64,000 nt of DNA from Alicyclobacillus sp. SO9 (GCF_016406125.1 NZ_CP066339.1:3658001-3722000), one strand, 5' to 3'. Shown: positions 1 to 64,000, numbered from the stretch's first letter. A program made the numbers and translations. The notes: generated by a model not told the origin, from the letters alone.

Positions 1-1
1 C

Positions 2-508
2 GGTATTGTCATCAGCATCTTCCTCATGACGATGCTTTGCTTAACTCCAATTCCGTCAGAAAGTCTTTTGTTCGTTCTGATGCGCGTATATGGAATCGCT
101 TGGGGCGTATTTTACGGGTGGATCGGACTGGTCTTGAGCAGCATTATCATTTTCATTGTGATGAGAAAACTCGGATCGGAGTTTGTACAGTCCAAAACCT
201 ATCCTAAGTGGTTTCAAATGATTGATAGTGCCATCTCAACAACCGGTATTCGCGGACTCCTTATTTCTCGACTTTTGCCTATTCCAGCGTTTTTCTCAAG
301 CCTCATTATTGCCATCATGCCGTCCGTAAGATTTCGGGACTATTTGTGGACAAGTGCCGTTTCTGTAATCCCCTATTACCTTGGCATCATGCTTATCTAT
401 AAAGGACTGACAGGGTCTGTGGCAGTCTGGCTGCCTCTGGGGGTCTTGGTACTTTTAGGGCTCTCACTGTTGAGTTCCCGCATCAAGAAACGCCAGAACT
501 TTTGGTGA
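2..508 (+). CDS. TVP38/TMEM64 (DedA-like) membrane protein, 5' end outside window
   Basis: The reading frame is open from the first bases of the window, so the N-terminus is missing; the first in-window ATG (26) is probably internal. What remains is about 168 residues of hydrophobic protein with four to five membrane segments. It contains the SRLLPIPAFFSS stretch, which resembles the central R-x-x-P signature of SNARE-associated/TVP38 proteins, and a basic C-terminus (RIKKRQ). Members of this family sit in the cytoplasmic membrane and have been linked to phospholipid flipping and envelope homeostasis; the substrate here is unknown. It converges on lgt. Family assignment is fairly good, function is not. 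Confidence 0.6.
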   Translation, partial: GIVISIFLMTMLCLTPIPSESLLFVLMRVYGIAWGVFYGWIGLVLSSIIIFIVMRKLGSEFVQSKTYPKWFQMIDSAISTTGIRGLLISRLLPIPAFFSSLIIAIMPSVRFRDYLWTSAVSVIPYYLGIMLIYKGLTGSVAVWLPLGVLVLLGLSLLSSRIKKRQNFW

Positions 509-581
509 GAGCCCTAAAATCAATCGCATTATTCAAGCGGTACATGCTAGAACAAATGGAATATGGTTGTTACCGTCAACT

Positions 582-1421
582 TTACTCTGTCTCTGCACTA
601 TCCGCTAGTTCTTCAGCTTGATACCCCGAATACGATACCCGCTTGTCACGATTCTTAACGAATACCCAGATTGCGACGCCAATCCCAATCACCACTGAGA
701 CCAAAGCTGTGTACTGTGCTGCATCCCAGCCCAGAGCAAAACGCGGCGAATCTCCTCGCAGCATCTCCATAAAGAACCTCATCGCATTGTACGTAATGAG
801 ATAATAGGAAAAAGCTGTACCGGAAGGCCATTTCTTCTTGCGTTGGAACAAAATCAAAAGAACAGCAAACAGAATGATGTCTGCTTGAGCCTCCCATACC
901 ACTGACGGCCAGAGGGGCTGTCCAGGATACTGTTGTGCTGCCAATGTGCTCTTCGGAAACAGGACTCCAAAATTGTGGTGCGTAGGAGCTCCGTATGCAC
1001 TGCCATTCATGAAGTCGGCATCACGTCCGATGCTCTGACCAATCAGGATGCCGGGTGCGGCTAAATCGGCAAAGTGAAAGAGGCTACGTTTCTTCCTCCA
1101 CAGATACCAAACGCCGGCTGCAAAACCACCCACAATTCCCCCCTGAATGGACAGACCTCCGTTCCACACGGCAATAATCTGGCCTAAGTGATGCGCATAA
1201 AAAGACCAGTCAAAGAAAAACACCTGCCAAAATCTGGCGCCGATAATTCCGCCCAGCAGGCAGAGGGGACCCATGTTCCACCAGTGTTCGCTGTCGCCTG
1301 GTTCGCCGTACACTTTCGTGAAATAAAGTGTGACAGCAAGTCCAAGCAAAAAAGCCAGCGCAAAAATGGTGCTGTAGGAGCGAACTGGAAAGGAACCAAT
1401 GTGAAACCAATACGAATGCAT
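582..1421 (-). CDS. lgt: Lgt-like prolipoprotein diacylglyceryl transferase with altered signature
   Basis: Lgt moves a diacylglyceryl group from phosphatidylglycerol to the lipobox cysteine of prolipoproteins in the membrane. The protein (about 279 residues, normal length) has seven hydrophobic segments, the early RSY motif, GGLSIQGG, and a C-terminal RFFMEMLRGD that matches the family's R/E pair. The central signature normally reads like RxGNFxNxExxG; here it is IGRDADFMNGSAYG, so the Asn usually needed for activity is Asp and the following Glu is Ser. ATG at 1421 is preferred over a GTG at 1430 because GAGGTG sits six to eight bases upstream of it. It follows pilT by about 100 bases on the same strand. 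Either a divergent true Lgt or a paralogue. Confidence 0.85.
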   Translation of the reverse strand: MHSYWFHIGSFPVRSYSTIFALAFLLGLAVTLYFTKVYGEPGDSEHWWNMGPLCLLGGIIGARFWQVFFFDWSFYAHHLGQIIAVWNGGLSIQGGIVGGFAAGVWYLWRKKRSLFHFADLAAPGILIGQSIGRDADFMNGSAYGAPTHHNFGVLFPKSTLAAQQYPGQPLWPSVVWEAQADIILFAVLLILFQRKKKWPSGTAFSYYLITYNAMRFFMEMLRGDSPRFALGWDAAQYTALVSVVIGIGVAIWVFVKNRDKRVSYSGYQAEELADSAETE

Positions 1422-1522
1422 CTCTTGCACCTCAATCTTTGTCCAAAGTATTTATCAGGTACGTGTCTGTCCAAATTGAACTTCTTTATTGTAACGTACT
1501 CGTCCTGATTAGGCACACTCAA

Positions 1523-2536
1523 TTAGAAAAACTCTGAATGCAGTCTGGTTTTAGCTATTTTCCCTAAGGACTGTAATTCCTTTAGGTGCATATCGAAGGT
1601 CTGCATTCCATAAGATTTGCCCGTCTGCATTGTAGAACGAATTTGATGAATCTTTTCAGTTCGAATTAAGTTCGCTACTGCAGCCGTGTTGATGAGTATC
1701 TCCATCACAGCCACCCGGCTTTTGCCGTCTGACGAGACCACTAGCTTTTGTGCCACCACACCCTGCAGAACCCCGGCCAATTGAACACGTATTTGCGCCT
1801 GTTGACCAGGCGGATAGACGTCAACAATTCGGTCTATTGTCTGCACCGCATCTCCCGTATGCATCGTAGCAAAGACCAGGTGTCCAGTTTCGGCCGCAGT
1901 AATAGCCGTGCTGATGGTCTCTAAATCGCGCATTTCTCCCACCAAAATGACATCGGGATCTTGGCGCAAAGACGCTCTCAAGGCAGGAGCAAACCCTTTC
2001 GTATCCAGGCCCACCTCACGTTGGTCAATGATGGACAAATCATGTTTGTGCAAGTATTCAATGGGATCTTCCAGCGTAATGATGTGTTTTCTGCTGTGGT
2101 GATTCAAATAGTCGATAAGGGCAGCGAGAGTGGTGGATTTGCCACTTCCAGTCGGACCTGTGACCAGCACAAGGCCGTGGGTCTTCTCTGTCAATTGCGT
2201 CAGACTGGCGGGCAGTGCCAGCTCCTCAACGGAAGGCACATGATTAGGGACCACCCGTACGGCAATACTTACACACCCGCGCTGTCTGTAGACATTCACT
2301 CGAAACCGTGACAGGCCCTGCACACTGTATGAAAAATCCAACTCGCCATTTTCACTGAAACGTATCCATTCGTCTTTTGACATCATATCCTTGGCCAAGC
2401 TTTCCGTATCATCTGGAGTTAAGGCGATGCCCTCGGTTATCAGCTCTCCATTAATCCGATAAGTTGGCGGCACATTCACCGAAATATGTAAATCCGACGC
2501 ATGTTTCTCGACCGCTTGTTGTAGTATCTCCAGCAA
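1523..2536 (-). CDS. pilT: PilT-family retraction ATPase
   Basis: This is a 337-residue hexameric type IV pilus ATPase of the PilT (retraction) class. Visible are the N-terminal SDLHIS segment, Walker A GPTGSGKST (around residue 127), the Asp box and Walker B DPDVILVGEMRD, the His box HTGDAVQTIDRIVDVYP, and ANLIRTEKIHQI, the counterpart of the AIRNLIRE motif specific to retraction ATPases. The start is TTG at 2536, with GAGGAG eight bases before it. No pilin, PilB, PilC or PilM genes are nearby, so it is an orphan as far as this window shows. It probably powers pilus retraction or DNA-uptake pili encoded elsewhere. Confidence 0.9.
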   Translation of the reverse strand: MLEILQQAVEKHASDLHISVNVPPTYRINGELITEGIALTPDDTESLAKDMMSKDEWIRFSENGELDFSYSVQGLSRFRVNVYRQRGCVSIAVRVVPNHVPSVEELALPASLTQLTEKTHGLVLVTGPTGSGKSTTLAALIDYLNHHSRKHIITLEDPIEYLHKHDLSIIDQREVGLDTKGFAPALRASLRQDPDVILVGEMRDLETISTAITAAETGHLVFATMHTGDAVQTIDRIVDVYPPGQQAQIRVQLAGVLQGVVAQKLVVSSDGKSRVAVMEILINTAAVANLIRTEKIHQIRSTMQTGKSYGMQTFDMHLKELQSLGKIAKTRLHSEFF

Positions 2537-2774
2537 TGCTCTCTCTCCTCACAAGAACTTGCACACATTGTAGCGCAGGGCTCCTGTCAAAATTCTCCGG
2601 CGGCCCTTGAAAGTCAGAACGACCGGCAGCGCCCATACAGCCCCTGAGACTTCGGCATCCATATACAGGTATCCTGTCAAAAAAGCTGTATTTTCTAGTT
2701 TTCTTGGGAAAACCTACAGTACAGAATTAACCTGTGTCATGCAGAAAGTCAATCTTATTGCTGGAGTGATGTCA

Positions 2775-3332
2775 ATGAAAATGCTAACGAGAGCAGCGGC
2801 CCTTGCGACCGTTGCGACGCTATCCTTATCAACAGTGTTTCCCACCACATCTTTTGCTCGCTCAACAGTCGGCCAAGGGCAATATGAGACACTCGATTTT
2901 CACGTCATAAACGCCAATCAGCAGAATATCTCAGGAGCCCGTGTCATCTGCATCGACCCAGATGGAAAAGTCCTCCGCTCTGGCATTACCAACAAAAAAG
3001 GTGACTGGACTTGCAGGATTCCGCTTCAACCAGACCCCAGATTCGATGAAGCCAGAGAAATGGGGATTATTACAGCAATGGCTGTGGCCAAAGGATACAA
3101 CGAATCCGTCGTATTCGAAGTGCCTGTTGTGAACCAAGCACAGCAGCCCATTACAATGGAGCCGATTCGGCCAAATCGACGAAACGAGCCGACGTATGCA
3201 CTGGGTAACTTGCATCGCCATGACATCCTAAAAATGGTAGATGATTATGCGAAGCAACTCAAGTTAAAAAAACAGCCTCCAGTAGCTGGCGAACAAGGCT
3301 ATTCAGCGTGGGGACCTGATATTCAAAAATAA
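2775..3332 (+). CDS. secreted protein with Ig/CNA-B-like domain, unknown function
   Basis: A 185-residue exported protein. Residues 1-29 form a Sec signal peptide (KMLTRAAALATVATLSLSTVFP) with likely cleavage after SFA. The mature part begins with a beta-rich domain (VINANQQNISGARVICIDPDGKVLRSG) that resembles carboxypeptidase-regulatory/CNA-B folds seen in cell-surface proteins; the C-terminus is basic. The start at 2775 follows GGAG with good spacing; a start at 2769 is possible, and the longer frame from 2607 lacks a signal peptide. It is 21 bases upstream of a SpoIID/LytB-like secreted protein, so the two probably form an operon acting at the envelope or spore surface. I do not recognise a specific function. 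Confidence 0.65.
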   Translation: MKMLTRAAALATVATLSLSTVFPTTSFARSTVGQGQYETLDFHVINANQQNISGARVICIDPDGKVLRSGITNKKGDWTCRIPLQPDPRFDEAREMGIITAMAVAKGYNESVVFEVPVVNQAQQPITMEPIRPNRRNEPTYALGNLHRHDILKMVDDYAKQLKLKKQPPVAGEQGYSAWGPDIQK

Positions 3333-3353
3333 TTGTAAAGAGAGGTGACACGC

Positions 3354-3971
3354 ATGCCGGCGACAAGATTTGCTGTCGCGTTAACTGCGTGTGTCTTGAG
3401 TCTAAGTGTCTTGACTCCCCTTGAAGTCAATGCACAGCCCCTGCAGACGGTCTATAACACTAGACTGCCAAGGGTGATTCGGGTTGCGATACGCGCAAAT
3501 AACAATCCGAGCGGAAAGATTCTATACGTACAAACCATCGGGTTCCAGGAGTACTGCGACGATGTCTTGCCGAATGAATGGCTTCCAACGTGGAATCTCG
3601 ATGCGCTTAAAGCCGGCGCTGTGGCCATTAAGATGTTTGCTTGGTACCACACCTTACATCCGGTGACGCAAGGCGGCCTCACATACGATGTAGATAATAC
3701 AACCAACTTTCAGCAGTTCAAGTATAAGACGGGTACACCGCTCACCAATAAGGCGGTCAGAGACACGTGGAAAATTGCCTATGTTCCGCAGAATGCCGAA
3801 GTAAAAGAACTCAATTACCGCGCAGGGATGCCTAACAATCCCAATTGGCCGTATGTTGGTTCCAATACAATGTCACAATGGGGATCAGAGTACTGGTGTT
3901 CAATTGGCAAGCTAAACTACCGAACCGTCTTAAACCTGTTTTACCCCAATCATCAAGTACGCTGGATATAA
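3354..3971 (+). CDS. secreted SpoIID/LytB domain protein
   Basis: A 205-residue exported protein: signal peptide (residues 1-28, cleavage near VNA) followed by a SpoIID/LytB domain. Features shared with SpoIID, a lytic transglycosylase that strips glycan in spore engulfment, and with LytB are GFQEYCDDVLPNEW (the Glu of NEW aligns with the catalytic Glu), WNLDALKAGAVAIKMFAWYH, TTNFQQF, and the terminal MSQWGSEYWCSIG with LNLFYPN. The ATG at 3354 follows AGAGAGG; a GTG at 3345 is less likely. It lacks the long N-terminal region and repeats of LytB and is shorter than SpoIID, so it is probably a stand-alone peptidoglycan-acting protein, co-transcribed with the gene before it. Confidence 0.8.
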   Translation: MPATRFAVALTACVLSLSVLTPLEVNAQPLQTVYNTRLPRVIRVAIRANNNPSGKILYVQTIGFQEYCDDVLPNEWLPTWNLDALKAGAVAIKMFAWYHTLHPVTQGGLTYDVDNTTNFQQFKYKTGTPLTNKAVRDTWKIAYVPQNAEVKELNYRAGMPNNPNWPYVGSNTMSQWGSEYWCSIGKLNYRTVLNLFYPNHQVRWI

Positions 3972-4046
3972 CCCACCATTCATCTTGACCCACTTATTGA
4001 CGCAGGGTCGACCTCATGGTGCACACAGAATCATATGACGAACCCA

Positions 4047-4082
4047 TAAAAAAGGACCGAAGCAATTGTCCCCTTCGGTCCT
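4047..4082 (-). terminator. rho-independent terminator
   Basis: Perfect 10-bp stem AGGACCGAAG (4053-4062) / CTTCGGTCCT (4073-4082) with a 10-base loop. On the minus strand it is followed by a run of six T, 15 bases after the stop of the gene ending at 4097. Confidence 0.9.
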
Positions 4083-4096
4083 ACCGCAAAGTCAAT

Positions 4097-4531
4097 TCAC
4101 AATTCAACACTTGTCAGTTTCAGAAAACGTTGCATTTGTTCGCTGATATCTCTTGCGACTCTAGCACCCAGAGAGGCAATCGCGTTGTCATCCTGAGCCA
4201 GACAATGCCAGGCAAATGTCTTCCCGATGCTCTGCCATGTCTCATCTTTAGACTCTGTTCGCGCAGCATCAGTATAAGCATCCAAGCGCTTTTGCACCAC
4301 ATCCATGTTTAGTCCGGATTGATTCATTAGAGACCAAAAAGCTTCCATGACTGCGGTACGCTTGAAGTTGTCCTGGTAAATCAAGTATGTGTTCAGTTCG
4401 ATTAGAAACATCGAAAGATACACTAATTCATTTTCCATGCGCTCCTGTTTTTGCGACGGTACGTCTTTGGACGGTGTAAGCTCCGTTTGAATCTGAGCCA
4501 CCAAACCTGAGGCAATCTCACCGGGAGTCAT
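4097..4531 (-). CDS. conserved-type hypothetical protein, DsrE partner
   Basis: A 144-residue soluble, largely helical protein without signal peptide or membrane segment. I do not recognise a family. It has no obvious metal-binding Cys cluster (one Cys, in WHCLAQD). It lies 39 bases downstream of the DsrE-like gene and ends just before a strong terminator, so the two form a compact operon. By context it may act with DsrE in reactive-sulfur or redox handling; that is inference only. Confidence 0.6.
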   Translation of the reverse strand: MTPGEIASGLVAQIQTELTPSKDVPSQKQERMENELVYLSMFLIELNTYLIYQDNFKRTAVMEAFWSLMNQSGLNMDVVQKRLDAYTDAARTESKDETWQSIGKTFAWHCLAQDDNAIASLGARVARDISEQMQRFLKLTSVEL

Positions 4532-4570
4532 AAATTCACCAACATTTCAGGTAATGTATTGACGCCGACC

Positions 4571-4930
4571 TTACATGACAATCGGCGTGTACCCGTCTTT
4601 CACGAAGGCAGCAATACTCGGATGGCCATTAATCTCATTTAAGCGGGGCAGTCCTGTTTGCAAAACTGGTTCCTCCACACCCATCATAGTGGAACAGAAT
4701 TCACAAACACCTGCAACCAATCCCAAGTCTTTAACCTTAAGATAAAGCTGATGAGACGGCTTCTCTGTATTCGCAGCCAATGCTGCAAGGGATTTGACAC
4801 CGGCACCGTCAAACACGATTTTTACTTCAATGCCTGCGTCGTGCAACTCGATGGCATACAATAACGCATGAGCAGCCTTTGCACCCTCATCTTCATTAGC
4901 ATGAACAAATATCACAAACTTGGAATCCAT
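4571..4930 (-). CDS. DsrE-family sulfur-transfer-like protein
   Basis: A 119-residue small cytoplasmic protein of the DsrE/DsrF-like fold. It has an N-terminal beta strand (KFVIFVHANEDEG), an alternating alpha/beta pattern, and a central VCEFCSTMMGV segment whose Cys residues sit where family members carry persulfide. DsrE-like proteins relay sulfane sulfur or sense it. The start ATG at 4930 follows GGAGGT with normal spacing. An imperfect palindrome resembling CsoR/CstR operators is centred about 49 bases upstream, which fits control by a persulfide-sensing repressor. First gene of a two-gene operon. Confidence 0.75.
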   Translation of the reverse strand: MDSKFVIFVHANEDEGAKAAHALLYAIELHDAGIEVKIVFDGAGVKSLAALAANTEKPSHQLYLKVKDLGLVAGVCEFCSTMMGVEEPVLQTGLPRLNEINGHPSIAAFVKDGYTPIVM

Positions 4931-4970
4931 GTATAATCTACCTCCATTTAAAAAATATGTTACTTCCCAA

Positions 4971-4987
4971 ATACCCTGATGGGTACC
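4971..4987. promoter_or_regulatory. CsoR/CstR-like operator
   Basis: ATACCCTGATGGGTACC contains TACCC-N4-GGGTA, the arrangement typical of CsoR-family (copper or persulfide) operators. It lies 41-57 bases upstream of the DsrE start, where it would block or overlap the promoter; a TTGACA-like element is just upstream on the minus strand. No CsoR/CstR gene is in the window. Confidence 0.55.
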
Positions 4988-5311
4988 TAATTATCATATC
5001 AGGCACTGTCAATAATATCTCCAGCAAGAGGCTTAAAAATCCCTTAACGGCAAGAATTACGGGCATTTTTCAAAGAAACTTCAAAGCAAACTTGTGGGGG
5101 AATTTCCAATTACGACCGAAAAAAGTAGAATAATTATCTATGAAAAGTGATATGATAGAAGTCAATTCGGAGTGTGCATATCACCTCACAACATTGGATT
5201 TCAGTGGTCAATTAATGCTAGAATCTGAAGAGCTTTAGTGAAAGGATTTGACCCAGGATAAAGTCACAGTGCATCAACCATCTGTACTGATCCATGAAAG
5301 GTGATTTCTCA

Positions 5312-6649
5312 ATGCGATATCTGTATAGAGTGTTAATACTTCTGCTGACAACTGCCACAATGGGTACAATCTACATCTTCCAGGGTGGTCAGTTTCGTCA
5401 ACACGGCCTGTCTGGCACAGTCACCTACCCCATGTTTCCGAATGACATTACACTGATTTGGGTAATGACGCTGCCTGTCGCCTTTTGCCTGTGGCTAGGA
5501 TGGGTTTTCTTTCTTCAACACGTCCCTTGGCGCAACGCCAAGATTCCTTCTGAGATGGAAGGTAAGATCGTTATTCGTTATGTCACGCGCGGCATCAATA
5601 AGGAGGCTGTGTCGCTTTCCGTCACTACAGCCTACGAGGTGTTTGAAGCAGCCGGATTTAGTAACAGGCTGTCTATACAAGTTATCAGTGACAGGGATAT
5701 TCCGCTTCCCTCTTACGCGGAAATCGTTCTGGTTCCGAGTGACTTCAAAACACCTGAGAATTCCTTGTATAAGGCACGTGCCTTGTACTACTGTCAACAA
5801 AAGAAGCCTCTGTCTTCTGACGAATGGGTATTGTACCTGGACGAAGAATCAAGATTGACGAAGTCGTCGGTCGAGGGGATTGTCACCTTTGTCAATCAAC
5901 ACCATCAAAAAGCAAAACCGCCTATTGGCCAAGGGCCCATTGTCTACACGGGCGGACGTTGGTTTTGGCGCGGAGCGGACGCCCTGCGGCTTGCCGATGA
6001 CTTAGGCAGGTTTCAACTGCAATATACACTTGGTGTACCCGTATTTGGTGCACATGGGTCGTATTTACTGTTAAGAGGCGATGTTGATAAGGTCTTACCG
6101 TTTGACGTGGGTGAGCCCAATTCGTTGACCGAGGATACCGCGTGGGCTCTTACTGCATGGCAAAACGGGTACCGATTCGGTTGGGTTAACGGATTTATCC
6201 TTGAACAGCCTCCAGGCACTGTCAAAGACTTTCTCAAACAGAGGCAGCGTTGGCTGTCAGGTATGAAGTTGGTTGTGAAATGCCCCAAGATTCAGTGGCG
6301 GTATAAGATACCGATTGCAATCTACACATACCTGTGGCAAGTCTCGTTTCTCTCCATCATGCTGACGGTTCTTATTTTTGTCTGGGGTTTACATCCGCCG
6401 TTGGCAGTGCAGTTAATTACAGATTTTTCTACATCAGTGTATGTCGTTGCTTACTTGATTGGAAATATTGTTACAAGCTACATCACGAAGCGACCACTGA
6501 TGATTTTAACCACCATGCTGTATCCAATTTACGGTGTGCTGGAGTCGACAGCATCCTTGCTTGCATTACGCAAGTTGAAGCATTTTTACGTAGTAAAAAA
6601 ACCGCGGACAGAAAATCCGCTGTCTCCGGTGCCAGACTCCAATCACTAA
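5312..6649 (+). CDS. membrane-bound family 2-type glycosyltransferase
   Basis: A 445-residue processive-type glycosyltransferase. Two N-terminal membrane segments (residues 1-25 and about 45-70) are followed by a cytoplasmic GT-A domain with LDEESRLT (DxD-like), TEDTAWALTAWQNGY (the ED catalytic-base motif) and the acceptor motif QRQRWLSGM (QxxRW). Three to four C-terminal membrane segments follow. The layout resembles egghead/BRE3-like GT2 enzymes. The ATG at 5312 is preferred to 5294 because AAAGGTG lies about eight bases before it. It is a single-gene unit ending in a terminator at 6702. The product (a glycolipid or exopolysaccharide) cannot be deduced from context. Confidence 0.8.
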   Translation: MRYLYRVLILLLTTATMGTIYIFQGGQFRQHGLSGTVTYPMFPNDITLIWVMTLPVAFCLWLGWVFFLQHVPWRNAKIPSEMEGKIVIRYVTRGINKEAVSLSVTTAYEVFEAAGFSNRLSIQVISDRDIPLPSYAEIVLVPSDFKTPENSLYKARALYYCQQKKPLSSDEWVLYLDEESRLTKSSVEGIVTFVNQHHQKAKPPIGQGPIVYTGGRWFWRGADALRLADDLGRFQLQYTLGVPVFGAHGSYLLLRGDVDKVLPFDVGEPNSLTEDTAWALTAWQNGYRFGWVNGFILEQPPGTVKDFLKQRQRWLSGMKLVVKCPKIQWRYKIPIAIYTYLWQVSFLSIMLTVLIFVWGLHPPLAVQLITDFSTSVYVVAYLIGNIVTSYITKRPLMILTTMLYPIYGVLESTASLLALRKLKHFYVVKKPRTENPLSPVPDSNH

Positions 6650-6701
6650 ACGCGCTTTCCCTGGTGTCCCGTAAAATGAGTGAGTAAAATCCCGATTTTA
6701 G

Positions 6702-6732
6702 ACCCGCCTTCTAAACTGAAGGTGGGTTTTTC
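6702..6732 (+). terminator. rho-independent terminator after glycosyltransferase
   Basis: Stem ACCCGCCTTC (6702-6711) / GAAGGTGGGT (6718-6727), one G-T pair, six-base loop, followed on the plus strand by a T-run. Confidence 0.85.
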
Positions 6733-6811
6733 TCTGCTAACAGCCACCTTGACGGAACGAGCGCGCAACTCCGCCAACTTGCCCTGACCCCCCTCCACAC
6801 TGGTACAGCGT

Positions 6812-6833
6812 TTTACATGCATAAAAATGTAAA
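6812..6833. promoter_or_regulatory. inverted repeat upstream of cydAB
   Basis: TTTACAT-N8-ATGTAAA, perfect seven-base arms, 120 bases before cydA. It does not match Rex (TTGTGAA-N4-TTCACAA) or FNR sites. It could be the operator of another respiratory regulator or chance in an AT-rich leader. The rest of 6733-6952 shows no gene. Confidence 0.3.
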
Positions 6834-6952
6834 TCCAGATGCAAACTTTAGACACCCGACTAACATATGGAACATCAACTTTAACAGAATTCCCTGAAGA
6901 AATGTGCTGGTAGGGTTTTGTCTATTGTTCAGTACAGGAGGATTTTGCGGAC

Positions 6953-8335
6953 ATGAGCAACCTTTTTTTTGCTCGAACACAATTTGGCGTAACAACTGTA
7001 TATCATTTCCTATACGTCCCCATGACCATTGGGCTGGCTTTTTTGTTGGCATTGATGGAGACGGTGTATTTTCGAACCGGGAACGAAACCTACAAGAAAA
7101 TGACGCAGTTTTGGGGCAAACTGTTTCTTATTAACTTTGCTGTTGGAGTGGTAACGGGCATTATGCAGGAGTTCCAGTTTGGAATGAACTGGTCCGACTA
7201 TTCTCGCTTTGTCGGCGATGTTTTCGGTGCCCCTCTCGCTGTTGAGGCACTTGCCGCATTTTTCTTGGAATCCACGTTTTTGGGTATATGGCTATTCGGG
7301 TGGGACAAGGTCTCAAAGGGTGTTCATCTTCTTTCCATCTGGCTCGTATTCATAGGAACGACACTGTCAGCATTTTGGATTCTCACCGCCAACTCCTTCA
7401 TGCAGGAACCAACCGGTTACGCCATGCGCGGCGGCCACGCTGAAATGGCCAGTTTCGGTGCTCTGGTTACAAACATGCAGCAGTGGTTCGAGTTCCCACA
7501 TGTACTTTTTGCCGCTCTTACCACCGGCGCTTTCTTTATCACAGGAGTCAGCGCTTATCAACTCATCAAGAAGCGGGCAGTCAACATTTTTCGCACCTCC
7601 TTTCAAGTCGCTGCCATAGTAGGGGTAGTCGCGAGCATCCTCACTGCTGTTCTAGGGCACGACCAGGCACAACACATTGTTCGGGCCCAACCGATGAAAA
7701 TGGCTGCTTCGGAAGCACTTTGGAACACGAGTCCAGAACATGCACCATGGACATTATTTACCGTCATTGACACCAACAAGAAGCACAATACCGCGGCGAT
7801 TAAAATCCCTTACGGGCTAAGCATTCTGGCATATAACCAGCCAACCGGTAAGGTTCAAGGTATGAATCAACTTCAAGCCCAGTATGAGAAGAAATATGGT
7901 CCTGGCAACTATATCCCTCCGGTCAAGACCACATTCTGGAGTTTTCGCATTATGGTCCTTGCCGGCGTCTTAATGATTCTCTTTTCGTTATATGGCCTGT
8001 ACCTCTCCATTAAAGGAAAGCTGAAAGAACACCCATTCTTTCTTAAAATCATGATACTTTCCATCTCTCTCCCGTTTATCGCAAATACCACAGGTTGGCT
8101 GATGACAGAGATAGGGCGGCAGCCTTGGGCTGTTTTCGGACTTCTCAAAACGGCGAGCGGCGTCTCGCCAACTGTCACAGCCGGCATGGTATTAACGACA
8201 CTGCTCGGCTTTGCACTGGTATATCTGCTCCTCATCATGACGGATATTTTCCTCTTCGTCAAAGTAATTAAGGACGGTCCAGATAAGGAAAATCCGGATT
8301 CCGATGCAGCAGATACAACCGTACCATCCCTTTAA
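6953..8335 (+). CDS. cydA: cytochrome bd quinol oxidase subunit I
   Basis: Subunit I carries haems b558, b595 and d and oxidises quinol while reducing oxygen to water in the cytoplasmic membrane. The 460-residue protein has nine hydrophobic segments, the N-terminal RTQFGVTTVYHFLYVP with haem-ligand His, EALAAFFLEST (acidic haem/proton residues), HVLFAALTTGAFF with a second His ligand, and the GRQPW signature (TEIGRQPWAVFGLLKT). The Q-loop is of the short Gram-positive type. The start follows AGGAGG. cydB follows after 26 bases. No cydCD assembly transporter is in the window. Confidence 0.97.
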   Translation: MSNLFFARTQFGVTTVYHFLYVPMTIGLAFLLALMETVYFRTGNETYKKMTQFWGKLFLINFAVGVVTGIMQEFQFGMNWSDYSRFVGDVFGAPLAVEALAAFFLESTFLGIWLFGWDKVSKGVHLLSIWLVFIGTTLSAFWILTANSFMQEPTGYAMRGGHAEMASFGALVTNMQQWFEFPHVLFAALTTGAFFITGVSAYQLIKKRAVNIFRTSFQVAAIVGVVASILTAVLGHDQAQHIVRAQPMKMAASEALWNTSPEHAPWTLFTVIDTNKKHNTAAIKIPYGLSILAYNQPTGKVQGMNQLQAQYEKKYGPGNYIPPVKTTFWSFRIMVLAGVLMILFSLYGLYLSIKGKLKEHPFFLKIMILSISLPFIANTTGWLMTEIGRQPWAVFGLLKTASGVSPTVTAGMVLTTLLGFALVYLLLIMTDIFLFVKVIKDGPDKENPDSDAADTTVPSL

Positions 8336-8361
8336 TTCACGGCTCACCTGGAGGTGGCAAG

Positions 8362-9372
8362 ATGACTTTAAATGCTCTTTGGTTCATCATTATAGGACTG
8401 TTATTTACGGGGTTTTTCTTCCTGGAAGGTTTCGACTTCGGTGTCGGAATTCTCGTACCGCTGCTTGGCCGCAACGACACCGAGCGCAGGGTGCTTATCA
8501 ACAGCATTGGACCGTTTTGGGATGCCAATGAAGTTTGGCTGATTGCCGCTGGAGCGTCCATGTTTGCGGCCTTTCCGAATTGGTATGCTACCCTCTTCAG
8601 CGGTTTCTACATTGCGTTATTTCTCATGTTATTAGCACTGATTGGCCGCGGTGTCGCTTTTGAATACCGCAGTAAAATTGAGCAGCCAAAGTGGCGCAAG
8701 TTTTGGGATTGGGTTATCTTCGCCGGAAGTCTCATTCCACCGTTGCTGTGGGGCGTTGCCTTGGCGGACCTGATGAAAGGTGTTCCAATTGACGGACATA
8801 TGAATTACGTTGGTACATTCTTTGATCTTCTTAGTTGGTACTCGGTTCTCGGCGGCCTCAGTGTTGTCTTGCTGTTTGTGTTGCATGGCGCGCTGTTTAT
8901 TACGCTGCGTACAGCGGAAGATATCCGGGACCGTGCACGAAATGTGGCCATGAAAACAGGTGGCCTTACCACGTTCATTCTGTTTGCCTTCGTTGTGGCT
9001 ACATATATTGAGACGGACATTTTTACAAAGATTGGGGTCGATCCCGGTTCTATTCCAATTGTCGCCGGCCTCGCTCTGGTTTCTGTCCGCTTTTTGGTCC
9101 AAGCAAAGCACTATGCGTGGGCCTTCGCAATGACAGGTATCACAATTATTTTGTCCACGATGACCGTCTTTGTGGGACTCTATCCGCGGGTGATGATTAG
9201 TTCGTTAAACGCAAATTGGAGTTTGACGGTATTTAACGCTTCTTCCAACACCTATTCACTTCAAGTGATGACTGTCGTGGCACTGACAATAGTCCCGTTC
9301 GTAGTCGCATATCAAATCTGGAGTTATTGGGTGTTTCGCAAACGAGTGAAACTCGATCACCTCGATTATTGA
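8362..9372 (+). CDS. cydB: cytochrome bd quinol oxidase subunit II
   Basis: A 336-residue integral membrane protein with eight or more helices that pairs with CydA. It contains the family N-terminus (LNALWFIIIGLLFTGFFFLEGFDFGVG, cut here by family alignment only), FWDANEVWL near residue 53, and RGVAFEYRSK. Length and motifs are normal. An ATG at 8362 follows GGAGGTG. It is co-transcribed with cydA; no clear terminator directly follows, and the region 9373-9557 contains only a minus-strand hairpin. Confidence 0.97.
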   Translation: MTLNALWFIIIGLLFTGFFFLEGFDFGVGILVPLLGRNDTERRVLINSIGPFWDANEVWLIAAGASMFAAFPNWYATLFSGFYIALFLMLLALIGRGVAFEYRSKIEQPKWRKFWDWVIFAGSLIPPLLWGVALADLMKGVPIDGHMNYVGTFFDLLSWYSVLGGLSVVLLFVLHGALFITLRTAEDIRDRARNVAMKTGGLTTFILFAFVVATYIETDIFTKIGVDPGSIPIVAGLALVSVRFLVQAKHYAWAFAMTGITIILSTMTVFVGLYPRVMISSLNANWSLTVFNASSNTYSLQVMTVVALTIVPFVVAYQIWSYWVFRKRVKLDHLDY

Positions 9373-9480
9373 AGAACATATGTAAGCGTTGTCTGCCAAC
9401 TAAAACGGGTGAAATCGCAAACTGCCCGGCCACAAGCCTGAGTTTAGATAGAACGAGACTTGTCCATGCTAGTGTAGGAA

Positions 9481-9511
9481 GAAAAAATCCATCTGCATAA
9501 ACCAGATGGAT
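9481..9511 (-). terminator. rho-independent terminator, minus strand
   Basis: Stem ATCCATCTG (9487-9495) / CAGATGGAT (9503-9511), seven-base loop, followed on the minus strand by TTTTTTC. It probably ends the corA transcript, which would then run antisense to the small ORF at 9558. Confidence 0.7.
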
Positions 9512-9557
9512 GTCATATTGACCAGTATACTATTTTGTAAAAGAAGGTGTAGTAGCA

Positions 9558-9689
9558 ATGGTAACCCTTATTATTTTATCTCTCACGGTCACAGTTGTAC
9601 TTGTCAACTGGAAATTGAAAGTCATGACAAAACGGCTCGAAGCCAAAATGCAAAGTCATCCTCACGGCAGGTCAATGACCATAAAATAA
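9558..9689 (+). CDS. small single-pass membrane protein (43 aa)
   Basis: ATG at 9558 is preceded by AGAAGGTG at eight-base spacing. The product has one hydrophobic N-terminal helix (residues 2-17) and a basic, His-containing cytoplasmic-type tail rich in Lys/Arg. It sits downstream of cydAB and could be a small accessory subunit of the oxidase, as CydX/CydS are elsewhere, but it shows no clear motif of either. Position, ribosome binding site and composition support a real gene; no homology is claimed. Confidence 0.45.
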   Translation: MVTLIILSLTVTVVLVNWKLKVMTKRLEAKMQSHPHGRSMTIK

Positions 9690-9853
9690 CAGCCGCGTTC
9701 AGTCCGGAGGCTCAGTTGGGGTCTGCACAATGCGAGCACAGTCGCGTCTCACCAGGACATGCTCCCACATTGTCAGACCCCTTCAATGAGAAACAAGCAA
9801 ATTCGAATGAATTTAATCAACACAACTGATTGGAAACAGAAGTATTGCATTCA

Positions 9854-10837
9854 TTAAATCCATTTTCTTTTTCTAAATACGACCAACATCCAGACACTCA
9901 AGCCAAGCATCACTCCGGCAATTACGACGGTTACAATCCACGAATGTTGGTAAGGCAGCGGAACATTCATACCAAAAATCCCTGTGATGAAGGTCATTGT
10001 GGCAGTTAAAGTTGTAATAATCGTCAAAACGCGCATCGTTTCATTGGTCTTCGCCGTTCCCATTGAAGAGTAAGTATCTAGGGCACCTTGAACGAGATCG
10101 CGAAAGACATCCACTGAATCAGCAATTCTCTCGAGATGGTCTGAGAGGTCCATGTAATACGGCTTGTTCTCTGGGTGCATGGCGAACGTATAGGTTCCGG
10201 TATTCAGACTTGAGAAAATTTTTCGTTGCGGTTCAATCGCTTTACGAATAGTGACCAGCGTTCTCTTTAGAGCCAGAAACTCTTCGCTGATAGCCAAAGC
10301 CGGGTGTTCGTACATTTCATCCTCGAGATCGTCAATACGCCCGGAAAGTTCGTCGATAATCGGAAAATAGGTATCTGTGAGGCCGTCCACAATGGCATAG
10401 AACAAATAATCGGAGCCTCGCTCCAAATATGCGTTGTCGTGACGAGACCTGGCTGCAATTCTGCCGATAGACTGAATTGCACGCCGGTGCACCGTGACAA
10501 TAAAATTGGCGCCCAGAAAAATATTCAGTTCTTCGATGGAGATTTCAGGCTCTGTATCTTCATCGTACTTAAGCGAATGGAGTTCGAAAAAGTCATATCC
10601 TTCATATCTGTCCACCTTTGTACGCGGTGATTCATAGACGCAGTCCTCCACAGCCAAAGGATGGAACCCAAAAATATCTGCAATTGCCTTAATTTCATAC
10701 GGGTCTTCAGGAACCCAGTTGAAAATGTCAATCCAGAGCATGAGATTATCATTTTTTAACAAGTGTTTGAGTTCATGAAGATCGATGTCATGCATTAATT
10801 CCTCTTGCTCTCGGTCGTAAAGGTACGTTTTAATCAT
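9854..10837 (-). CDS. corA: CorA-family divalent metal ion transporter
   Basis: A 327-residue CorA-type pentameric Mg2+/Co2+/Ni2+ channel. The large N-terminal cytoplasmic domain contains ALAVEDC-like HPLAVEDCVYESPRTK and a long helix; two C-terminal helices end with the diagnostic GMN motif (FGMNVPLPYQHSW) and a basic tail (FRKRKW). The ATG at 10837 is chosen because AAAGGAG is seven to eight bases upstream. An in-frame extension to 10990 is open but has no ribosome binding site and runs through an attenuator-like hairpin, so it is taken as untranslated leader. Confidence 0.92.
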   Translation of the reverse strand: MIKTYLYDREQEELMHDIDLHELKHLLKNDNLMLWIDIFNWVPEDPYEIKAIADIFGFHPLAVEDCVYESPRTKVDRYEGYDFFELHSLKYDEDTEPEISIEELNIFLGANFIVTVHRRAIQSIGRIAARSRHDNAYLERGSDYLFYAIVDGLTDTYFPIIDELSGRIDDLEDEMYEHPALAISEEFLALKRTLVTIRKAIEPQRKIFSSLNTGTYTFAMHPENKPYYMDLSDHLERIADSVDVFRDLVQGALDTYSSMGTAKTNETMRVLTIITTLTATMTFITGIFGMNVPLPYQHSWIVTVVIAGVMLGLSVWMLVVFRKRKWI

Positions 10838-10860
10838 AAGCTTTTCTCCTTTCTGAAAAG

Positions 10861-10911
10861 CTAAAAATCCATGACCTAAGCGGGGCTGCCCGAAACTGCA
10901 GCCTTGGTCAT
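10861..10911 (-). promoter_or_regulatory. attenuator-like hairpin in corA leader
   Basis: On the minus strand ATGACC / GGTCAT (10906-10911 with 10871-10876) and GGCTGC / GCAGCC (10898-10903 with 10884-10889) form a two-part stem with an eight-base loop. GGATTTTTAG follows at once. It lies about 25 bases before the corA ATG, in a leader of about 250 bases, as expected of a transcription attenuator. I could not match the leader to the M-box or yybP-ykoY consensus. Confidence 0.45.
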
Positions 10912-11149
10912 TCACATTGTCATCCAGCCACAATATCATCCCATCTTGGTCAGTCTTTGTCCACCATGCTCCTTGCCTCGCCTGCTTCAAATCATCCGCA
11001 CAACGGAGGCATCATCGTAAGCATGTCACCAACAAAACCGCTCCGTCGAGTGACCTTCGCCCCTTCGTTTCGCTTTATTAGGTGGCGTTAATTGTTGAGA
11101 ATTATAACACCGAACATGAAAACCGACACACTTTTTTCAATTATGATGC

Positions 11150-11185
11150 TGATTTGCTACAATTGTGAAGGTGATTTGCTACAAT
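11150..11185. repeat. two direct copies of a 14-bp element
   Basis: TGATTTGCTACAAT occurs at 11150-11163 and 11172-11185, a 22-bp period (two helical turns), about 100 bases before the FMN reductase gene. TACAAT could serve as a -10 box in either copy. Regulator binding or promoter duplication is possible. Confidence 0.5.
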
Positions 11186-11288
11186 GCAAGATATCCAATG
11201 ATATCTGTCCGTTTGTCTGCCTAATTCCTATTTTGTACAAGCAGACAGGCACAGTAAACGTAATTTAGGCTGGGAGAGGAGTTTTACT

Positions 11289-11834
11289 ATGAACGTTATC
11301 TGTATGGTTGGGAGTTTGAGAAAAGACTCATACAATATGCAGTTCGCCAAGACCCTGCAAGAGAGGTATACGGACAAGTTCCATCTCGATATTTTAGATA
11401 TCGGGCAGCTGCCGTATTATAACGAAGACATTGAACAAAATCCTGGAGAAGTAGTGCAATCCTTCAAGCAACAGGTTGCTGCTGCAGATGCAGTGATTTT
11501 TGTCACCCCAGAGTACAACTGGTCCATTCCCGGTGTACTGAAGAATGCATTAGACTGGCTTTCAAGAGTAGACAAAGTCATGAATGGAAAACCCGTTTTG
11601 ACGGCCGGCGTCTCAGCTGGATTTTTAGCAACCATTCGCGCACAACTGCATCTTCGTGAAATCCTGGCAAGCGCAGGCCTTAATGTAAAAATGTTTCCGC
11701 CTGGAGGAAATGAGATTTTGGTCGGAGCTGCGAAAGACAAGTTCGAGAACGGGCGCCTCTCGGACGCAGGAACACTGACCTTCATTGACAGTGTCATGGA
11801 GAAGTTTGTGCAATTCGTTTTATCAGCCAAGTAG
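11289..11834 (+). CDS. NAD(P)H-dependent FMN reductase
   Basis: A 181-residue flavodoxin-fold reductase (FMN_red/ChrR/YieF-like). GSLRKDSYN at the N-terminus is the phosphate-binding loop for FMN. TPEYNWSIPGVLKNALDWLSR is the family signature that includes the flavin ring-contacting Tyr and the ALDW segment. Such enzymes reduce quinones, azo dyes, chromate or flavins. The start follows GGGAGAGGAG. Single gene, converging on the TSUP gene; TTGTCT/AGACAA (about 11834-11854) may form a weak hairpin between them. Confidence 0.9.
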   Translation: MNVICMVGSLRKDSYNMQFAKTLQERYTDKFHLDILDIGQLPYYNEDIEQNPGEVVQSFKQQVAAADAVIFVTPEYNWSIPGVLKNALDWLSRVDKVMNGKPVLTAGVSAGFLATIRAQLHLREILASAGLNVKMFPPGGNEILVGAAKDKFENGRLSDAGTLTFIDSVMEKFVQFVLSAK

Positions 11835-11882
11835 GTTGTCTATCCACTAAAGACAAACGATTTGCACTAAGGCAGCCGGTTA

Positions 11883-12731
11883 CTACAGCAAGAGAAGGAT
11901 TGAGCCAATCACTGGAACGGTGACCATTGCGACCTTGAGAAACAAAGGCGAAGCAATCTTGGTCAACTTCGCGCCAAAAAAAGCTCCAAGTGTCGTTCCG
12001 AGTACGACTTCTGCAAGAAGCGTAAAGTTCAGATCACCAATGCTGTAGTACCCGGTACCGCCGGCAAGAGCTATGGGCAGAATCACAAGCATGGTTGTGC
12101 CGACTGCTTGGCGCAGCGTCAATCCAATCAGCGTTAAAAGACCAATTTGTATGAAAGGCGTGGACCCAATCCCGAACGTGCCTGAGAGCAGCCCCGTAAC
12201 CAGACCAATCAGGACAGAAGAAGCCCAAAACTGAGGCCCCGACAAAAGTACAGGTCTGCTATGCTCTTCCCTCGCTGGGACTTTAGCATCTGAGTTATCG
12301 GCATTCTGCGGGGTGTGCTGCGGCTTTATGATAAACAAACGGACGCCGAGCAGCACTGCTGACAGAAACAAGGCAACTGAAGTCAGCCACTTTAAATCAC
12401 TTACAGGCAACACATCTGCAATGCGTGTCCCTGCAAAGGCCCCGGCAGCCCCAACCAACCCAACGACAATACCGGCTTTCAGTACAATGTTGTCGTCTCG
12501 AAAATGACTGTACGCCCCTGATAAGGTCGTAAATACCATAGCCGCCAGTGAGGTGCCGAAAGCTGTCTGAATTGGTATCCCAAAAACCAACGTTAAGATG
12601 GAGATAATAAAACCGGAGCCTCCGGCTCCGATAAATCCCAGTAGCAGTCCTATGAAAATCATGAAGAGAAACACAAGCATGCTGTCCAATGACCCCTTTA
12701 GTCCCCGGCGCAGTCTGACCCGCGCACTCAT
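11883..12731 (-). CDS. TSUP-family (TauE/SafE) anion exporter
   Basis: An integral membrane protein of about 265-282 residues with eight or nine helices. It contains the twofold TauE/SafE pattern: GFIGAGGSGFIISIL near the N-terminus and LSGTFGIGSTPFIQIGLL in the second half. Family members export sulfite, sulfoacetate or related organosulfur anions. The start is uncertain: 12731 has a weak ribosome binding site, whereas ATG at 12680 gives a conventional hydrophobic start with AAAGGGG about 12 bases upstream. No sulfur operon adjoins it, although DsrE, rhodanese and DoxX genes occur elsewhere in the window. Confidence 0.85.
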   Translation of the reverse strand: MSARVRLRRGLKGSLDSMLVFLFMIFIGLLLGFIGAGGSGFIISILTLVFGIPIQTAFGTSLAAMVFTTLSGAYSHFRDDNIVLKAGIVVGLVGAAGAFAGTRIADVLPVSDLKWLTSVALFLSAVLLGVRLFIIKPQHTPQNADNSDAKVPAREEHSRPVLLSGPQFWASSVLIGLVTGLLSGTFGIGSTPFIQIGLLTLIGLTLRQAVGTTMLVILPIALAGGTGYYSIGDLNFTLLAEVVLGTTLGAFFGAKLTKIASPLFLKVAMVTVPVIGSILLLL

Positions 12732-12799
12732 TCTAATCCACAGTGTCAGACTTTATTATAGAACTTCATTGAAACGGGGTACAGAGACAGGAGAGCTGC

Positions 12800-13411
12800 T
12801 CAGCCGTCGACGCTGTCTAAAACAGCCCCTGTCACACTGACATTTGCATCATTGTTGGCAGCTGCGGCGGTGCTGCCGTTTGCCGCGTTTGTGCTGCCTT
12901 GTGATGTTTTATGGCCTCGTTGGTGGATTGTGTGATGCTTGTGAACATTGTACATTGCACCACCCGGTGTGTACTGCTGAGAATGTGGGTGCGGCACCCT
13001 GAATGCCGCCAGGCTCGAGATCACAAAGATGAAAGTCAGTGACGCACTCATCAGATGAAACAACAACAGGAAATACCTCATGCGTTTTCTTTGTGCATCG
13101 TAGCGAAAGAAAAAGTAGATCCCTGAAACAAACGTCACCACAAGAACCATGTAGCTGATGAGAACAAATACCTGTACCCCCGTTTGCGTGGATGTCAGGC
13201 GATGTACAAGCAGTATCGTAAAGAGGATAAACGTTGTAGACGCCGATGCCACGTGGGTGGCAACGAGAATCAGCGGGTACCTAATACTGATACGCAGTGT
13301 AAACCCTGAAAACAATACGAGTCCCACAATAGCTGTAAGAAACAAAAATGCAAAAGTCCAGTGCCAAAGTGTCATGAAGAGCGCCACCAATCCCCTGTTA
13401 AAATGAAACAT
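12800..13411 (-). CDS. four-helix membrane protein with regularly placed His, unknown
   Basis: A 203-residue protein with four to five predicted helices in the first 140 residues. His residues occur within or at the ends of the helices (LWHW around 17, VATHVA around 52, LLVHRL around 67, LLFHLM around 118), a pattern that would suit haem b or copper binding, as in b561-like proteins. The C-terminal 60 residues are a low-complexity tail with a His-rich patch (VHKHHTIHQRGHK) followed by Asn/Ala/Ser. I do not recognise a family. Its upstream region holds a repeated ATAGTTACTAATGAA element and a motif shared with the SCO1 promoter region, which suggests a common regulator and a link to metal or respiratory functions. 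Confidence 0.6.
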   Translation of the reverse strand: MFHFNRGLVALFMTLWHWTFAFLFLTAIVGLVLFSGFTLRISIRYPLILVATHVASASTTFILFTILLVHRLTSTQTGVQVFVLISYMVLVVTFVSGIYFFFRYDAQRKRMRYFLLLFHLMSASLTFIFVISSLAAFRVPHPHSQQYTPGGAMYNVHKHHTIHQRGHKTSQGSTNAANGSTAAAANNDANVSVTGAVLDSVDG

Positions 13412-13461
13412 AGTTACTAATGAACTATAGTTACTAATGAAATGTGGTTGCTATAGTGACA
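13410..13461. promoter_or_regulatory. repeated operator-like elements
   Basis: ATAGTTACTAATGAA occurs twice (13410-13424, 13427-13441; 17-bp period), followed by CTATAGTGACA at 13451-13461. The same CTATAGTGACA and the reverse complement of CTATAGTTACTA occur together at 23606-23622 before the SCO1 gene. Here they lie between the His-rich membrane gene (minus) and the SatD-like gene (plus). Confidence 0.5.
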
Positions 13462-13582
13462 CGTAAACTATATGACATTTTTGTGACTAAAGTCAAAGAC
13501 AGCCAAATTAGCACTTGGAATCCAATTTAATGCCTGCAGCTTAACTAAGAGTCATTTAATATTGAAACGTTAACCCTGTATA

Positions 13583-14416
13583 ATGGTTTTGAACAAAGAT
13601 GAAATGGCGAGGTTAGAGACCATGGACACACGATTTTCCGCGTTCATCATGGATATTTCTGGATCGCGCGAGCTGTCGAAGGCCAATCGGTTAAAAATCA
13701 AACAGACATTAGAAGCCCTCGAAGAGACGATTCACGACTGGACGCATGGTGTAATTCCTTGTAAAACAGATTTAAGGATGGGCGATGAACTCCTGGTTGT
13801 TGCCGAACACTACCATGCAGCGTACATACTGGCCTACCACATTTATAGTATCTGGCGAGGCATTGCACACCCCCCTTATTTCGGAATCGCAGTTGGCAAC
13901 ACCGAGGAAACCTGGGGAGAAATTGGTGATATTCGCCTGTGGACACACCCTGTCATCGCTCAGGCGCGGGAAGCATCAGAAATTCTAAAATCCAGACGCC
14001 GGCACAAACCGGAGATGTATTTATACCACTCTGTAGACGATGTTTCGTATGAATTGAATTATCTGCTGGAAGTACAACATACCCTCATGAGTCAACAGTC
14101 TCAACAGCAAAGATGGGCCAGTCTGCTTTATACATACTTGCGAAGTCAACAAGAAGTCTCAGAAAGCCTTGACATTTCTGTCCCCGCTGTCAGCGGATTA
14201 ATCAGCCGAGGAAACTACGATGTCACGGAAAAGACTTATGATATGATTGTGCGAAGGCTCGAGAAACTGGAGTGCTCGGACTCAGGAGATAAGTGCAACT
14301 TTGAAGCACAGCAATTGCAAAGGACGCGACTGGTAGACAACATCCAGACACACCGACGGCGCAAGATCCAAGGTGCGGAGGAATTTGTTGTGGAGACGTT
14401 ATTAGATTTGCTGTAA
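13583..14416 (+). CDS. SatD-like protein with C-terminal helix-turn-helix
   Basis: A 277-residue cytoplasmic protein. The N-terminal half (FIMDISGSRELSKANR, RMGDELLVV, GIAVGNTEETWGEIGD) has the form of SatD-family proteins, which share a cyclase/nuclease-like fold with conserved Asp. The C-terminal part contains a helix-turn-helix (QQEVSESLDISVPAVSGLISRG). The gene after it encodes a DUF3307 membrane protein, a pairing I know from other Bacillota, where SatD is tied to acid tolerance. The first ATG at 13583 has no good ribosome binding site; starts at 13604 or 13622 are alternatives. The biochemical role is not known. Confidence 0.7.
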   Translation: MVLNKDEMARLETMDTRFSAFIMDISGSRELSKANRLKIKQTLEALEETIHDWTHGVIPCKTDLRMGDELLVVAEHYHAAYILAYHIYSIWRGIAHPPYFGIAVGNTEETWGEIGDIRLWTHPVIAQAREASEILKSRRRHKPEMYLYHSVDDVSYELNYLLEVQHTLMSQQSQQQRWASLLYTYLRSQQEVSESLDISVPAVSGLISRGNYDVTEKTYDMIVRRLEKLECSDSGDKCNFEAQQLQRTRLVDNIQTHRRRKIQGAEEFVVETLLDLL

Positions 14417-14526
14417 GAACTTGGTCTGCAGAGAACCTCGTATAAGGAACCCAGTTCAAGAAGTCTCGCGTGTCCTCTTGACTCCCTCTCGTCGCATTTA
14501 TTTATATTGGGAGGAGGTAAATAAAA

Positions 14527-15402
14527 TTGGTCGTCCTTTTACTTATTTTCGCACACCTGTTATCTGATTTTGTCTTCCAGACATCGACGATGGCCGCTAA
14601 GAAGGGGTTGTTCAAGAGACACTTCTGGTTGCATATCGGTATTCATTTTGTTACCTACGAAGCGGCCCTGCTTGTTTTTTCTTATTTGCTGCACGCATTC
14701 TATCTGAAATTCTTGCTTGCTGGAATTTACTTGGCCGGACTTCATTTACTGATTGACTTTGCAAAGGAGAAGTCTCAAGACACCTTTCCAAAGTGGGACA
14801 CAAAGGTGCGAAAGAGTCTGGTGTTCTTCGTTGATCAAGCCTTGCATCTCATCTCCTTACTCCTCATTTCGCGATTTACGCTGCAATACCAATACACCCG
14901 GCATCTACATCAGATTGCGGAGAAGGTGCTTCGACACCACGGATTTTCACTAAATTTAGAGCAGTCTGTCATTCTCATTCTCATCTTGATGGTCCTCTCA
15001 ACAAGCTTCTCTGGGATTGTTGTAGAATTGATTGTATCCCCCGTTCCGCAAGAGGGCGAGCGGCTCATTGAAACAAAACACATTGCACGGGAAAGCAACA
15101 CTCAAGGGACCCGTTCGTACGGCAGCCAAGACGCTGCCTCTGTAGAGAGAACTTATATCAGCGTTCCGCCTGCCACAGTATCACGGGGGAGACTAATCGG
15201 TTACTTAGAGCGCCTCATGACGATGCTCTTGATTGCCGCTGCAGGCTATTCTTCCATCGGCTTTATCATTGCAACGAAATCGCTGGTTCGATTCCGGCAA
15301 CTCGATGACCGAGACTTTGCCGAGTACTTTCTCATCGGTACATTTTCATCAATTTTACTGGGAACAATCTGGGGTTTTGTGCTAAAAACATTTTTGACCT
15401 AA
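14527..15402 (+). CDS. DUF3307 membrane protein
   Basis: A 291-residue membrane protein. The N-terminus (LIFAHLLSDFVFQTSTMAAKKG) and HLLIDFAKEK are the DUF3307 signatures, each with His/Asp in a helix. A central charged stretch (about residues 175-220) separates them from two C-terminal helices absent from short family members. The start is TTG at 14527 with GGAGGAGG nine bases upstream. It follows the SatD-like gene and probably works with it; the mechanism is unknown. Confidence 0.75.
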   Translation: MVVLLLIFAHLLSDFVFQTSTMAAKKGLFKRHFWLHIGIHFVTYEAALLVFSYLLHAFYLKFLLAGIYLAGLHLLIDFAKEKSQDTFPKWDTKVRKSLVFFVDQALHLISLLLISRFTLQYQYTRHLHQIAEKVLRHHGFSLNLEQSVILILILMVLSTSFSGIVVELIVSPVPQEGERLIETKHIARESNTQGTRSYGSQDAASVERTYISVPPATVSRGRLIGYLERLMTMLLIAAAGYSSIGFIIATKSLVRFRQLDDRDFAEYFLIGTFSSILLGTIWGFVLKTFLT

Positions 15403-15407
15403 ATATG

Positions 15408-16382
15408 TCAACCATAGGCTAAAGCCGTGGTCATCGGCTTCGCCTGCTTACTCTTGCCAAGCGGAGACAAGTGGTAAAGGGATTCGATTGTCCTCAACAA
15501 GCTGTAGTGGGTAAACGACTGGCCGTACTTTCCCGTTTTCACGCCCGCTCCGTAGAACACTGTTGCAACCCGATTGCCTAGACCATAGCCTTCATCAAAG
15601 GTAATAAACAGCAGGCTGTTATGCGACTTCGCCCAACTGGCATAGGCACCCAAATTGTTCTTCAGCCAAGCGTCACCTGCCGCTACACTGCCGCTGTGCA
15701 TGTCGTTCTTGACGTTCGGAATGACAAAAGAGACTGTCGGTAGTTTCGTGAAGTTGTTTGAAAAGCTTGAAAAAGGTCGGTTCACATGCCTTGCCAGATT
15801 GGAAAAATCGACCCAAGGCGCGTGCTTTCTGGCATAGGTCCGGGTACTGCATCCTGTAAATCCAACGCTCGGGAGGCTTTCCGCGTATCCTGTGAAGCTA
15901 AGGTTACTTGCGGTCAGTTCGCTTCCAAGGTTGGCTTGGGTGAATGTATGAGGACAGGAATCGCTGTGTATGCCGAGAGTACTCCCAGCAAACAATGCCA
16001 AGTAATTGGGTTGGCTTGGGTGCGCCACAGCATGATAATTAGTAAATAAAGCGCCATTTCGAATCAGGCTGTTGATATAGGGCGCATGTTTGTTACCCAC
16101 AATACGGTTATACCCGTGATTCTCTTCCACGACCACAACAATATGGTCTGGTCGAGTCGGTTTCGCCGGTCGTGCTGTATTTGTAGAAGAAGCGGTGCCA
16201 GTGCCAGACCTGCTGCTGTTTGATTGTCCTCCGACGGTCTTATTCTGGGTCGGCCCTGTCTGTGTCACCCGAGGATTGCTGCCTTTGTTTGCAGTCTCCA
16301 CGGCACGGTTTGCGTTGCCGCACCCCGTTGTTATCACAACCGCGAAGGCCAGCGCACTAACCATTAGCGCGGGGTTTCTCAT
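15408..16382 (-). CDS. secreted lipoprotein phosphoesterase (acid phosphatase/phospholipase C family)
   Basis: A 324-residue exported enzyme of the phosphoesterase (PF04185) family. The signal peptide ends in a lipobox (VVITTGC), so it is probably anchored outside the membrane. A Ser/Thr/Asn-rich linker (about residues 25-80) leads to the catalytic domain with HIVVVVEENHGYNRIVGN (metal-binding Glu-Asn), HPSQPNYLALFAGS, VIPNVKNDMHSG and LLFITFDEGYG. Such enzymes hydrolyse phosphomonoesters or phospholipids. ATG at 16382 follows AGGAGG; the longer frame is not needed. It converges on the DUF3307 gene with five bases between the stops. Confidence 0.85.
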   Translation of the reverse strand: MRNPALMVSALAFAVVITTGCGNANRAVETANKGSNPRVTQTGPTQNKTVGGQSNSSRSGTGTASSTNTARPAKPTRPDHIVVVVEENHGYNRIVGNKHAPYINSLIRNGALFTNYHAVAHPSQPNYLALFAGSTLGIHSDSCPHTFTQANLGSELTASNLSFTGYAESLPSVGFTGCSTRTYARKHAPWVDFSNLARHVNRPFSSFSNNFTKLPTVSFVIPNVKNDMHSGSVAAGDAWLKNNLGAYASWAKSHNSLLFITFDEGYGLGNRVATVFYGAGVKTGKYGQSFTHYSLLRTIESLYHLSPLGKSKQAKPMTTALAYG

Positions 16383-16578
16383 CCATTGTTCCTCCTCTGT
16401 TAGCTGTCTTCGAACCGCTTGTCCAATACTTAATGTTTTCAACACACTCTCAAATTACCCTCAAGATAGCGCATCAAAAGTCTACTGAAAATAGGTCCTT
16501 TATGTAGTACGCTTTAATAATCAGGCACACTATCTCACCAATCACTACATTTTAACCTACTGAAAAGGGGGCTGAATG

Positions 16579-17535
16579 ATGAAAACCCAACTGACAGAGC
16601 TGCTAGGCATTCAATATCCAATCATTCAAGGAGGTCTGGCAAACCTGGCATATTCCGAGCTCGCTGCTGCCGTATCCAATGCCGGCGGTCTGGGACAGAT
16701 AACAGCCACCTCGCTGCCGTCAGCGAATCACCTTCGCGAAGAAATTCAGCAAGTAAGGAAACTGACCAACAGACCCTTTTCCGTCAACATTGCGATCTCA
16801 GAGCACAAATCTATCATGCCATTTCTTGAAGTGGTTCAAGATGAACAAGTGCAGGCTGTCACATTGACCGGCGGAAATCCGGCTCCCATTCTACATCAGT
16901 TGGAATCCAGTTCAGTTAAAAAATTAATACTGGTTAGCAGCGTCCGCCAAGCAAAGAAGGCAGAGTCACTGGGTGCTGATGCAGTCATTGCGGTGGGACA
17001 GGAAGGCGGCGGTCATATCGGGAGAGCAGATACCGGAACCATCGTACTCGTGCCTCGCGTCGTCGACGCCGTCAAAATTCCTGTAGTTGCCAGCGGCGGT
17101 ATTGCTGACGGTCGAGGGTTCTTGGCGGCCTTGGCTCTCGGAGCACAAGGTATTGAGATGGGAACCCGATTTATTGCAACACGGGAATGCATTGCTCACT
17201 CTGCGTACAAGAATGCAATTGTGGAACGCGATGAGTCACAGACACTGGTAATCAAAAGAAGTATCGGAGCCCCTGGCCGCGTGCTGAACTCTGACTGGGT
17301 CCAAAAAATTCTGGAGGAGGAAGAACGAGGCGCTACGGCCGAGCAACTCCATCCGTACCTTACCGGGGAGAGAAACCGCACCGCTATCCTTGAGGGGCAC
17401 ATGGATGCGGGCTTCGCATGGGCAGGTCAATCCATTGGCCTAATTGACAGCGTCCCGACTGTTGCACAACTCTTTCAGTTCCTTCTGTCCACTCTTGGTT
17501 CCATGAAGGATACAGTTAATGGGTATGTTTCTTGA
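16579..17535 (+). CDS. nitronate monooxygenase / FabK-like FMN protein
   Basis: A 318-residue TIM-barrel FMN enzyme of the 2-nitropropane dioxygenase/NMO family. Visible motifs are IIQGGLANLAYSELAAAVSNAGGLG at the N-terminus (described by its Gly-rich core), GQEGGGHIG with the catalytic His region, VVASGGIADGRGFLAALALGAQGIEMGTRF (phosphate-binding loop; cited by segments). Members oxidise alkyl nitronates or act as enoyl-ACP reductase FabK; without other fatty-acid genes nearby NMO is more likely. Of the two adjacent ATGs, 16579 has the better distance to GGGGG. Confidence 0.85.
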   Translation: MKTQLTELLGIQYPIIQGGLANLAYSELAAAVSNAGGLGQITATSLPSANHLREEIQQVRKLTNRPFSVNIAISEHKSIMPFLEVVQDEQVQAVTLTGGNPAPILHQLESSSVKKLILVSSVRQAKKAESLGADAVIAVGQEGGGHIGRADTGTIVLVPRVVDAVKIPVVASGGIADGRGFLAALALGAQGIEMGTRFIATRECIAHSAYKNAIVERDESQTLVIKRSIGAPGRVLNSDWVQKILEEEERGATAEQLHPYLTGERNRTAILEGHMDAGFAWAGQSIGLIDSVPTVAQLFQFLLSTLGSMKDTVNGYVS

Positions 17536-17645
17536 TGCATAATGCAGTGCTCAAACACTCATGATACAACTACTTCAGCACAGTACATCTGTGTTGGCTT
17601 TACAGTACTCGTGTTTAACGCAGCGCAAAGGAGGCTCATCGAGTT

Positions 17646-18083
17646 ATGCCAAGCTGGTTCATACCTGTTTTTATAGCGCTGGCCCTGCTGTCATTCCTGA
17701 TGACGCCTCCTACGTTCTTGACGGACAAATTCGTCTCAGTATTCGCGACGCATCCCAAGCTTCAGAACGAGGCTGTCATCTATGTCAATGGAGCGGAACT
17801 CACCAGGGAGAAAAAGGAAGAGTTCATCGAGCGTTGGAATGGAGCACGGTTCTTATATAGGGTCTACGACAACTTTGATGACAATAACGGCACACCAATA
17901 CGCATATCGGTTCATTCATCCCGCAGGCACATGAGTTTCCTTTTATTTGGAGACGGCCGCTATATTGACGTGATAAAACAAATCTCCAAGAGAAAAGCCG
18001 TTTTTTATCGCGTAAAAGGTGAGAAACTTGAAGCGTTTATTCGATCATTACTTACCGAGTCGGAAAAAATTGCTCAGCCATAA
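17646..18083 (+). CDS. YfmQ-like protein
   Basis: A 145-residue protein with one N-terminal membrane anchor (residues 2-22, ending LMTPPTFLTDKFV) and a soluble domain (HPKLQNEAVIYVNGAEL). The order resembles Bacillus YfmQ, a family of unknown function; the assignment is from memory of that pattern and is moderate. RBS AAAGGAGG lies before the ATG at 17646. It is 110 bases after the NMO gene, possibly co-transcribed. Confidence 0.55.
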   Translation: MPSWFIPVFIALALLSFLMTPPTFLTDKFVSVFATHPKLQNEAVIYVNGAELTREKKEEFIERWNGARFLYRVYDNFDDNNGTPIRISVHSSRRHMSFLLFGDGRYIDVIKQISKRKAVFYRVKGEKLEAFIRSLLTESEKIAQP

Positions 18084-18144
18084 GAATTTCGGAAAGAAGA
18101 ACGCACACGCAGTATTCTTCGGCATGCCTGCAGTTGCCACAGCC

Positions 18145-19044
18145 CTATCCGTTGATAATTTCTCCGCCGTTGATGTGTAACACCTGTCCTGTCATAAACC
18201 CGGAGTCTTCAGACGCAAGGTAAATGTATGCAGGCGCCACTTCAAACGGCTGTCCAGCACGCTTCATCGGCGTATCGTTCCCAAACTCACTGACCTCACT
18301 CTCGGTAAACGACGCCGGGATTAACGGGGTCCATATTGGTCCTGGTGCAACAGCGTTTACACGAATGCCTGAATCCACGAGAGATAACGCCAACGATCGC
18401 GTGAATGTGACGATAGCCCCCTTTGTAGCAGAGTAATCGATGAGGGTCTTGTTCCCCTTGTACGCTGTAACTGACGCAGTATTAATGATACTGTCGCCTT
18501 TCTTTAAATGCGGTAAAGCAGCCTGACTCACGTAGAAATAGGAAAAGATGTTCGTTTGAAACGTCTCAAGTAACTGCTTCGGAGTGATGTCGAGAAGACT
18601 TTGCTGCGAATACTGTACTGCCGCATTATTCACTACGCAATCCAATCCACCGTACTCCCCCACAGTCTGTGTCACTGCATGTACAGCTTCACTCTGTTGT
18701 TTTAGGTCCGCCTTAACCAACAAACAGTGACCGCCGTAGGATTCCACAGCGTGTTTTGTGGCTTTTGCATCTAAGTCTTCAGTGTAATAGATAACACTGA
18801 CGTTGGCACCTTCCTTTGCGAAGGCGATAGCTGCCGCACGCCCAATGCCGCTGTCGCCGCCTGTAATGACCACTGTTTTTCCCTTACACTTCCCACTGGC
18901 CTTGTAGTCAGGATTATCAGCAATCGGCAGCGGGTCCATCAGATGCTCGTGTCCAGGCATAGTAGATTGGTGCTGTGGGCGAAAGTTAAGCTTTACCTTC
19001 TCACTCTTTGGTTGTTCACCGTAAGGTTGGACTTCCGGATACAT
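18145..19044 (-). CDS. short-chain dehydrogenase/reductase
   Basis: A 299-residue SDR of the long N-terminal (YhdF/YhxD/YgfF-like) group. The 40-residue leader rich in Pro/Gln (QPYGEQPKSEK) precedes the Rossmann motif TGGDSGIGRA (TGxxxGIG), NNAA, catalytic Ser in NTASV, and YSATK (YxxxK). The C-terminal FMTGQVLHINGGEIING is also typical. NAD(P)-dependent; this subgroup is often linked to general stress, substrate unknown. ATG at 19044 has AAAGGAG upstream; the frame extends to 19110 without a ribosome binding site. Confidence 0.9.
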   Translation of the reverse strand: MYPEVQPYGEQPKSEKVKLNFRPQHQSTMPGHEHLMDPLPIADNPDYKASGKCKGKTVVITGGDSGIGRAAAIAFAKEGANVSVIYYTEDLDAKATKHAVESYGGHCLLVKADLKQQSEAVHAVTQTVGEYGGLDCVVNNAAVQYSQQSLLDITPKQLLETFQTNIFSYFYVSQAALPHLKKGDSIINTASVTAYKGNKTLIDYSATKGAIVTFTRSLALSLVDSGIRVNAVAPGPIWTPLIPASFTESEVSEFGNDTPMKRAGQPFEVAPAYIYLASEDSGFMTGQVLHINGGEIING

Positions 19045-19225
19045 GGGAGGGACTCCTTTAAAAAATGGACTGTATTTTCCTTGCAAAAAGCGCATGCAGA
19101 CATAAGCCACTACTTAATGTGGCAACGCATCCAAGGAATATGCATTTTTAAAGGTCTGATGGGGTTAGACTCCAGTTTGGAGGCTGGATGCGGGGTGGAA
19201 CGTACGAACGTACGAAAACTGCTAC

Positions 19226-19576
19226 CTACCGCCCGGTGACCGGCTTGCCTTCACGCAGCCACGCGTTCATCCCGCCTTTCAGGTGGGACACACTGGTAAA
19301 ACCCGCCTTAAACAGCTCAATTGCAGCCGCTTGGCTGCGATGCCCCGTTTTGCAAATCAGGATAATACCTGTATCTCCGTCGTGGGCTGTGATAATACTG
19401 CGCTCATTTCCCAGGGGATAGTTCTTTGCGCCCGCAATGTGGCCCGATCTGAATTCGCCTCGCGTCCGAACATCAAAAATGAGAGGCATCCGGTTTTGGC
19501 GGAGTAGACTTTCTACCTCATCTGGGTTCAAATCCTTAAGCCCTGCCGGGTGACGAAATAAGTTAAATACGTTCAT
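19226..19576 (-). CDS. rhodanese-domain sulfurtransferase
   Basis: A 116-residue single-domain rhodanese. It has FDVRTRGEFRSGHIAGAKNYP (CH2A-type region), the active-site Cys in ICKTGHRSQAAA (CxxGxR), and the terminal SHLKGGMNAWLREG. It transfers sulfane sulfur from thiosulfate or persulfides to thiol acceptors in the cytoplasm. The ATG at 19576 follows GGAGG by seven bases. Confidence 0.93.
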   Translation of the reverse strand: MNVFNLFRHPAGLKDLNPDEVESLLRQNRMPLIFDVRTRGEFRSGHIAGAKNYPLGNERSIITAHDGDTGIILICKTGHRSQAAAIELFKAGFTSVSHLKGGMNAWLREGKPVTGR

Positions 19577-19650
19577 GACGAAACCTCCGTCTGCGTAGAA
19601 CTCTTCCAAGTCTCAAATTATAGCAAATGCGTTGTTGCATAGCTATGTTT

Positions 19651-20493
19651 TTAAACAACCGAGTTTCTCTTTACATGAACCAGAGCTGAATTGTCTTCAA
19701 CATTATGAGGAGGAGCATAAGACGAATTATAGAATCGTGACGTAATTCTATTATATATGAAGCTTGTGAGTTCAGTCTGCGCGAAAACTGGCAGAGCCAC
19801 TAATGACTGTTGCCCTTTCACTGGCTTCACTTTGGCTATTTCATTGCGAAACTTCTCCATTAACAGTCCGTCAAAAGCGATGTAGGGCACAAATATCCGG
19901 GAAGATGGTGCCATGGAGTTTTTACTGAAGAAATCATAAGCGGATGTCCCAACTCCCGCTAGGATTGACGGTTTTACAGGAATTCCAATCCACTTTGATA
20001 TTCTCTTTGCAACTTGGCGATATCTCTGAAATGTCTTAGAACTGCTGCTGGCACCACCGACTAAAACTACGCTCGTTGTTGTTTCGTCGAAATCCAGCAG
20101 CAGTCTATGAATGTATCCCGCTGTAAGGGATATCAGTTGACGCTCAGTCCCCCAGACTGGCATCCAACGCAAATGAAGATACGGTCGTCTCAATAGTAAA
20201 AACTTCGCTATCCAAACTGGGTTGTGAAGAACCGTATAACCAGTGGCGAATAAATACAGGGGCACACAGAGCCAGTCTTGCACACCTGATTCATCGACAA
20301 ACCCGAGCACTGACTTCAAACTAGGCTCTTGGGCCTCCAAATGTGCCACCAGTACAGGGACTCTCCGCCCCATCCGGCGCTTGAGGTCCGCAACAAAATT
20401 TTGCGTCTGACGCTGTCCAGAAAGACTTCGCGTACCTCCGGAAATCAGCAAAATTCCCGTTGGTTTGTTCGTAATCTCACACACTGTTCGCAC
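19651..20493 (-). CDS. CbiX-like chelatase-fold protein lacking the metal-binding His
   Basis: A 280-residue protein with the two-domain layout of CbiX/SirB chelatases. The N-terminal strand-loop normally reading LVGHGSR is here ILLISGGTRSLSGQ, so the catalytic His is replaced; PVLVAHLEAQEPSLKSVL and VPLYLFATGYTVLHNP follow the family pattern (the latter normally P-x-F-L-x-x-G-x-H). The second half starts VVLVGGASSSSKT and repeats the fold. The loss of both His makes chelatase activity doubtful; it may bind another tetrapyrrole, act as a carrier, or be a new enzyme. Start GTG at 20493. A 56-residue ORF lies 26 bases upstream with a strong ribosome binding site, so the two form an operon. Confidence 0.65.
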   Translation of the reverse strand: MRTVCEITNKPTGILLISGGTRSLSGQRQTQNFVADLKRRMGRRVPVLVAHLEAQEPSLKSVLGFVDESGVQDWLCVPLYLFATGYTVLHNPVWIAKFLLLRRPYLHLRWMPVWGTERQLISLTAGYIHRLLLDFDETTTSVVLVGGASSSSKTFQRYRQVAKRISKWIGIPVKPSILAGVGTSAYDFFSKNSMAPSSRIFVPYIAFDGLLMEKFRNEIAKVKPVKGQQSLVALPVFAQTELTSFIYNRITSRFYNSSYAPPHNVEDNSALVHVKRNSVV

Positions 20494-20518
20494 CCCGTTC
20501 TCTCTTTACACCTCTTAT

Positions 20519-20689
20519 TTATCCGATTTTTCTAAAAATAATGGTCAAACGGTCTCTATTTCTCTTGATGTGAACAATCTTTACATCCACAGCATCAATA
20601 AGTGACTTCATTTGAGTGAAGGTGGGCGACTTTTCTGCAAAGTCGTCCCGCGACACCGTCAACGATTCAAATATACCATCGTATTGCAC
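20519..20689 (-). CDS. small protein (56 aa) upstream of the CbiX-like gene
   Basis: GTG at 20689 is preceded by GGAGGTGA at seven-base spacing, one of the best ribosome binding sites in the region. The product is soluble and charged, with an acidic N-terminal half (YDGIFESL, RDDFAEKS) and a basic C-terminal half (HIKRNRDRLTIIFRKIG). It has no membrane segment or Cys. I recognise no family. Coupling to the CbiX-like gene suggests a shared function. Confidence 0.6.
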   Translation of the reverse strand: MQYDGIFESLTVSRDDFAEKSPTFTQMKSLIDAVDVKIVHIKRNRDRLTIIFRKIG

Positions 20690-20879
20690 TCGTTCTCACC
20701 TCCACTGCCTCTTTTGACACTGCCGCCACTCTTTTGAGTATTACTATACCGTTGCCTAAGTAACCCTAACAAGAGTCTGCGTCACAAAACTTAACATATA
20801 GACAAATAACGCTATGTAATTTCCTCGATTGTGTCAGTTAATATGACACTGAAAAGAGAGACACGTGAAGCAACACGGC

Positions 20880-20916
20880 AAAGCACTGACTCTCCGGCTA
20901 GGATAATCAGTGCTTT
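20880..20916. terminator. hairpin downstream of proA
   Basis: AAAGCACTGA (20880-20889) / TCAGTGCTTT (20907-20916), perfect 10-bp stem, 17-base loop, about 70 bases after the proA stop on the minus strand. The T-tract is poor on either strand. A second inverted repeat, GTGTCA-N7-TGACAC, lies at about 20831-20849. Confidence 0.45.
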
Positions 20917-20987
20917 GATGGGAGTTTTTATGAGAGCATTGGCGGCTAAAGAAACAGTGTCCCAGCATAGAGACTTCTATCTGGAGC

Positions 20988-22277
20988 TTAACTCTGCTTA
21001 ATTTGCCCAGTACCTCTAATCATGTATTTGTAGGTTGTGATTTCGTCAAGGCCCATGGGTCCCCGCGCATGGAGTTTCTGAGTCGAGATGCCAATCTCGG
21101 CGCCAAAGCCGAATTCAAAACCGTCGGTAAACCGTGTGGATGCATTGTGGTAGACAGCGGCCGCATCAACAGCTCTTAAGAAGACCTCTGCAGTCTCAGG
21201 GTCATCCGTAACGATAGCTTCTGAGTGGGAGGTACCATACGTTTCGATATGCTGTATTGCTTCATCAAGCGTATCGACGACTTTTACCGACAATTCCAAG
21301 TCGAGGTATTCACGACCCCAGTCGTCGTCAGATGCACTTACGATCTTGCCTCGCTCTGCGTCCAATGAACTTAAGACCCTAAGCGACCGGTCGCACACGT
21401 GTAGTTTCACGCCAAGCTGACTTAACTCAAGGGCAACTTGCGGCAGCCAACTCCGCGCAATATCTTTGTGAACCAGCAGCGTTTCAGCTGCATTACAGAC
21501 AGAAGGACGATTTGTCTTTGCATTTACGGTAATCTCTGTTGCCTTTGCGGGATTGGCATCCCTGTCCACATATACGTGGCAGTTCCCTACGCCCGTCTCA
21601 ATGACCGGAACTCTGGCATTCTCAACAACTCTCTGAATCAAAGCTGCTCCGCCGCGGGGTATAGCGAGATCAACAAGTCCTTTGGCCCGAATTAAAACAT
21701 CGACGGATTCTCTCTCCACCACATCGATGAACTGGACCGCCGCAGGTGGTATTTCACTTTTGTTCAGACCCGCATGTAGCGCCTGAACCAAGGCAGTGTT
21801 GGACTCCAGCGCGTCGCTTCCACCTCGCAAGACAACAGCATTACCCGTTTTAATACATAAGGCCGCTGCGTCGGCAGTGACATTAGGCCTCGCTTCGTAG
21901 ACCATTGCTATCACACCCATTGGCACCCGAACTTTCTCTATAACCAACCCGTTTGGCCGATACATGGTTTCCATAACTTCCCCGATTTTGTCCGGCAGTG
22001 CTGTCACAGCCTTCATTCCGTCCATCATCTGTTGAATTCTTGTCTCAGTGAGCGCCAACCTGTCAATCCTCGATGCAGACTGTCCTGAACGTTGTGCGAG
22101 TTGTACATCCCTTGCATTCGCTTCGAGAATCGCCTCCCGATGGTCCCATAACGCACTCGCCATTTGCATCAAGGCATCGTTCCTTGTCTTCCCGGAAGCA
22201 GCAGCGAGACTCCGAGTCGACTTCTTCGCTTCTTTCAACTTCTGGTGTACGTACTGTTTGAACCCTTCATCCATCAT
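20988..22277 (-). CDS. proA: gamma-glutamyl phosphate reductase
   Basis: ProA reduces gamma-glutamyl phosphate to glutamate-5-semialdehyde, the second step of proline synthesis. The 429-residue protein of the aldehyde dehydrogenase superfamily shows KVRVPMGVIAMVYEARPNVT, GNAVVLRGGSDALESN, PVIETGVGNCHVYVD and the catalytic Cys in NRPSVCNAAETLL, with ASTRFTDGFEFGFGAEIGIST near the C-terminus (described by segments). Its ATG overlaps the proB stop (ATGA), so the two are translationally coupled. Confidence 0.97.
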   Translation of the reverse strand: MMDEGFKQYVHQKLKEAKKSTRSLAAASGKTRNDALMQMASALWDHREAILEANARDVQLAQRSGQSASRIDRLALTETRIQQMMDGMKAVTALPDKIGEVMETMYRPNGLVIEKVRVPMGVIAMVYEARPNVTADAAALCIKTGNAVVLRGGSDALESNTALVQALHAGLNKSEIPPAAVQFIDVVERESVDVLIRAKGLVDLAIPRGGAALIQRVVENARVPVIETGVGNCHVYVDRDANPAKATEITVNAKTNRPSVCNAAETLLVHKDIARSWLPQVALELSQLGVKLHVCDRSLRVLSSLDAERGKIVSASDDDWGREYLDLELSVKVVDTLDEAIQHIETYGTSHSEAIVTDDPETAEVFLRAVDAAAVYHNASTRFTDGFEFGFGAEIGISTQKLHARGPMGLDEITTYKYMIRGTGQIKQS

Positions 22278-23380
22278 GATTTTGACTCCCCTTCCATCAG
22301 AACCATGTCGTTGCGATGCACAACTTCCTGCAGCTTACGAAGCGTCTCTGCGCTTCGTCGACGTTCCAGCAACGCCTTCAGGTCTGCGCTGGAGAAATTG
22401 ACAATGCCGTGTGCCAAAACACCGTTCTCCCCCATGATTTCTACCACTGCTCCAGCCTGGAACTCTCCTGATACCTCCCGAACACCAGGCATCAGCAGAC
22501 TGCCCGACAGGACACAAATGGCGTCTGCGGCGCCAGCATCGATAGAGAGTCTCCCCTCAATTCTCGACCCGTGCAGCAACCACGCCTTCCTTTTTCTCAA
22601 CCGGTTTTCTTTTGCGTGAAAGACAGTGCCTATCGGCTCCTGTTGTAAAACCCTTTGTAGAACGTCCGGTTCGGTTGCAGAAGCCACAACCACGTCGGTT
22701 CCAGACGCGGTTGCAATTCGCGCAGCGGCTATTTTTGTGCGCATTCCACCCGTCCCACCTGCAGTGCCTGCGCCACCTGCAAGTTTCACCACATCATCCG
22801 TAATATCCCAGATGTCTGTCAATCGTTTTGCCGCAGCATTCAGCTTCGGGTTCCCTGCGTACAGCCCGTCAATATCCGTCAGCAAAATCAGATACTTGGC
22901 TTCGCAAACCAGTGATACCAAAGCACCCAGTGTATCGTTGTCACCGAAGCGAATCTCATCAATAGCAACGGTATCATTCTCATTGACAATTGGAATAATG
23001 TCGTTTTCCATAAGTGTCATCATTGTGTTTCGAATATGCACAAATCGCTGGCGATCCTCTACGTCTTCCCTAGTTAGAAGAATCTGACCAATTGTCATTC
23101 CTTCGTTGTGAAACAAACTCGCATACATATCCATTAAAAGGCTTTGTCCAACAGCGGCTGCTGCCTGTTTTTCTGGCATGGTCATCCGCGACCTGGTCCA
23201 GCCCAGTCGGTTTAAACCAGCCGTGACCGCACCGGACGATACGAGCACAGGGCGCCAACGGCCGGAGCGCTGCAACTCGCCGAGTTGGGCAATAATGTTG
23301 CTCATCTTTTCAACAGCAAGTTCACCGTTGCCCGCTGTGATGGAACTTGTTCCAATCTTAACAACAATGGTTCGGGTCAT
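22274..23380 (-). CDS. proB: glutamate 5-kinase
   Basis: ProB phosphorylates glutamate with ATP, the first and feedback-controlled step of proline synthesis. The 368-residue protein has the amino-acid kinase domain (VVKIGTSSIT, SSGAVTAG, NENDTVA, FGDNDTLGALVS, LLTDIDGLY, GTGGMRTKIAAA) and a C-terminal PUA domain (from about residue 275). Length is standard for the kinase-PUA form. I looked for a T-box in the 300-base region upstream and found no GGTGGNACCGCG-like antiterminator element. Confidence 0.97.
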   Translation of the reverse strand: MTRTIVVKIGTSSITAGNGELAVEKMSNIIAQLGELQRSGRWRPVLVSSGAVTAGLNRLGWTRSRMTMPEKQAAAAVGQSLLMDMYASLFHNEGMTIGQILLTREDVEDRQRFVHIRNTMMTLMENDIIPIVNENDTVAIDEIRFGDNDTLGALVSLVCEAKYLILLTDIDGLYAGNPKLNAAAKRLTDIWDITDDVVKLAGGAGTAGGTGGMRTKIAAARIATASGTDVVVASATEPDVLQRVLQQEPIGTVFHAKENRLRKRKAWLLHGSRIEGRLSIDAGAADAICVLSGSLLMPGVREVSGEFQAGAVVEIMGENGVLAHGIVNFSSADLKALLERRRSAETLRKLQEVVHRNDMVLMEGESKS

Positions 23381-23605
23381 GTTGGTCTTCCTTCCTCTAA
23401 TCGTACTACGCGAGCAGAAATTGTATTGAAGCTTGAAGGAATCATTTCTAAAACATCCCCGTCAGAACATTTAACCTTTTACTCTACAATCGAATTAGAA
23501 CAATTGCAAACACAATCCAAACGGGAGATTTCTTAAAATATGGTTTAGGAGCTAATAAGCTAATACCTTCGGGCTATTGACGACCTAAGTTGATTAGTGG
23601 TTAGG

Positions 23606-23622
23606 TAGTAACTATAGTGACA
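23606..23622. promoter_or_regulatory. operator-like motif before the SCO1 gene
   Basis: TAGTAACTATAGTGACA at 23606-23622. Its first 12 bases are the exact reverse complement of 13425-13436 and its last 11 bases equal 13451-13461. It lies about 60 bases before the SCO1 ATG, in the 300-base proB/SCO1 divergent region, which otherwise shows no gene. Confidence 0.5.
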
Positions 23623-23680
23623 ATTTCGCGAACTTTACTAATAAAACTGCACGAAGATAGATTGAAACAGGGGGACAATC

Positions 23681-24883
23681 ATGAAAAAGCAGCTCTGGCG
23701 TAGTGAATGGGTCATTCCCATTGTGGTTCTACTTGTAGTCATTGGGATTTTATCTGTGGTGGAAGCCAATGCGGGAATTAATTTTAAACATACGACAGAT
23801 CCGGGACACGCCACTTCGAATCAGGGTGTTCCAAGCAGCGGGGTTGCCGGTAATAGTACTCAAAGCCACCGGACGAAAAATGACGTCATTACAACGGGAG
23901 ATCCGCTTCATGGAAAACCCGCACCGAATTTTACACTGACAGACCAGTTTGGAAAAAAGATTTCATTGAAGCAGTTTCGCGGAAAGACCGTGGTACTGGC
24001 ATTTGTCGACAGCCGTTGCACCACTATCTGTCCCCTGACAACGGAAGACATGTTGAAGGCAGTGCAACTGCTCGGTCCAAAAGCAGCCCAACACGTGCAA
24101 TTACTCGGTATCAATGCCAATCCTGTGGCCACTTCTGTTGCAGCCGTGAAACAGTATTCAGTGGAACACAACATGCTTCACTCATGGCATTTTCTCACTG
24201 CTCCCAAAACAGAGTTGCAAACCGTATGGAAGAACTATCATATCTATTCGGGAATCGTAAACGGGCAGATTGATCATACACCGGCCCTGTATATTATAGG
24301 TCCGAACGGTAAGGAAAAACTCTTATACATGACACCGAGCCAATATGCTTCAGTCAATGCAGAATCTCATGTGATGGCCAAACATATCGCACAGTACCTG
24401 CCGACGTCTATTCGTCCGCACATTAGCTTAGTTCCGTATCAAGGACCTAAAAAAGGACCGCAAAATCAAATTAAACTCCAGCCTCTCAGTGCAACTGGAC
24501 TCACGCATCCTGTCATACTGGACCCTTCCAAGCCGCAACTCATTGTCTTCTTTGCGTCATTTGTTCCAAACATCAGGCAAAAGTTGTTGGAACTAAACCA
24601 GTTTGCCAGCCAACCTGGGCATCCGCAAGTCATTGCTATTGACGTCGGGACCATTGAACCTGGCATGGGAGACGTGAACAAGTTAATATCTGGACTGCCG
24701 AAACTTCACTTTCCAGTGGCCGTCGACAAAACCGGTCAGGTCGCGGATGCTTTTCACGCACAAGATTTAACCTGGTTTTCACTGACCAACGGATCTGGGC
24801 ACATTGTCTGGCACCACGACGCTTGGCTGAAAATGACTTCACTTGGTCAGGACATTCGTAAGGCACTAAATAAGTCCAGTTAA
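23681..24883 (+). CDS. SCO1/SenC protein with second thioredoxin-like domain
   Basis: A 400-residue membrane-anchored protein (signal anchor residues 9-28). A linker leads to a SCO1 domain (about 75-225) with the copper-binding C113-TTI-C117 and H200 (IDHTPALYIIGP); this family carries copper to the CuA site of cytochrome oxidase or acts as a thiol reductase. A second, Trx-like domain (about 255-395: LIVFFASFVPNIRQKLLEL, PVAVDKTGQVADAFHAQDL) has lost the CxxC cysteines. The double-domain form is unusual. The next gene begins 16 bases later. No cytochrome c oxidase subunit is in the window. Confidence 0.85.
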   Translation: MKKQLWRSEWVIPIVVLLVVIGILSVVEANAGINFKHTTDPGHATSNQGVPSSGVAGNSTQSHRTKNDVITTGDPLHGKPAPNFTLTDQFGKKISLKQFRGKTVVLAFVDSRCTTICPLTTEDMLKAVQLLGPKAAQHVQLLGINANPVATSVAAVKQYSVEHNMLHSWHFLTAPKTELQTVWKNYHIYSGIVNGQIDHTPALYIIGPNGKEKLLYMTPSQYASVNAESHVMAKHIAQYLPTSIRPHISLVPYQGPKKGPQNQIKLQPLSATGLTHPVILDPSKPQLIVFFASFVPNIRQKLLELNQFASQPGHPQVIAIDVGTIEPGMGDVNKLISGLPKLHFPVAVDKTGQVADAFHAQDLTWFSLTNGSGHIVWHHDAWLKMTSLGQDIRKALNKSS

Positions 24884-24899
24884 GTAAGGAGGAAGTTCA

Positions 24900-25847
24900 T
24901 TGGCTACAGCGGGGACATCTCAACAGGCCAAAACATGGCTGCCCGCAAGCAATCGTTTGTATCTGCAGCGCGGCCTCGGCATATTATGGTTGATTGCAGG
25001 ATTGTTGCAAGCACAACCGCTGATGTTTACAACAGACTTTTATGCGTGGTACCCATCATCCATTATGGAAAGTCTTCTTCAAAATGCCGTTGACGGCGGA
25101 CCACGATGGCTTGTTGCAATCGGACATGCTGGGTCCGCCGTGTGGAGCACTCATCCTATTCTGTTCAACGTTCTTGTAATTGTTATACAGATTCTTCTCG
25201 GCCTGTCTCTTTTAGTCATAAAGGCTAGAAAGAGCACTCGATTTATTTTATGGATATCGATAGTGTGGGCCATTCCGGTGTGGGTTTTTGGTGAGGGTAT
25301 GGGCGGCTTCTTTACTGCTTCTTCATACTTTGAAGGCCTTCCCGGTGCTGCTTTTATGTACGCTGTCAGTGCAATCATACTGCTCTTGCCAGAGTATTTT
25401 TGGGAAGACGGTCAAGCAATCAGATGGATGTCTGTCAGCACAGGGATGTATTGGGGCGTCAGTGCTGTGTATCAGGTTGTACCTGCATTCGGATATTGGG
25501 GACACTACGGCTTAATGGAGTTGTTCGGAAATTCATCCTCATTGCCGCAACCAGCCATCTTATCACTGCCCATCCAGAGTGCGGCCTTGGCTATCAGTCA
25601 TCATGCCGTCATCTGGAATGCGATTTTCTCAGCGATTTTAATTCTTTTGGCAATGGCATCGTTTAGGAATCGATGGACCCGTCTATCCATATGGTTGACG
25701 CTGCTGTGGTTGGCGTGGAGTTGGTGGTTTGGGGAAGATTTTGGCGGCATATTCTCAGGACTTGGCACGGACGTAAATACAATTCCTGTTGTCGGCTTGT
25801 GGATGGTGGTTCTATGGCGCAGCAGAAGCGCAAAACTCATAAAGTAA
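24900..25847 (+). CDS. multi-pass membrane protein with duplicated W-x-FGE-GG-F motif
   Basis: A 315-residue membrane protein with about eight helices, Trp-rich. It appears duplicated: WVFGEGMGGFF (about residue 130) recurs as WWFGEDFGGIF (about 280), each on a loop after a Trp-rich helix. His residues occur in IGHAGS and ISHHAV. The start is TTG at 24900 with AAGGAGG seven bases upstream, 16 bases after the SCO1 gene, so the two are an operon. Context hints at copper or respiratory-complex assembly. I do not recognise the family. Confidence 0.7.
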   Translation: MATAGTSQQAKTWLPASNRLYLQRGLGILWLIAGLLQAQPLMFTTDFYAWYPSSIMESLLQNAVDGGPRWLVAIGHAGSAVWSTHPILFNVLVIVIQILLGLSLLVIKARKSTRFILWISIVWAIPVWVFGEGMGGFFTASSYFEGLPGAAFMYAVSAIILLLPEYFWEDGQAIRWMSVSTGMYWGVSAVYQVVPAFGYWGHYGLMELFGNSSSLPQPAILSLPIQSAALAISHHAVIWNAIFSAILILLAMASFRNRWTRLSIWLTLLWLAWSWWFGEDFGGIFSGLGTDVNTIPVVGLWMVVLWRSRSAKLIK

Positions 25848-25852
25848 GACAA

Positions 25853-25889
25853 ACTGCCCCTAGCCATATCTAAGCGGCTGCGGGGCAGT
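25853..25889. terminator. hairpin between convergent genes
   Basis: ACTGCCCC (25853-25860) / GGGGCAGT (25882-25889) with an inner AGCC/GGCT pairing. Only weak T-runs flank it. It separates the membrane gene from the acetate-transporter gene. Confidence 0.55.
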
Positions 25890-25939
25890 CCAACTGCCTT
25901 CTCAAAGATGTAGCAGAATCACTGAGTCGTAAAACGCAG

Positions 25940-26518
25940 TTACTCTGACATGCTCATTGCAGGAGAGGGCTTTGCCATCGGTTCGCCGACTGGAAGAACC
26001 ACGCGGCCTGCGACCGAATTGATAACGCCGGCAGCCGAGGTGTACAATGCTGATAATCCACAGACGAGGCCAATCCATCCACCGAGTTGGCTCCCCATTA
26101 CACCAAAATCACCCAGCGCGAGGAACAGGAATGCCAGCCACAGGGTTAAAAAGACAAAGAACAGTGCGCGATTTAAGTAGAAAGTCCCGAACCACAGATA
26201 GAAGGTCAAAACACCGAAGAACAATAAGTACACACCCATTCCTGCTGCGGGAGCTGAGTGGACAATGAAATAGAAAGATATCCAAAATGCGCCGTACGAC
26301 GTAAACGCTGTGGCCCCGAACGTATTGCCCTTTCGGAATTCCCACATGCCAGCAATGAACTGAGCACCGCCGCCATAGGCAAGTGCCAGGCCAAGGACCA
26401 CACCCAGTGCCTTCGCATCCGTCACACCAGCATTAATTAAGCTTAATATACAGGTCGTTATCCCAAATCCCGCAAGTCCCAGCGGACCTGGATCTGCAAT
26501 CTTTGAAGCTTCAGCCAT
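25940..26518 (-). CDS. GPR1/FUN34/YaaH (SatP) family acetate/succinate transporter
   Basis: A 192-residue protein with six helices. The N-terminal DPGPLGLAGFG matches the family signature NPAPLGLxGFG, and GGGAQFIAGMWEFRKGNTFGATAFTSYGAFW is the second hallmark (cited in two parts). It takes up short carboxylates such as acetate across the cytoplasmic membrane. The ATG at 26518 follows GGGGAG. Acetate and pyruvate are end products of the neighbouring pra pathway, so the location is suggestive, but no shared operator was found. Confidence 0.92.
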   Translation of the reverse strand: MAEASKIADPGPLGLAGFGITTCILSLINAGVTDAKALGVVLGLALAYGGGAQFIAGMWEFRKGNTFGATAFTSYGAFWISFYFIVHSAPAAGMGVYLLFFGVLTFYLWFGTFYLNRALFFVFLTLWLAFLFLALGDFGVMGSQLGGWIGLVCGLSALYTSAAGVINSVAGRVVLPVGEPMAKPSPAMSMSE

Positions 26519-26850
26519 TTTTGTATCTCCCCTCTACTTCCATTTAATCAGAATCAGTCCACTAAATCTTTCGACAACATCAAACGCGTTACATGAACGC
26601 TTCTAGGAAACATTTCTTCATTTCTTCATTTCTTCAACCTACTGAATAAATTCAAAATGAAAACGCCATCATCCGGTTCAAAGCAACCAGTGCACTTCGT
26701 CCGAAATACCACCTCCTATGTAGAATAGACTATCTGCCATGGTCGTAAGCGATTACATCTTATAATATACATCGAATAGTCTAAATTTACAAATTGTTCC
26801 CTCACAATTTTAGAGATATTTTAAGTTACACTAAAAGATATAGTTACTGA
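26519..26850. other. intergenic region with cre-like site and short repeats
   Basis: This 332-base AT-rich stretch separates the acetate transporter from the end of praI. It holds three tandem ATTTCTTC units (about 26610-26635) and a cre-like sequence TGAAAACGCCATCA (26658-26671; one mismatch to TGWAANCGNTNWCA). I see no gene and no obvious praI terminator. Confidence 0.4.
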
Positions 26851-29033
<2,183 letters not shown>

Positions 29034-29105
29034 GGCCCTCTCCTCCCACTCTGCGAGATTAAAACAGCCCTGCCTGCCCCAGTCTTTCCAGACCTCATCC
29101 CAGTC

Positions 29106-29306
29106 CTAGTCCCGGTTCTTCCGTCGTTCTGCCATGGACACGCCGCCCACTGCCCAGTGCTCTCTCGGCAATTCGTACAGGAGCACCCGAATCGACTCTG
29201 TGGGAGCATCGAGACTTCTGTGGACAGCATCCGTCACCTCAGCAATTAACTGCTCCTTCTTCTCCTTTGAGCGTCCTTCAATAATGTTGATTTGAATTAA
29301 AGGCAT
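29106..29306 (-). CDS. praC: 4-oxalocrotonate tautomerase
   Basis: A 66-residue tautomerase of the 4-OT family. After Met removal the catalytic Pro1 is exposed (MPLIQINIIEGRS), and the conserved Arg region EGRSKEKKEQL follows; EHWAVGGVSMAERR is the C-terminal hallmark. It converts 2-hydroxymuconate to 2-oxo-3-hexenedioate. It lies 18 bases after praD. Its usual partner, the decarboxylase, is directly upstream. Confidence 0.95.
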   Translation of the reverse strand: MPLIQINIIEGRSKEKKEQLIAEVTDAVHRSLDAPTESIRVLLYELPREHWAVGGVSMAERRKNRD

Positions 29307-29323
29307 GTTCAGTTCCTCCTGCT

Positions 29324-30094
29324 CTAGCGGACATTCAATGTGATTTCACCCATGTTATCGAAGGCCGCGGTGACTGTATCGCCCTCGTAGACATGTACAG
29401 CCTCTGTGATACCGCCTGTCAGCACAATCATTCCAGGTTCAATGGCATCTCCTGTACGGGACAGCATGTGCGCCAATTCCACAACGGATTTGACCGGATG
29501 CCCTAAAACAGCCGCGCCCGATGCGGTTTGTACGACCTCCCCATTCTTCCTCATCACCACACCGACTTCGTCCAATCGGTACTGGTACGGAGAATAGGCT
29601 TGATTTGCGACGACAAACTTGGCGGAAGAAGCATTGTCAGCTACCACATCTACTAGTGTGAAAGAGAAGTTTTTGTATCGGCTGTCAATCACTTCGACAG
29701 CAGGCATAACACACTCCGTCGCCAGCCAAACGTCACGAGCTGTCACGTCTGTTCCCTCCAAGCGATGTTTAAACACAAACGCAATTTCCGGTTCCACACG
29801 CGGGTGAATCAAACCATCGAGACTCAGCTCTTCCCCTGTCATCTCCATAGAGCGAAGCAGTCTTCCGTAGATGGCCTCATCCACGCCGACAGATTGCTGT
29901 TTGGCCTTACTGGTCAAACCCATTTTCCAGCCCGTCATGACATCTCCTTGTTGAATGAGGCTGTCAATTCCCAGCCGCTGAATCTCGTATGCATCCTCCA
30001 CAGCTAATCCGTCGTATCGAAGCGTGATTTTTTCAAGTTCCTCTGCTGCTTGCTGATGATGTGTGAGTTCTTGTGCAATTTCGTTTAAGTCCAT
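29324..30094 (-). CDS. praD: 4-oxalocrotonate decarboxylase
   Basis: A 256-residue member of the hydratase/decarboxylase (FAH-like) family. It has GWKMGLTSKAKQQSVGVD, HPRVEPEIAFVFK (Mg2+-binding Glu residues), VIDSRYKNFSF, DNASSAKFV and GHPVKSVVELAHML. It decarboxylates 2-oxo-3-hexenedioate to 2-hydroxypenta-2,4-dienoate. It is a paralogue of praE in the same operon; the VIDSRY and KNFSF details favour the decarboxylase for this copy, and gene order agrees, but the two could be exchanged. ATG at 30094 follows GAGGTG. Confidence 0.88.
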   Translation of the reverse strand: MDLNEIAQELTHHQQAAEELEKITLRYDGLAVEDAYEIQRLGIDSLIQQGDVMTGWKMGLTSKAKQQSVGVDEAIYGRLLRSMEMTGEELSLDGLIHPRVEPEIAFVFKHRLEGTDVTARDVWLATECVMPAVEVIDSRYKNFSFTLVDVVADNASSAKFVVANQAYSPYQYRLDEVGVVMRKNGEVVQTASGAAVLGHPVKSVVELAHMLSRTGDAIEPGMIVLTGGITEAVHVYEGDTVTAAFDNMGEITLNVR

Positions 30095-30151
30095 CCTTCG
30101 AGTCACCTCATCCTGGTGTTGTCCTCTGCTGTGCTATTGCCGCTTTTGCCG

Positions 30152-30184
30152 CTTTCACTCTGCTTTCACTCTGCTTTCACTCTG
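30152..30184. repeat. three tandem 11-bp repeats at the praF 3' end
   Basis: CTTTCACTCTG at 30152-30162, 30163-30173 and 30174-30184, exact copies. The first two lie in the praF-praD spacer, the third spans the praF stop. It looks like slippage-generated spacer sequence. Confidence 0.85.
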
Positions 30185-31193
30185 CCTTTTGCGCCAATTC
30201 GTAAGCGACATCAACAATCATGTCTTCCTGCCCGCCTACTACTTTTCGTTGTCCTAGTTCCACCAGTACATCCCGCGGTTCCACGGCAAACTGCTCACCA
30301 GCCCGAAATGCATGGTGCAAGAAACTGGAATACACACCTGCATAGCCCAGTGTCAGGCTGAGCCTGTCTGTGGCAATCGGCTTCATCATTCGCGGCCGAA
30401 CTTCATCTTCTGCAGCATCCATGGCATTGTACAGATGGATACCTGTCTCAATTCCGACCTTTTCACAGGCAGCAGCAAACACTTCGAGAGGTGTGTTGCC
30501 GGCACCAGCACCAAGGCCTGCCAAACTGGCGTCGATACGAACAGCTCCCTCCTCCACCGCGGCAATGGAATTTGCAATAGAGACACCCAGGTTGTTATGT
30601 GCATGGAACCCGACCTGCACATCGTTTGGCATCGCTCCGCGAATAGCAGATACCTTTTCCCGAACTTCATCCATCATCATGGCGCCGGCAGAATCAACGA
30701 TGTAAACCGCATTGGCACCGTATGAGGCCATTTTCTTCGCTTCTTCTTGTAGAGTGGATGCAGGTGTCATATGCGACATCATCAGAAAACCCACGGTTTC
30801 AAGACCCATCTTTCTTGCTGCAGTAATGTGCTGCTCAGAAATATCAGCCTCTGTTGAGTGGGTCGCAACACGCACCGCGCCAATGCCGCACTCCACCGCA
30901 GCCCGAAGGTGCGTCAGTGTACCGATTCCCGGTAACAAGAGCGCTGCTACCTTTGTATGCTTAACAGCCCCGCAGACGGCTCTCAAATAATCTTCTTCAC
31001 TTTCCTTTGCCAGACCGTACTGCAATGAACTGCCGCCCAGCCCGTCGCCATGGGTTGCTTCAATTAAAGTGACTCCCGTTTTATCCAGTGCTGCGGCTAT
31101 GGCAGCTGCATCCTCTGTACTGAACTGATGCTTCACAGCGTGCATGCCGTCACGAAGGGTCACATCTGTGAGTTCGACTTTGTATTTTGCCAC
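30177..31193 (-). CDS. praF: 4-hydroxy-2-oxovalerate aldolase
   Basis: A 338-residue DmpG/MhpE-type class II aldolase: DVTLRDGMHAVKHQFS with metal-binding Asp and catalytic Arg, GDGLGGSSLQYG, YIVDSAGAM, and GFHAHNNLGVSIANS with the HxH metal ligands. It splits 4-hydroxy-2-oxovalerate to pyruvate and acetaldehyde and channels the aldehyde to PraG. It follows praG by 12 bases. Three 11-bp CTTTCACTCTG repeats cover its stop codon. Confidence 0.96.
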   Translation of the reverse strand: MAKYKVELTDVTLRDGMHAVKHQFSTEDAAAIAAALDKTGVTLIEATHGDGLGGSSLQYGLAKESEEDYLRAVCGAVKHTKVAALLLPGIGTLTHLRAAVECGIGAVRVATHSTEADISEQHITAARKMGLETVGFLMMSHMTPASTLQEEAKKMASYGANAVYIVDSAGAMMMDEVREKVSAIRGAMPNDVQVGFHAHNNLGVSIANSIAAVEEGAVRIDASLAGLGAGAGNTPLEVFAAACEKVGIETGIHLYNAMDAAEDEVRPRMMKPIATDRLSLTLGYAGVYSSFLHHAFRAGEQFAVEPRDVLVELGQRKVVGGQEDMIVDVAYELAQKAE

Positions 31194-31205
31194 CGGCAGC
31201 CCCTC

Positions 31206-32093
31206 CTAGTTACTCTTAATCGACAGCTTGTGTTTTGCGTACTCTTCACCAAACTTTGTTGCGGCTGACGTCATGATGTCCAGGTTTCCAGCGTAGACAG
31301 GCAAATAGTCACCCAGTCCTTCCACTTCAATGGAGACGCTCACAACGTTATTCCTGTAGATGACCTCTCGGTTCAACCGATACCCTGGTACGTAGGTCTT
31401 CACATGCTCCACCATTTCCCGAATCGACTGCTCGATGCGGTCATACACATCCCGACCAGTATCCTCAATCTGACAGTAGATAGTATCTCGCATCAGAATC
31501 GGCGGATCGGCTGGATTTAAGATGATGATGGCCTTCCCGACTTTCGCACCGCCAATCTGTTCAATCCCTTTTGCCGTGGTCTCCGTAAACTCATCAATGT
31601 TTTGCCGGGTACCAGGTCCTGCACTCTTGCTGGAGATTGTCGCAACAATCTCCGCGTAAGAAACTCCGACAACTCGGCTGACCGCATGGACAATGGGGAT
31701 TGTGGCCTGGCCGCCGCAAGTCACCATATTCACATTGATGGAGTCCAAGTGTTCATGAAGGTTGACGCCCGTAATCACATAGGGACCTCTTGCTGCAGGC
31801 GTCAGATCGATGGCCTGAATCCCCCGCTCGCGCAAAAGCTTTGCATGCCTGACATGAGCCTTGGCGCTGGTTGCATCAAACACCACATCCGGTTTCATAC
31901 CTCGTTCCAGTTCAGCCTTGAGCCCCTCATGTGACACTTCGAGACCCCGTGCTCGGGCTCTCTTTAGACCGTCAGAATCCGGGTCGATACCAATCATCCA
32001 ACGGGGTTCAATCCATTCACTCCGCTGCAGTTTTACCATCAAGTCTGTTCCAATATTGCCTGAGCCTACGATGGCTGCGGACAGTTTGGTCAT
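31206..32093 (-). CDS. praG: acetaldehyde dehydrogenase (acylating)
   Basis: A 295-residue DmpF/MhpF-type enzyme that oxidises acetaldehyde to acetyl-CoA with NAD+ and CoA. It has the Rossmann motif [19 protein letters not shown], catalytic Cys in [11 protein letters not shown], and [17 protein letters not shown]. The start ATG at 32093 follows GAAGGAGG; the upstream frame to 32282 overlaps praE and is ignored. It precedes its aldolase partner praF. Confidence 0.96.
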
Positions 32094-32142
32094 CTTGTTG
32101 CCTCCTTCGATTACAACTTGGCAGTAAATTTGACTCAACCTC

Positions 32143-32961
32143 TTATTGCGCTCTCGCACCTGTTTTGGACTCGTTGTCAGCGCGTGTCGCACTGACCGTA
32201 CCCAGTCGGCCGAAAGAGACCGAGACACTGTCTCCAGGATGAAACGTGACTGCGGCGCTGACAGCACCTGACAAGACCACATCTCCCGCCTTCAGCTTCG
32301 TGCCAAGGGAATTGAGCTTATTCGCCAACCAGGCCACAGAGACGGCTGGATGTCCGAGGACAGCAGCACCGGCTCCGGTTTGGACAACACTGCCATTCAT
32401 CTTCATAACCCCACCAATGGTGCCTAGATTGACCTTGTCAATGCTCGTATAGAGGTCGCCGAGAACAAAACAGCCTGAGGACGCATTGTCGGCTACCGTA
32501 TCAGGCAGCTTGATTTTCCAGTCCGCAACACGGCTGTCAATCACTTCAATGGCTGGCACCACATATTCTGTCGCCTGAAGCACATCCCGTACCGTAGTCT
32601 TCACACTGTCCAAGTCGTGCTTCAGAATGAACGCCAGTTCAGGCTCAACCTTTGGCTGGATCAACGGGTAGTCCACAACAGTACCCGATTCGTAATACAT
32701 GGATTGAAACAGGTGTCCAAAATCCGGCTCAGGTACACCAAGCATGCGCTGCATCGGTTTGCTTGTCAGACCGACTTTGTGACCCACCACAGTGTCACCC
32801 CGGTCTGTCCTCCGTTCGACATTGCGCATCTGGACCTGGTAAGCCTGTTCCACTGACAATTCTGGAAACCGTTCAGTCAGAGGGCCGACGGGGACCAAAC
32901 TCTGTTCCGACTTGTCAAGCAGATGGGCACATTCAGCAATCAAATCTGCTGTTTTTTCCAT
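32143..32961 (-). CDS. praE: 2-hydroxypenta-2,4-dienoate hydratase
   Basis: A 272-residue FAH-like hydratase: [30 protein letters not shown] (metal ligands), [35 protein letters not shown]. It adds water to 2-hydroxypenta-2,4-dienoate, giving 4-hydroxy-2-oxovalerate for PraF. VADWKIK is typical of MhpD/DmpE-like hydratases. It has a C-terminal charged tail longer than praD. It is 15 bases after praB. Confidence 0.9.
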
Positions 32962-32976
32962 AGCAGGTCCCCCTTC

Positions 32977-34413
32977 CTAAAACTTCACGCAGACATTTTT
33001 CAATTCACTGAAAAACTCAAAGCTGTGGACGCCGCCTTCACGGCCAATCCCGCTTTCCTTCATCCCGCCAAAGGGTGTACGCAAATCGCGCAAGAACCAA
33101 CTGTTAATCCAGATAATTCCTGCTTCCAGCTGACCCGCCACACGGTGAGCCTTCTTTAAGTCGGTAGTCCAAATCGTCCCGCTGAGGCCATACCGGGTAT
33201 TGTTGGCGGCAGCAAGAACCTCTTCTTCCGTATCAAAGGGCTGGATTGTAATGACTGGTCCAAACACTTCCTGCTGCACAATCTCGCAGGATTCATTTAC
33301 GTCTACAATGATGGTGGGTTCGAGGTAGCACCCTTTTCCCATATGAGCCGGACGTTTTCCTCCAGTCAAGATTCGACCGCCCTGTTCCACCGCGCGTTGC
33401 ACAAATCCCTCCACGCGATGTAGATGTTCGCGGCTGATCAGGGCACCTACATTTGTGCTCTCATCCATCGGGTCTCCGACCTGCAACGCTTGAGCCCTCT
33501 CAACCAGGCGCTCGACAAACGTATCGTACAGGGGGCGCTCCACATAGATACGCGATCCACACAGACAAACCTCACCCTGGTTACTAAAACTGGAGCGAAT
33601 GGTGGTTTCAATCACGTCATCGATATCAGCGTCGGCGAACACAATGTTGGGATTCTTACCGCCAAGCTCAAAGGACAGTTTTTTCAATGTGCTGGCGGCT
33701 GACTGCATAATCGCTTTGCCTGTGGTGGTTTCCCCTGTCAAGGAGATAAGGTCTACATCTGGGTGCTCCGTTAAATAAGCCCCTGCTGAATCTGGACCAA
33801 AGCCGTGAACAATGTTCAGTACGCCGTCCGGCAAACCCGCTTCCTTACAGATTTCTGCAAGCTTCGTCGCCGTTGTCGGGGTCAATTCGGCCGGTTTAAT
33901 GACACATGTGTCACCCGCAGCCAGGCAAGGAGCTACTTTCCAGGTCAACAACAGCAGCGGCAGGTTCCATGGAGAAATCAGCGCGGCGACACCCGCCGGC
34001 CTGCGCAACGCATAATTGAGCGCGACCCCCTCCATTTCAAAGCACTCCGTGCTGAGTCCTTTCACAAAGTCTGCGAAGAAACGAAAGTTGTACGCCGCCC
34101 GTGGAATATCCAGATGCCTGGATAGACTGAAAGGTTTCCCCGTGTCTTTGGTTTCCAGCAGCGCTAATTCTTCCTGGCGTTCTTCAATCAGGTCGGCAAT
34201 CCGGTTCATGACTTTTGCTCGCTCGGCCGGGGTAGTCTTCCCCCATGTGGAAAATGCTGTCTTGGCGGCTGTCACGGCATTGTGAACATCTTGTCTTCCG
34301 CCCTCACAAACCTCGCTGATGACTTCGTCTGTAGCCGGATTTATGTTTTCAAACGTCTTTCCGTCTACACTTGCAACGAACTCTCCGTTGATAAAATGCT
34401 GTATTTTCTCCAT
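32977..34413 (-). CDS. praB: 2-hydroxymuconate-6-semialdehyde dehydrogenase
   Basis: A 478-residue NAD+-dependent aldehyde dehydrogenase. It has ISPWNLPLLLLTWK, GETTTGKAI, the catalytic Glu in FELGGKNPNIVF and the catalytic Cys in GEVCLCGSRI. It oxidises 2-hydroxymuconate semialdehyde to 2-hydroxymuconate, the substrate of PraC. The C-terminal GGMKESGIGREGG is typical for HMSDH/betaine-aldehyde-type enzymes. It follows praA by 63 bases. Confidence 0.93.
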   Translation of the reverse strand: MEKIQHFINGEFVASVDGKTFENINPATDEVISEVCEGGRQDVHNAVTAAKTAFSTWGKTTPAERAKVMNRIADLIEERQEELALLETKDTGKPFSLSRHLDIPRAAYNFRFFADFVKGLSTECFEMEGVALNYALRRPAGVAALISPWNLPLLLLTWKVAPCLAAGDTCVIKPAELTPTTATKLAEICKEAGLPDGVLNIVHGFGPDSAGAYLTEHPDVDLISLTGETTTGKAIMQSAASTLKKLSFELGGKNPNIVFADADIDDVIETTIRSSFSNQGEVCLCGSRIYVERPLYDTFVERLVERAQALQVGDPMDESTNVGALISREHLHRVEGFVQRAVEQGGRILTGGKRPAHMGKGCYLEPTIIVDVNESCEIVQQEVFGPVITIQPFDTEEEVLAAANNTRYGLSGTIWTTDLKKAHRVAGQLEAGIIWINSWFLRDLRTPFGGMKESGIGREGGVHSFEFFSELKNVCVKF

Positions 34414-34476
34414 ATTCTGAACCCTCTCATCGTTGTGTTAGATTAATGCACCGAAACGGATGCCGTTGGCAGGTAT

Positions 34477-35292
34477 CTATGAAATGGTTGCCCCCACTGG
34501 TTGCATTGTCAGGACAGGATTGCCCGATCCCGACGACGGACCATACCCATGCAACCTACCTGCAAAGTTCCCTTGCAGGACGCCCAAAAGCATGGCAACA
34601 TGCCGCCCCCCAGCTTCCACTCCTGCTGCACGCACATAGGATGGAAGCATTTCAGCCGCGGATTCCGTATCTCCTTTTACCAAATAAGAGCAAAATTCTC
34701 TGTCCAATGCTTGCTCTGTGATATTCGGCCAAAATTCTGGGCCGCGGCGCAAATTGTGTGCCAGTGCCCCGCTTGCAATGAAGACGACACGCAACTGTGT
34801 TTCTTGGAACACTTGTGCCATGACAGCACCCCACTTTGTGGTCTCTTCCAGAGATGCGGCCTGACAAACAGATAAATCGACAATAGGTATATCACCCTTG
34901 ACTAAGTATCGCAGGGGAACAACCGTACCGTAGTCCCACATGTATGTTTCATCATTGATGCTCTCAACTTTGAGTCCAGCGGACTTTCCGGATTCTACCA
35001 GTTCCTGCGCAAGTTCCGGATGACCCTGAAAGTCGTAGTGAACATCCGTTATAATGTCCGGGCACTCCACCGCAGTCAGAACCCCTTTGTGCCTCGGTGT
35101 TGCATCCACATAGTGTGTAAAACTGGACTGCCAATGACACGAGACGAGGACAATCACATCAGGATGCAGACTTTCAATTAGGTCTGCCGTCTTTACCATC
35201 GCATCCACCAGCGGCTGCTGAAACGCTGCAACCTTATCCTTGTGACAAATACGCGGAGTATGGGGAGAAATCATTGCTAATTCCAGACTCAC
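34477..35292 (-). CDS. praA: protocatechuate 2,3-dioxygenase (class III extradiol)
   Basis: A 271-residue LigB-superfamily non-haem Fe(II) enzyme that opens the aromatic ring next to the hydroxyls. Expected ligand and acid-base regions are visible: SPHTPRICH at the N-terminus, VSCHW (His), FIASGALAHNLRRGPEF (the conserved S-G-x-L-x-H region) and AGGRHVAMLLGVLQG. Start GTG at 35292 follows GGGAGG by eight bases. First gene of the pra operon; its 5' region holds a cre-like site and IclR-type operators. The choice of protocatechuate 2,3- rather than 4,5-cleavage rests on the presence of praH and the gene order. Confidence 0.88.
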   Translation of the reverse strand: MSLELAMISPHTPRICHKDKVAAFQQPLVDAMVKTADLIESLHPDVIVLVSCHWQSSFTHYVDATPRHKGVLTAVECPDIITDVHYDFQGHPELAQELVESGKSAGLKVESINDETYMWDYGTVVPLRYLVKGDIPIVDLSVCQAASLEETTKWGAVMAQVFQETQLRVVFIASGALAHNLRRGPEFWPNITEQALDREFCSYLVKGDTESAAEMLPSYVRAAGVEAGGRHVAMLLGVLQGNFAGRLHGYGPSSGSGNPVLTMQPVGATIS

Positions 35293-35384
35293 AACTTTTA
35301 CCTCCCTTAAAACCTGGATTTAGACGAATTTAAGCTTTGCAAGCTTCCATTCTTGTTGACTTGACAACAGCTTGAAAGACTTCA

Positions 35385-35398
35385 TGAAAGCGCTTTGT
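35385..35398. promoter_or_regulatory. cre-like (CcpA) site, pra/iclR divergence
   Basis: TGAAAGCGCTTTGT has the ten-base palindromic core AAAGCGCTTT of catabolite-responsive elements; only the last two bases depart from TGAAAGCGCTTTCA. It lies about 90 bases before praA and overlaps the -35 box of the iclR promoter. Confidence 0.7.
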
Positions 35399-35423
35399 TA
35401 TTCTGTATACTATCACCTATAAT
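35395..35423 (+). promoter_or_regulatory. sigma-A-type promoter of the iclR gene
   Basis: TTGTTA (35395-35400), 17-base spacer, TATAAT (35418-35423). It is about 90 bases before the GTG start; the IclR-type palindromes lie just downstream of it, placed for autoregulation. Confidence 0.65.
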
Positions 35424-35428
35424 TAAGA

Positions 35429-35459
35429 GGAACTATATAAGCGTTCCTTCATGCGGAAC
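35429..35459. promoter_or_regulatory. IclR-type operator, triple GGAAC half-sites
   Basis: Three half-sites alternate: GGAAC (35429-35433), GTTCC (35443-35447), GGAAC (35455-35459). GTTCC-N7-GGAAC (35443-35459) recurs exactly in layout at 40063-40079. GTTCC/GGAAC palindromes are usual for IclR-family regulators of aromatic catabolism (PobR/PcaU type). Confidence 0.65.
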
Positions 35460-35512
35460 ATCAGACAGAGAATTTGTATTTTTCACAATGATTTGATTGA
35501 GGGGGTGAACGA

Positions 35513-36304
35513 GTGATTGAGGAAAAAAAGCAGTCTGAGCAAAGTACACTGTCCTCCCTCGAAAATGCCCTTCGCATCATTCAGAGTTTCACCGTCGATG
35601 CTCCTGAGAAAGGCGTCACTGAGATGGCCCGTTCTCTGCAAATCTCCAAAAGTACGGTACACCGTGTGTTCACCACTCTGGAGAAAGCCGGCTTTGTGCG
35701 AAAAGATGAGGATACACATAGATACCGGCTTGGACTTTCAGTGCTGAGTCTGGCCGGTGTGTTGATGTCAAACATGGAAATTTATCGAGAGGGGCAGCAT
35801 CTGCTCGAGGATTTTGTAAACCGCTTTGATGAGTCCGTCCATTTAGCCGTTTTGGAAGGCTACAGCACCGTTTATGTCAGTAAGCTCGAATCCCAGCATC
35901 CCGTGAAAATCCTGACGCACCTTGGACGAAAAAACCCGCTTCACTGCACCAGTTCCGGAAAGGTCATTCTCGCCTATCAATCACAAGAGATGATTGAGGA
36001 AGTCATACAGATGGGCTTACATAAATTCACAAAAACAACCATAACAAAACCAAATGTCTTTCGGCGACATTTGGACGAGATTCGAGAGGCAGGGTACGCC
36101 ATCAGCCACAGTGAGTTGCGGGATGGTGTGGCATCAATTGCTGTGCCTGTAAGGGATTATACCCGGAATGTCATTGGAGCCGTCACCGTAGTTGGGCCGG
36201 AACAACGTTTTACCCCCCGTAAAATGGATGAGTTGTCAAAACAGCTAATTCGCGTCGGGAAGGAGATTTCTACACGTCTAGGATACTATGAGCGGCGTCT
36301 ATGA
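35513..36304 (+). CDS. IclR-family transcriptional regulator of the pra genes
   Basis: A 263-residue IclR regulator. The N-terminal winged helix-turn-helix (about residues 12-75: GVTEMARSLQISKSTVHRVFTTLEKAGFV, cited in part) is followed by the IclR effector domain with HCTSSGKVILAY and GYAISHSELRDGVASIAVPVRD, both family signatures. Start GTG at 35513 has GAGGGGG upstream. It diverges from praA, so it most likely controls the pra operon and itself, sensing an aromatic acid such as 4-hydroxybenzoate or protocatechuate. The shared palindrome suggests that it also controls the oxygenase/MFS pair at 40 kb. Confidence 0.92.
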   Translation: MIEEKKQSEQSTLSSLENALRIIQSFTVDAPEKGVTEMARSLQISKSTVHRVFTTLEKAGFVRKDEDTHRYRLGLSVLSLAGVLMSNMEIYREGQHLLEDFVNRFDESVHLAVLEGYSTVYVSKLESQHPVKILTHLGRKNPLHCTSSGKVILAYQSQEMIEEVIQMGLHKFTKTTITKPNVFRRHLDEIREAGYAISHSELRDGVASIAVPVRDYTRNVIGAVTVVGPEQRFTPRKMDELSKQLIRVGKEISTRLGYYERRL

Positions 36305-36376
36305 GAACCGCTCAGTTTATTCTCCAGCATACAAACTCAGATGGGTCGACCCATTCAAATTTCGGTCAAAACGGTT

Positions 36377-36420
36377 CCTGTACCGCCATGCATTTGAAGC
36401 ACAACGGTACAGGCCTTTTC
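36377..36420. terminator. bidirectional hairpin between iclR and aldehyde dehydrogenase
   Basis: CCTGTACCG (36377-36385) / CGGTACAGG (36405-36413), 19-base loop, followed on the plus strand by CCTTTTC. It separates two convergent genes. A palindrome ATGGGTCGACCCAT is nearby at 36341-36354. Confidence 0.65.
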
Positions 36421-36438
36421 ATCTCTTCATCAAGAGTT

Positions 36439-37896
36439 TTAAAACGGATACTGCCTCGGTTCGTACTGTACCGAAATCCATTTTGTCGTCGTGAATTCCT
36501 CCAAAGCCCAGGGGCCGTTGTAGCGCCCGACTCCAGAGCCTTTCTCACCGCCAAAAGCCACAAGCGGCTCATCGTTCACTGTTCCGTCATTCACATGAAT
36601 CATACCGGTTTCAATTTGCTTCGCGACTTCGACACCTCTTTCCAAATTGCGTGTAAAGACAGCACCGCTGAGTCCGTAGTCACTGTTGTTTGCAACCCGG
36701 ATTGCCTCTTCTTCTGATTCCACCGGCATAACGGCTATGACAGGACCAAACATTTCAACCTGTGCACAGGACATTGTCTCTGTCACGTCTGACAGGACAA
36801 TTGGCTCTACCACATTTCCTTTAACCTCACCTTGATAAGCGATTTTTGCACCTTGCTTTACACTTTCCTCTACAAAACTCATCAATTTCTCTACTTGGTT
36901 GTGGTTAATCAACGGGCCAATGAGTGTGTCCTGTTCGCGCGGGTCACCGGATTTGAGAGACGACGCCTTGGCAACCAACAAGTCAAGGAATCGAGGATAT
37001 ACGTCCCTGTGTACAATCGCTCGGTTGGTACACATACAGATTTGACCCTGGTGCGTAAACCGGCTAAATGCCGTTGCATTGACAGCCAACTCCACGTCTG
37101 CGTCATCAAGGACAATTAATGCGCTGTTGCCGCCGAGTTCAAGTCCGACTCGTTTCAGATTCCGTGAAGCCACTTCACCAATATGGCGGCCCACCGGGGT
37201 CGATCCCGTAAATGAAATGACACTCGGAATGGGATGCTCGACAAACGCATCTCCAATCTCCTTGATATCGGCAATCACCACGTTAAAGAGGCCCTTCGGA
37301 AGTCCCGCCTCTTCAAAGACTTTCGCAAGAATGAGGCCTCCAGTCACACCCGCAGCTTCATGAGGTTTGAGCACAACACCGTTCCCTGCACCAAGTGCCG
37401 GTGCTACAGCCCGCGCTGACAACACCATAGGGAAATTAAACGGGCTGATGACGCCGACTACCCCGGCCGGCAGTTGGAATAGACGATTTTCCTTTCCTGG
37501 AATGGTAGCCGGAATAATTCTCCCTTCCATTCGAAGCGGATACGAGGCAGCCTCGCGAATGAAATTTTTCACTAGGGATACTTCCACCATTGCCTTGAGA
37601 AAGGTACCTCCAATTTCCTCAGCCATCAAGCGGGCAATATCCTCTGTGTAGGAGTCTAACACCTGTGCTGCCCGCTCCAGTACATCGCGCTTCTCAAAGG
37701 CATTTATCCTTGCCCATTCAACTTGCGCCTTCTTTGCAGATTGATATGCCTCGTCAATGTCAGCGACTGACGCCAATCGGATTTCTGCCACGGTTGACTC
37801 GTCAAACGGATTTTTGTCTGCATAAGTCGTGTCGCTGCTCCCGTCTCTCCATTCTCCTCCAATATACTGCTTGCCAAGTGACTTAAAATCTAACAT
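36439..37896 (-). CDS. aromatic (benzaldehyde/vanillin-type) aldehyde dehydrogenase
   Basis: A 485-residue NAD(P)+-dependent aldehyde dehydrogenase. It has ISPFNFPMVLSARAVAPALGAGN, FTGSTPVGRHIGE, the catalytic Glu in ELGGNSALIV and the catalytic Cys in GQICMCTNR. The IHVNDGTVNDEP segment and overall look resemble vanillin/benzaldehyde dehydrogenases such as YfmT. ATG at 37896 follows GGAGG. Third gene after the oxygenase subunits (157-base gap), so it likely oxidises an aromatic aldehyde, for instance 4-hydroxybenzaldehyde, to an acid that enters the pra route. Substrate not proven. Confidence 0.88.
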   Translation of the reverse strand: MLDFKSLGKQYIGGEWRDGSSDTTYADKNPFDESTVAEIRLASVADIDEAYQSAKKAQVEWARINAFEKRDVLERAAQVLDSYTEDIARLMAEEIGGTFLKAMVEVSLVKNFIREAASYPLRMEGRIIPATIPGKENRLFQLPAGVVGVISPFNFPMVLSARAVAPALGAGNGVVLKPHEAAGVTGGLILAKVFEEAGLPKGLFNVVIADIKEIGDAFVEHPIPSVISFTGSTPVGRHIGEVASRNLKRVGLELGGNSALIVLDDADVELAVNATAFSRFTHQGQICMCTNRAIVHRDVYPRFLDLLVAKASSLKSGDPREQDTLIGPLINHNQVEKLMSFVEESVKQGAKIAYQGEVKGNVVEPIVLSDVTETMSCAQVEMFGPVIAVMPVESEEEAIRVANNSDYGLSGAVFTRNLERGVEVAKQIETGMIHVNDGTVNDEPLVAFGGEKGSGVGRYNGPWALEEFTTTKWISVQYEPRQYPF

Positions 37897-38053
37897 GACA
37901 ACCCCTCCGATTCTATTCATTCAAGTCTCCGCTGCGGTACACTCCAACTGATTCAAAAGCGGATTATTCTGAATCCATATTTCATTTTGTATCTATTTGT
38001 CAGTATTCTGCCGAGACGCACTGAGACGCTTGCTCGGTCTGCGCCGGCTTGAA

Positions 38054-38545
38054 CTAGATGAAAGTAGTTAAATTGGGTAAATGAAGCACAGATTCATCCG
38101 GATAAACCGTTCTCTCTTTGATTCTCCATCCATTGCCGCGCTTTACAAGGACATCCCGCCTCGTACCAAACAACTGCTCGGCTGTTTTATCTCTCCGACT
38201 GCGGAGGAGCAGAAAGTAACTGACCGCCACCACCTCCTTCTCCCGTTCCTCTTCAATAAGTACATTCGTTATCATGTGCCTGGTCCTCGACGGCGGGTCT
38301 TCTGCCCAAGCCGATGTTGTATTCAACCGATTGACACGCGTCCTTATACTCCCCTTCGTCTCATCGAGAAAAGTCATACTCTCAACAATGTCCTCTCCAG
38401 AAGCCTTGTCGAGGGTCACCCGTAACGGCATTCGATACACGAGGTTGTCATCTAACAATTCGAGCCATTCATCCAACCGTCGATTATCCAGAAGGGCAGC
38501 TTCACGGTAGAAAAACTCCGCTACATCTTCCCGTATACCACTCAT
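38054..38545 (-). CDS. ring-hydroxylating oxygenase, beta subunit
   Basis: A 163-residue protein of the NTF2-like fold found in the small subunit of aromatic-ring-hydroxylating oxygenases. REDVAEFFYREAALLDNRRLDEWLELL at the N-terminus (cited by its EAxLLDxRxxxEW core), DETKGSIRTRVNRL and SNVLI-like TNVLIEEE are characteristic. It has a structural role in the alpha3beta3 hexamer. The ATG at 38545 follows GGAGG; an ATG at 38551 abuts the ribosome binding site. Gap of 57 bases after the alpha gene. Confidence 0.92.
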   Translation of the reverse strand: MSGIREDVAEFFYREAALLDNRRLDEWLELLDDNLVYRMPLRVTLDKASGEDIVESMTFLDETKGSIRTRVNRLNTTSAWAEDPPSRTRHMITNVLIEEEREKEVVAVSYFLLLRSRRDKTAEQLFGTRRDVLVKRGNGWRIKERTVYPDESVLHLPNLTTFI

Positions 38546-38602
38546 GGCCATCCTCCTTATAAGTTCTCTTTTCAGTCATTTCATGCCGTAATTGTTGCCC
38601 AG

Positions 38603-39937
38603 TCAGTCTATTAATAAGTCGACCCAGTGTTCATAGAACGATCTCGAAATTGCATCCAAATAGCATGTGGGATAGGCTGTACCCGGCCCGGGCCAGTCCT
38701 TATCCGGAGTCACCCTGTCCAGTCCCATCAAGTAGTTCAACACGTTGTTGTAGTGCACATCCTTATCCTGAGCCATAAATCCTTTGCTGGCATCCACCAC
38801 TCGTGTCCAAATTTCCGTATCATCCTGCTCCAATGTTCCAGCTGGTCCGAATGAGCCAATGTAGCTCTTGTAGGACGCCTCCTTAAACACTTCTGGTGCA
38901 TCTTTGTCCACCAAGCACCAGGACCACACCTCAATTTCATCTGGTCCCAGGGGGCGCCAGACTCGAAAATTCACAAAGCTGGTGAGCGGTTCATCCGGAC
39001 CTCCCGTACCATGCATAGGGCTGACAAAAGACAGATTTGGAAAGCAACTGCCAACAATAACGACAGTTCTATAGAAAATATCCAGTTGGTCTTCGTTCAG
39101 ATTCCGCGCAAACATGGGCCACATTTCTTCTGGTAAACCCTGGTACGGGTTTTGCGTGGTTCCATCCTTCGTCGTAATCATGTTGACACCGTGTCCGTTC
39201 TTCAAAACTATCTGGTGTCCGTAGCTGGCAAACAAAGGGTCCTTGGGGCTGATTCCAAGTTCCACCGTAGACCGATGGGTCATGGCAGTATGATACGGGT
39301 CACCGCCAAAATTGTCTGAACTTATTTTCCAATTGGTCGCAACCCGCCAACGATGAGGTACTCCCCTCACTTCCAATCCATTGTCACTGCGACCCAACAT
39401 AATATCGAAATACCAGCGCATCTCGCCCAAAAAGTCCTCTAAGGGTTCCACGTCGGGATTCAAAGAAGCAAAAATCATCCCCTGGTAACTGTCCACTCTT
39501 GGAATCTTACGAAGGGACCACTCACTCCGGTCTAATTCCTCGCCATAGACCTGATTTCCAGCGACAATGCCAATCAGTTCTCCACTGAGGTTAAAGGTCC
39601 AGCCGTGGTACGGACACGTAAATGTCTTGTTGCTCCCAAAATCCGCACTGCAAAGCTGCGTACCGCGATGTGAACAGGAGTTCAGGTATGCTTGGATGCG
39701 GCCTTCACTGTCGCGTAGTAAAAGAACGGGATCGTGCACAATCCATCGGGTTATATAATCTCCCGGATTCTCAATCTCTGATTCATGTCCAATGAAGTTC
39801 CAAGTCTTCGCATAAATATGTGCTAGTTCCCTTTCATAGATATCTTCATTTGCAAAGGCCCACTGTGGTAAAACACCTCTTTGAATTTTCTCTTTAACTT
39901 CACGCAATACTTCTTGGTCGAGTACGCGTTTGACCAA
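38603..39937 (-). CDS. Rieske ring-hydroxylating oxygenase, alpha subunit
   Basis: A 444-residue catalytic subunit. The Rieske [2Fe-2S] centre is formed by CSHRG and CPYHGW with normal spacing (about residues 87-110). The mononuclear Fe site is in DNFGGDPYHTAMTHRS (two His) plus a downstream Asp. The enzyme adds O2 to an aromatic ring in the cytoplasm using electrons from a ferredoxin and reductase, neither of which is encoded here. Start TTG at 39937 has GGGAGG nine bases upstream; the longer frame to 40090 runs through the cre and IclR-type sites and is rejected. Substrate unknown; an aromatic acid is the natural guess from context. Confidence 0.93.
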   Translation of the reverse strand: MVKRVLDQEVLREVKEKIQRGVLPQWAFANEDIYERELAHIYAKTWNFIGHESEIENPGDYITRWIVHDPVLLLRDSEGRIQAYLNSCSHRGTQLCSADFGSNKTFTCPYHGWTFNLSGELIGIVAGNQVYGEELDRSEWSLRKIPRVDSYQGMIFASLNPDVEPLEDFLGEMRWYFDIMLGRSDNGLEVRGVPHRWRVATNWKISSDNFGGDPYHTAMTHRSTVELGISPKDPLFASYGHQIVLKNGHGVNMITTKDGTTQNPYQGLPEEMWPMFARNLNEDQLDIFYRTVVIVGSCFPNLSFVSPMHGTGGPDEPLTSFVNFRVWRPLGPDEIEVWSWCLVDKDAPEVFKEASYKSYIGSFGPAGTLEQDDTEIWTRVVDASKGFMAQDKDVHYNNVLNYLMGLDRVTPDKDWPGPGTAYPTCYLDAISRSFYEHWVDLLID

Positions 39938-39972
39938 TGGCTTTAACCTCCCATTCCCGCAAAATCCACGCT

Positions 39973-39986
39973 TAAAAGCGCTTTCA
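39973..39986. promoter_or_regulatory. cre-like (CcpA) site before the oxygenase operon
   Basis: TAAAAGCGCTTTCA, read on the minus strand as TGAAAGCGCTTTTA, has the same AAAGCGCTTT core as the site at 35385 and lies 36 bases before the oxygenase start codon, where bound CcpA would block transcription. Confidence 0.7.
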
Positions 39987-40062
39987 TAAATTTGATAATT
40001 CCAATAATTAAACCAATTTGTCATCAAGACTAGCACCATCGCAGTTGCTCGACTACTGCTTT

Positions 40063-40079
40063 GTTCCGGTATCTGGAAC
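40063..40079. promoter_or_regulatory. IclR-type operator, oxygenase/MFS divergence
   Basis: GTTCCGGTATCTGGAAC: GTTCC-N7-GGAAC, same arms and spacing as at 35443-35459. It is about 130 bases from both the oxygenase and the MFS start codons. Confidence 0.65.
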
Positions 40080-40116
40080 ACACACAACAAAATAATTCAG
40101 TTGAAAAATGCAGGCT

Positions 40117-40133
40117 GTTCCGCATAGAGGGAC
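40117..40133. promoter_or_regulatory. second, degenerate IclR-type operator
   Basis: GTTCCGCATAGAGGGAC: GTTCC-N7-GGGAC, one mismatch to the palindrome, 54 bases from the operator centred at 40071 and about 80 bases before the MFS start. Confidence 0.45.
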
Positions 40134-40213
40134 AAAGCCATAGTACCCTTATACCAGCAATGATACCGTTTACATTAAATTATCTAAAAATTTGCACAGT
40201 AGGAGGCGTATTT

Positions 40214-41485
40214 ATGTCTGACTACACCAAACCAAGTTGGCGTAGGTATGAGAATTTTATTGTCATTACGATGTTCTTCACGTACGGCTTTGTCATGATG
40301 GATCGTTTGAGCATTACCTATCTGTTTCCTTTTCTGGCCCCCGCTCTAAAGTTGAATGACACGCAAATTGGTCTGTCCGTCTCGATTCTGTCAATCTGTT
40401 GGGCTGTATCGAGTTGGATATTTTCCAGCGCCTCAGACTTATTGAGCAAAAAGAAGGCATTTCTCGTTGTTATTGTTCTCATCTTCTCCCTGGCATCTTT
40501 TTCAACCGGGTTGGCAGCTACCTTCACCGCTTTGATGCTGGCACGGGGGCTAATGGGCGCTGCCGAGGGACCTGTTGTCACATTAGCGCAGGCCGCTGTT
40601 ATCGCCGACTCGTCCACGAAACGGCGGGGCTTCAATATGGGACTGGTGCAAAGTTCAACAGCATTACTCGGCGCTGTCGTTGCACCTTTGGTCGTCGTTG
40701 CCATTGCGCAGTCTATGACTTGGCGCTACTCTTTTTATATCCTCGCTATTCCCGGAATTGTTGTCGCTCTGATTCTGATGAAATTCATGAGAGAACCCAA
40801 AATGAGCAAAGAAGTATCCGAACACATTCACACCAAACCTAAACTTTCCGATTACAAAAAAGCATTTCAGCATCGAAACATCTGGCTCGGCATGGTCATG
40901 TCAATTGGATTCATGAGTTGGCTGTTTGCATTCACTACATTTGCGCCAACCTTCTTGGTAAAAATCGATAAGATCAGCCCGTCCTATGTTTCCCTGATTA
41001 TGAGTGCAATGGGACTGGGAAGCTTTATCTGGGGACTTGTTCTTCCGTCACTGTCCGATAGATTCGGGCGCAAACCCATCATGACTATCTTCGGAGCCGT
41101 TGCTATCTTCGCTCCTATCATCCCGGCTGAATTTCATCTATCTGTCGGTCCATTAATAGCCGTCATGTTCTTCCTCGCCCTGGCACAGGGCTATGCACCC
41201 ATATTCATGGCAATTATCCCGTCGGAATCTGTACCCAGAGAATTTGTCGCAACTTCGATGTCCATCATCGTGTTTGTGGGCGAGCTGTTCGGAGGTACTA
41301 CCGTTCCCACTGTTGCAGGTATTTTGGCCGATCACTTTAGTCCTGTTGCACCATTGTGGATGGCTGCCGCAGGCTCGTTTGTGGTCTTTTTGGCTTCCTT
41401 TGGATTAAAAGAAACCTCACCCATGAAGCTCCGTCGTCTCGAGACTAAGAGACAGATGGACAGTTCATCCCTGCCCACTGTATGA
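40214..41485 (+). CDS. MFS permease, probably for an aromatic acid
   Basis: A 423-residue 12-helix major facilitator. It shows DRLSITYLFPFLAP near helix 1, the family A-motif-like SASDLLSKKKAF after helix 2, LMLARGLMGAAEGPV, and the second-half repeat LPSLSDRFGRKPI. The acidic residue in helix 1 and the overall form resemble anion:cation symporters for aromatic acids. ATG at 40214 follows AGGAGG by seven bases; upstream frame ignored. It diverges from the oxygenase operon and shares its operator region, which supports import of the oxygenase's substrate. Confidence 0.88.
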   Translation: MSDYTKPSWRRYENFIVITMFFTYGFVMMDRLSITYLFPFLAPALKLNDTQIGLSVSILSICWAVSSWIFSSASDLLSKKKAFLVVIVLIFSLASFSTGLAATFTALMLARGLMGAAEGPVVTLAQAAVIADSSTKRRGFNMGLVQSSTALLGAVVAPLVVVAIAQSMTWRYSFYILAIPGIVVALILMKFMREPKMSKEVSEHIHTKPKLSDYKKAFQHRNIWLGMVMSIGFMSWLFAFTTFAPTFLVKIDKISPSYVSLIMSAMGLGSFIWGLVLPSLSDRFGRKPIMTIFGAVAIFAPIIPAEFHLSVGPLIAVMFFLALAQGYAPIFMAIIPSESVPREFVATSMSIIVFVGELFGGTTVPTVAGILADHFSPVAPLWMAAAGSFVVFLASFGLKETSPMKLRRLETKRQMDSSSLPTV

Positions 41486-41492
41486 CAGTAAC

Positions 41493-41524
41493 ATGGGGAA
41501 TCGTGCAAATGTACGATTCCCCAT
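41493..41524. terminator. bidirectional hairpin between MFS and folD
   Basis: ATGGGGAATCGT (41493-41504) / ACGATTCCCCAT (41513-41524), perfect 12-bp stem, eight-base loop, between convergent genes; no marked T-run. Confidence 0.65.
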
Positions 41525-41575
41525 GGCTGTATCTTGTACTTCCCGTAGAATGCCAGACTTCGTGATAAAATTCGC

Positions 41576-42454
41576 TTAGGCCAAATCGGCCGCATTTTGA
41601 TATAACATTCCTTCTTCGTCTTGCCAATCCATAGCGGCCGTTAGATTGTGAAATAACTGCATCGTCGTCACTGTGCCAACCCCTCCGGGTGTAGGCGAAA
41701 GTGCCCTCACCTTATCTGCCACCTCAGTATCCACATCTCCAACAATGTTTCCCTCGCTCTCGTTTATACCGGCGTCAATAATGACGTGTTGGGAATGAAC
41801 CATGTCAGGTGTAATGAGACCTGCCTTTCCGACGGCTACGAAAATAATGTCAGCCGCCTTTGTATGCAGAGAGACATCCTTGGTTCCAGCATGACAGACT
41901 GTAACGGTTGCATTATTCCGCACCAGCAGGTGAAACAACGGCTGCCCAACTGTTTCACCAAAGCCGACAAGTGCCACATGTTTTCCTGACACCGAATAGC
42001 CAAAGTGATTGAGCAGCTTCACTGCAGCCACAGGAGTAGCTGGATAAAGACCCTTGTCACCTGTCATATTCGCAAATCGATTGATTTTCGTTAGGCCGTC
42101 AACATCCTTATAAGGTGAAATAGCTTGTGTCACACGCGACGTGTCGATGTGCGCCGGCAAGGGCAGTTCAACCATGATTCCGTGTACAGAACTGTCATGG
42201 TTTAACTGCTGAATCTTCTCTATTATGGTCCCAGTTGACGCGTCCCGGCCAAAGTGAAGAATCTCGTATTCAATCCCCAGTTTCGCAGCAGTCTTCCCTT
42301 TGGATTTTGCGTAGTACGCACACGCTGCATCCCCTTCAACAAGAACTGTTACAATTCTTGGCCGGATGCCGCTCTGCACATAGGCCTCCACTTTCAATTT
42401 AATAGAAGCCCTAATTTCCTCAGCGACTTGCTTGCCATACATTTCAATCGTCAC
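41576..42454 (-). CDS. folD: methylenetetrahydrofolate dehydrogenase/cyclohydrolase
   Basis: FolD interconverts methylene-, methenyl- and formyl-tetrahydrofolate with NADP. The 292-residue protein carries YYAKSKGKTAAKLGIEY with the catalytic Lys region (Y-x-x-x-K), GIMVELPLPAHID, KDVDGLT and TPGGVGTVTTMQL near the C-terminus. The nucleotide site GFGETVGQP departs from the usual GRSxIVGxP. An ATG four codons in (42442) is an alternative start. It is monocistronic between terminators. It may be the housekeeping copy or an accessory paralogue given the altered nucleotide motif. Confidence 0.9.
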   Translation of the reverse strand: MTIEMYGKQVAEEIRASIKLKVEAYVQSGIRPRIVTVLVEGDAACAYYAKSKGKTAAKLGIEYEILHFGRDASTGTIIEKIQQLNHDSSVHGIMVELPLPAHIDTSRVTQAISPYKDVDGLTKINRFANMTGDKGLYPATPVAAVKLLNHFGYSVSGKHVALVGFGETVGQPLFHLLVRNNATVTVCHAGTKDVSLHTKAADIIFVAVGKAGLITPDMVHSQHVIIDAGINESEGNIVGDVDTEVADKVRALSPTPGGVGTVTTMQLFHNLTAAMDWQDEEGMLYQNAADLA

Positions 42455-42565
42455 AACTCTCCACTCCCCATGTGCTACTTCCCGGAGGGCCGTCTGTGAA
42501 ACGCTGTCGTGGCTGACGCTAGGTCAGAGGCAGCGCAAATATGAGAAAGTTGCTAGCACAGAAAA

Positions 42566-42603
42566 GACCGCCCAGGTTGTCCATTTTGGTCACCCAGGCG
42601 GTC
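42566..42603 (-). terminator. terminator of the histidine-kinase pair
   Basis: GACCGCC (42566-42572) / GGCGGTC (42597-42603), with inner GGT/ACC and CC/GG pairings and an ATTTT loop, followed on the minus strand by TTTTCTG. It lies 200 bases after the kinase stop at 42801. The remaining 42604-42800 shows no gene. Confidence 0.65.
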
Positions 42604-42800
42604 GGCTGTTAACGATTGTACTTCCTCGTGGTTATCCACGTATCCGCCAGTCATACAATCGATGATATTCAAGTGATAAGCAACTGCACAAAATTTCAAT
42701 ACCGCGTCCAAACTGTATTCTGCAACGGACTGAATTACGGAATCACTATAACAACTGAAGCGGACTTCGTCAACAAGGCGTGGGCATTTCCCGATTCCTG

Positions 42801-44129
42801 CTAGTTCCAGTTTTCGCTTGCGAGGTCTGCCGTGGGATGTGTAGCATTCTCAAGTTCGGCGGCACTTTCAACGACCGAAGGCTGTGTGTCGGAGACAGGA
42901 AGGGAAACCGAAAAGGTCGTCCCTGCGTTGACCTTACTGGTAACCTGAATTTGGCCCTTCATGAGTTGAATGAACCTGTATGATGTCATGAGTCCTAGTC
43001 CTGTCCCCTTGTGTTTTGTCGAATAGAAAGGCTTACCCAGCCGTTGAATCTGTTCGGATGTCATGCCGATTCCGGTATCGCTGACGGTGATACCAACTGC
43101 TCTTCGGCGTCGGCGTATTTGCACTGACAGCGTCCCTCCCTTTGGCATTGCCTCTATTCCATTCTTCATGATGTTCAGTACGCACTTTGAAAATCTCTCT
43201 CCGTCGATAGACATGTAAACATCCGTCTCCAAATTTTGAATCACACTGACATTGTGAAGTGTAGCGTATGGGGTGATCGATGCAAGCGACTGCTGAATCA
43301 ATTGCGATACGTTCACCCGTTCCATGTTGTTTAGTTGTGGATGAGACAAGGAAAGGTATTCGTCAATGACAGAGGAAGCTTTGTCCAGTTCGCCTAGAAC
43401 GATGTTCAAATAGTCTCTCCTTGTCTGCTCAGAATTGTTTTCCTGGAGAAGCTGCAAAAAACCACGGGACACAGTCAGTGGATTTCTTATCTCGTGGGCT
43501 ATAGAAGCCGTCAACGAGTTGACCAGTTGCACTTTCTCAAGTTCTTGCAAGTGATGTCTCATCTCAACGTTGCTGCGTACGGTATCAATCAAAAAAACGA
43601 CCATGACAGTCGTTGCGACTTCGACAATTCCCCATTCGCACAGGAACCACAGGTGCTTGGGTTCAATTGGATACCTGAGAATCACAACCATTATGTTCAG
43701 TACCACAGGAGCAGCATTGAGCAGGGCGGCCACTACAACTTTTTTTGCCTTGGAGTACCGGACAAAGCGCGGATTTATGTAAAAGGCCAAGACCAGGATG
43801 GGTGTAAAAGTGAGGAGCATTTGTAGAAATCCGCTTCCTCCAATAACATACCGATACACAAAAGATGTGGTCGTCACGGCCAAACCGGGACCAATTCCTC
43901 CATACAAAATGCTAAGAAGAATTACAACAAGTCTGAGGTCGTAGAGTTGACCGGGAAACAAAGTGAAGGGAAAGGTCATACATAGAACTACTGCTGTACT
44001 GGGCAGTAATAGCAATATCCAACGCACATATTTTTCATGAAACACATGTCTCGATGCAAACAACCCAAATATGCACAAGAATATAATAAACACATTCAGC
44101 AACAGATTATCAACGGGCAATTCTACCAC
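42801..44129 (-). CDS. KinB-type sensor histidine kinase (5TM-LYT)
   Basis: A 442-residue membrane histidine kinase. Residues 1-185 form a 5TM-5TMR_LYT sensor (ILYGGIGPGLAVTTTSFVYRY), as in KinB of Bacillus. The DHp domain has the phosphoacceptor H212 in ASIAHEIRNPLTVSRGFLQLL (cited by its core AHEIRNPL), and the ATPase domain the N box, VSDTGIGM, and GTGLGLM. No response regulator is adjacent, as is usual for kinases that feed the Spo0 phosphorelay. It follows the PAS kinase after a 57-base gap, so the two are probably one operon. A role in sporulation initiation is likely by family, not shown. Confidence 0.88.
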   Translation of the reverse strand: MVELPVDNLLLNVFIIFLCIFGLFASRHVFHEKYVRWILLLLPSTAVVLCMTFPFTLFPGQLYDLRLVVILLSILYGGIGPGLAVTTTSFVYRYVIGGSGFLQMLLTFTPILVLAFYINPRFVRYSKAKKVVVAALLNAAPVVLNIMVVILRYPIEPKHLWFLCEWGIVEVATTVMVVFLIDTVRSNVEMRHHLQELEKVQLVNSLTASIAHEIRNPLTVSRGFLQLLQENNSEQTRRDYLNIVLGELDKASSVIDEYLSLSHPQLNNMERVNVSQLIQQSLASITPYATLHNVSVIQNLETDVYMSIDGERFSKCVLNIMKNGIEAMPKGGTLSVQIRRRRRAVGITVSDTGIGMTSEQIQRLGKPFYSTKHKGTGLGLMTSYRFIQLMKGQIQVTSKVNAGTTFSVSLPVSDTQPSVVESAAELENATHPTADLASENWN

Positions 44130-44186
44130 GCTCCAAACAACGTTATTTACTGTTGATATCAGAACACGTAATCACAGACACCGTGG

Positions 44187-45716
44187 TCAACTGCTTGAGG
44201 ATACGGGTAAAACAATTGAAACTGTGGTTCCTTTATCAACACGGCTTCGAATTTCGATTCTTCCGCCGTGGCTGCGTACAATCTGCTGTGTCACCATCAT
44301 GCCCAGACCAGTCCCATCTTCCTTCGTGGTGAAAAAAGGCTCGCCAATCATGGCGATACTGTCTTCCGGGATGCCACATCCTTCGTCCGCAACACAAACA
44401 GTCACTTCATTCGAACCTGTTTGCTCCGTTTGAACTGTAATCGTCCCGCCAGTTGGCATAGCATCCAGCGCATTTCGAATAATGTTGATGAACACTTGCT
44501 TCATTTGGCTTTCATCACAGACAATGGGAGGAAGTATAGAAAAGTTCGTCTGGATTACCGTGTTGTTCATAATTGCTTCGCCTTTTAGAAACGCCAATGT
44601 TGTCTCAATGATATGTTTGAGGTCGTGAATTCGCATACTCTCTGAATGCGGTTTCGACAGGACAAGAAATTCACCCACAATTGTATTCATTCGTTGGAGC
44701 TCGGACGCCATGATGTCAAAATAGTCGTCCATGCCTGCTCGGCCAGATTGGATGAGTTGGACAAACCCCATGAGAGAAGTCAACGGATTTCTGATTTCGT
44801 GCGCGATACCCGCAGCTAATTGTCCGAGGACATGAAGCTTTTCCGAGCGTTCCAGCATGCCACGAGTCCTGATACGCTCCTCTTCTGCTCGTTTTTGTTC
44901 TGTAATGTCCACAGCCAAGCCAATAAGCCGCTTGAGGTCTCCGTCACTACCCCGAATCGGAATGACCCTGTCATGTATCCAGCGAACCTCTCCGTTGGGA
45001 TGAATGACACGATAATCATCGATAAACTGGATTCCATCATGAACCCGATTCATTTGTTCTCGCACAGACTCAACATCATCCGGGTGGATATTTTCATAGC
45101 AACTTGACGGATCCCGTAAAATTCTTTCAACAGGGATTCCCCAAATTTTCTCGCTGCCAGGCGATACTTGAATAACGGTTTTAGACGGCCATATCTGTGC
45201 CCAGAGCGCTACATCAAGCGTGTCAAAAATCGTTTTAATCTGCTCTTTCGTATACTCCAATTCATGCTTTGTCAGTTGCTCATCTGTTGTATCTCGTGCA
45301 ATCACATGCGAACCAATCACACGGTTGTCCAATTCAATTGGAACACGCTTCAGTTGAACATAAACTGAATGGCCGCTACTATGGGTTATGAGCCCTTCTC
45401 CATACACACAATCGTCCGCATACATATTTGCAGAAGGATGCCGGTGCCACTCCATCCTATTAAATACATCCGTTAAATCCATGGTTTTCAACGAATCAGA
45501 AGAATGCCCTGTTATCCGCTCACATGCGGGATTGGCAGAAGTAATCCGGCCCGTAACTGTGATTTCGAAGATGCCGTCGGGGTGCCCCTTTAATAAGCTG
45601 TCGTATTTAGCCTGTAGCTTGCCCTCTTGTGTTTCAAGTGGGGTTGTCAGAGCGTTACCGTATGCGTCGGTTCCGCAGTTCATTGATGCAGTTCCCACAA
45701 ACAACACCCTTTTCAT
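44187..45716 (-). CDS. PAS-domain sporulation-type histidine kinase
   Basis: A 509-residue soluble kinase with two PAS domains (about 37-150 and 160-275; DVESVREQM and the PAC ending DITEQKRAEEE), DHp domain with H306 (GIAHEIRNPLTSLMGF), and an ATPase domain (NIIRNALDAMPTGG, VADEGCGI, GTGLGMMV). No membrane segment, like KinA/KinE. The start is uncertain: 45716 or ATG at 45683; neither has a strong ribosome binding site. It probably senses a cytoplasmic cue and feeds the Spo0 phosphorelay together with the KinB-type partner. Confidence 0.88.
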   Translation of the reverse strand: MKRVLFVGTASMNCGTDAYGNALTTPLETQEGKLQAKYDSLLKGHPDGIFEITVTGRITSANPACERITGHSSDSLKTMDLTDVFNRMEWHRHPSANMYADDCVYGEGLITHSSGHSVYVQLKRVPIELDNRVIGSHVIARDTTDEQLTKHELEYTKEQIKTIFDTLDVALWAQIWPSKTVIQVSPGSEKIWGIPVERILRDPSSCYENIHPDDVESVREQMNRVHDGIQFIDDYRVIHPNGEVRWIHDRVIPIRGSDGDLKRLIGLAVDITEQKRAEEERIRTRGMLERSEKLHVLGQLAAGIAHEIRNPLTSLMGFVQLIQSGRAGMDDYFDIMASELQRMNTIVGEFLVLSKPHSESMRIHDLKHIIETTLAFLKGEAIMNNTVIQTNFSILPPIVCDESQMKQVFINIIRNALDAMPTGGTITVQTEQTGSNEVTVCVADEGCGIPEDSIAMIGEPFFTTKEDGTGLGMMVTQQIVRSHGGRIEIRSRVDKGTTVSIVLPVSSSS

Positions 45717-45903
45717 CTGAATTTTCGTAAATCCTTCTACAAAAATAACTCGATATCCTCTTCGTCATGCAGCTCATCAGAATAAATGCGAAACTGGCGG
45801 TAGAAATTTCACACTCGGGACAAGGTTTTTCAAGACACCCGCCGTTACAATGACTCCTTCTCACACGTATCGTGAACCATGAAACCGAGAGGGGGATATC
45901 GCT

Positions 45904-46023
45904 ATGTACGGAGCATTTGGAGGCTATACGAGGTGGGCCGTGGTGTTCTTAATTATTTTTGTGTTGTTTATACTCCTCGTGCCATACTCAGTCACAACCT
46001 GTACTACAACACCCGTATACTAG
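45904..46023 (+). CDS. tiny membrane protein, YjcZ-like (39 aa)
   Basis: ATG at 45904 follows GAGGGGG with about eight-base spacing. The product starts MYGAFGGY and then has one long hydrophobic helix (VVFLIIFVLFILLVP) and a short polar tail. Gly/Tyr-rich start plus VLFILLV is the pattern of YjcZ-type small sporulation proteins. The neighbouring kinases fit a sporulation setting. Short length limits certainty. Confidence 0.6.
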   Translation: MYGAFGGYTRWAVVFLIIFVLFILLVPYSVTTCTTTPVY

Positions 46024-46050
46024 AGTACACCGACAGAAGATGTATCACAA

Positions 46051-46098
46051 CGGGGGCTGCAAGGCATATCGTGGTGGGAATCCAGTTGACAGCCCCCG
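46051..46098. terminator. GC-rich hairpin between convergent genes
   Basis: CGGGGGCTG (46051-46059) / CAGCCCCCG (46090-46098), nine-bp stem with a 30-base loop, between the tiny ORF and the GH32 gene; no T-run. Confidence 0.5.
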
Positions 46099-46152
46099 AA
46101 TCTGTCATCGTACACCATAAACTGCTTCACTGACACAGGTCTCATCAAATCT

Positions 46153-47610
46153 TTACGGTTGAAGTTCCCAGATTTTCAGTGCCTTAATGAGTGTCTTCCC
46201 TTTTCCAGAAAACACCTCCAGTCTGTCACTGGTTGGCATGGGATAAATCCGATTCGTCATGACCTTAACACCATGGTTTACGAATATCTCTATAGAACTG
46301 GTGTCGAGGAAGATTTGCAAATGCAGCAACTCGTCGCCACGGTCCACGGTGCAGGTTGACGATGTTGTATCTCCTGCGCCAGAATGGCTTCGATAGAATT
46401 CAAGTTCACTCTTCAAACGGTCAAACTTCAGTACGCTCTCTTCAGAACCATCCTCTGCGCACCGAAACTTCATACCAAAGCAGTCTGCATCTGTTTCGTC
46501 CAGGTCATATTCGATTTCAATTTCCAATTGAATGCCTCGAACAGCTTGCAGTGGATTGCGGCTGCGAGGTGTCAAAAGTACATTGCAGCGTGTCAGCAGT
46601 TCGTTACTCCTCAGTTTCATCATTTCGGCAACAGGCAAAGACAGCAATTGTCCGTTCGGATTAAGCTCGAGCCTGCGCGGCAGGGTAAGGGCTCCTGACC
46701 ATCCATCTTGTTGACTTGGCATAGACGTTCCCCATGTATTCATCCATCCAAAGCCAATCGTCCGCCCACTGTCGTCCTGAAAACTTTGCGCGGCGTAGAA
46801 ATCCTGCCCCTCATCCAATCGAGCTGTGTGCTCTGTTGTGAACTCACCTGTCTCATAATTCAGGTCTCCAACCATATACAGGTTTGAGCAGTTTTCCATT
46901 CCTTCTGGCGACACCAAAAATACACTCTTGCGACCAAATGGCAGGACGTCCGGACATTCCCAGTTGTACCCTTGTACACCATTACTTTGGTTGATTACTG
47001 AGACATAGTCCCAGTCCAATAGATTCTTTGATTGATACAGCACTGCACGGCCATGACCGTTCTTTCCGGTGCCAAGAACCATGTACCAATTGTCGTTATG
47101 CTTCCACACTTTAGGATCCCGAAAGTCTTCCGACGCCTCCGACGGCGGACTTGAAATAATGGGATTGAGAGGATGCTTCCGAAAGGAAACGCCGCCGTCA
47201 TCGCTCGTCGCCATACACTGAACTTCTTTGGGGCTTTTGCTGTCCGAATGTCCGGTATAAAACAGATACAGCTTTCCAGCGTGCACAACGGCGCTTCCCG
47301 AGAAACACCCATTTTCGTCGTAGTCTTCACTTGGTGCCAAAGCGATGGGCAGTTCACTCCAATGGACTAAATCATCGCTAACCACGTGCCCCCAATGCAT
47401 GGGTCCCTGGTATGGACTAAAGGGATGATACTGATAGAACACATGATACTTTCCTTGAAAATACACTAAGCCGTTCGGGTCGTTCATCCAATTTACACTG
47501 GGTGCGACATGATACTTCGGCCGATATCGGTCATTCACTGCACCTGCTGCCTGGTTTTTGTAAGCGTCAGCTCGTTTAATGAGGATTTGGTGTCTGTCAT
47601 GCAAATTCAT
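46153..47610 (-). CDS. GH32 beta-fructosidase (sucrose-6-phosphate hydrolase/levanase type)
   Basis: A 485-residue glycoside hydrolase of family 32 that releases fructose from sucrose, sucrose-6-phosphate or fructans. The catalytic triad is visible: nucleophile Asp in WMNDPNG, transition-state Asp in FRDPKV, acid/base Glu in WECPD. A five-bladed propeller is followed by a C-terminal beta-sandwich (from about residue 345). No signal peptide, so it is cytoplasmic. ATG at 47610 follows GAGGAG; the longer frame to 47709 is ignored. It lies next to the GH130/ABC cluster but is separated from it by the DoxX gene and a terminator. Confidence 0.92.
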   Translation of the reverse strand: MNLHDRHQILIKRADAYKNQAAGAVNDRYRPKYHVAPSVNWMNDPNGLVYFQGKYHVFYQYHPFSPYQGPMHWGHVVSDDLVHWSELPIALAPSEDYDENGCFSGSAVVHAGKLYLFYTGHSDSKSPKEVQCMATSDDGGVSFRKHPLNPIISSPPSEASEDFRDPKVWKHNDNWYMVLGTGKNGHGRAVLYQSKNLLDWDYVSVINQSNGVQGYNWECPDVLPFGRKSVFLVSPEGMENCSNLYMVGDLNYETGEFTTEHTARLDEGQDFYAAQSFQDDSGRTIGFGWMNTWGTSMPSQQDGWSGALTLPRRLELNPNGQLLSLPVAEMMKLRSNELLTRCNVLLTPRSRNPLQAVRGIQLEIEIEYDLDETDADCFGMKFRCAEDGSEESVLKFDRLKSELEFYRSHSGAGDTTSSTCTVDRGDELLHLQIFLDTSSIEIFVNHGVKVMTNRIYPMPTSDRLEVFSGKGKTLIKALKIWELQP

Positions 47611-47922
47611 CGATTGCTCTCCTCGGACTTTTCCAAATAGTTGAAGCGCACCTGAACTAGTCGTAATGGGTGCTGTGTCCCACATGATACTGCTGCTATA
47701 CTGCTCCATTGAATACTCCCCACGGTAAGCAGTGGCCTACTAAAAAATAGGTTGTCCTCAGCATAGGAATTTTCTCTGATTTGGAAGACACTATTCATGG
47801 AGGCAGTCAGCACACTACTCCTTATATCACAGCCATCCATCACACTCCAGTGGAAGTTTGCTCACTCCTCTGCATTCCGATTTACCGGCAATTATCTTAA
47901 GGTTTCTGAGGAGGTCGGACAA

Positions 47923-48498
47923 ATGAGTTACTTTGGTGCCGTCGGGGAAGAACTGAAAAAAAGTTGGTGGAACGCAGTCGTCGTGATTGTCTTTACAATT
48001 TCCAGGATATTTTTCGGGTGGGGATTTTTTCACGCCGGTTGGGAGAAAATGACCAAGGAAAACTGGTTCGGTGACGGCAAGTTTGACGCAGGCGGACTGA
48101 TTCATAAGATGGTTGGAAATATACAGCACTCACACGGCCCAGACCCGCTGCATTTAAACAATCTGTTGGTCTGGTTTGCCAATCACATCTTCATCCCCAT
48201 GGCCGGATTTACAGATTTTCTGGTTGTTCTCTTTGAAATGTTAATTGGTATCTGTGTCTTCTTCGGAATCGGCATTGTCTGGACTATGCTCGTAGCACTG
48301 TTCTTAAACCTGCAGTTCGCGGCGGCCGGTTCTGCAAACAACTTCGGCTATTTGGTGACTGACATCGTTTGGTTCAAATGGCCCAAGTATGCTGGCCTGA
48401 TTGGCTTTGACGGCTATGTGCGTTACAGAAAAGGTAAAAGCCTTCTGGGCGCATCGAGTCTGAACACCCCGCCAAGCGGCAAAGGGACTGCAATGTAA
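47923..48498 (+). CDS. DoxX-like membrane protein
   Basis: A 191-residue DoxX/DoxD-related protein with four helices. FTISRIFFGWGFFHAGWEKM is the family N-terminus with its RxxxGxxFxxxGxxK-type pattern, and GFTDFLVVLFEMLIGICVFFG is the third helix. DoxD-type proteins are linked to thiosulfate:quinone oxidation in acidophilic archaea; bacterial members have varied redox roles. ATG at 47923 follows GAGGAGG; the frame from 47797 lacks such a site. Single gene between two minus-strand units, ending in a strong hairpin. Confidence 0.85.
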   Translation: MSYFGAVGEELKKSWWNAVVVIVFTISRIFFGWGFFHAGWEKMTKENWFGDGKFDAGGLIHKMVGNIQHSHGPDPLHLNNLLVWFANHIFIPMAGFTDFLVVLFEMLIGICVFFGIGIVWTMLVALFLNLQFAAAGSANNFGYLVTDIVWFKWPKYAGLIGFDGYVRYRKGKSLLGASSLNTPPSGKGTAM

Positions 48499-48556
48499 AG
48501 CCGCTGATAGACCGCTGTACGACATACAAAGCAGTGATTGTAACAGATTAAAGGCC

Positions 48557-48592
48557 AGAAGAGTCACCGAATATCACTTCGGTGACTCTTCT
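48557..48592. terminator. strong bidirectional terminator-like hairpin
   Basis: AGAAGAGTCACCGAA (48557-48571) / TTCGGTGACTCTTCT (48578-48592), a perfect 15-bp stem with a six-base loop, between the convergent DoxX and GH130 genes. Confidence 0.8.
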
Positions 48593-48612
48593 CAATATCT
48601 CGTTCCAACACT

Positions 48613-49686
48613 TCACTCTGCCCCAGGCTCCACGTAGGTCAGAGAGTCCAGAATTTCACGGAGGCTGAATTGTGCACATGCCATGGCTGTATCGGCCACG
48701 CCGTAATACAGTTTGACAACGTCATCTTCAACGACAGCACCGCACGAGAAAACAACATTTCCGAAGAAGCCTTCCGTTTCGTAAGGTTCCGTCGGAGTCA
48801 GTATAGGTTCATCGCTGCGCGCGATGACCTTTGCTGGATTATTCACATCCAGAAGCAGGGCGCCCATGCAGTAGCGGTCATTGTGATCGGCACCATGATA
48901 GATCTCCAGCCACCCTTTGTCTGTTTTGATAGGTACAGCCCCAGCTCCCATTCTTCGACTATCCCAGCGTCCCTCTCGCAGACCGATAAGATGCTGATGG
49001 TTCCCCCAATGCTCAAGATTGTCCGACTGTGCAATCCAAACTTCAGGCTGTCCTACGCCGCTTGGGACAGGTCGGTGAAGGGCGAAGAATTTGCCGTTGA
49101 CTCTTTCAGGAAACAACACTACGTCTTTGTTTTCCGGAGGAAAAATCAGGCCGTGTCGCCGGACGGTAACAAAGTCTTCCGTCTCTGCAAGACCCACACC
49201 AACCCCTTCCGTTGACACGACGCTGTAGGTGATATAGAACCTGCCCTCAATTTGGGTAATTCTGGGGTCCTCTACACCGAATGCTTCATATCGGTTATTT
49301 GGAAACAACAGAGGTTCTTTGTCGACGATAAAGTGGCGTCCGTCTGTGCTTCTTGCAACTCGCAAGTACGATACAGAGGTTAAGTAAGACCACTGACTTT
49401 TGTTCTTGTAACGAATAACCCGTGAATCTCTGAAATCCAGCGCTTCATCGTTCAGGTTGAACTCTAGCGTGCGTAAGCCCTGTGCGTCAGGGTCATACCA
49501 CACGGCTGAGACATGCTCATTGTCAGAACTGACAGGCCGTTCCGCTACACGCAGCAGCAGAATGGTTTCGTTACGCAGTTTGGCGGTGCCAGCATTAAAG
49601 GCTCCGATGACCTCACTCTGCTCAAGATGGGGTTCAATGTCTGAGGGTTGTACCAGAGGATTTTCGGCATATCTGACTACTTTCAT
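48613..49686 (-). CDS. GH130 family glycoside phosphorylase-like protein (second of pair)
   Basis: A 357-residue five-bladed beta-propeller of family 130, whose members phosphorolyse beta-mannosides. The catalytic Asp is in FGVEDPRITQ; LHRPVPSGVGQPEVWIA and GADHNDRYCMGALLLD are other conserved blades with phosphate-binding His/Arg. No signal peptide. ATG at 49686 follows GAGGTG by nine bases. The two GH130 genes are only 21 bases apart and differ clearly in sequence, like the tandem beta-1,2-mannan phosphorylases known in Thermoanaerobacter, so they may act on different chain lengths. Linkage specificity is not readable here. Confidence 0.85.
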   Translation of the reverse strand: MKVVRYAENPLVQPSDIEPHLEQSEVIGAFNAGTAKLRNETILLLRVAERPVSSDNEHVSAVWYDPDAQGLRTLEFNLNDEALDFRDSRVIRYKNKSQWSYLTSVSYLRVARSTDGRHFIVDKEPLLFPNNRYEAFGVEDPRITQIEGRFYITYSVVSTEGVGVGLAETEDFVTVRRHGLIFPPENKDVVLFPERVNGKFFALHRPVPSGVGQPEVWIAQSDNLEHWGNHQHLIGLREGRWDSRRMGAGAVPIKTDKGWLEIYHGADHNDRYCMGALLLDVNNPAKVIARSDEPILTPTEPYETEGFFGNVVFSCGAVVEDDVVKLYYGVADTAMACAQFSLREILDSLTYVEPGAE

Positions 49687-49707
49687 GAACAAGATCACCT
49701 CGCAGGA

Positions 49708-50673
49708 TTAGTAATCACTGTAGTTCGCAGTAAAAGTCGCTGCTCCAATTTTAGAGTCAGCCATTCCGTAATAAATGAAAGCTTGTCCATTGAGCTCGAC
49801 CAAGCCCTCTATAAAGACGACATTATTGACTTGCCCCTCACGCTCAGCCCGAGCGTCTGGCGCAAAGAAAGGCTGCTCTGTACGTCCAAGGACTTTTGAC
49901 GGGTCGTCGAGCGAAAGCAAAACCTGTCCTGCTGAGTAAACCAGCGTTCCGGCTCGGTTGTCCAGACTTTTCACGCGTTTAGCTGCATTGTAAATCAGCA
50001 CGATGCCGTCCTTTGTTTTAAAAGGTTGAGGACCGGGTTCTATCAATTCACTGTCGAATGCATCTGGATTCTTTGAGGGTTCCATGACCGGCGTTGGATT
50101 CGGGAACCAATGCAACAAATCTGTGGACTCCGCCATCCAAATTGAAGTATCCCCGAAGAACATAATGTACCTGCCATTGATTGGTTCAGGAAGAATGGAC
50201 CCTGACTTTGACCAGACTTTGTCCGACCCTTCAGACCAATTCGGAAACAGCACACCATGCTTCTCCCAGTGAAACAAGTCTGTCGATGTGGCCAAGCACA
50301 TGCGAGCACTGCTGCCATCAAACCCGGTATATGTCATGTAGTAGACGTCTCCTACCTGACTAATTCGCGGGTCCTCGCATCCGCCGGGTAATTCGTATGC
50401 TTCAGTTGGGACCAGAACAGGCGTACTGTGTCGCGTGAACCGAATTCCGTCCACACTCTCAGCAATGCCAATTCTGGAAGTACCGTTCCAGTCCCCAACA
50501 CCTTCATTATCTTCTGCACGGTAGAGCAAATAGACTTTTCCATCCTTCACTACTGCTGCCGGGTTAAAGACATCCTTTGATTCCCACCCGCTCCCCTGCG
50601 GGACCAAAATCGGGTTTTTGCTGCTCTTTTCAAAGGGTCCGACAGGAAATTTTGCGTTATCAAAAATGTTCAT
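49708..50673 (-). CDS. GH130 family glycoside phosphorylase-like protein (first of pair)
   Basis: A 321-residue GH130 propeller. It has NPILVPQGSGWES at the N-terminus, LYRAEDNEG, the catalytic Asp in GGCEDPRISQ, WSKSGSILPEPING, and a C-terminal YYGMADSKIGAATF. No signal peptide, so it acts in the cytoplasm on imported oligosaccharide, probably giving alpha-mannose-1-phosphate if it is a true mannoside phosphorylase. It is 24 bases after the ROK kinase gene in one long minus-strand operon. Confidence 0.87.
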   Translation of the reverse strand: MNIFDNAKFPVGPFEKSSKNPILVPQGSGWESKDVFNPAAVVKDGKVYLLYRAEDNEGVGDWNGTSRIGIAESVDGIRFTRHSTPVLVPTEAYELPGGCEDPRISQVGDVYYMTYTGFDGSSARMCLATSTDLFHWEKHGVLFPNWSEGSDKVWSKSGSILPEPINGRYIMFFGDTSIWMAESTDLLHWFPNPTPVMEPSKNPDAFDSELIEPGPQPFKTKDGIVLIYNAAKRVKSLDNRAGTLVYSAGQVLLSLDDPSKVLGRTEQPFFAPDARAEREGQVNNVVFIEGLVELNGQAFIYYGMADSKIGAATFTANYSDY

Positions 50674-50697
50674 ATATCATGCTCCAATCTAGTGCAC

Positions 50698-51642
50698 TCA
50701 CACCTGTTGACGATGCAGGCGTTGCTGCTGATTCTCACTTCTGTGTAGTCGGGCCAAAACGGCGCTGCCAATCATACCCGACATACCGCCCAGTTCGGCG
50801 GGCTTGATTTCGACAATCTCCCCTGACGTGGGAAAAGCCCGATTTCGTACAACTTGAGTCAATACGTCAAACATGGGCTTGCCAACTTTCGAAACACCGC
50901 CGCCAATCACGACAACGGACGGATTAAAAATGTGAATGATGTTTACGAGTCCGAGTCCCAAATAGCCAAACGATTCATCCAGAATGCGTTTTGCCAATTC
51001 ATCTCCATTTTTCGCCATATCAGCCACCTCAGCAGCGTCGTGTTCTTCGCCAAACTGTTCCCTGGCAATTTTGGCAATGGACGTTCCCGAGGACAGTGCC
51101 TCCAGACAACCACGGTTCCCGCAAATGCATTGACGACCGTGCGCATCCACAATCATATGTCCGATTTCTCCGGCCGATCCCGTTTTTCCCCGCATCAACG
51201 AGCCATTCACGATGATGCCGGCGCCAATGCCCGTACTCACGGTGACATAGACTAGGTCCGTACTGTTGTTACCCGCACCAAAGTAGTTTTCTCCAATGGC
51301 TGCAGCGTTGGCGTCGTTCTCAAGCACAGTATGCAGTTGTGTTCTTTCTTCAACAATGGCTTTGAGCGGCACATTTTTCCACCCCGGCAGGTTAGGCGGA
51401 GACAAAACAACGCCCGTGTGAGAATCCAATGGTCCTGGAGAACCGATGCCGATACCCCCAATGTGACCACGTGCAACACCCGTTGTTACTTCCTTTACGG
51501 TCTCCACGATTCTCGCTACCACCGCATTCGGGCCTTCGTAGGCATTCGTGTCTCTGCGTACGTACTTTTCTATCCTTCCATCCTCATCAATGAGTCCTGT
51601 GAGGATTTTCGTCCCTCCCAAATCAACGCCCACATGGTACAC
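50698..51642 (-). CDS. ROK-family sugar kinase (glucokinase type)
   Basis: A 314-residue ROK kinase: ATP loop VGVDLGGTKI, IGIGSPGPLD, ENDANAAAIGE with catalytic Asp, GEIGHM, and the zinc motif CICGNRGCLE. It phosphorylates the free sugar (glucose, mannose or similar) released from imported oligosaccharides. GTG at 51642 is preferred because GGGGG is seven bases upstream; ATG at 51672 has none. 49 bases after the ABC permease gene, same operon. Confidence 0.92.
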   Translation of the reverse strand: MYHVGVDLGGTKILTGLIDEDGRIEKYVRRDTNAYEGPNAVVARIVETVKEVTTGVARGHIGGIGIGSPGPLDSHTGVVLSPPNLPGWKNVPLKAIVEERTQLHTVLENDANAAAIGENYFGAGNNSTDLVYVTVSTGIGAGIIVNGSLMRGKTGSAGEIGHMIVDAHGRQCICGNRGCLEALSSGTSIAKIAREQFGEEHDAAEVADMAKNGDELAKRILDESFGYLGLGLVNIIHIFNPSVVVIGGGVSKVGKPMFDVLTQVVRNRAFPTSGEIVEIKPAELGGMSGMIGSAVLARLHRSENQQQRLHRQQV

Positions 51643-51691
51643 ATGAAATCCCCCATTCGTCTGTCGAAACATGCTGCATATAACGCTGAGC

Positions 51692-52531
51692 TTACCCCTT
51701 CGATCCCGTCAGAGTAATGCCTTGTACAAAATACCTCTGCGCGAAGAAGAAGATGATGATAATCGGCAGCATCACCACCACGGACGCAGCCATAATCAGA
51801 TTCCATTGCGTATGAAACGTGCCTTGAAATAAATTCAGTCCAAGTTGCAGTGTGTATTTGCTCTGGTCGTTTAGATAGATGAGCGGTCCTAAAAATGAGT
51901 TCCAGGCTCCTTCAAAGGAAAAGATGGCCACCGCAGTCAAAGCCGGCTTGATGAGAGGAACCACGATTTGCAAAAAAATGCGCAAGGGGCCTGCGCCGTC
52001 AATCCTAGCTGCTTCCTCCAGTTCAATTGGAATCGTCATAAAGAACTGACGCAGTAGGAACACAAAGAATGCATTCCCAAAAAAGGCCGGTACCGTAAGT
52101 GGTAAAAATGTGTTAATCCAGTTCAGTTTGTGAAACAGAATGAACTGCGGAATGAGAAGTACTTCCGGCGGAATCATGAGAGTTGCCAACAAAATGCCAA
52201 ACAGGATTTTTCGACCGGGAAACCGAAATCTGGCAAAGCCATAGGCAACAAAAGCACAGGATGCAACGTTCCCCACCATATTAAGTACGGCAATAATGAT
52301 TGTATTGACGCCAAACCGCCCGAACGAGACTTCTGTCATAGCCTTCACAAAGTTGCCCCACTCAAAATGCTTTGGCAGCCACACAGGCGGAAATACAAAA
52401 ATCTCATCGCTGCTCTTCAGAGCACTCAGAACCAACCAAACGAATGGAACCAAAAAGCTAATGGAAATACCAATTAACAACAGGTATACGATGAATTTTT
52501 GAGTCACTCTTTGCGGACGTCCTGATACCAT
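51692..52531 (-). CDS. sugar ABC transporter permease (MalG type)
   Basis: A 279-residue carbohydrate-uptake-1 permease with six helices and the EAA loop EEAARIDGAGPLRIFLQIVVPLIKPA (core EAAxxDGAG), which contacts the ATPase. Start overlaps the stop of the other permease gene by one base (TAATG), giving translational coupling. Confidence 0.95.
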   Translation of the reverse strand: MVSGRPQRVTQKFIVYLLLIGISISFLVPFVWLVLSALKSSDEIFVFPPVWLPKHFEWGNFVKAMTEVSFGRFGVNTIIIAVLNMVGNVASCAFVAYGFARFRFPGRKILFGILLATLMIPPEVLLIPQFILFHKLNWINTFLPLTVPAFFGNAFFVFLLRQFFMTIPIELEEAARIDGAGPLRIFLQIVVPLIKPALTAVAIFSFEGAWNSFLGPLIYLNDQSKYTLQLGLNLFQGTFHTQWNLIMAASVVVMLPIIIIFFFAQRYFVQGITLTGSKG

Positions 52532-53451
52532 TACTTTTCACTCCCATAATAAACCCATAGGGCTGATGACCGGAACACAAGCATCGTCAGCACGAAAACA
52601 ATAAAGAACAGGACCCATGCCAATGCGGATGCATATCCCATGTGCAAGTTTGAAAAGCCTTGAATATAAACGTTGAGGGCATAAAACAGTCCGGCATTAT
52701 TGACTCCAGCTCCCTGCCCGTAACTCGACCCCATGACATACGCCTGAGTAAAGTAACTGAACGCTCCAATAATCCCCATGACAAGATTGAAAAACAGAAC
52801 GGGAGAAATCATAGGCAGCGTCACATATCTGAACTTTTGCCATGTTGATGCTCCGTCAATGACCACAGCTTCATACAAGGTCTGGGGTACGTCCTGGAGT
52901 CCTGCAAGCATGATGACCATGGCAGTCCCTACACTCCAAATACTCATGACAATAAAAGCTGGAACGGTCCACTGAGGAGTGACAAGCCACTGGGGTTTGG
53001 GAAGCCCAATGAATCCTAAAGCTCTATTCAAAAATCCGTAATCAGGATTCAAAATCCAGTTCCAGAGAACTGCGATTGCAACAGGAGGCAGAACCGCAGG
53101 CAAATAGAACAGTGTTCTAAACAACCTCATTAGCCTTACATTCTGATTCAGGAGAATCGCCAGCACTAAGGCGACAAGCAAATCCAGAGGTACAGATACA
53201 ATTGCATAGTAAAACGTGACTTCAAGAGATTTCCAAAAATCCACACTAAATATCATATGGTGGTAGTTCCCAAAGCCAATGAACTTAGGCGGTCTCAGCA
53301 GGTTATATTTCGTGAAGCTTAAGTAGAGTGAAGCTGCCAACGGACCAAAGACAAAGACAATAAAGCCTATCAACCAGGGACTAATAAACAGATATCCGGT
53401 TAGAGCTTCTTTGCGTTTCATAGGAGACGAAGTACGTGTTTTTTTGTTCAT
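52531..53451 (-). CDS. sugar ABC transporter permease (MalF/UgpA type)
   Basis: A 306-residue permease with six helices; the N-terminus reads GYLFISPWLIGFIVFVFGPL and the EAA loop is YEAVVIDGASTWQKFRYVTLP. It forms the channel with the MalG-type partner. No ATP-binding subunit gene is in the cluster, so a shared MsmK/MsmX-type ATPase encoded elsewhere is expected. Confidence 0.95.
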   Translation of the reverse strand: MNKKTRTSSPMKRKEALTGYLFISPWLIGFIVFVFGPLAASLYLSFTKYNLLRPPKFIGFGNYHHMIFSVDFWKSLEVTFYYAIVSVPLDLLVALVLAILLNQNVRLMRLFRTLFYLPAVLPPVAIAVLWNWILNPDYGFLNRALGFIGLPKPQWLVTPQWTVPAFIVMSIWSVGTAMVIMLAGLQDVPQTLYEAVVIDGASTWQKFRYVTLPMISPVLFFNLVMGIIGAFSYFTQAYVMGSSYGQGAGVNNAGLFYALNVYIQGFSNLHMGYASALAWVLFFIVFVLTMLVFRSSALWVYYGSEK

Positions 53452-53473
53452 CCAGCCAGCCCCCTTTACGGTA

Positions 53474-53510
53474 GTCCTCCTCGGGCTGTGTCATCAGGAC
53501 CAAGGAGGAC
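53474..53510. other. hairpin between binding-protein and permease genes
   Basis: GTCCTCCT (53474-53481) / AGGAGGAC (53503-53510), eight-bp stem, 21-base loop, inside the operon. No T-run follows on the minus strand. Such spacer hairpins often stabilise the upstream binding-protein mRNA so that it is made in excess over the permeases. Confidence 0.45.
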
Positions 53511-53521
53511 CGCCTGTCTTA

Positions 53522-54826
53522 TTATTTCCCCTGAATTGCCTTATCTAGGGCTTTAGCAGCCTTTTGAGCAGCCTTTTGCGGCGTGGTGCTTCCAGAGAGA
53601 ATCGGTTGATAAATGTCATTGCTTAAAATCGTATAGTAGTTAGTGGGAGTCAGCCTTGGTGCACGAGCATACTTCATGGATTGCAAAATGACTGGAATGC
53701 GGTCCTGAGGAGTGTGACCGCCTGGTGCGTCAGGTACAGAAATTTGCGACAAGTTCTTCGCGTACTGCTTCACAGGGGGAACAACTTTCCAGTGATTAAT
53801 GGCCTTCAACAAAGCGGCATAAGCCTGGAACACCACATCTTTGTTCTTTTTCGTATGAGCATTGATAGCTAAATTCGCCAAATACAAGAATGTAGCATTT
53901 TGCGATCCTTTTGGCATCGGTGCTATTTTCGCGGTAAACCCTTGAGAATTATAGTTGCCGTCCGCTGCACCGCCGGCAAACATGGCAACCCGACCCTGCC
54001 GATACAAACTCTCAATATTCACATTTGCCAATTGTGCCAAGGGTGGAATGACCTGGTCCTTGCGCATCTGAGCCAGCAACTGAATCCCCTTTACTGCAGC
54101 GGGTTGACTCAAACTACTCTTTGTCAGCCCCTGATTGTAAAAATGTCCGCCTTGGCTCCATACATACATTTCAACAGGCGGCCATCCATTGCTCTGAAGA
54201 AAGCCGTAAATGTGTTTTTTAGCATTAGTCAGAACCTTCGCATCATGGAAGAACTGGGACCATGTCCACCCCGCCTTTGGCATCGGAAGATTGTGAGCCT
54301 GAAACATTTTCGGATTGTAGTACATCACAACAGGCTGTGCAATCCAAGGCAAAGAGTAGTAGTGGCCGTTGTACTTGGCGTTCAGGAGAGAACTTTTATA
54401 GTAGTTGCTTGGATTCGCTACAATGTATTTGCTCTTATACTTCGCTAAATACGAGTCCAAGTTCAACAGCGTTCCATTTTTCTCATATTTCGGAAGATTG
54501 TCATTATTCACATAAAAAATATCGGTCGCAGTGCCGGCAGCCAGTTCTGTGTTCAGCTTCTGACTGTATTTTGAAGGAACATTGATATCCTTTATCTGAA
54601 ACTGACCTTGGTGCTGCTGATTAATCTTCTTGATGAGCCCCAGCAATTGCTTATTTTCCTGTGCACCGCCCCAGGACATAAACGTGACTGTAACCGGTTT
54701 CTTTGAAGCGCTGCTTGTACCATTGGAATTGTTATTGGCTCCGGCAGACCCGTTTCCACAAGCGGTAACCGCTACCATTGAAGAACTTATCACCACTGCT
54801 AAAGAAGCTTTCGACGCAAACTTCAT
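53522..54826 (-). CDS. sugar ABC transporter substrate-binding lipoprotein
   Basis: A 434-residue extracytoplasmic binding protein of family 1. The signal peptide ends in the lipobox VTAC (Cys about 23), followed by a Gly/Asn/Ser linker. TVTFMSWGGAQENKQLLGLI is the first strand, TATDIFYVNNDNLPKY the hinge region. ATG at 54826 follows GGGAGG. It is probably the first structural gene after the regulator. It binds the oligosaccharide that the two permeases import; identity unknown. Confidence 0.95.
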   Translation of the reverse strand: MKFASKASLAVVISSSMVAVTACGNGSAGANNNSNGTSSASKKPVTVTFMSWGGAQENKQLLGLIKKINQQHQGQFQIKDINVPSKYSQKLNTELAAGTATDIFYVNNDNLPKYEKNGTLLNLDSYLAKYKSKYIVANPSNYYKSSLLNAKYNGHYYSLPWIAQPVVMYYNPKMFQAHNLPMPKAGWTWSQFFHDAKVLTNAKKHIYGFLQSNGWPPVEMYVWSQGGHFYNQGLTKSSLSQPAAVKGIQLLAQMRKDQVIPPLAQLANVNIESLYRQGRVAMFAGGAADGNYNSQGFTAKIAPMPKGSQNATFLYLANLAINAHTKKNKDVVFQAYAALLKAINHWKVVPPVKQYAKNLSQISVPDAPGGHTPQDRIPVILQSMKYARAPRLTPTNYYTILSNDIYQPILSGSTTPQKAAQKAAKALDKAIQGK

Positions 54827-54877
54827 GGTTTGACCTCCCTATTTTGTTTATTTGTCACTCTACCGCAAATGCCGCTT

Positions 54878-56065
54878 CTATCCTTCGATAAACATCCCCC
54901 CCTTGTCGAAAACAGTGTCATGGAAAGCCAGGCTTGCTGCACCCACGGCGGCCGAAAACTGTCCCAATGCGGCAGACTCAATCTGAAGATGATTAACAAA
55001 ATCGCCTAAAACTTGAGATCGTGTCGCACTCTGTACAGCCTTGTAGTAAGTATCGTCCTCGGAAACAAATCTACCGCCGATGACAACCATCTCTGGGTTC
55101 AAAACGTTGCAAATACTTCCAATGGCAAACCCAAGGTACTTTCCAGAACGACTCACAACATCCTTGACAACAAGGTTCTCCGCCTTTGTTTCCTGAAGGA
55201 TCTTGTCAATGTTCATGCGCTCACCGAGTTTCTTCTCCAGTTCCACTTCAATGGCGCCGATAGAAGCCATAGCTTCAAGACATCCCGTCTTTCCACAACG
55301 ACACTCTGGACCGTCAATATCCATCAGGATGTGACCAATTTCGCCAGCTCCATTGCGTGCACCTCGATAAACCTGCCCATCCACAACAAGCCCGCCGCCG
55401 ATACCGACATCAACGACGATATAAATAAGGTTTTGCAGTCCCTTACCCGCACCGTACTGAACTTCTCCATACGCTGCTGCGTTTGCGTCCTTCTCCAAAT
55501 AGCATGGAATGCGAAACTCTCTTTCCATCATGCTTTGAAACGGTACATTTCGCCATGAAGGCATGTTTGGGGGAGAAATTATCGACGAACGGTCTGCACT
55601 AATCGGTCCTGGCGTCGCAACACCGATGCCATAGACGTCTTCATAGGTTTTGCCGAGACTAGACAACATTTCATCAATACGGTGCCTTAACTGAGCGATA
55701 GTGTCGTGCGGACCCGTAGTGGTGTCAAACGAGTCGTTGTATGACTTTACAACTTCCCCCTTGAAATTCATTACAACAATCACGATGTTCTCCACCTGAA
55801 CGTCAATGCCAACAAAGTAAAAAGCGGATGCGTTAACGCCGTATTGCAGCGGTTTTCTACCGCCCTTGGAATCCGCGTATCCGTGATTACTTAAGACACC
55901 TTCCTCTTCGAGTTCATCAATGAGTGTGGATACGGTAGCAAAGGTCAACCCGGTGACACGCGCCACCTCTGGCTTCGTCATGACGTTTTCGCTATAAAAC
56001 GTTTTCAATATGGTTAACTTATTCGCATTTTTCACAGACGAGAGATTCTTCACGGTTTCATTCAC
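54878..56065 (-). CDS. ROK-family transcriptional repressor
   Basis: A 395-residue XylR/NagC-type repressor: N-terminal winged helix-turn-helix (about 12-70: TKPEVARVTGLTFATVSTLIDELEEEGV in part) followed by a ROK sugar-binding domain (GIGVATPGP, EKDANAAAYGE, GEIGHI, zinc motif CRCGKTGCLE). It keeps the catalytic-type Asp, so it may bind a sugar strongly or even retain some kinase activity. Start GTG at 56065 has a weak ribosome binding site. It heads the sugar operon and diverges from the secreted enzyme gene; it likely controls both. Confidence 0.92.
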   Translation of the reverse strand: MNETVKNLSSVKNANKLTILKTFYSENVMTKPEVARVTGLTFATVSTLIDELEEEGVLSNHGYADSKGGRKPLQYGVNASAFYFVGIDVQVENIVIVVMNFKGEVVKSYNDSFDTTTGPHDTIAQLRHRIDEMLSSLGKTYEDVYGIGVATPGPISADRSSIISPPNMPSWRNVPFQSMMEREFRIPCYLEKDANAAAYGEVQYGAGKGLQNLIYIVVDVGIGGGLVVDGQVYRGARNGAGEIGHILMDIDGPECRCGKTGCLEAMASIGAIEVELEKKLGERMNIDKILQETKAENLVVKDVVSRSGKYLGFAIGSICNVLNPEMVVIGGRFVSEDDTYYKAVQSATRSQVLGDFVNHLQIESAALGQFSAAVGAASLAFHDTVFDKGGMFIEG

Positions 56066-56089
56066 GGTTTGTCACATCGCTTACTGTAA

Positions 56090-56149
56090 ATTTAGTCCGA
56101 TTACACATTTAGTGCGATTACAAATTTGGTCCGTTGCACATTTCACCGG
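56090..56149. promoter_or_regulatory. triple 17-bp direct repeat upstream of the ROK repressor
   Basis: ATTTAGTCCGATTACAC (56090-56106), ATTTAGTGCGATTACAA (56107-56123) and ATTTGGTCCGTTGCAC (56124-56139), followed by a partial ATTTCACCGG. Starts 25 bases before the repressor's start codon. Likely operator array for ROK autoregulation. Confidence 0.5.
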
Positions 56150-56306
56150 AGAAATAATGCCTGTGCAACATCCCAGAGTTATGTTGAATCTTATTATAAT
56201 AAATATAATAAATAATGCAAGTATTGATTTTATTAAATTTGATGCTAAAAAAGGAACCCGGCAAAGAGCATACTAGCGCCTCAATCAACGAAATTCATTG
56301 CAATAC

Positions 56307-56333
56307 TTGACTTATAATTTTAAGTATTATAAT
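56307..56333 (+). promoter_or_regulatory. probable promoter of the secreted protein gene
   Basis: TTGACT (56307-56312) and TATAAT (56328-56333; 15-base spacing) or TAATAA at 17-base spacing, about 50 bases before the ATG; very AT-rich. The rest of 56150-56384 shows no gene. Confidence 0.5.
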
Positions 56334-56384
56334 AATAGCCATAATATGAATGCCTAGAAATTATTTCAAGGAGGAATGTAAGTT

Positions 56385-58325
56385 ATGCTGAATGGTAAGC
56401 GCTTTCTGGCGTTTGGAGTGACGTCCATACTGTCCATCTCATTAACGCTCACCCCGACAATCGCCCACGCATCAACGAACGGAAAGACGGTATCGAAAGA
56501 ACTTCGTCAAGCCTCACCGTATGTCAACTTATCACACTTAAATTCCCTTCATACGACGGTACCCTATCCGTCATCGCCGCTCCCTCACCACTCTACGGTC
56601 AACCCAGGAACTCCGCTGGATGTATGGTGGGTGTATGCGAATTTGCAATCAAATGGAAAGTATAAAAGAGTGGGTGGCGGAACCTACAATTCCACAGCAA
56701 ATACGTGGGGTCAAGGTGAGGCCGATATAGACGATATAGCCAGAATTTCAGTGGTGTATTTGCGTCACTACCAAATCTATCATGACCGATTCAGCCTTAC
56801 TATGGCGCGTGCCGCTTTACGTACCATCATGTATATGCAAATCAATTCGGGGCCGCATGCGGGGAACTTTGTGAACTGGATTGAACCCAACGGACAGCCA
56901 AATCTCAATCCTGTACCTTCTGAAGACACCGGAAGCACTTTTGACTGGTGGGCTGCTCGAAGTCTGTGGGCCATGTCTGAGGGCTACCACGTGTTTAGAA
57001 GCGTTGACCCCTCTTTTGCAGATGCTCTTCGCACCAGAATGCAGTTAGCCATTCACAGTCTTGGAACTCAAGTATCATCGAAGTACGGGAAATACTATCT
57101 TATCCACGGCTACAAAATGCCTCAGTGGTTGATATCCGATGGGTCGGATGCCTCTTCAGTTGCGATGCTGGGATTAGTCCAGTACTACAAAGATACTCAC
57201 AATTCCACGGCACGAAAAGTCTTGAATGAATTATCCACGGGAGTCATGAAGTCTCAGATTCGTTCTGCACAGAATCAGTGGCCGTATAACGCTCATATGC
57301 CATGGCAGAAATCAATTGATATGTGGGAAGCGTGGGGAAATCGTCAAATCATGGCACTGGCTGAGGCGGGAAAGATTTTAAGAAACCCTCAGTTTATTCA
57401 ATCCGCAGAAAGAGCAGCCAACTCCCTGTATCCGCACATGATTATTTCTTTCGGACCAGACAATGGGTGGCTGCCGGCTCCTGACAACCAAACTCAGATT
57501 TCCTACGGTGCAGAATCCATGATTGACAGCCTGCTGACGTTGGGCAAGGTGACAGGCAACCCTACTTACGCCAAAGAAGCGGGAATTCTCGGCACATGGT
57601 ACGAAGGGAACAATCGTGCTCACACCGTGATGTATCATCCGCGGACTGGGATCACCTTCGACGGAATCAACAACGATAAGACTGTTAATAAAAATTCTGG
57701 AGCAGAGTCGACGCTCACTGGTTTACTAGCGATGATGAACTTGGAGAGCAATCCAATCGCGCGGACGTACCTGCCCTACAACCGGGTCGTCTCCAAAACA
57801 AAGCCGCTCATCGTTGATGGCAGCTCCGGAACGCCTTCTAATGGGGCTTCCATTGCGTCGGCCCCTAATCAATGGTCTGGAGATTTTCTCTGGAGAACTG
57901 GCAGCTTCGGAGTACTGGTCCCAAAAAGTCAACTAGCCTATACTATAACTGTTGCTCACTCAGGGATGTACCTGATTCAGCTTTCTTACGACAAGCAGCA
58001 GCTTCCCGTCGGTAAACTGGGGGTCCGCGTATATGCCGACCACCGTGACATTGGAACAATCAATCAAGGCGGGGCCGGGGTGCAGGGGGGGTCTCCCACA
58101 CCAGATTACTTGTGGATGCACATGCTTACAAAGCCCGTATTTTTTGCAAAGGGAACACATGTCATACGACTTGCTTACGCGGGGGCCAAGGGTCATGAAG
58201 CAAAAATAGACTCAATCATAGTTCAACCGATGATTGAGCGGGAAACACTGCAAAATTCTACGGGCAATTCTGTTACCATGTCCCATAATATGCTGAACGG
58301 TCGGCTCTCCTTTCATTCATGGTAG
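56385..58325 (+). CDS. large secreted protein, probable (alpha/alpha) glycan-active enzyme plus C-terminal beta domain
   Basis: A 646-residue secreted protein with a clear signal peptide (cleavage near AHA-S, residue 30). Residues about 75-450 have the repeating helix pattern of (alpha/alpha)6 barrels, with GEADIDDIARISVVYLRHY, DTGSTFDWWAARSLWAMSEGY, SDGSDASSVAMLGLVQYY and MWEAWGNRQIMALAEAG. Aromatic and acidic residues cluster at helix starts, as in glycoside hydrolases and lyases of this fold. Residues about 480-620 look like a carbohydrate-binding beta-sandwich (GMYLIQLSYDKQQLPVG, GTHVIRLAY). Good RBS AAGGAGG. It diverges from the ROK/ABC/GH130 operon and is the candidate extracellular depolymerase. 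I do not recognise the family. Confidence 0.65.
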   Translation: MLNGKRFLAFGVTSILSISLTLTPTIAHASTNGKTVSKELRQASPYVNLSHLNSLHTTVPYPSSPLPHHSTVNPGTPLDVWWVYANLQSNGKYKRVGGGTYNSTANTWGQGEADIDDIARISVVYLRHYQIYHDRFSLTMARAALRTIMYMQINSGPHAGNFVNWIEPNGQPNLNPVPSEDTGSTFDWWAARSLWAMSEGYHVFRSVDPSFADALRTRMQLAIHSLGTQVSSKYGKYYLIHGYKMPQWLISDGSDASSVAMLGLVQYYKDTHNSTARKVLNELSTGVMKSQIRSAQNQWPYNAHMPWQKSIDMWEAWGNRQIMALAEAGKILRNPQFIQSAERAANSLYPHMIISFGPDNGWLPAPDNQTQISYGAESMIDSLLTLGKVTGNPTYAKEAGILGTWYEGNNRAHTVMYHPRTGITFDGINNDKTVNKNSGAESTLTGLLAMMNLESNPIARTYLPYNRVVSKTKPLIVDGSSGTPSNGASIASAPNQWSGDFLWRTGSFGVLVPKSQLAYTITVAHSGMYLIQLSYDKQQLPVGKLGVRVYADHRDIGTINQGGAGVQGGSPTPDYLWMHMLTKPVFFAKGTHVIRLAYAGAKGHEAKIDSIIVQPMIERETLQNSTGNSVTMSHNMLNGRLSFHSW

Positions 58326-58328
58326 TAG

Positions 58329-58372
58329 TATTGAAGGCGGCTCGAGGTGTTGCACTCGAGCCGCCTTCAATA
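58329..58372. terminator. very strong hairpin between convergent genes
   Basis: TATTGAAGGCGGCTCGAG (58329-58346) / CTCGAGCCGCCTTCAATA (58355-58372), a perfect 18-bp stem with an eight-base loop, four bases after the stop of the secreted protein gene. Confidence 0.8.
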
Positions 58373-58423
58373 GAATGAAGCTACAGAATGAAGCTACAGA
58401 ATGAAGCTACAGAATGAAGCTAC
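58372..58423. repeat. four tandem 13-bp repeats
   Basis: AGAATGAAGCTAC four times exactly: 58372-58384, 58385-58397, 58398-58410, 58411-58423. The last copy includes the stop codon of the minus-strand PAS gene, and the first abuts the hairpin. A variable-number tract produced by slippage is likely. Confidence 0.95.
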
Positions 58424-59109
58424 TTTTCTCCAAAAAAGCGAAGCGGTGACCCTTTTGAATCAGACATATCCCGTTGGGACAACTCTATCAAACGGTTCCA
58501 AGCATCATCAATGGCTTTCGCCTCTTGCAGCAGCAAATCGACAGACACATCGCTGCCTTCCTTTAAAAGCTCCAAAAAACCCCTAATCACGGTCAGAGGG
58601 TTCAATGTCTTGTCCGCCAAGTGTCCAACGAGTTCTCTGAAAATCCCCCATTCCCGGTTCAGGTTCTGCAGTTCCTGAACAAATTTTTTCTCTGTTACTT
58701 CACGCAACATTCCTTGCACAATTTGGTGTCCGCCATATGCCACGGAGGTTGCCATGACTTCAACATCAATTTTTGTTTTATCAAGCTTGAATACTTGAAG
58801 CGATAATGGAGCCATCTCCAGACTCTGGTTTTGCAACTGTGCTATGATCTTCGCTACGACTTGCCGTTCTTCGCATGGTATAAATTCAAACAGGGAATGT
58901 GAAAGCAACTCGTTCTCATCTTTGACTCCAAACAGTTGGACGGCCGCAGGATTGGCGTAAATGAATTGCTCATGACAATGGAGTACAATGGCGTCAGGCG
59001 AATGCTCGACCAGACAGCGGTACATGTGATGAACCTCTCGTAAATGCTTATTAGAATAGAACACTTGGTCAGATAAATGATGCATGTAGTTCATCACCTC
59101 GCTCCGCAT
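58420..59109 (-). CDS. PAS protein with degenerate histidine-kinase dimerisation domain
   Basis: A 229-residue soluble protein. A PAS domain (about 28-140: HSPDAIVLHCHEQFIYANPAAVQLFG in part) is followed by a DHp-like segment. The kinases in this window read IAHEIRNPLT; here the aligned stretch is LADKTLNPLTVIRGFLELL, so the phosphoacceptor His is Asp (166), and the neighbouring Glu is Lys. No ATPase domain follows; the frame ends 60 residues later. It cannot autophosphorylate in the normal way, so it may act as a decoy or dimerisation partner for the sporulation kinases, or as an ATPase-less phosphotransfer relic. Start could be 59109, 59094 or 59085. Confidence 0.8.
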   Translation of the reverse strand: MRSEVMNYMHHLSDQVFYSNKHLREVHHMYRCLVEHSPDAIVLHCHEQFIYANPAAVQLFGVKDENELLSHSLFEFIPCEERQVVAKIIAQLQNQSLEMAPLSLQVFKLDKTKIDVEVMATSVAYGGHQIVQGMLREVTEKKFVQELQNLNREWGIFRELVGHLADKTLNPLTVIRGFLELLKEGSDVSVDLLLQEAKAIDDAWNRLIELSQRDMSDSKGSPLRFFGEK

Positions 59110-59251
59110 TTAGACAAATAGGGGTTTCAGTATCACGGATTCTTACTACGAAACCCGTATTGTAATAGTAACTTGAAACTTCAGTCTAATAGCCATAGGC
59201 AGTATTAATAATGAGTTCTTCTAGATATCTTCTAATCTGTAAAAAATAAAG

Positions 59252-59318
59252 ATCGTCCCGTTGAGTGACCTGCGCTTCACAAATAGAAAGTATGAAGTCG
59301 CAGTACTCAAGGGACGAT
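59252..59318. terminator. long imperfect hairpin downstream of coxL
   Basis: ATCGTCCC (59252-59259) / GGGACGAT (59311-59318), TTGAGT / ACTCAA (59261-59266, 59305-59310), and TGCGCTTCA / TGAAGTCGCA (59271-59279, 59292-59301). On the minus strand it is followed by CTTTATTTTTTA, so it probably ends the molybdenum-hydroxylase operon. The remaining 59110-59414 has no gene. Confidence 0.65.
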
Positions 59319-59414
59319 TAGACACTTTTGTCGTCACTGGTTATGCTGGTTAAATTCTAATGAAACCTGCTATTATCAACTGCAATTGCTGACGCAGCGT
59401 TCTTTTGGCCGGAC

Positions 59415-61727
59415 TCATGTCCGCGAAGTCCACTGCACAACCTGCGCCGGAGTGACAGGAATTTCTGTGACCTCCACCTGAAAAGGGGCAAGGGCGTCAG
59501 AGACCGCATTTGCCAGTGCAGCAGGCGCAGCAATCAAAGAACCTTCGCCCATGCCTTTAAACCCGCCTTCTCCATCAGAAGGCGTCTGTATGTGTTCAAT
59601 TTTCATCCGTGGAACCTCAGTACTGACTGGCAACAGGTAGTCCATCAAAGAGGTGTTGGTCAACTGCCCGTCTGCGTCATACCTCAGTTCCTCCAAAAAT
59701 GCCGAGCCAATTCCCTGCGCAACGCCGCCGTGAATCTGCCCTTCAACAATTGTTGGATTTATCAATGTGCCGCAGTCGTTGACAGCGGCATAATCCAATA
59801 CAGTTACAAGCCCTGTTCTTATGTCCACCTCAACAACGGCAACGTGGGTTCCGTTGGAATACGTTGCACTTCGCTGCGGACGGTATCGTGCTACCACTTC
59901 AAGACCGATTGGCATATCATCGGGCAACCTTGAAACGTCATTATAGGCCGTTCTGGCTAAGTCACGAATCGGAATTCCTCGTGATGGTACGCCTGCCACC
60001 TGTGCTTGCCCGGCTTCTAGTTCAACGTCCTCTTCCGCGGCTTCCAACAGATGAGCGGCTAGTTTCACCAAGCGCTTACGCATTTCCTGACCTGCTCGAA
60101 TCGCTGCACCCCCGCCGATTGCACCGGAACGACTGCCTCCGGTACCGCCTCCAAAGGGTGCGCTGTCTGTGTCTCCGTGAAGTACAACCACATCTTTAAC
60201 ATCCACGCCGATTTGATCGGCGATAATTTGCGCCATGGTGGTTTCATGCCCTTGACCGGAAGGTCCGAGGCCCAACGCTGCCGTCACCGTACCGTTTGGT
60301 TCCATACGAATAGAAGCCGATTCATACGGCGTCGATCCCGCTTCCGAAGACACCCCTGCCGTCGGCTCCACAAATACGCACATTCCAATCCCGAGATACC
60401 TTCCCTGGTTTCGAAGCTCAGCTTGATTCTTACGAAATTCCTCGTAATTCACCAGTTTCAGGGCAGCTTCCATGGATTCCGAATATGAACCGGGATCATA
60501 GAGTTCTCCCGTAGGCGTTTCGTAAGGAAAGTCTTCCTGCTGGATCAAATTTACACGCCTGACATCAGCCGGGTCCATTTTCAGACGCCGAGCTACTGCG
60601 TCCACGACGGCTTCGTGAACCCAGGCACCAACCGGTCCGCCTACGCCTCGATAAGCTCCAACGGGGGTTTTATTGGAGAAAACACAGTCAATTGTAATAG
60701 ATACGTGAGGGACCTTATAGGGACCTGTGAGCATGTCTGTCGCCCATCCTGCTTCACCCACAGCTCCTGGAAAACCTCGGAACGGGTAAGCGCCTGTGTT
60801 ACCAATAACCCTGTCAACAATGGCAATAATGCGGCCGTCATTCTCATAAGCGACTTGTACCTCGTGAATGTTGTCACGGGCGTGCGCGTCACTTTGCATG
60901 CCCTCAGTTCTGTCGCTAATCCACTTGACGGGGCGTTTCAATTTTTGTGACGCGATGGCCGTCACAAAGTACTCTGGATAAAGCATTGCCTTAATTCCAA
61001 ATGCGCCGCCAACCTCAGGCACCACCACCCGCACCTGGTTTTCTGCAAGTCCGAGCAGTTGAGTCAACTGCGTCCGCAGTTCATGTGGAGACTGGTGTGA
61101 GCAATAGAACGTCAGTCGTCCAGACAACGGGTCCGTCATGGCTGCACAAGCCCTTGTTTCCATGGCCACACCCGTTTGACGATTGGTTGTCAGGGTTTGC
61201 GAGAGATGGTTCGGCGCACTGCGAAAAGCTTCCTGAAACCCATCGGTTTCGTGCTCCTTGTGAAAAAATGTGTTGGGCCTGTGGGAAAAAACCCGCCGCG
61301 GCTCTTCGTTGAGCGCCTTGCGGCTGTCGATAACAGGAGCAAGCGGCTGATACTCTATATGCACAAGGTCAGCTGCATCTTCAGCCACGTAGCGGTTCTC
61401 GGCTATGACTGCAACAACAGGCTCGCCGACATAACGTACTTCTCCGTCCGCCAAAACCGGCTGACCCACATCATAAGACTTTGTGTATAAATTTACCGGA
61501 CAATCCTTGGCAGTCAGGACAGCATGTACCCCTGACAGTTTCTGTGCCTGAGATAGATCAATAGAAGAAATTTTAGCGGCAGCTCTGTTGGAGCGAACAA
61601 ATACCATCTCAAGCATACCCTGCACAGCAATGTCATCAAGATAATGACCCTGACCTGACAAAAGGCGGGCATCTTCCAGTCGCGTGACGCGGGCTCCGGT
61701 AAACTGAGGCTTCATCGGTGCACCCAT
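59415..61727 (-). CDS. molybdenum hydroxylase large (Mo-MCD) subunit, CoxL-like
   Basis: A 770-residue catalytic subunit of the xanthine dehydrogenase/CO dehydrogenase family. It has GKxGxY-type GQGHYLDDI, VPEVGGAFGIKAMLYPE (GGxFGxK), SGQGHETTM, AVNDCGTLINPTIVEGQIHGG, and KGMGEGSLIAAPAALANA with the catalytic Glu. The active-site loop is AYRGVGGPVG. True form I CO dehydrogenase has AYxCSFR and form II AYRGAGR, so the substrate is probably not CO but an unidentified aldehyde, purine or N-heterocycle. ATG at 61727 overlaps the previous gene's stop by one base; the longer frame to 61931 is rejected. Confidence 0.9.
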   Translation of the reverse strand: MGAPMKPQFTGARVTRLEDARLLSGQGHYLDDIAVQGMLEMVFVRSNRAAAKISSIDLSQAQKLSGVHAVLTAKDCPVNLYTKSYDVGQPVLADGEVRYVGEPVVAVIAENRYVAEDAADLVHIEYQPLAPVIDSRKALNEEPRRVFSHRPNTFFHKEHETDGFQEAFRSAPNHLSQTLTTNRQTGVAMETRACAAMTDPLSGRLTFYCSHQSPHELRTQLTQLLGLAENQVRVVVPEVGGAFGIKAMLYPEYFVTAIASQKLKRPVKWISDRTEGMQSDAHARDNIHEVQVAYENDGRIIAIVDRVIGNTGAYPFRGFPGAVGEAGWATDMLTGPYKVPHVSITIDCVFSNKTPVGAYRGVGGPVGAWVHEAVVDAVARRLKMDPADVRRVNLIQQEDFPYETPTGELYDPGSYSESMEAALKLVNYEEFRKNQAELRNQGRYLGIGMCVFVEPTAGVSSEAGSTPYESASIRMEPNGTVTAALGLGPSGQGHETTMAQIIADQIGVDVKDVVVLHGDTDSAPFGGGTGGSRSGAIGGGAAIRAGQEMRKRLVKLAAHLLEAAEEDVELEAGQAQVAGVPSRGIPIRDLARTAYNDVSRLPDDMPIGLEVVARYRPQRSATYSNGTHVAVVEVDIRTGLVTVLDYAAVNDCGTLINPTIVEGQIHGGVAQGIGSAFLEELRYDADGQLTNTSLMDYLLPVSTEVPRMKIEHIQTPSDGEGGFKGMGEGSLIAAPAALANAVSDALAPFQVEVTEIPVTPAQVVQWTSRT

Positions 61728-62242
61728 TACTGTCCCTCCCTTTGTGTCGTGGACGACACCCTTCGATAGGCTTCGGCAGCTTCCAAAACCGCGTCGACGA
61801 TAAACTGATAGCCCGTACAGCGACAGATGTTCCCAGACAGAGCCACACGCACTTCCTGCTCGGTTGGGTTGGGATTCATTTTTAATAAAGCCTCTGCAGT
61901 CAGCACCATCGCAGGCGTGCAAAACCCGCATTGTAAAGCGTGGTGTTTTTCAAACGCGGCCTGGAGTGGACTTAACCCCTCAACGGGAGTGGCAGCCTCA
62001 ATCGTTCTTATCTCACTGCCCTGTGCTGAAACGGCGAACATGAGACAGCTGCGCTGTGGTTGTCCGTTAACCAGCACAGTACAAGCGCCGCACACACCCT
62101 GTTCACAGCCCACATGTGTTCCTGTCAGTCCCAATTCATGGCGCAGCACATCCGATAACAGCCATCGCGGCTCCACGTCAACCGTACGCTGTTCGTCATT
62201 AATACTGAGTTGAATCCGGGTCAGATTTTGCTGTGTTGTCAT
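61727..62242 (-). CDS. molybdenum hydroxylase small [2Fe-2S] subunit, CoxS-like
   Basis: A 171-residue protein with two [2Fe-2S] clusters: plant-ferredoxin type (HVGCEQGVCGACTVLVNG...RSC, around residues 41-66) and the C-terminal CGFCTPAM ... GNICRCTGY. It passes electrons from the Mo centre to the FAD subunit. It ends one base into the large subunit start (TAATG) and starts three bases after the FAD-subunit stop, so all three subunits are translationally coupled. Confidence 0.96.
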   Translation of the reverse strand: MTTQQNLTRIQLSINDEQRTVDVEPRWLLSDVLRHELGLTGTHVGCEQGVCGACTVLVNGQPQRSCLMFAVSAQGSEIRTIEAATPVEGLSPLQAAFEKHHALQCGFCTPAMVLTAEALLKMNPNPTEQEVRVALSGNICRCTGYQFIVDAVLEAAEAYRRVSSTTQREGQ

Positions 62243-62245
62243 GGT

Positions 62246-63061
62246 TTAATCAAGCCTCCCTGCTGCATTCTGATAGGCATCCTCCGCAACTGTCACGGCC
62301 AAGCGCCGCTTATACTCTGGTTCATCAAGAGGGTCAAAGGTTTGTGTTAAATCAATGAACACAGCTTCGCGCTCCTGTCGGTTCTGAGGAAACCTTGTTT
62401 CTCGCCGTTCCGGTCCGCCGCTTACGCCGAACCAGGTTACGGCGCCCCGGTCAGTGCCATGGAGTTCCACAAAGGCTCCGGCTAAAGCAAAATCCCCGGG
62501 TCTGCGGGCAAATTCCGAAAACCCAAACTGGCTGGTATCAGAAACAGGAACCTCGATGCCCGTAACAAGTTCATTGGGTCCAAGGTCGGTTGTCAGAAAA
62601 CCGAGAAAGAATTCTTCAGCTGGCACAGTCCGAGTGCCGTCACTGCTTGCGATTTCGATGTCTGCATGCAGTGCAACCATTGCAGCGGGCAACTCGGAAG
62701 CGGGATCGGCGTGGGTTAACGATCCACCGAGCGTACCCCGGTTTCGAATGGCCCAGTGCCCAATTTCTCCGGCAGCTTCCGCTAAGACAGGAAAGTGTTC
62801 GTGAACGAGTTTGCTCATATGCAAGTTTTGGTGACGGGTCAACGCACCAATTCTTAATCCTCTGTCTGTTCGTTCCACGTAATCCAGCTCCGTCAGACCT
62901 GTAATATCAAGCAGCGTCTCGGGCCGCATCAAACGAAAGTTCATCATAGGAATCAGACTTTGACCGCCTGCAAGAATCTTTGCTTGGGGTGATGACTGCA
63001 ATACCTGTACGGCATCAGCCAAGTTCTCTGGACGGTAATAATCAAAGGCAACCGGCTTCAT
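62246..63061 (-). CDS. molybdenum hydroxylase FAD-binding subunit, CoxM-like
   Basis: A 271-residue FAD protein of the medium-subunit type. FAD motifs AGGQSLIPMMNFRL (residues about 31-44) and TLGGSLTHADPASE (about 109-122) match the family's AGGxSLxPxMxxR and TxGGxxxxxDPxxE patterns. It oxidises the Fe-S subunit and passes electrons to an acceptor, often quinone. ATG at 63061. Order M-S-L in the operon equals coxMSL. Confidence 0.96.
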   Translation of the reverse strand: MKPVAFDYYRPENLADAVQVLQSSPQAKILAGGQSLIPMMNFRLMRPETLLDITGLTELDYVERTDRGLRIGALTRHQNLHMSKLVHEHFPVLAEAAGEIGHWAIRNRGTLGGSLTHADPASELPAAMVALHADIEIASSDGTRTVPAEEFFLGFLTTDLGPNELVTGIEVPVSDTSQFGFSEFARRPGDFALAGAFVELHGTDRGAVTWFGVSGGPERRETRFPQNRQEREAVFIDLTQTFDPLDEPEYKRRLAVTVAEDAYQNAAGRLD

Positions 63062-63129
63062 GTACTTTCTTCCCTTCGTCGGTATTTTGATATGACTTGT
63101 AGGTTAAGGCCAGGTTTGGCGATGACATC

Positions 63130-64000
63130 CTATCCTCTTAACAAGCCCAGTAAGGTTTTGGGGGAGTGACCTGATTCAATTCCATCCAAATACGGCATCG
63201 CCGCCAGTAAGGTTTTGGTGCGCGGGGAGAAGCCAGGTGTAGCCGCTAATGGATTGATCCAGAGAACCCGCGCACCCGTCTTGTGGATACGAGCAAATGC
63301 TGTTCCGGCCAGCTCCGGATTTCCTCTGTCCCAGCCATCACTAATCACCACCACCCTGCACGGGGGACGAAGCCAGAGCTCACCGTAAATATCAATCCAG
63401 CGGTTTACGACAACCCCAATTTTTGTACCTCCAGCAAAAAGCCCCTGTAACTCAGCCAGTCGATTCGCCGCATCTCGATGAGACCCTCGCAGTAATGCAG
63501 TCATGTCCTCCATTTTGGCTGCGAAAGCAAATACGCCAGTATTGGGACGCCGACCGACAAGACCATGAAGCCAAGGCAAATATAAATCGAAATAATCCGA
63601 CATTGATGCGCTCACATCCCACAGGACGACCAGACGTCCTGGCATTCGATGAGACCTGCGAAACTGCGGTTTTATACCTTGGTTCCCCGCCTTTGCCAAC
63701 GCTTTGATGGTTTTGGACCAGTCCAGGCGTTTTATTCCAGCAGTCAAGAAGGGTCTGCGGCTTGGTATGGACATGAAAGCAGATGACGTCCGTCCTGTGA
63801 TATTGTCTGTCCAGCGCGGTGGTTTCTGAAAAAATCCTCTGTCTAACTGGCCTCCTTCGCGGGTACTGGCCCATGCACTCCCATACTCCGATAGACCGCT
63901 TAGATCCCGTTGCCTGTTTTCCACTTCATTGTTACTCACTTCATTGTTACTCACTTCATTGTTACCCACTTCATTCTCGTTGTGCGAAACTCCGGACTGA
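63130..64000 (-). CDS. CoxE-like VWA-domain protein, N-terminus outside window
   Basis: At least 289 residues; the frame is open through the right edge, so a GTG at 63969 need not be the start. The VWA domain has the MIDAS motif DVSASMS, TGVFAFAAKMEDMTALL, and VVISDGWDRGN. CoxE-type proteins act with a MoxR-type ATPase (CoxD) in maturation of the Mo-hydroxylase active site. It lies 68 bases upstream of the FAD subunit in the same operon. The N-terminal region carries NNEVS repeats. Confidence 0.85.
   Translation of the reverse strand, partial: QSGVSHNENEVGNNEVSNNEVSNNEVENRQRDLSGLSEYGSAWASTREGGQLDRGFFQKPPRWTDNITGRTSSAFMSIPSRRPFLTAGIKRLDWSKTIKALAKAGNQGIKPQFRRSHRMPGRLVVLWDVSASMSDYFDLYLPWLHGLVGRRPNTGVFAFAAKMEDMTALLRGSHRDAANRLAELQGLFAGGTKIGVVVNRWIDIYGELWLRPPCRVVVISDGWDRGNPELAGTAFARIHKTGARVLWINPLAATPGFSPRTKTLLAAMPYLDGIESGHSPKTLLGLLRG
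63922..63975. repeat. tandem 15-bp coding repeat (NNEVS)
   Basis: CACTTCATTGTTACT at 63922-63936, 63937-63951 and (last base changed) 63952-63966, with a partial fourth copy. In frame it encodes repeated Asn-Asn-Glu-Val-Ser in the linker of the VWA protein. Confidence 0.9.

Follow-up and report, generated by a model that had tools for sequence, protein, structure and literature searches.

A predicted beta-1,2-mannoside utilisation locus with an exported (alpha/alpha)-barrel protein of an unnamed family

Which glycan is handled by a bacterial locus that combines an ABC importer and two GH130 genes with a divergent gene for a large secreted protein, and what would the secreted protein do to it? 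The locus lies in a window (the whole stretch of DNA analysed, 64,000 nucleotides) that is part of the 5.29 Mb genome of Alicyclobacillus sp. SO9. A sequence-only reading had proposed a secreted cutter of an external polymer, import of oligosaccharides by the ABC system, GH130 enzymes inside the cell and a ROK kinase acting on the free sugar. Our analysis supports this general scheme, the activity itself being predicted, and we consider it probable that the locus serves beta-1,2-mannoside utilisation, with the exported barrel cutting external beta-1,2-mannan and the importer, both GH130 enzymes and the kinase following. Its features are given below, in positions of the window.

48613..49698, minus strand: GH130a, predicted beta-1,2-mannobiose/oligomannan phosphorylase of the Lin0857 type
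49708..50673, minus strand: GH130b, predicted cytoplasmic beta-1,2-mannosidase, inverting hydrolase of the BT3780 type
50698..51672, minus strand: ROK-family sugar kinase (PF00480, 255 bits), putative mannokinase
51692..52531, minus strand: ABC sugar permease, MalG/UgpE type (PF00528)
52531..53451, minus strand: ABC sugar permease, MalF/UgpA type (PF00528)
53522..54826, minus strand: solute-binding lipoprotein of the importer (PF01547, 85 bits; lipobox VTAC in the translation)
54878..56065, minus strand: ROK-family transcriptional repressor, N-terminal HTH and ROK (PF13412 and PF00480; NagC-like)
56088..56143, no strand: candidate operator, direct repeats of 17 bp lying upstream of the repressor gene (at least 3 copies, 17-bp spacing)
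56385..58325, plus strand: secreted (alpha/alpha)-barrel protein of the unnamed YPO2471/7TEM family (phmmer, AlphaFold2 model, fold match, GH130 linkage)
56385..56471, plus strand: signal peptide of the secreted protein (hydrophobic N-terminus, cleavage AHA|S)
56517..57779, plus strand: predicted catalytic (alpha/alpha) barrel of the secreted protein, residues 45-465 (model and conservation)
57783..58319, plus strand: C-terminal beta-sandwich of the secreted protein, CBM6/35/36-like, residues 467-645 (folded alone)

Gene calls and searches against Pfam and NCBIfam recovered every gene of the anticipated set at its expected position. The minus-strand genes are closely packed: neighbours overlap by 1 bp at the tightest point and lie about 70 bp apart at the widest. 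The gene for the secreted protein diverges from them across 319 bp that contain the 17-bp direct repeat, the two-copy pattern of which is unique to this gap genome-wide. A scan for promoters and terminators gave a result no better than shuffled sequences. We infer that the ROK repressor would act as a sugar sensor controlling both transcripts. The GH32 gene noticed nearby is present at 46153-47709 and adjoins the operon, which could suggest another polymer, fructan or some exopolysaccharide, served jointly with GH32. We regard this as very improbable: a plus-strand DoxX-like gene intervenes, the GH32 protein shows no evident signal peptide and matches intracellular sucrose-6-phosphate hydrolases, the operons of relatives (L027 and L029) lack it, and the GH130 clades indicate mannose. 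GH32 was hence rejected as a component of the system.

The two GH130 proteins are as dissimilar as had been claimed (31% identity over about 258 aa). GH130a passes the NCBIfam model NF050092 for the Lin0857 type (570.7 bits against an equivalog cut-off of 550), aligns along its full length with Lin0857 (5b0p) at 402 bits, an orthologue-grade match, and clusters with this Listeria innocua beta-1,2-mannobiose phosphorylase in the GH130 tree. A lysine, K199, is the mark of beta-1,2 specificity in GH130 (PMC4599007), a family that also includes a beta-1,3-mannoside phosphorylase (PMC8950772); the calibration of our test for the specificity lysine drew on a small number of characterised enzymes. 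In the alignment GH130a holds this lysine together with the phosphate-binding R, R and H, and it is predicted to be a beta-1,2-mannobiose phosphorylase.

GH130b finds its top models and structures among BT3780-like beta-1,2-mannosidases, hydrolases in which the three basic phosphate-binding residues are absent and carboxylates are present instead (PMC4599007). The specificity lysine is retained, the basic positions are occupied by a gap, L and N as in BT3780, and Asp and Glu occupy the base positions (FGD and LIE versus WGE and LTE in BT3780), one Glu thus being an Asp. At 282.6 bits the protein fails the NCBIfam BT3780 equivalog cut-off of 550; it shares clade and signature with BT3780, and is not classed as its orthologue. 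The setting differs as well: the Bacteroides enzyme belongs to a yeast-mannan locus and works outside the cytoplasm, whereas GH130b lacks a signal peptide and lies beside a phosphorylase and a kinase. Since GH130a combines the lysine with R, R and H and GH130b has the lysine without the basic residues, the predicted pair is one phosphorylase and one hydrolase, the latter freeing mannose. The earlier designation of both as phosphorylases therefore holds for GH130a, and was rejected for GH130b.

The presence of the ROK kinase is explained by the predicted hydrolysis by GH130b, which would release free mannose as its substrate. The protein itself is ROK glucokinase-like with a score under the NCBIfam cut-off, and a mannokinase function is suggested by the pathway. 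The binding lipoprotein and the two permeases identify a CUT1-type ABC sugar importer; no ATPase for it was found in the operon. In Bacillota such importers usually rely on a shared ATPase of the MsmX type. Genes for a phosphohexomutase-family protein (PMM/PGM) and a mannose-6-phosphate isomerase (PMI) are encoded elsewhere in the genome.

The secreted protein, described beforehand as of unknown family, indeed matches no Pfam or NCBIfam entry, no model covering it, and a search of a viral fold library returned nothing useful. Its sole sequence relative with a solved structure is YPO2471 of Yersinia pestis, a putative exported protein (7TEM; phmmer 6.5e-36). Structure prediction, which the sequence-only reading had called for, bore out its guess of an (alpha/alpha) fold: the AlphaFold2 model, built from an alignment of 48 sequences, reached a pLDDT of 88.7 and consists of an (alpha/alpha) barrel at residues 45-465 followed by a beta-sandwich at 467-645. 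The barrel superimposes on 7TEM with Z 43.9 and an rmsd of 2.4 over 388 residues, and the two are of one family and fold. Nothing in the YPO2471 chain (about 427 aa) corresponds to the C-terminal sandwich, which folded alone with a pLDDT of 90.4 and resembles carbohydrate-binding modules (Z 15.7 to a CBM6 and Z 15.0 to a CBM35 from a GH26 mannanase).

The positions that are invariant in exported members and cytoplasmic paralogues alike include H51, D116, D117, R120, R192, Q371, N410, D426, N437 and E441, and N164 is conserved in 52 of 54 family sequences. The window protein departs from the family at a few near-invariant positions, such as E315, where 52 of the 54 have H. All 48 aligned exported relatives carry an N-terminal hydrophobic export segment, and among them nine contain a CBM9 and three a CBM6.

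After 7TEM, the fold ranking is headed by GH76 endo-alpha-1,6-mannanases, the closest characterised fold (Z up to 28), which are mannan-related; they and the secreted protein each have an Asp-Asp pair. This feeds the main rival explanation, namely that the enzyme cuts another bond, for instance in an alpha-mannan backbone or a heteropolymer, and thereby frees oligosaccharides with beta-1,2-mannosides for the two GH130 enzymes; BT3780 does function in a yeast alpha-mannan locus (PMC4599007). Identity to GH76 is however about 10%, the GH76 family model does not match the window protein and matches weakly in two of the 48 relatives (best E 0.0046), no GH92 was found in the genome, and the mannoside enzymes in the operons of relatives are often of GH130/GT108 type only. 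On balance we judge cleavage of another bond to be unlikely.

AGE epimerases come next in the ranking, at Z 25-27, and since barrels of this kind are common to all these activities, the secreted protein might instead be an exo-acting enzyme, a transglycosylase or an AGE-fold sugar epimerase. Export, together with the CBM6/35-like domain here and the CBM9 or CBM6 modules of relatives, fits polymer cleavage, and epimerases are mostly cytoplasmic; we hold these activities to be quite improbable. Cleavage of beta-1,2-mannan stays the preferred reading, the secreted protein being most likely, as judged from genomic association, a member of a beta-1,2-mannan-cleaving enzyme family not yet described. 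Its export, binding module and associated importer suggest that it probably acts in endo fashion.

The distribution of the family is congruent with such a role. A single-sequence scan of genome contigs returned zero relatives, whereas a profile scan, with one genome per species, returned 415, the best 80 of which derive from Bacillota, Chloroflexota, Dormibacterota, Bacteroidota/Ignavibacteria, KSB1, WOR-3 and others. Among these best 80 loci, 53 have a GH130 gene in the available flank and 53 have both sugar permeases; where at least 8 kb of flank was available on both sides, GH130 is nearby in 32 of 38 loci. The linkage of operon and secreted gene that had been postulated also recurs in other genomes: L027 and L029 display the complete order of ROK repressor, binding protein, two permeases, ROK kinase, GH130b and secreted protein, with the kinase-GH130-secreted portion present in L032 and the GH130-secreted portion in L030. 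Because this order recurs in other families, the arrangement is not due to chance. In a further locus, L197, the gene for the exported protein is followed by two GH130 genes and then by one of the phosphomannomutase family, as expected if mannose-1-phosphate is produced. Exported homologues without GH130 inside the available flank also occur, for example in L028, L031, L054, L059 and L060.

The linked GH130 proteins are strongly biased in type, 62 carrying the beta-1,2 lysine and two an Arg. Among 20 control GH130 loci, chosen from a Bacillota survey, 13 have the lysine and seven are Arg-only, and a member of the secreted-protein family is absent from all seven; the difference between linked and control loci (Fisher 5e-5) is indicative only, the controls being hand-picked and the sequences related. 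A wider profile search, addressing a possible detection bias towards lysine-type GH130, added only that type and left the outcome the same. Across 299 Bacillota genomes, GH130 occurs in 62 of the 63 that hold the superfamily versus 46 of the 236 that do not, a co-occurrence with p 4e-33, uncorrected for relatedness.

Additional indications of the linkage come from loci of Bacillaceae type, where a DUF1861 protein is found near GH130 and the secreted-protein family (L051, in split form, L053, L055, L057, L063 and L064), as it is in L164/L195. These proteins are homologous to MPT-1, -2 and -4 of Leishmania (1e-50). The MPT proteins are the GT108 enzymes behind mannogen, which is a beta-1,2-mannan (PMC8950772) and has the linkage predicted here. 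No DUF1861 gene was found in the genome of the window, by a search that had no positive control. It had been held that the polymer is not fixed by the sequence; beta-1,2-mannan, or a glycan bearing beta-1,2-mannosides, is indicated by the clades of the GH130 pair, by the specificity lysine and, in Bacillaceae relatives, by the GT108/DUF1861 neighbours. More tentatively, the family as a whole may comprise two arms of the missing beta-1,2-mannan depolymerase: one, exported, would scavenge the polymer, and the other, cytoplasmic, would make and recycle an intracellular beta-1,2-mannan reserve, a bacterial counterpart of Leishmania mannogen, the latter arm working with GDP-mannose pyrophosphorylase-like, GT4, DUF1861/GT108-like and GH130 genes. 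This broader reading we consider rather doubtful.

Within 41 genomes of the taxonomic family to which the window belongs, an exported copy is found in the window's genome only; five others hold remote matches only, those examined being of the cytoplasmic type, and a search of the window's own genome for a cytoplasmic paralogue gave a 19.5-bit match only. A plasmid collection yielded two distant matches, one annotated as a hypothetical protein. The closest exported homologues, at 44-46%, are from Dormibacterota, while in the tree GH130b groups with the L027/L029-type operons and GH130a with Bacillaceae and Lin0857. As the affinities of the exported protein, GH130a and GH130b differ, the locus looks to have been put together by horizontal transfer.

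Aggregated, the preferred pathway would begin outside the cell, where the exported barrel, anchored to the polymer by its CBM-like domain, would cleave beta-1,2-mannan to oligosaccharides, or alternatively act on beta-1,2-mannan side chains on a fungal or bacterial glycan. For endo-hydrolysis, the catalytic carboxylates would probably be those of the invariant Asp residues D116/D117, of E441, or of both. Released oligosaccharides may then be imported by the binding protein and permeases; inside, GH130a would generate mannose-1-phosphate by phosphorolysis, GH130b would free mannose from beta-1,2-mannosides by hydrolysis, and this mannose would become mannose-6-phosphate through the ROK kinase, with phosphomannomutase and mannose-6-phosphate isomerase leading into glycolysis.

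The logic of this pathway is already known from Thermoanaerobacter sp. X-514 (Teth514_1788/1789; PMC4264767), whose cluster likewise couples an ABC importer to GH130 beta-1,2-mannoside phosphorylases, which act on 1,2-beta-oligomannan once it has been imported. That cluster has two phosphorylases, GH5, GT4, a mannose-1-phosphate guanylyltransferase and hypothetical proteins, whereas the window locus has a phosphorylase with a predicted hydrolase, a ROK kinase and the exported barrel protein. Judged against the open-access literature, the exported enzyme family is what is new: we found there no functional report on YPO2471/7TEM or on the exported family, and no enzyme depolymerising beta-1,2-mannan (an endo-beta-1,2-mannanase).

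The beta-1,2-mannan linkage occurs in Candida cell walls, in Leishmania reserves and in some bacterial O-antigens (PMC4264767). Beta-1,2-mannosides have known phosphorylases and mannosidases; the depolymerising step is the one missing from the open-access literature. If our reading is true, it would provide a function for a widespread family that has no Pfam model, and for PDB 7TEM. With a single unnamed family, a solved structure and an association with GH130 in many phyla, the missing step is directly testable.

Ahead of the ROK repressor gene, the first of the minus-strand operon, lie 17-bp direct repeats that are unique within the genome and represent a candidate operator. These are listed here with two other features of the Alicyclobacillus sp. 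SO9 genome, a further GH130-like gene and, as a separate observation, molybdenum hydroxylase genes located beyond the gene of the secreted (alpha/alpha)-barrel protein.

Window 56088-56143: the candidate operator repeats, with sequence ATTTAGTCCGATTACAC...
Window 59415-62242: overlapping frames for the large and the iron-sulfur subunit (assigned by eye) of molybdenum hydroxylase
G000:C1:3999536-3999880 (L003), outside the window: third GH130-like gene, 344-aa frame, very divergent (26-27 bits)

In another genome, at L032 (9172-10374), the secreted-protein frame ends ahead of the conserved NxNxGAEST motif and continues into an SDR-like gene lying in a different frame, reflecting a deletion, a pseudogene or an assembly error. 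L100:12332-14668, flanked by two GH130 genes, encodes a 779-aa protein combining a GT4 domain with a match to the secreted-protein family (75 bits), probably a glycosyltransferase-barrel fusion. GH130-bearing open frames of about 1200 aa were seen repeatedly in many Bacillota genomes, often near a barrel paralogue; in one of 1187 aa (L194:2157-5720), GH130 is confined to the C-terminus (residues 888-1172), and the remainder has no Pfam match.

Cytoplasmic paralogues of the secreted barrel protein, about 400 aa long and lacking an export signal, lie in gene clusters at L042 (6648-12225), and similarly at L038, L044 and L045. Their neighbours comprise a mannose-1-phosphate guanylyltransferase-like gene, GT4, and mannose-6-phosphate isomerase or phosphomannomutase, with a GH130 resembling the Bacteroides beta-1,2-mannosidase BT3780 also present in some clusters. 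Such clusters possibly serve intracellular beta-mannan synthesis or turnover.
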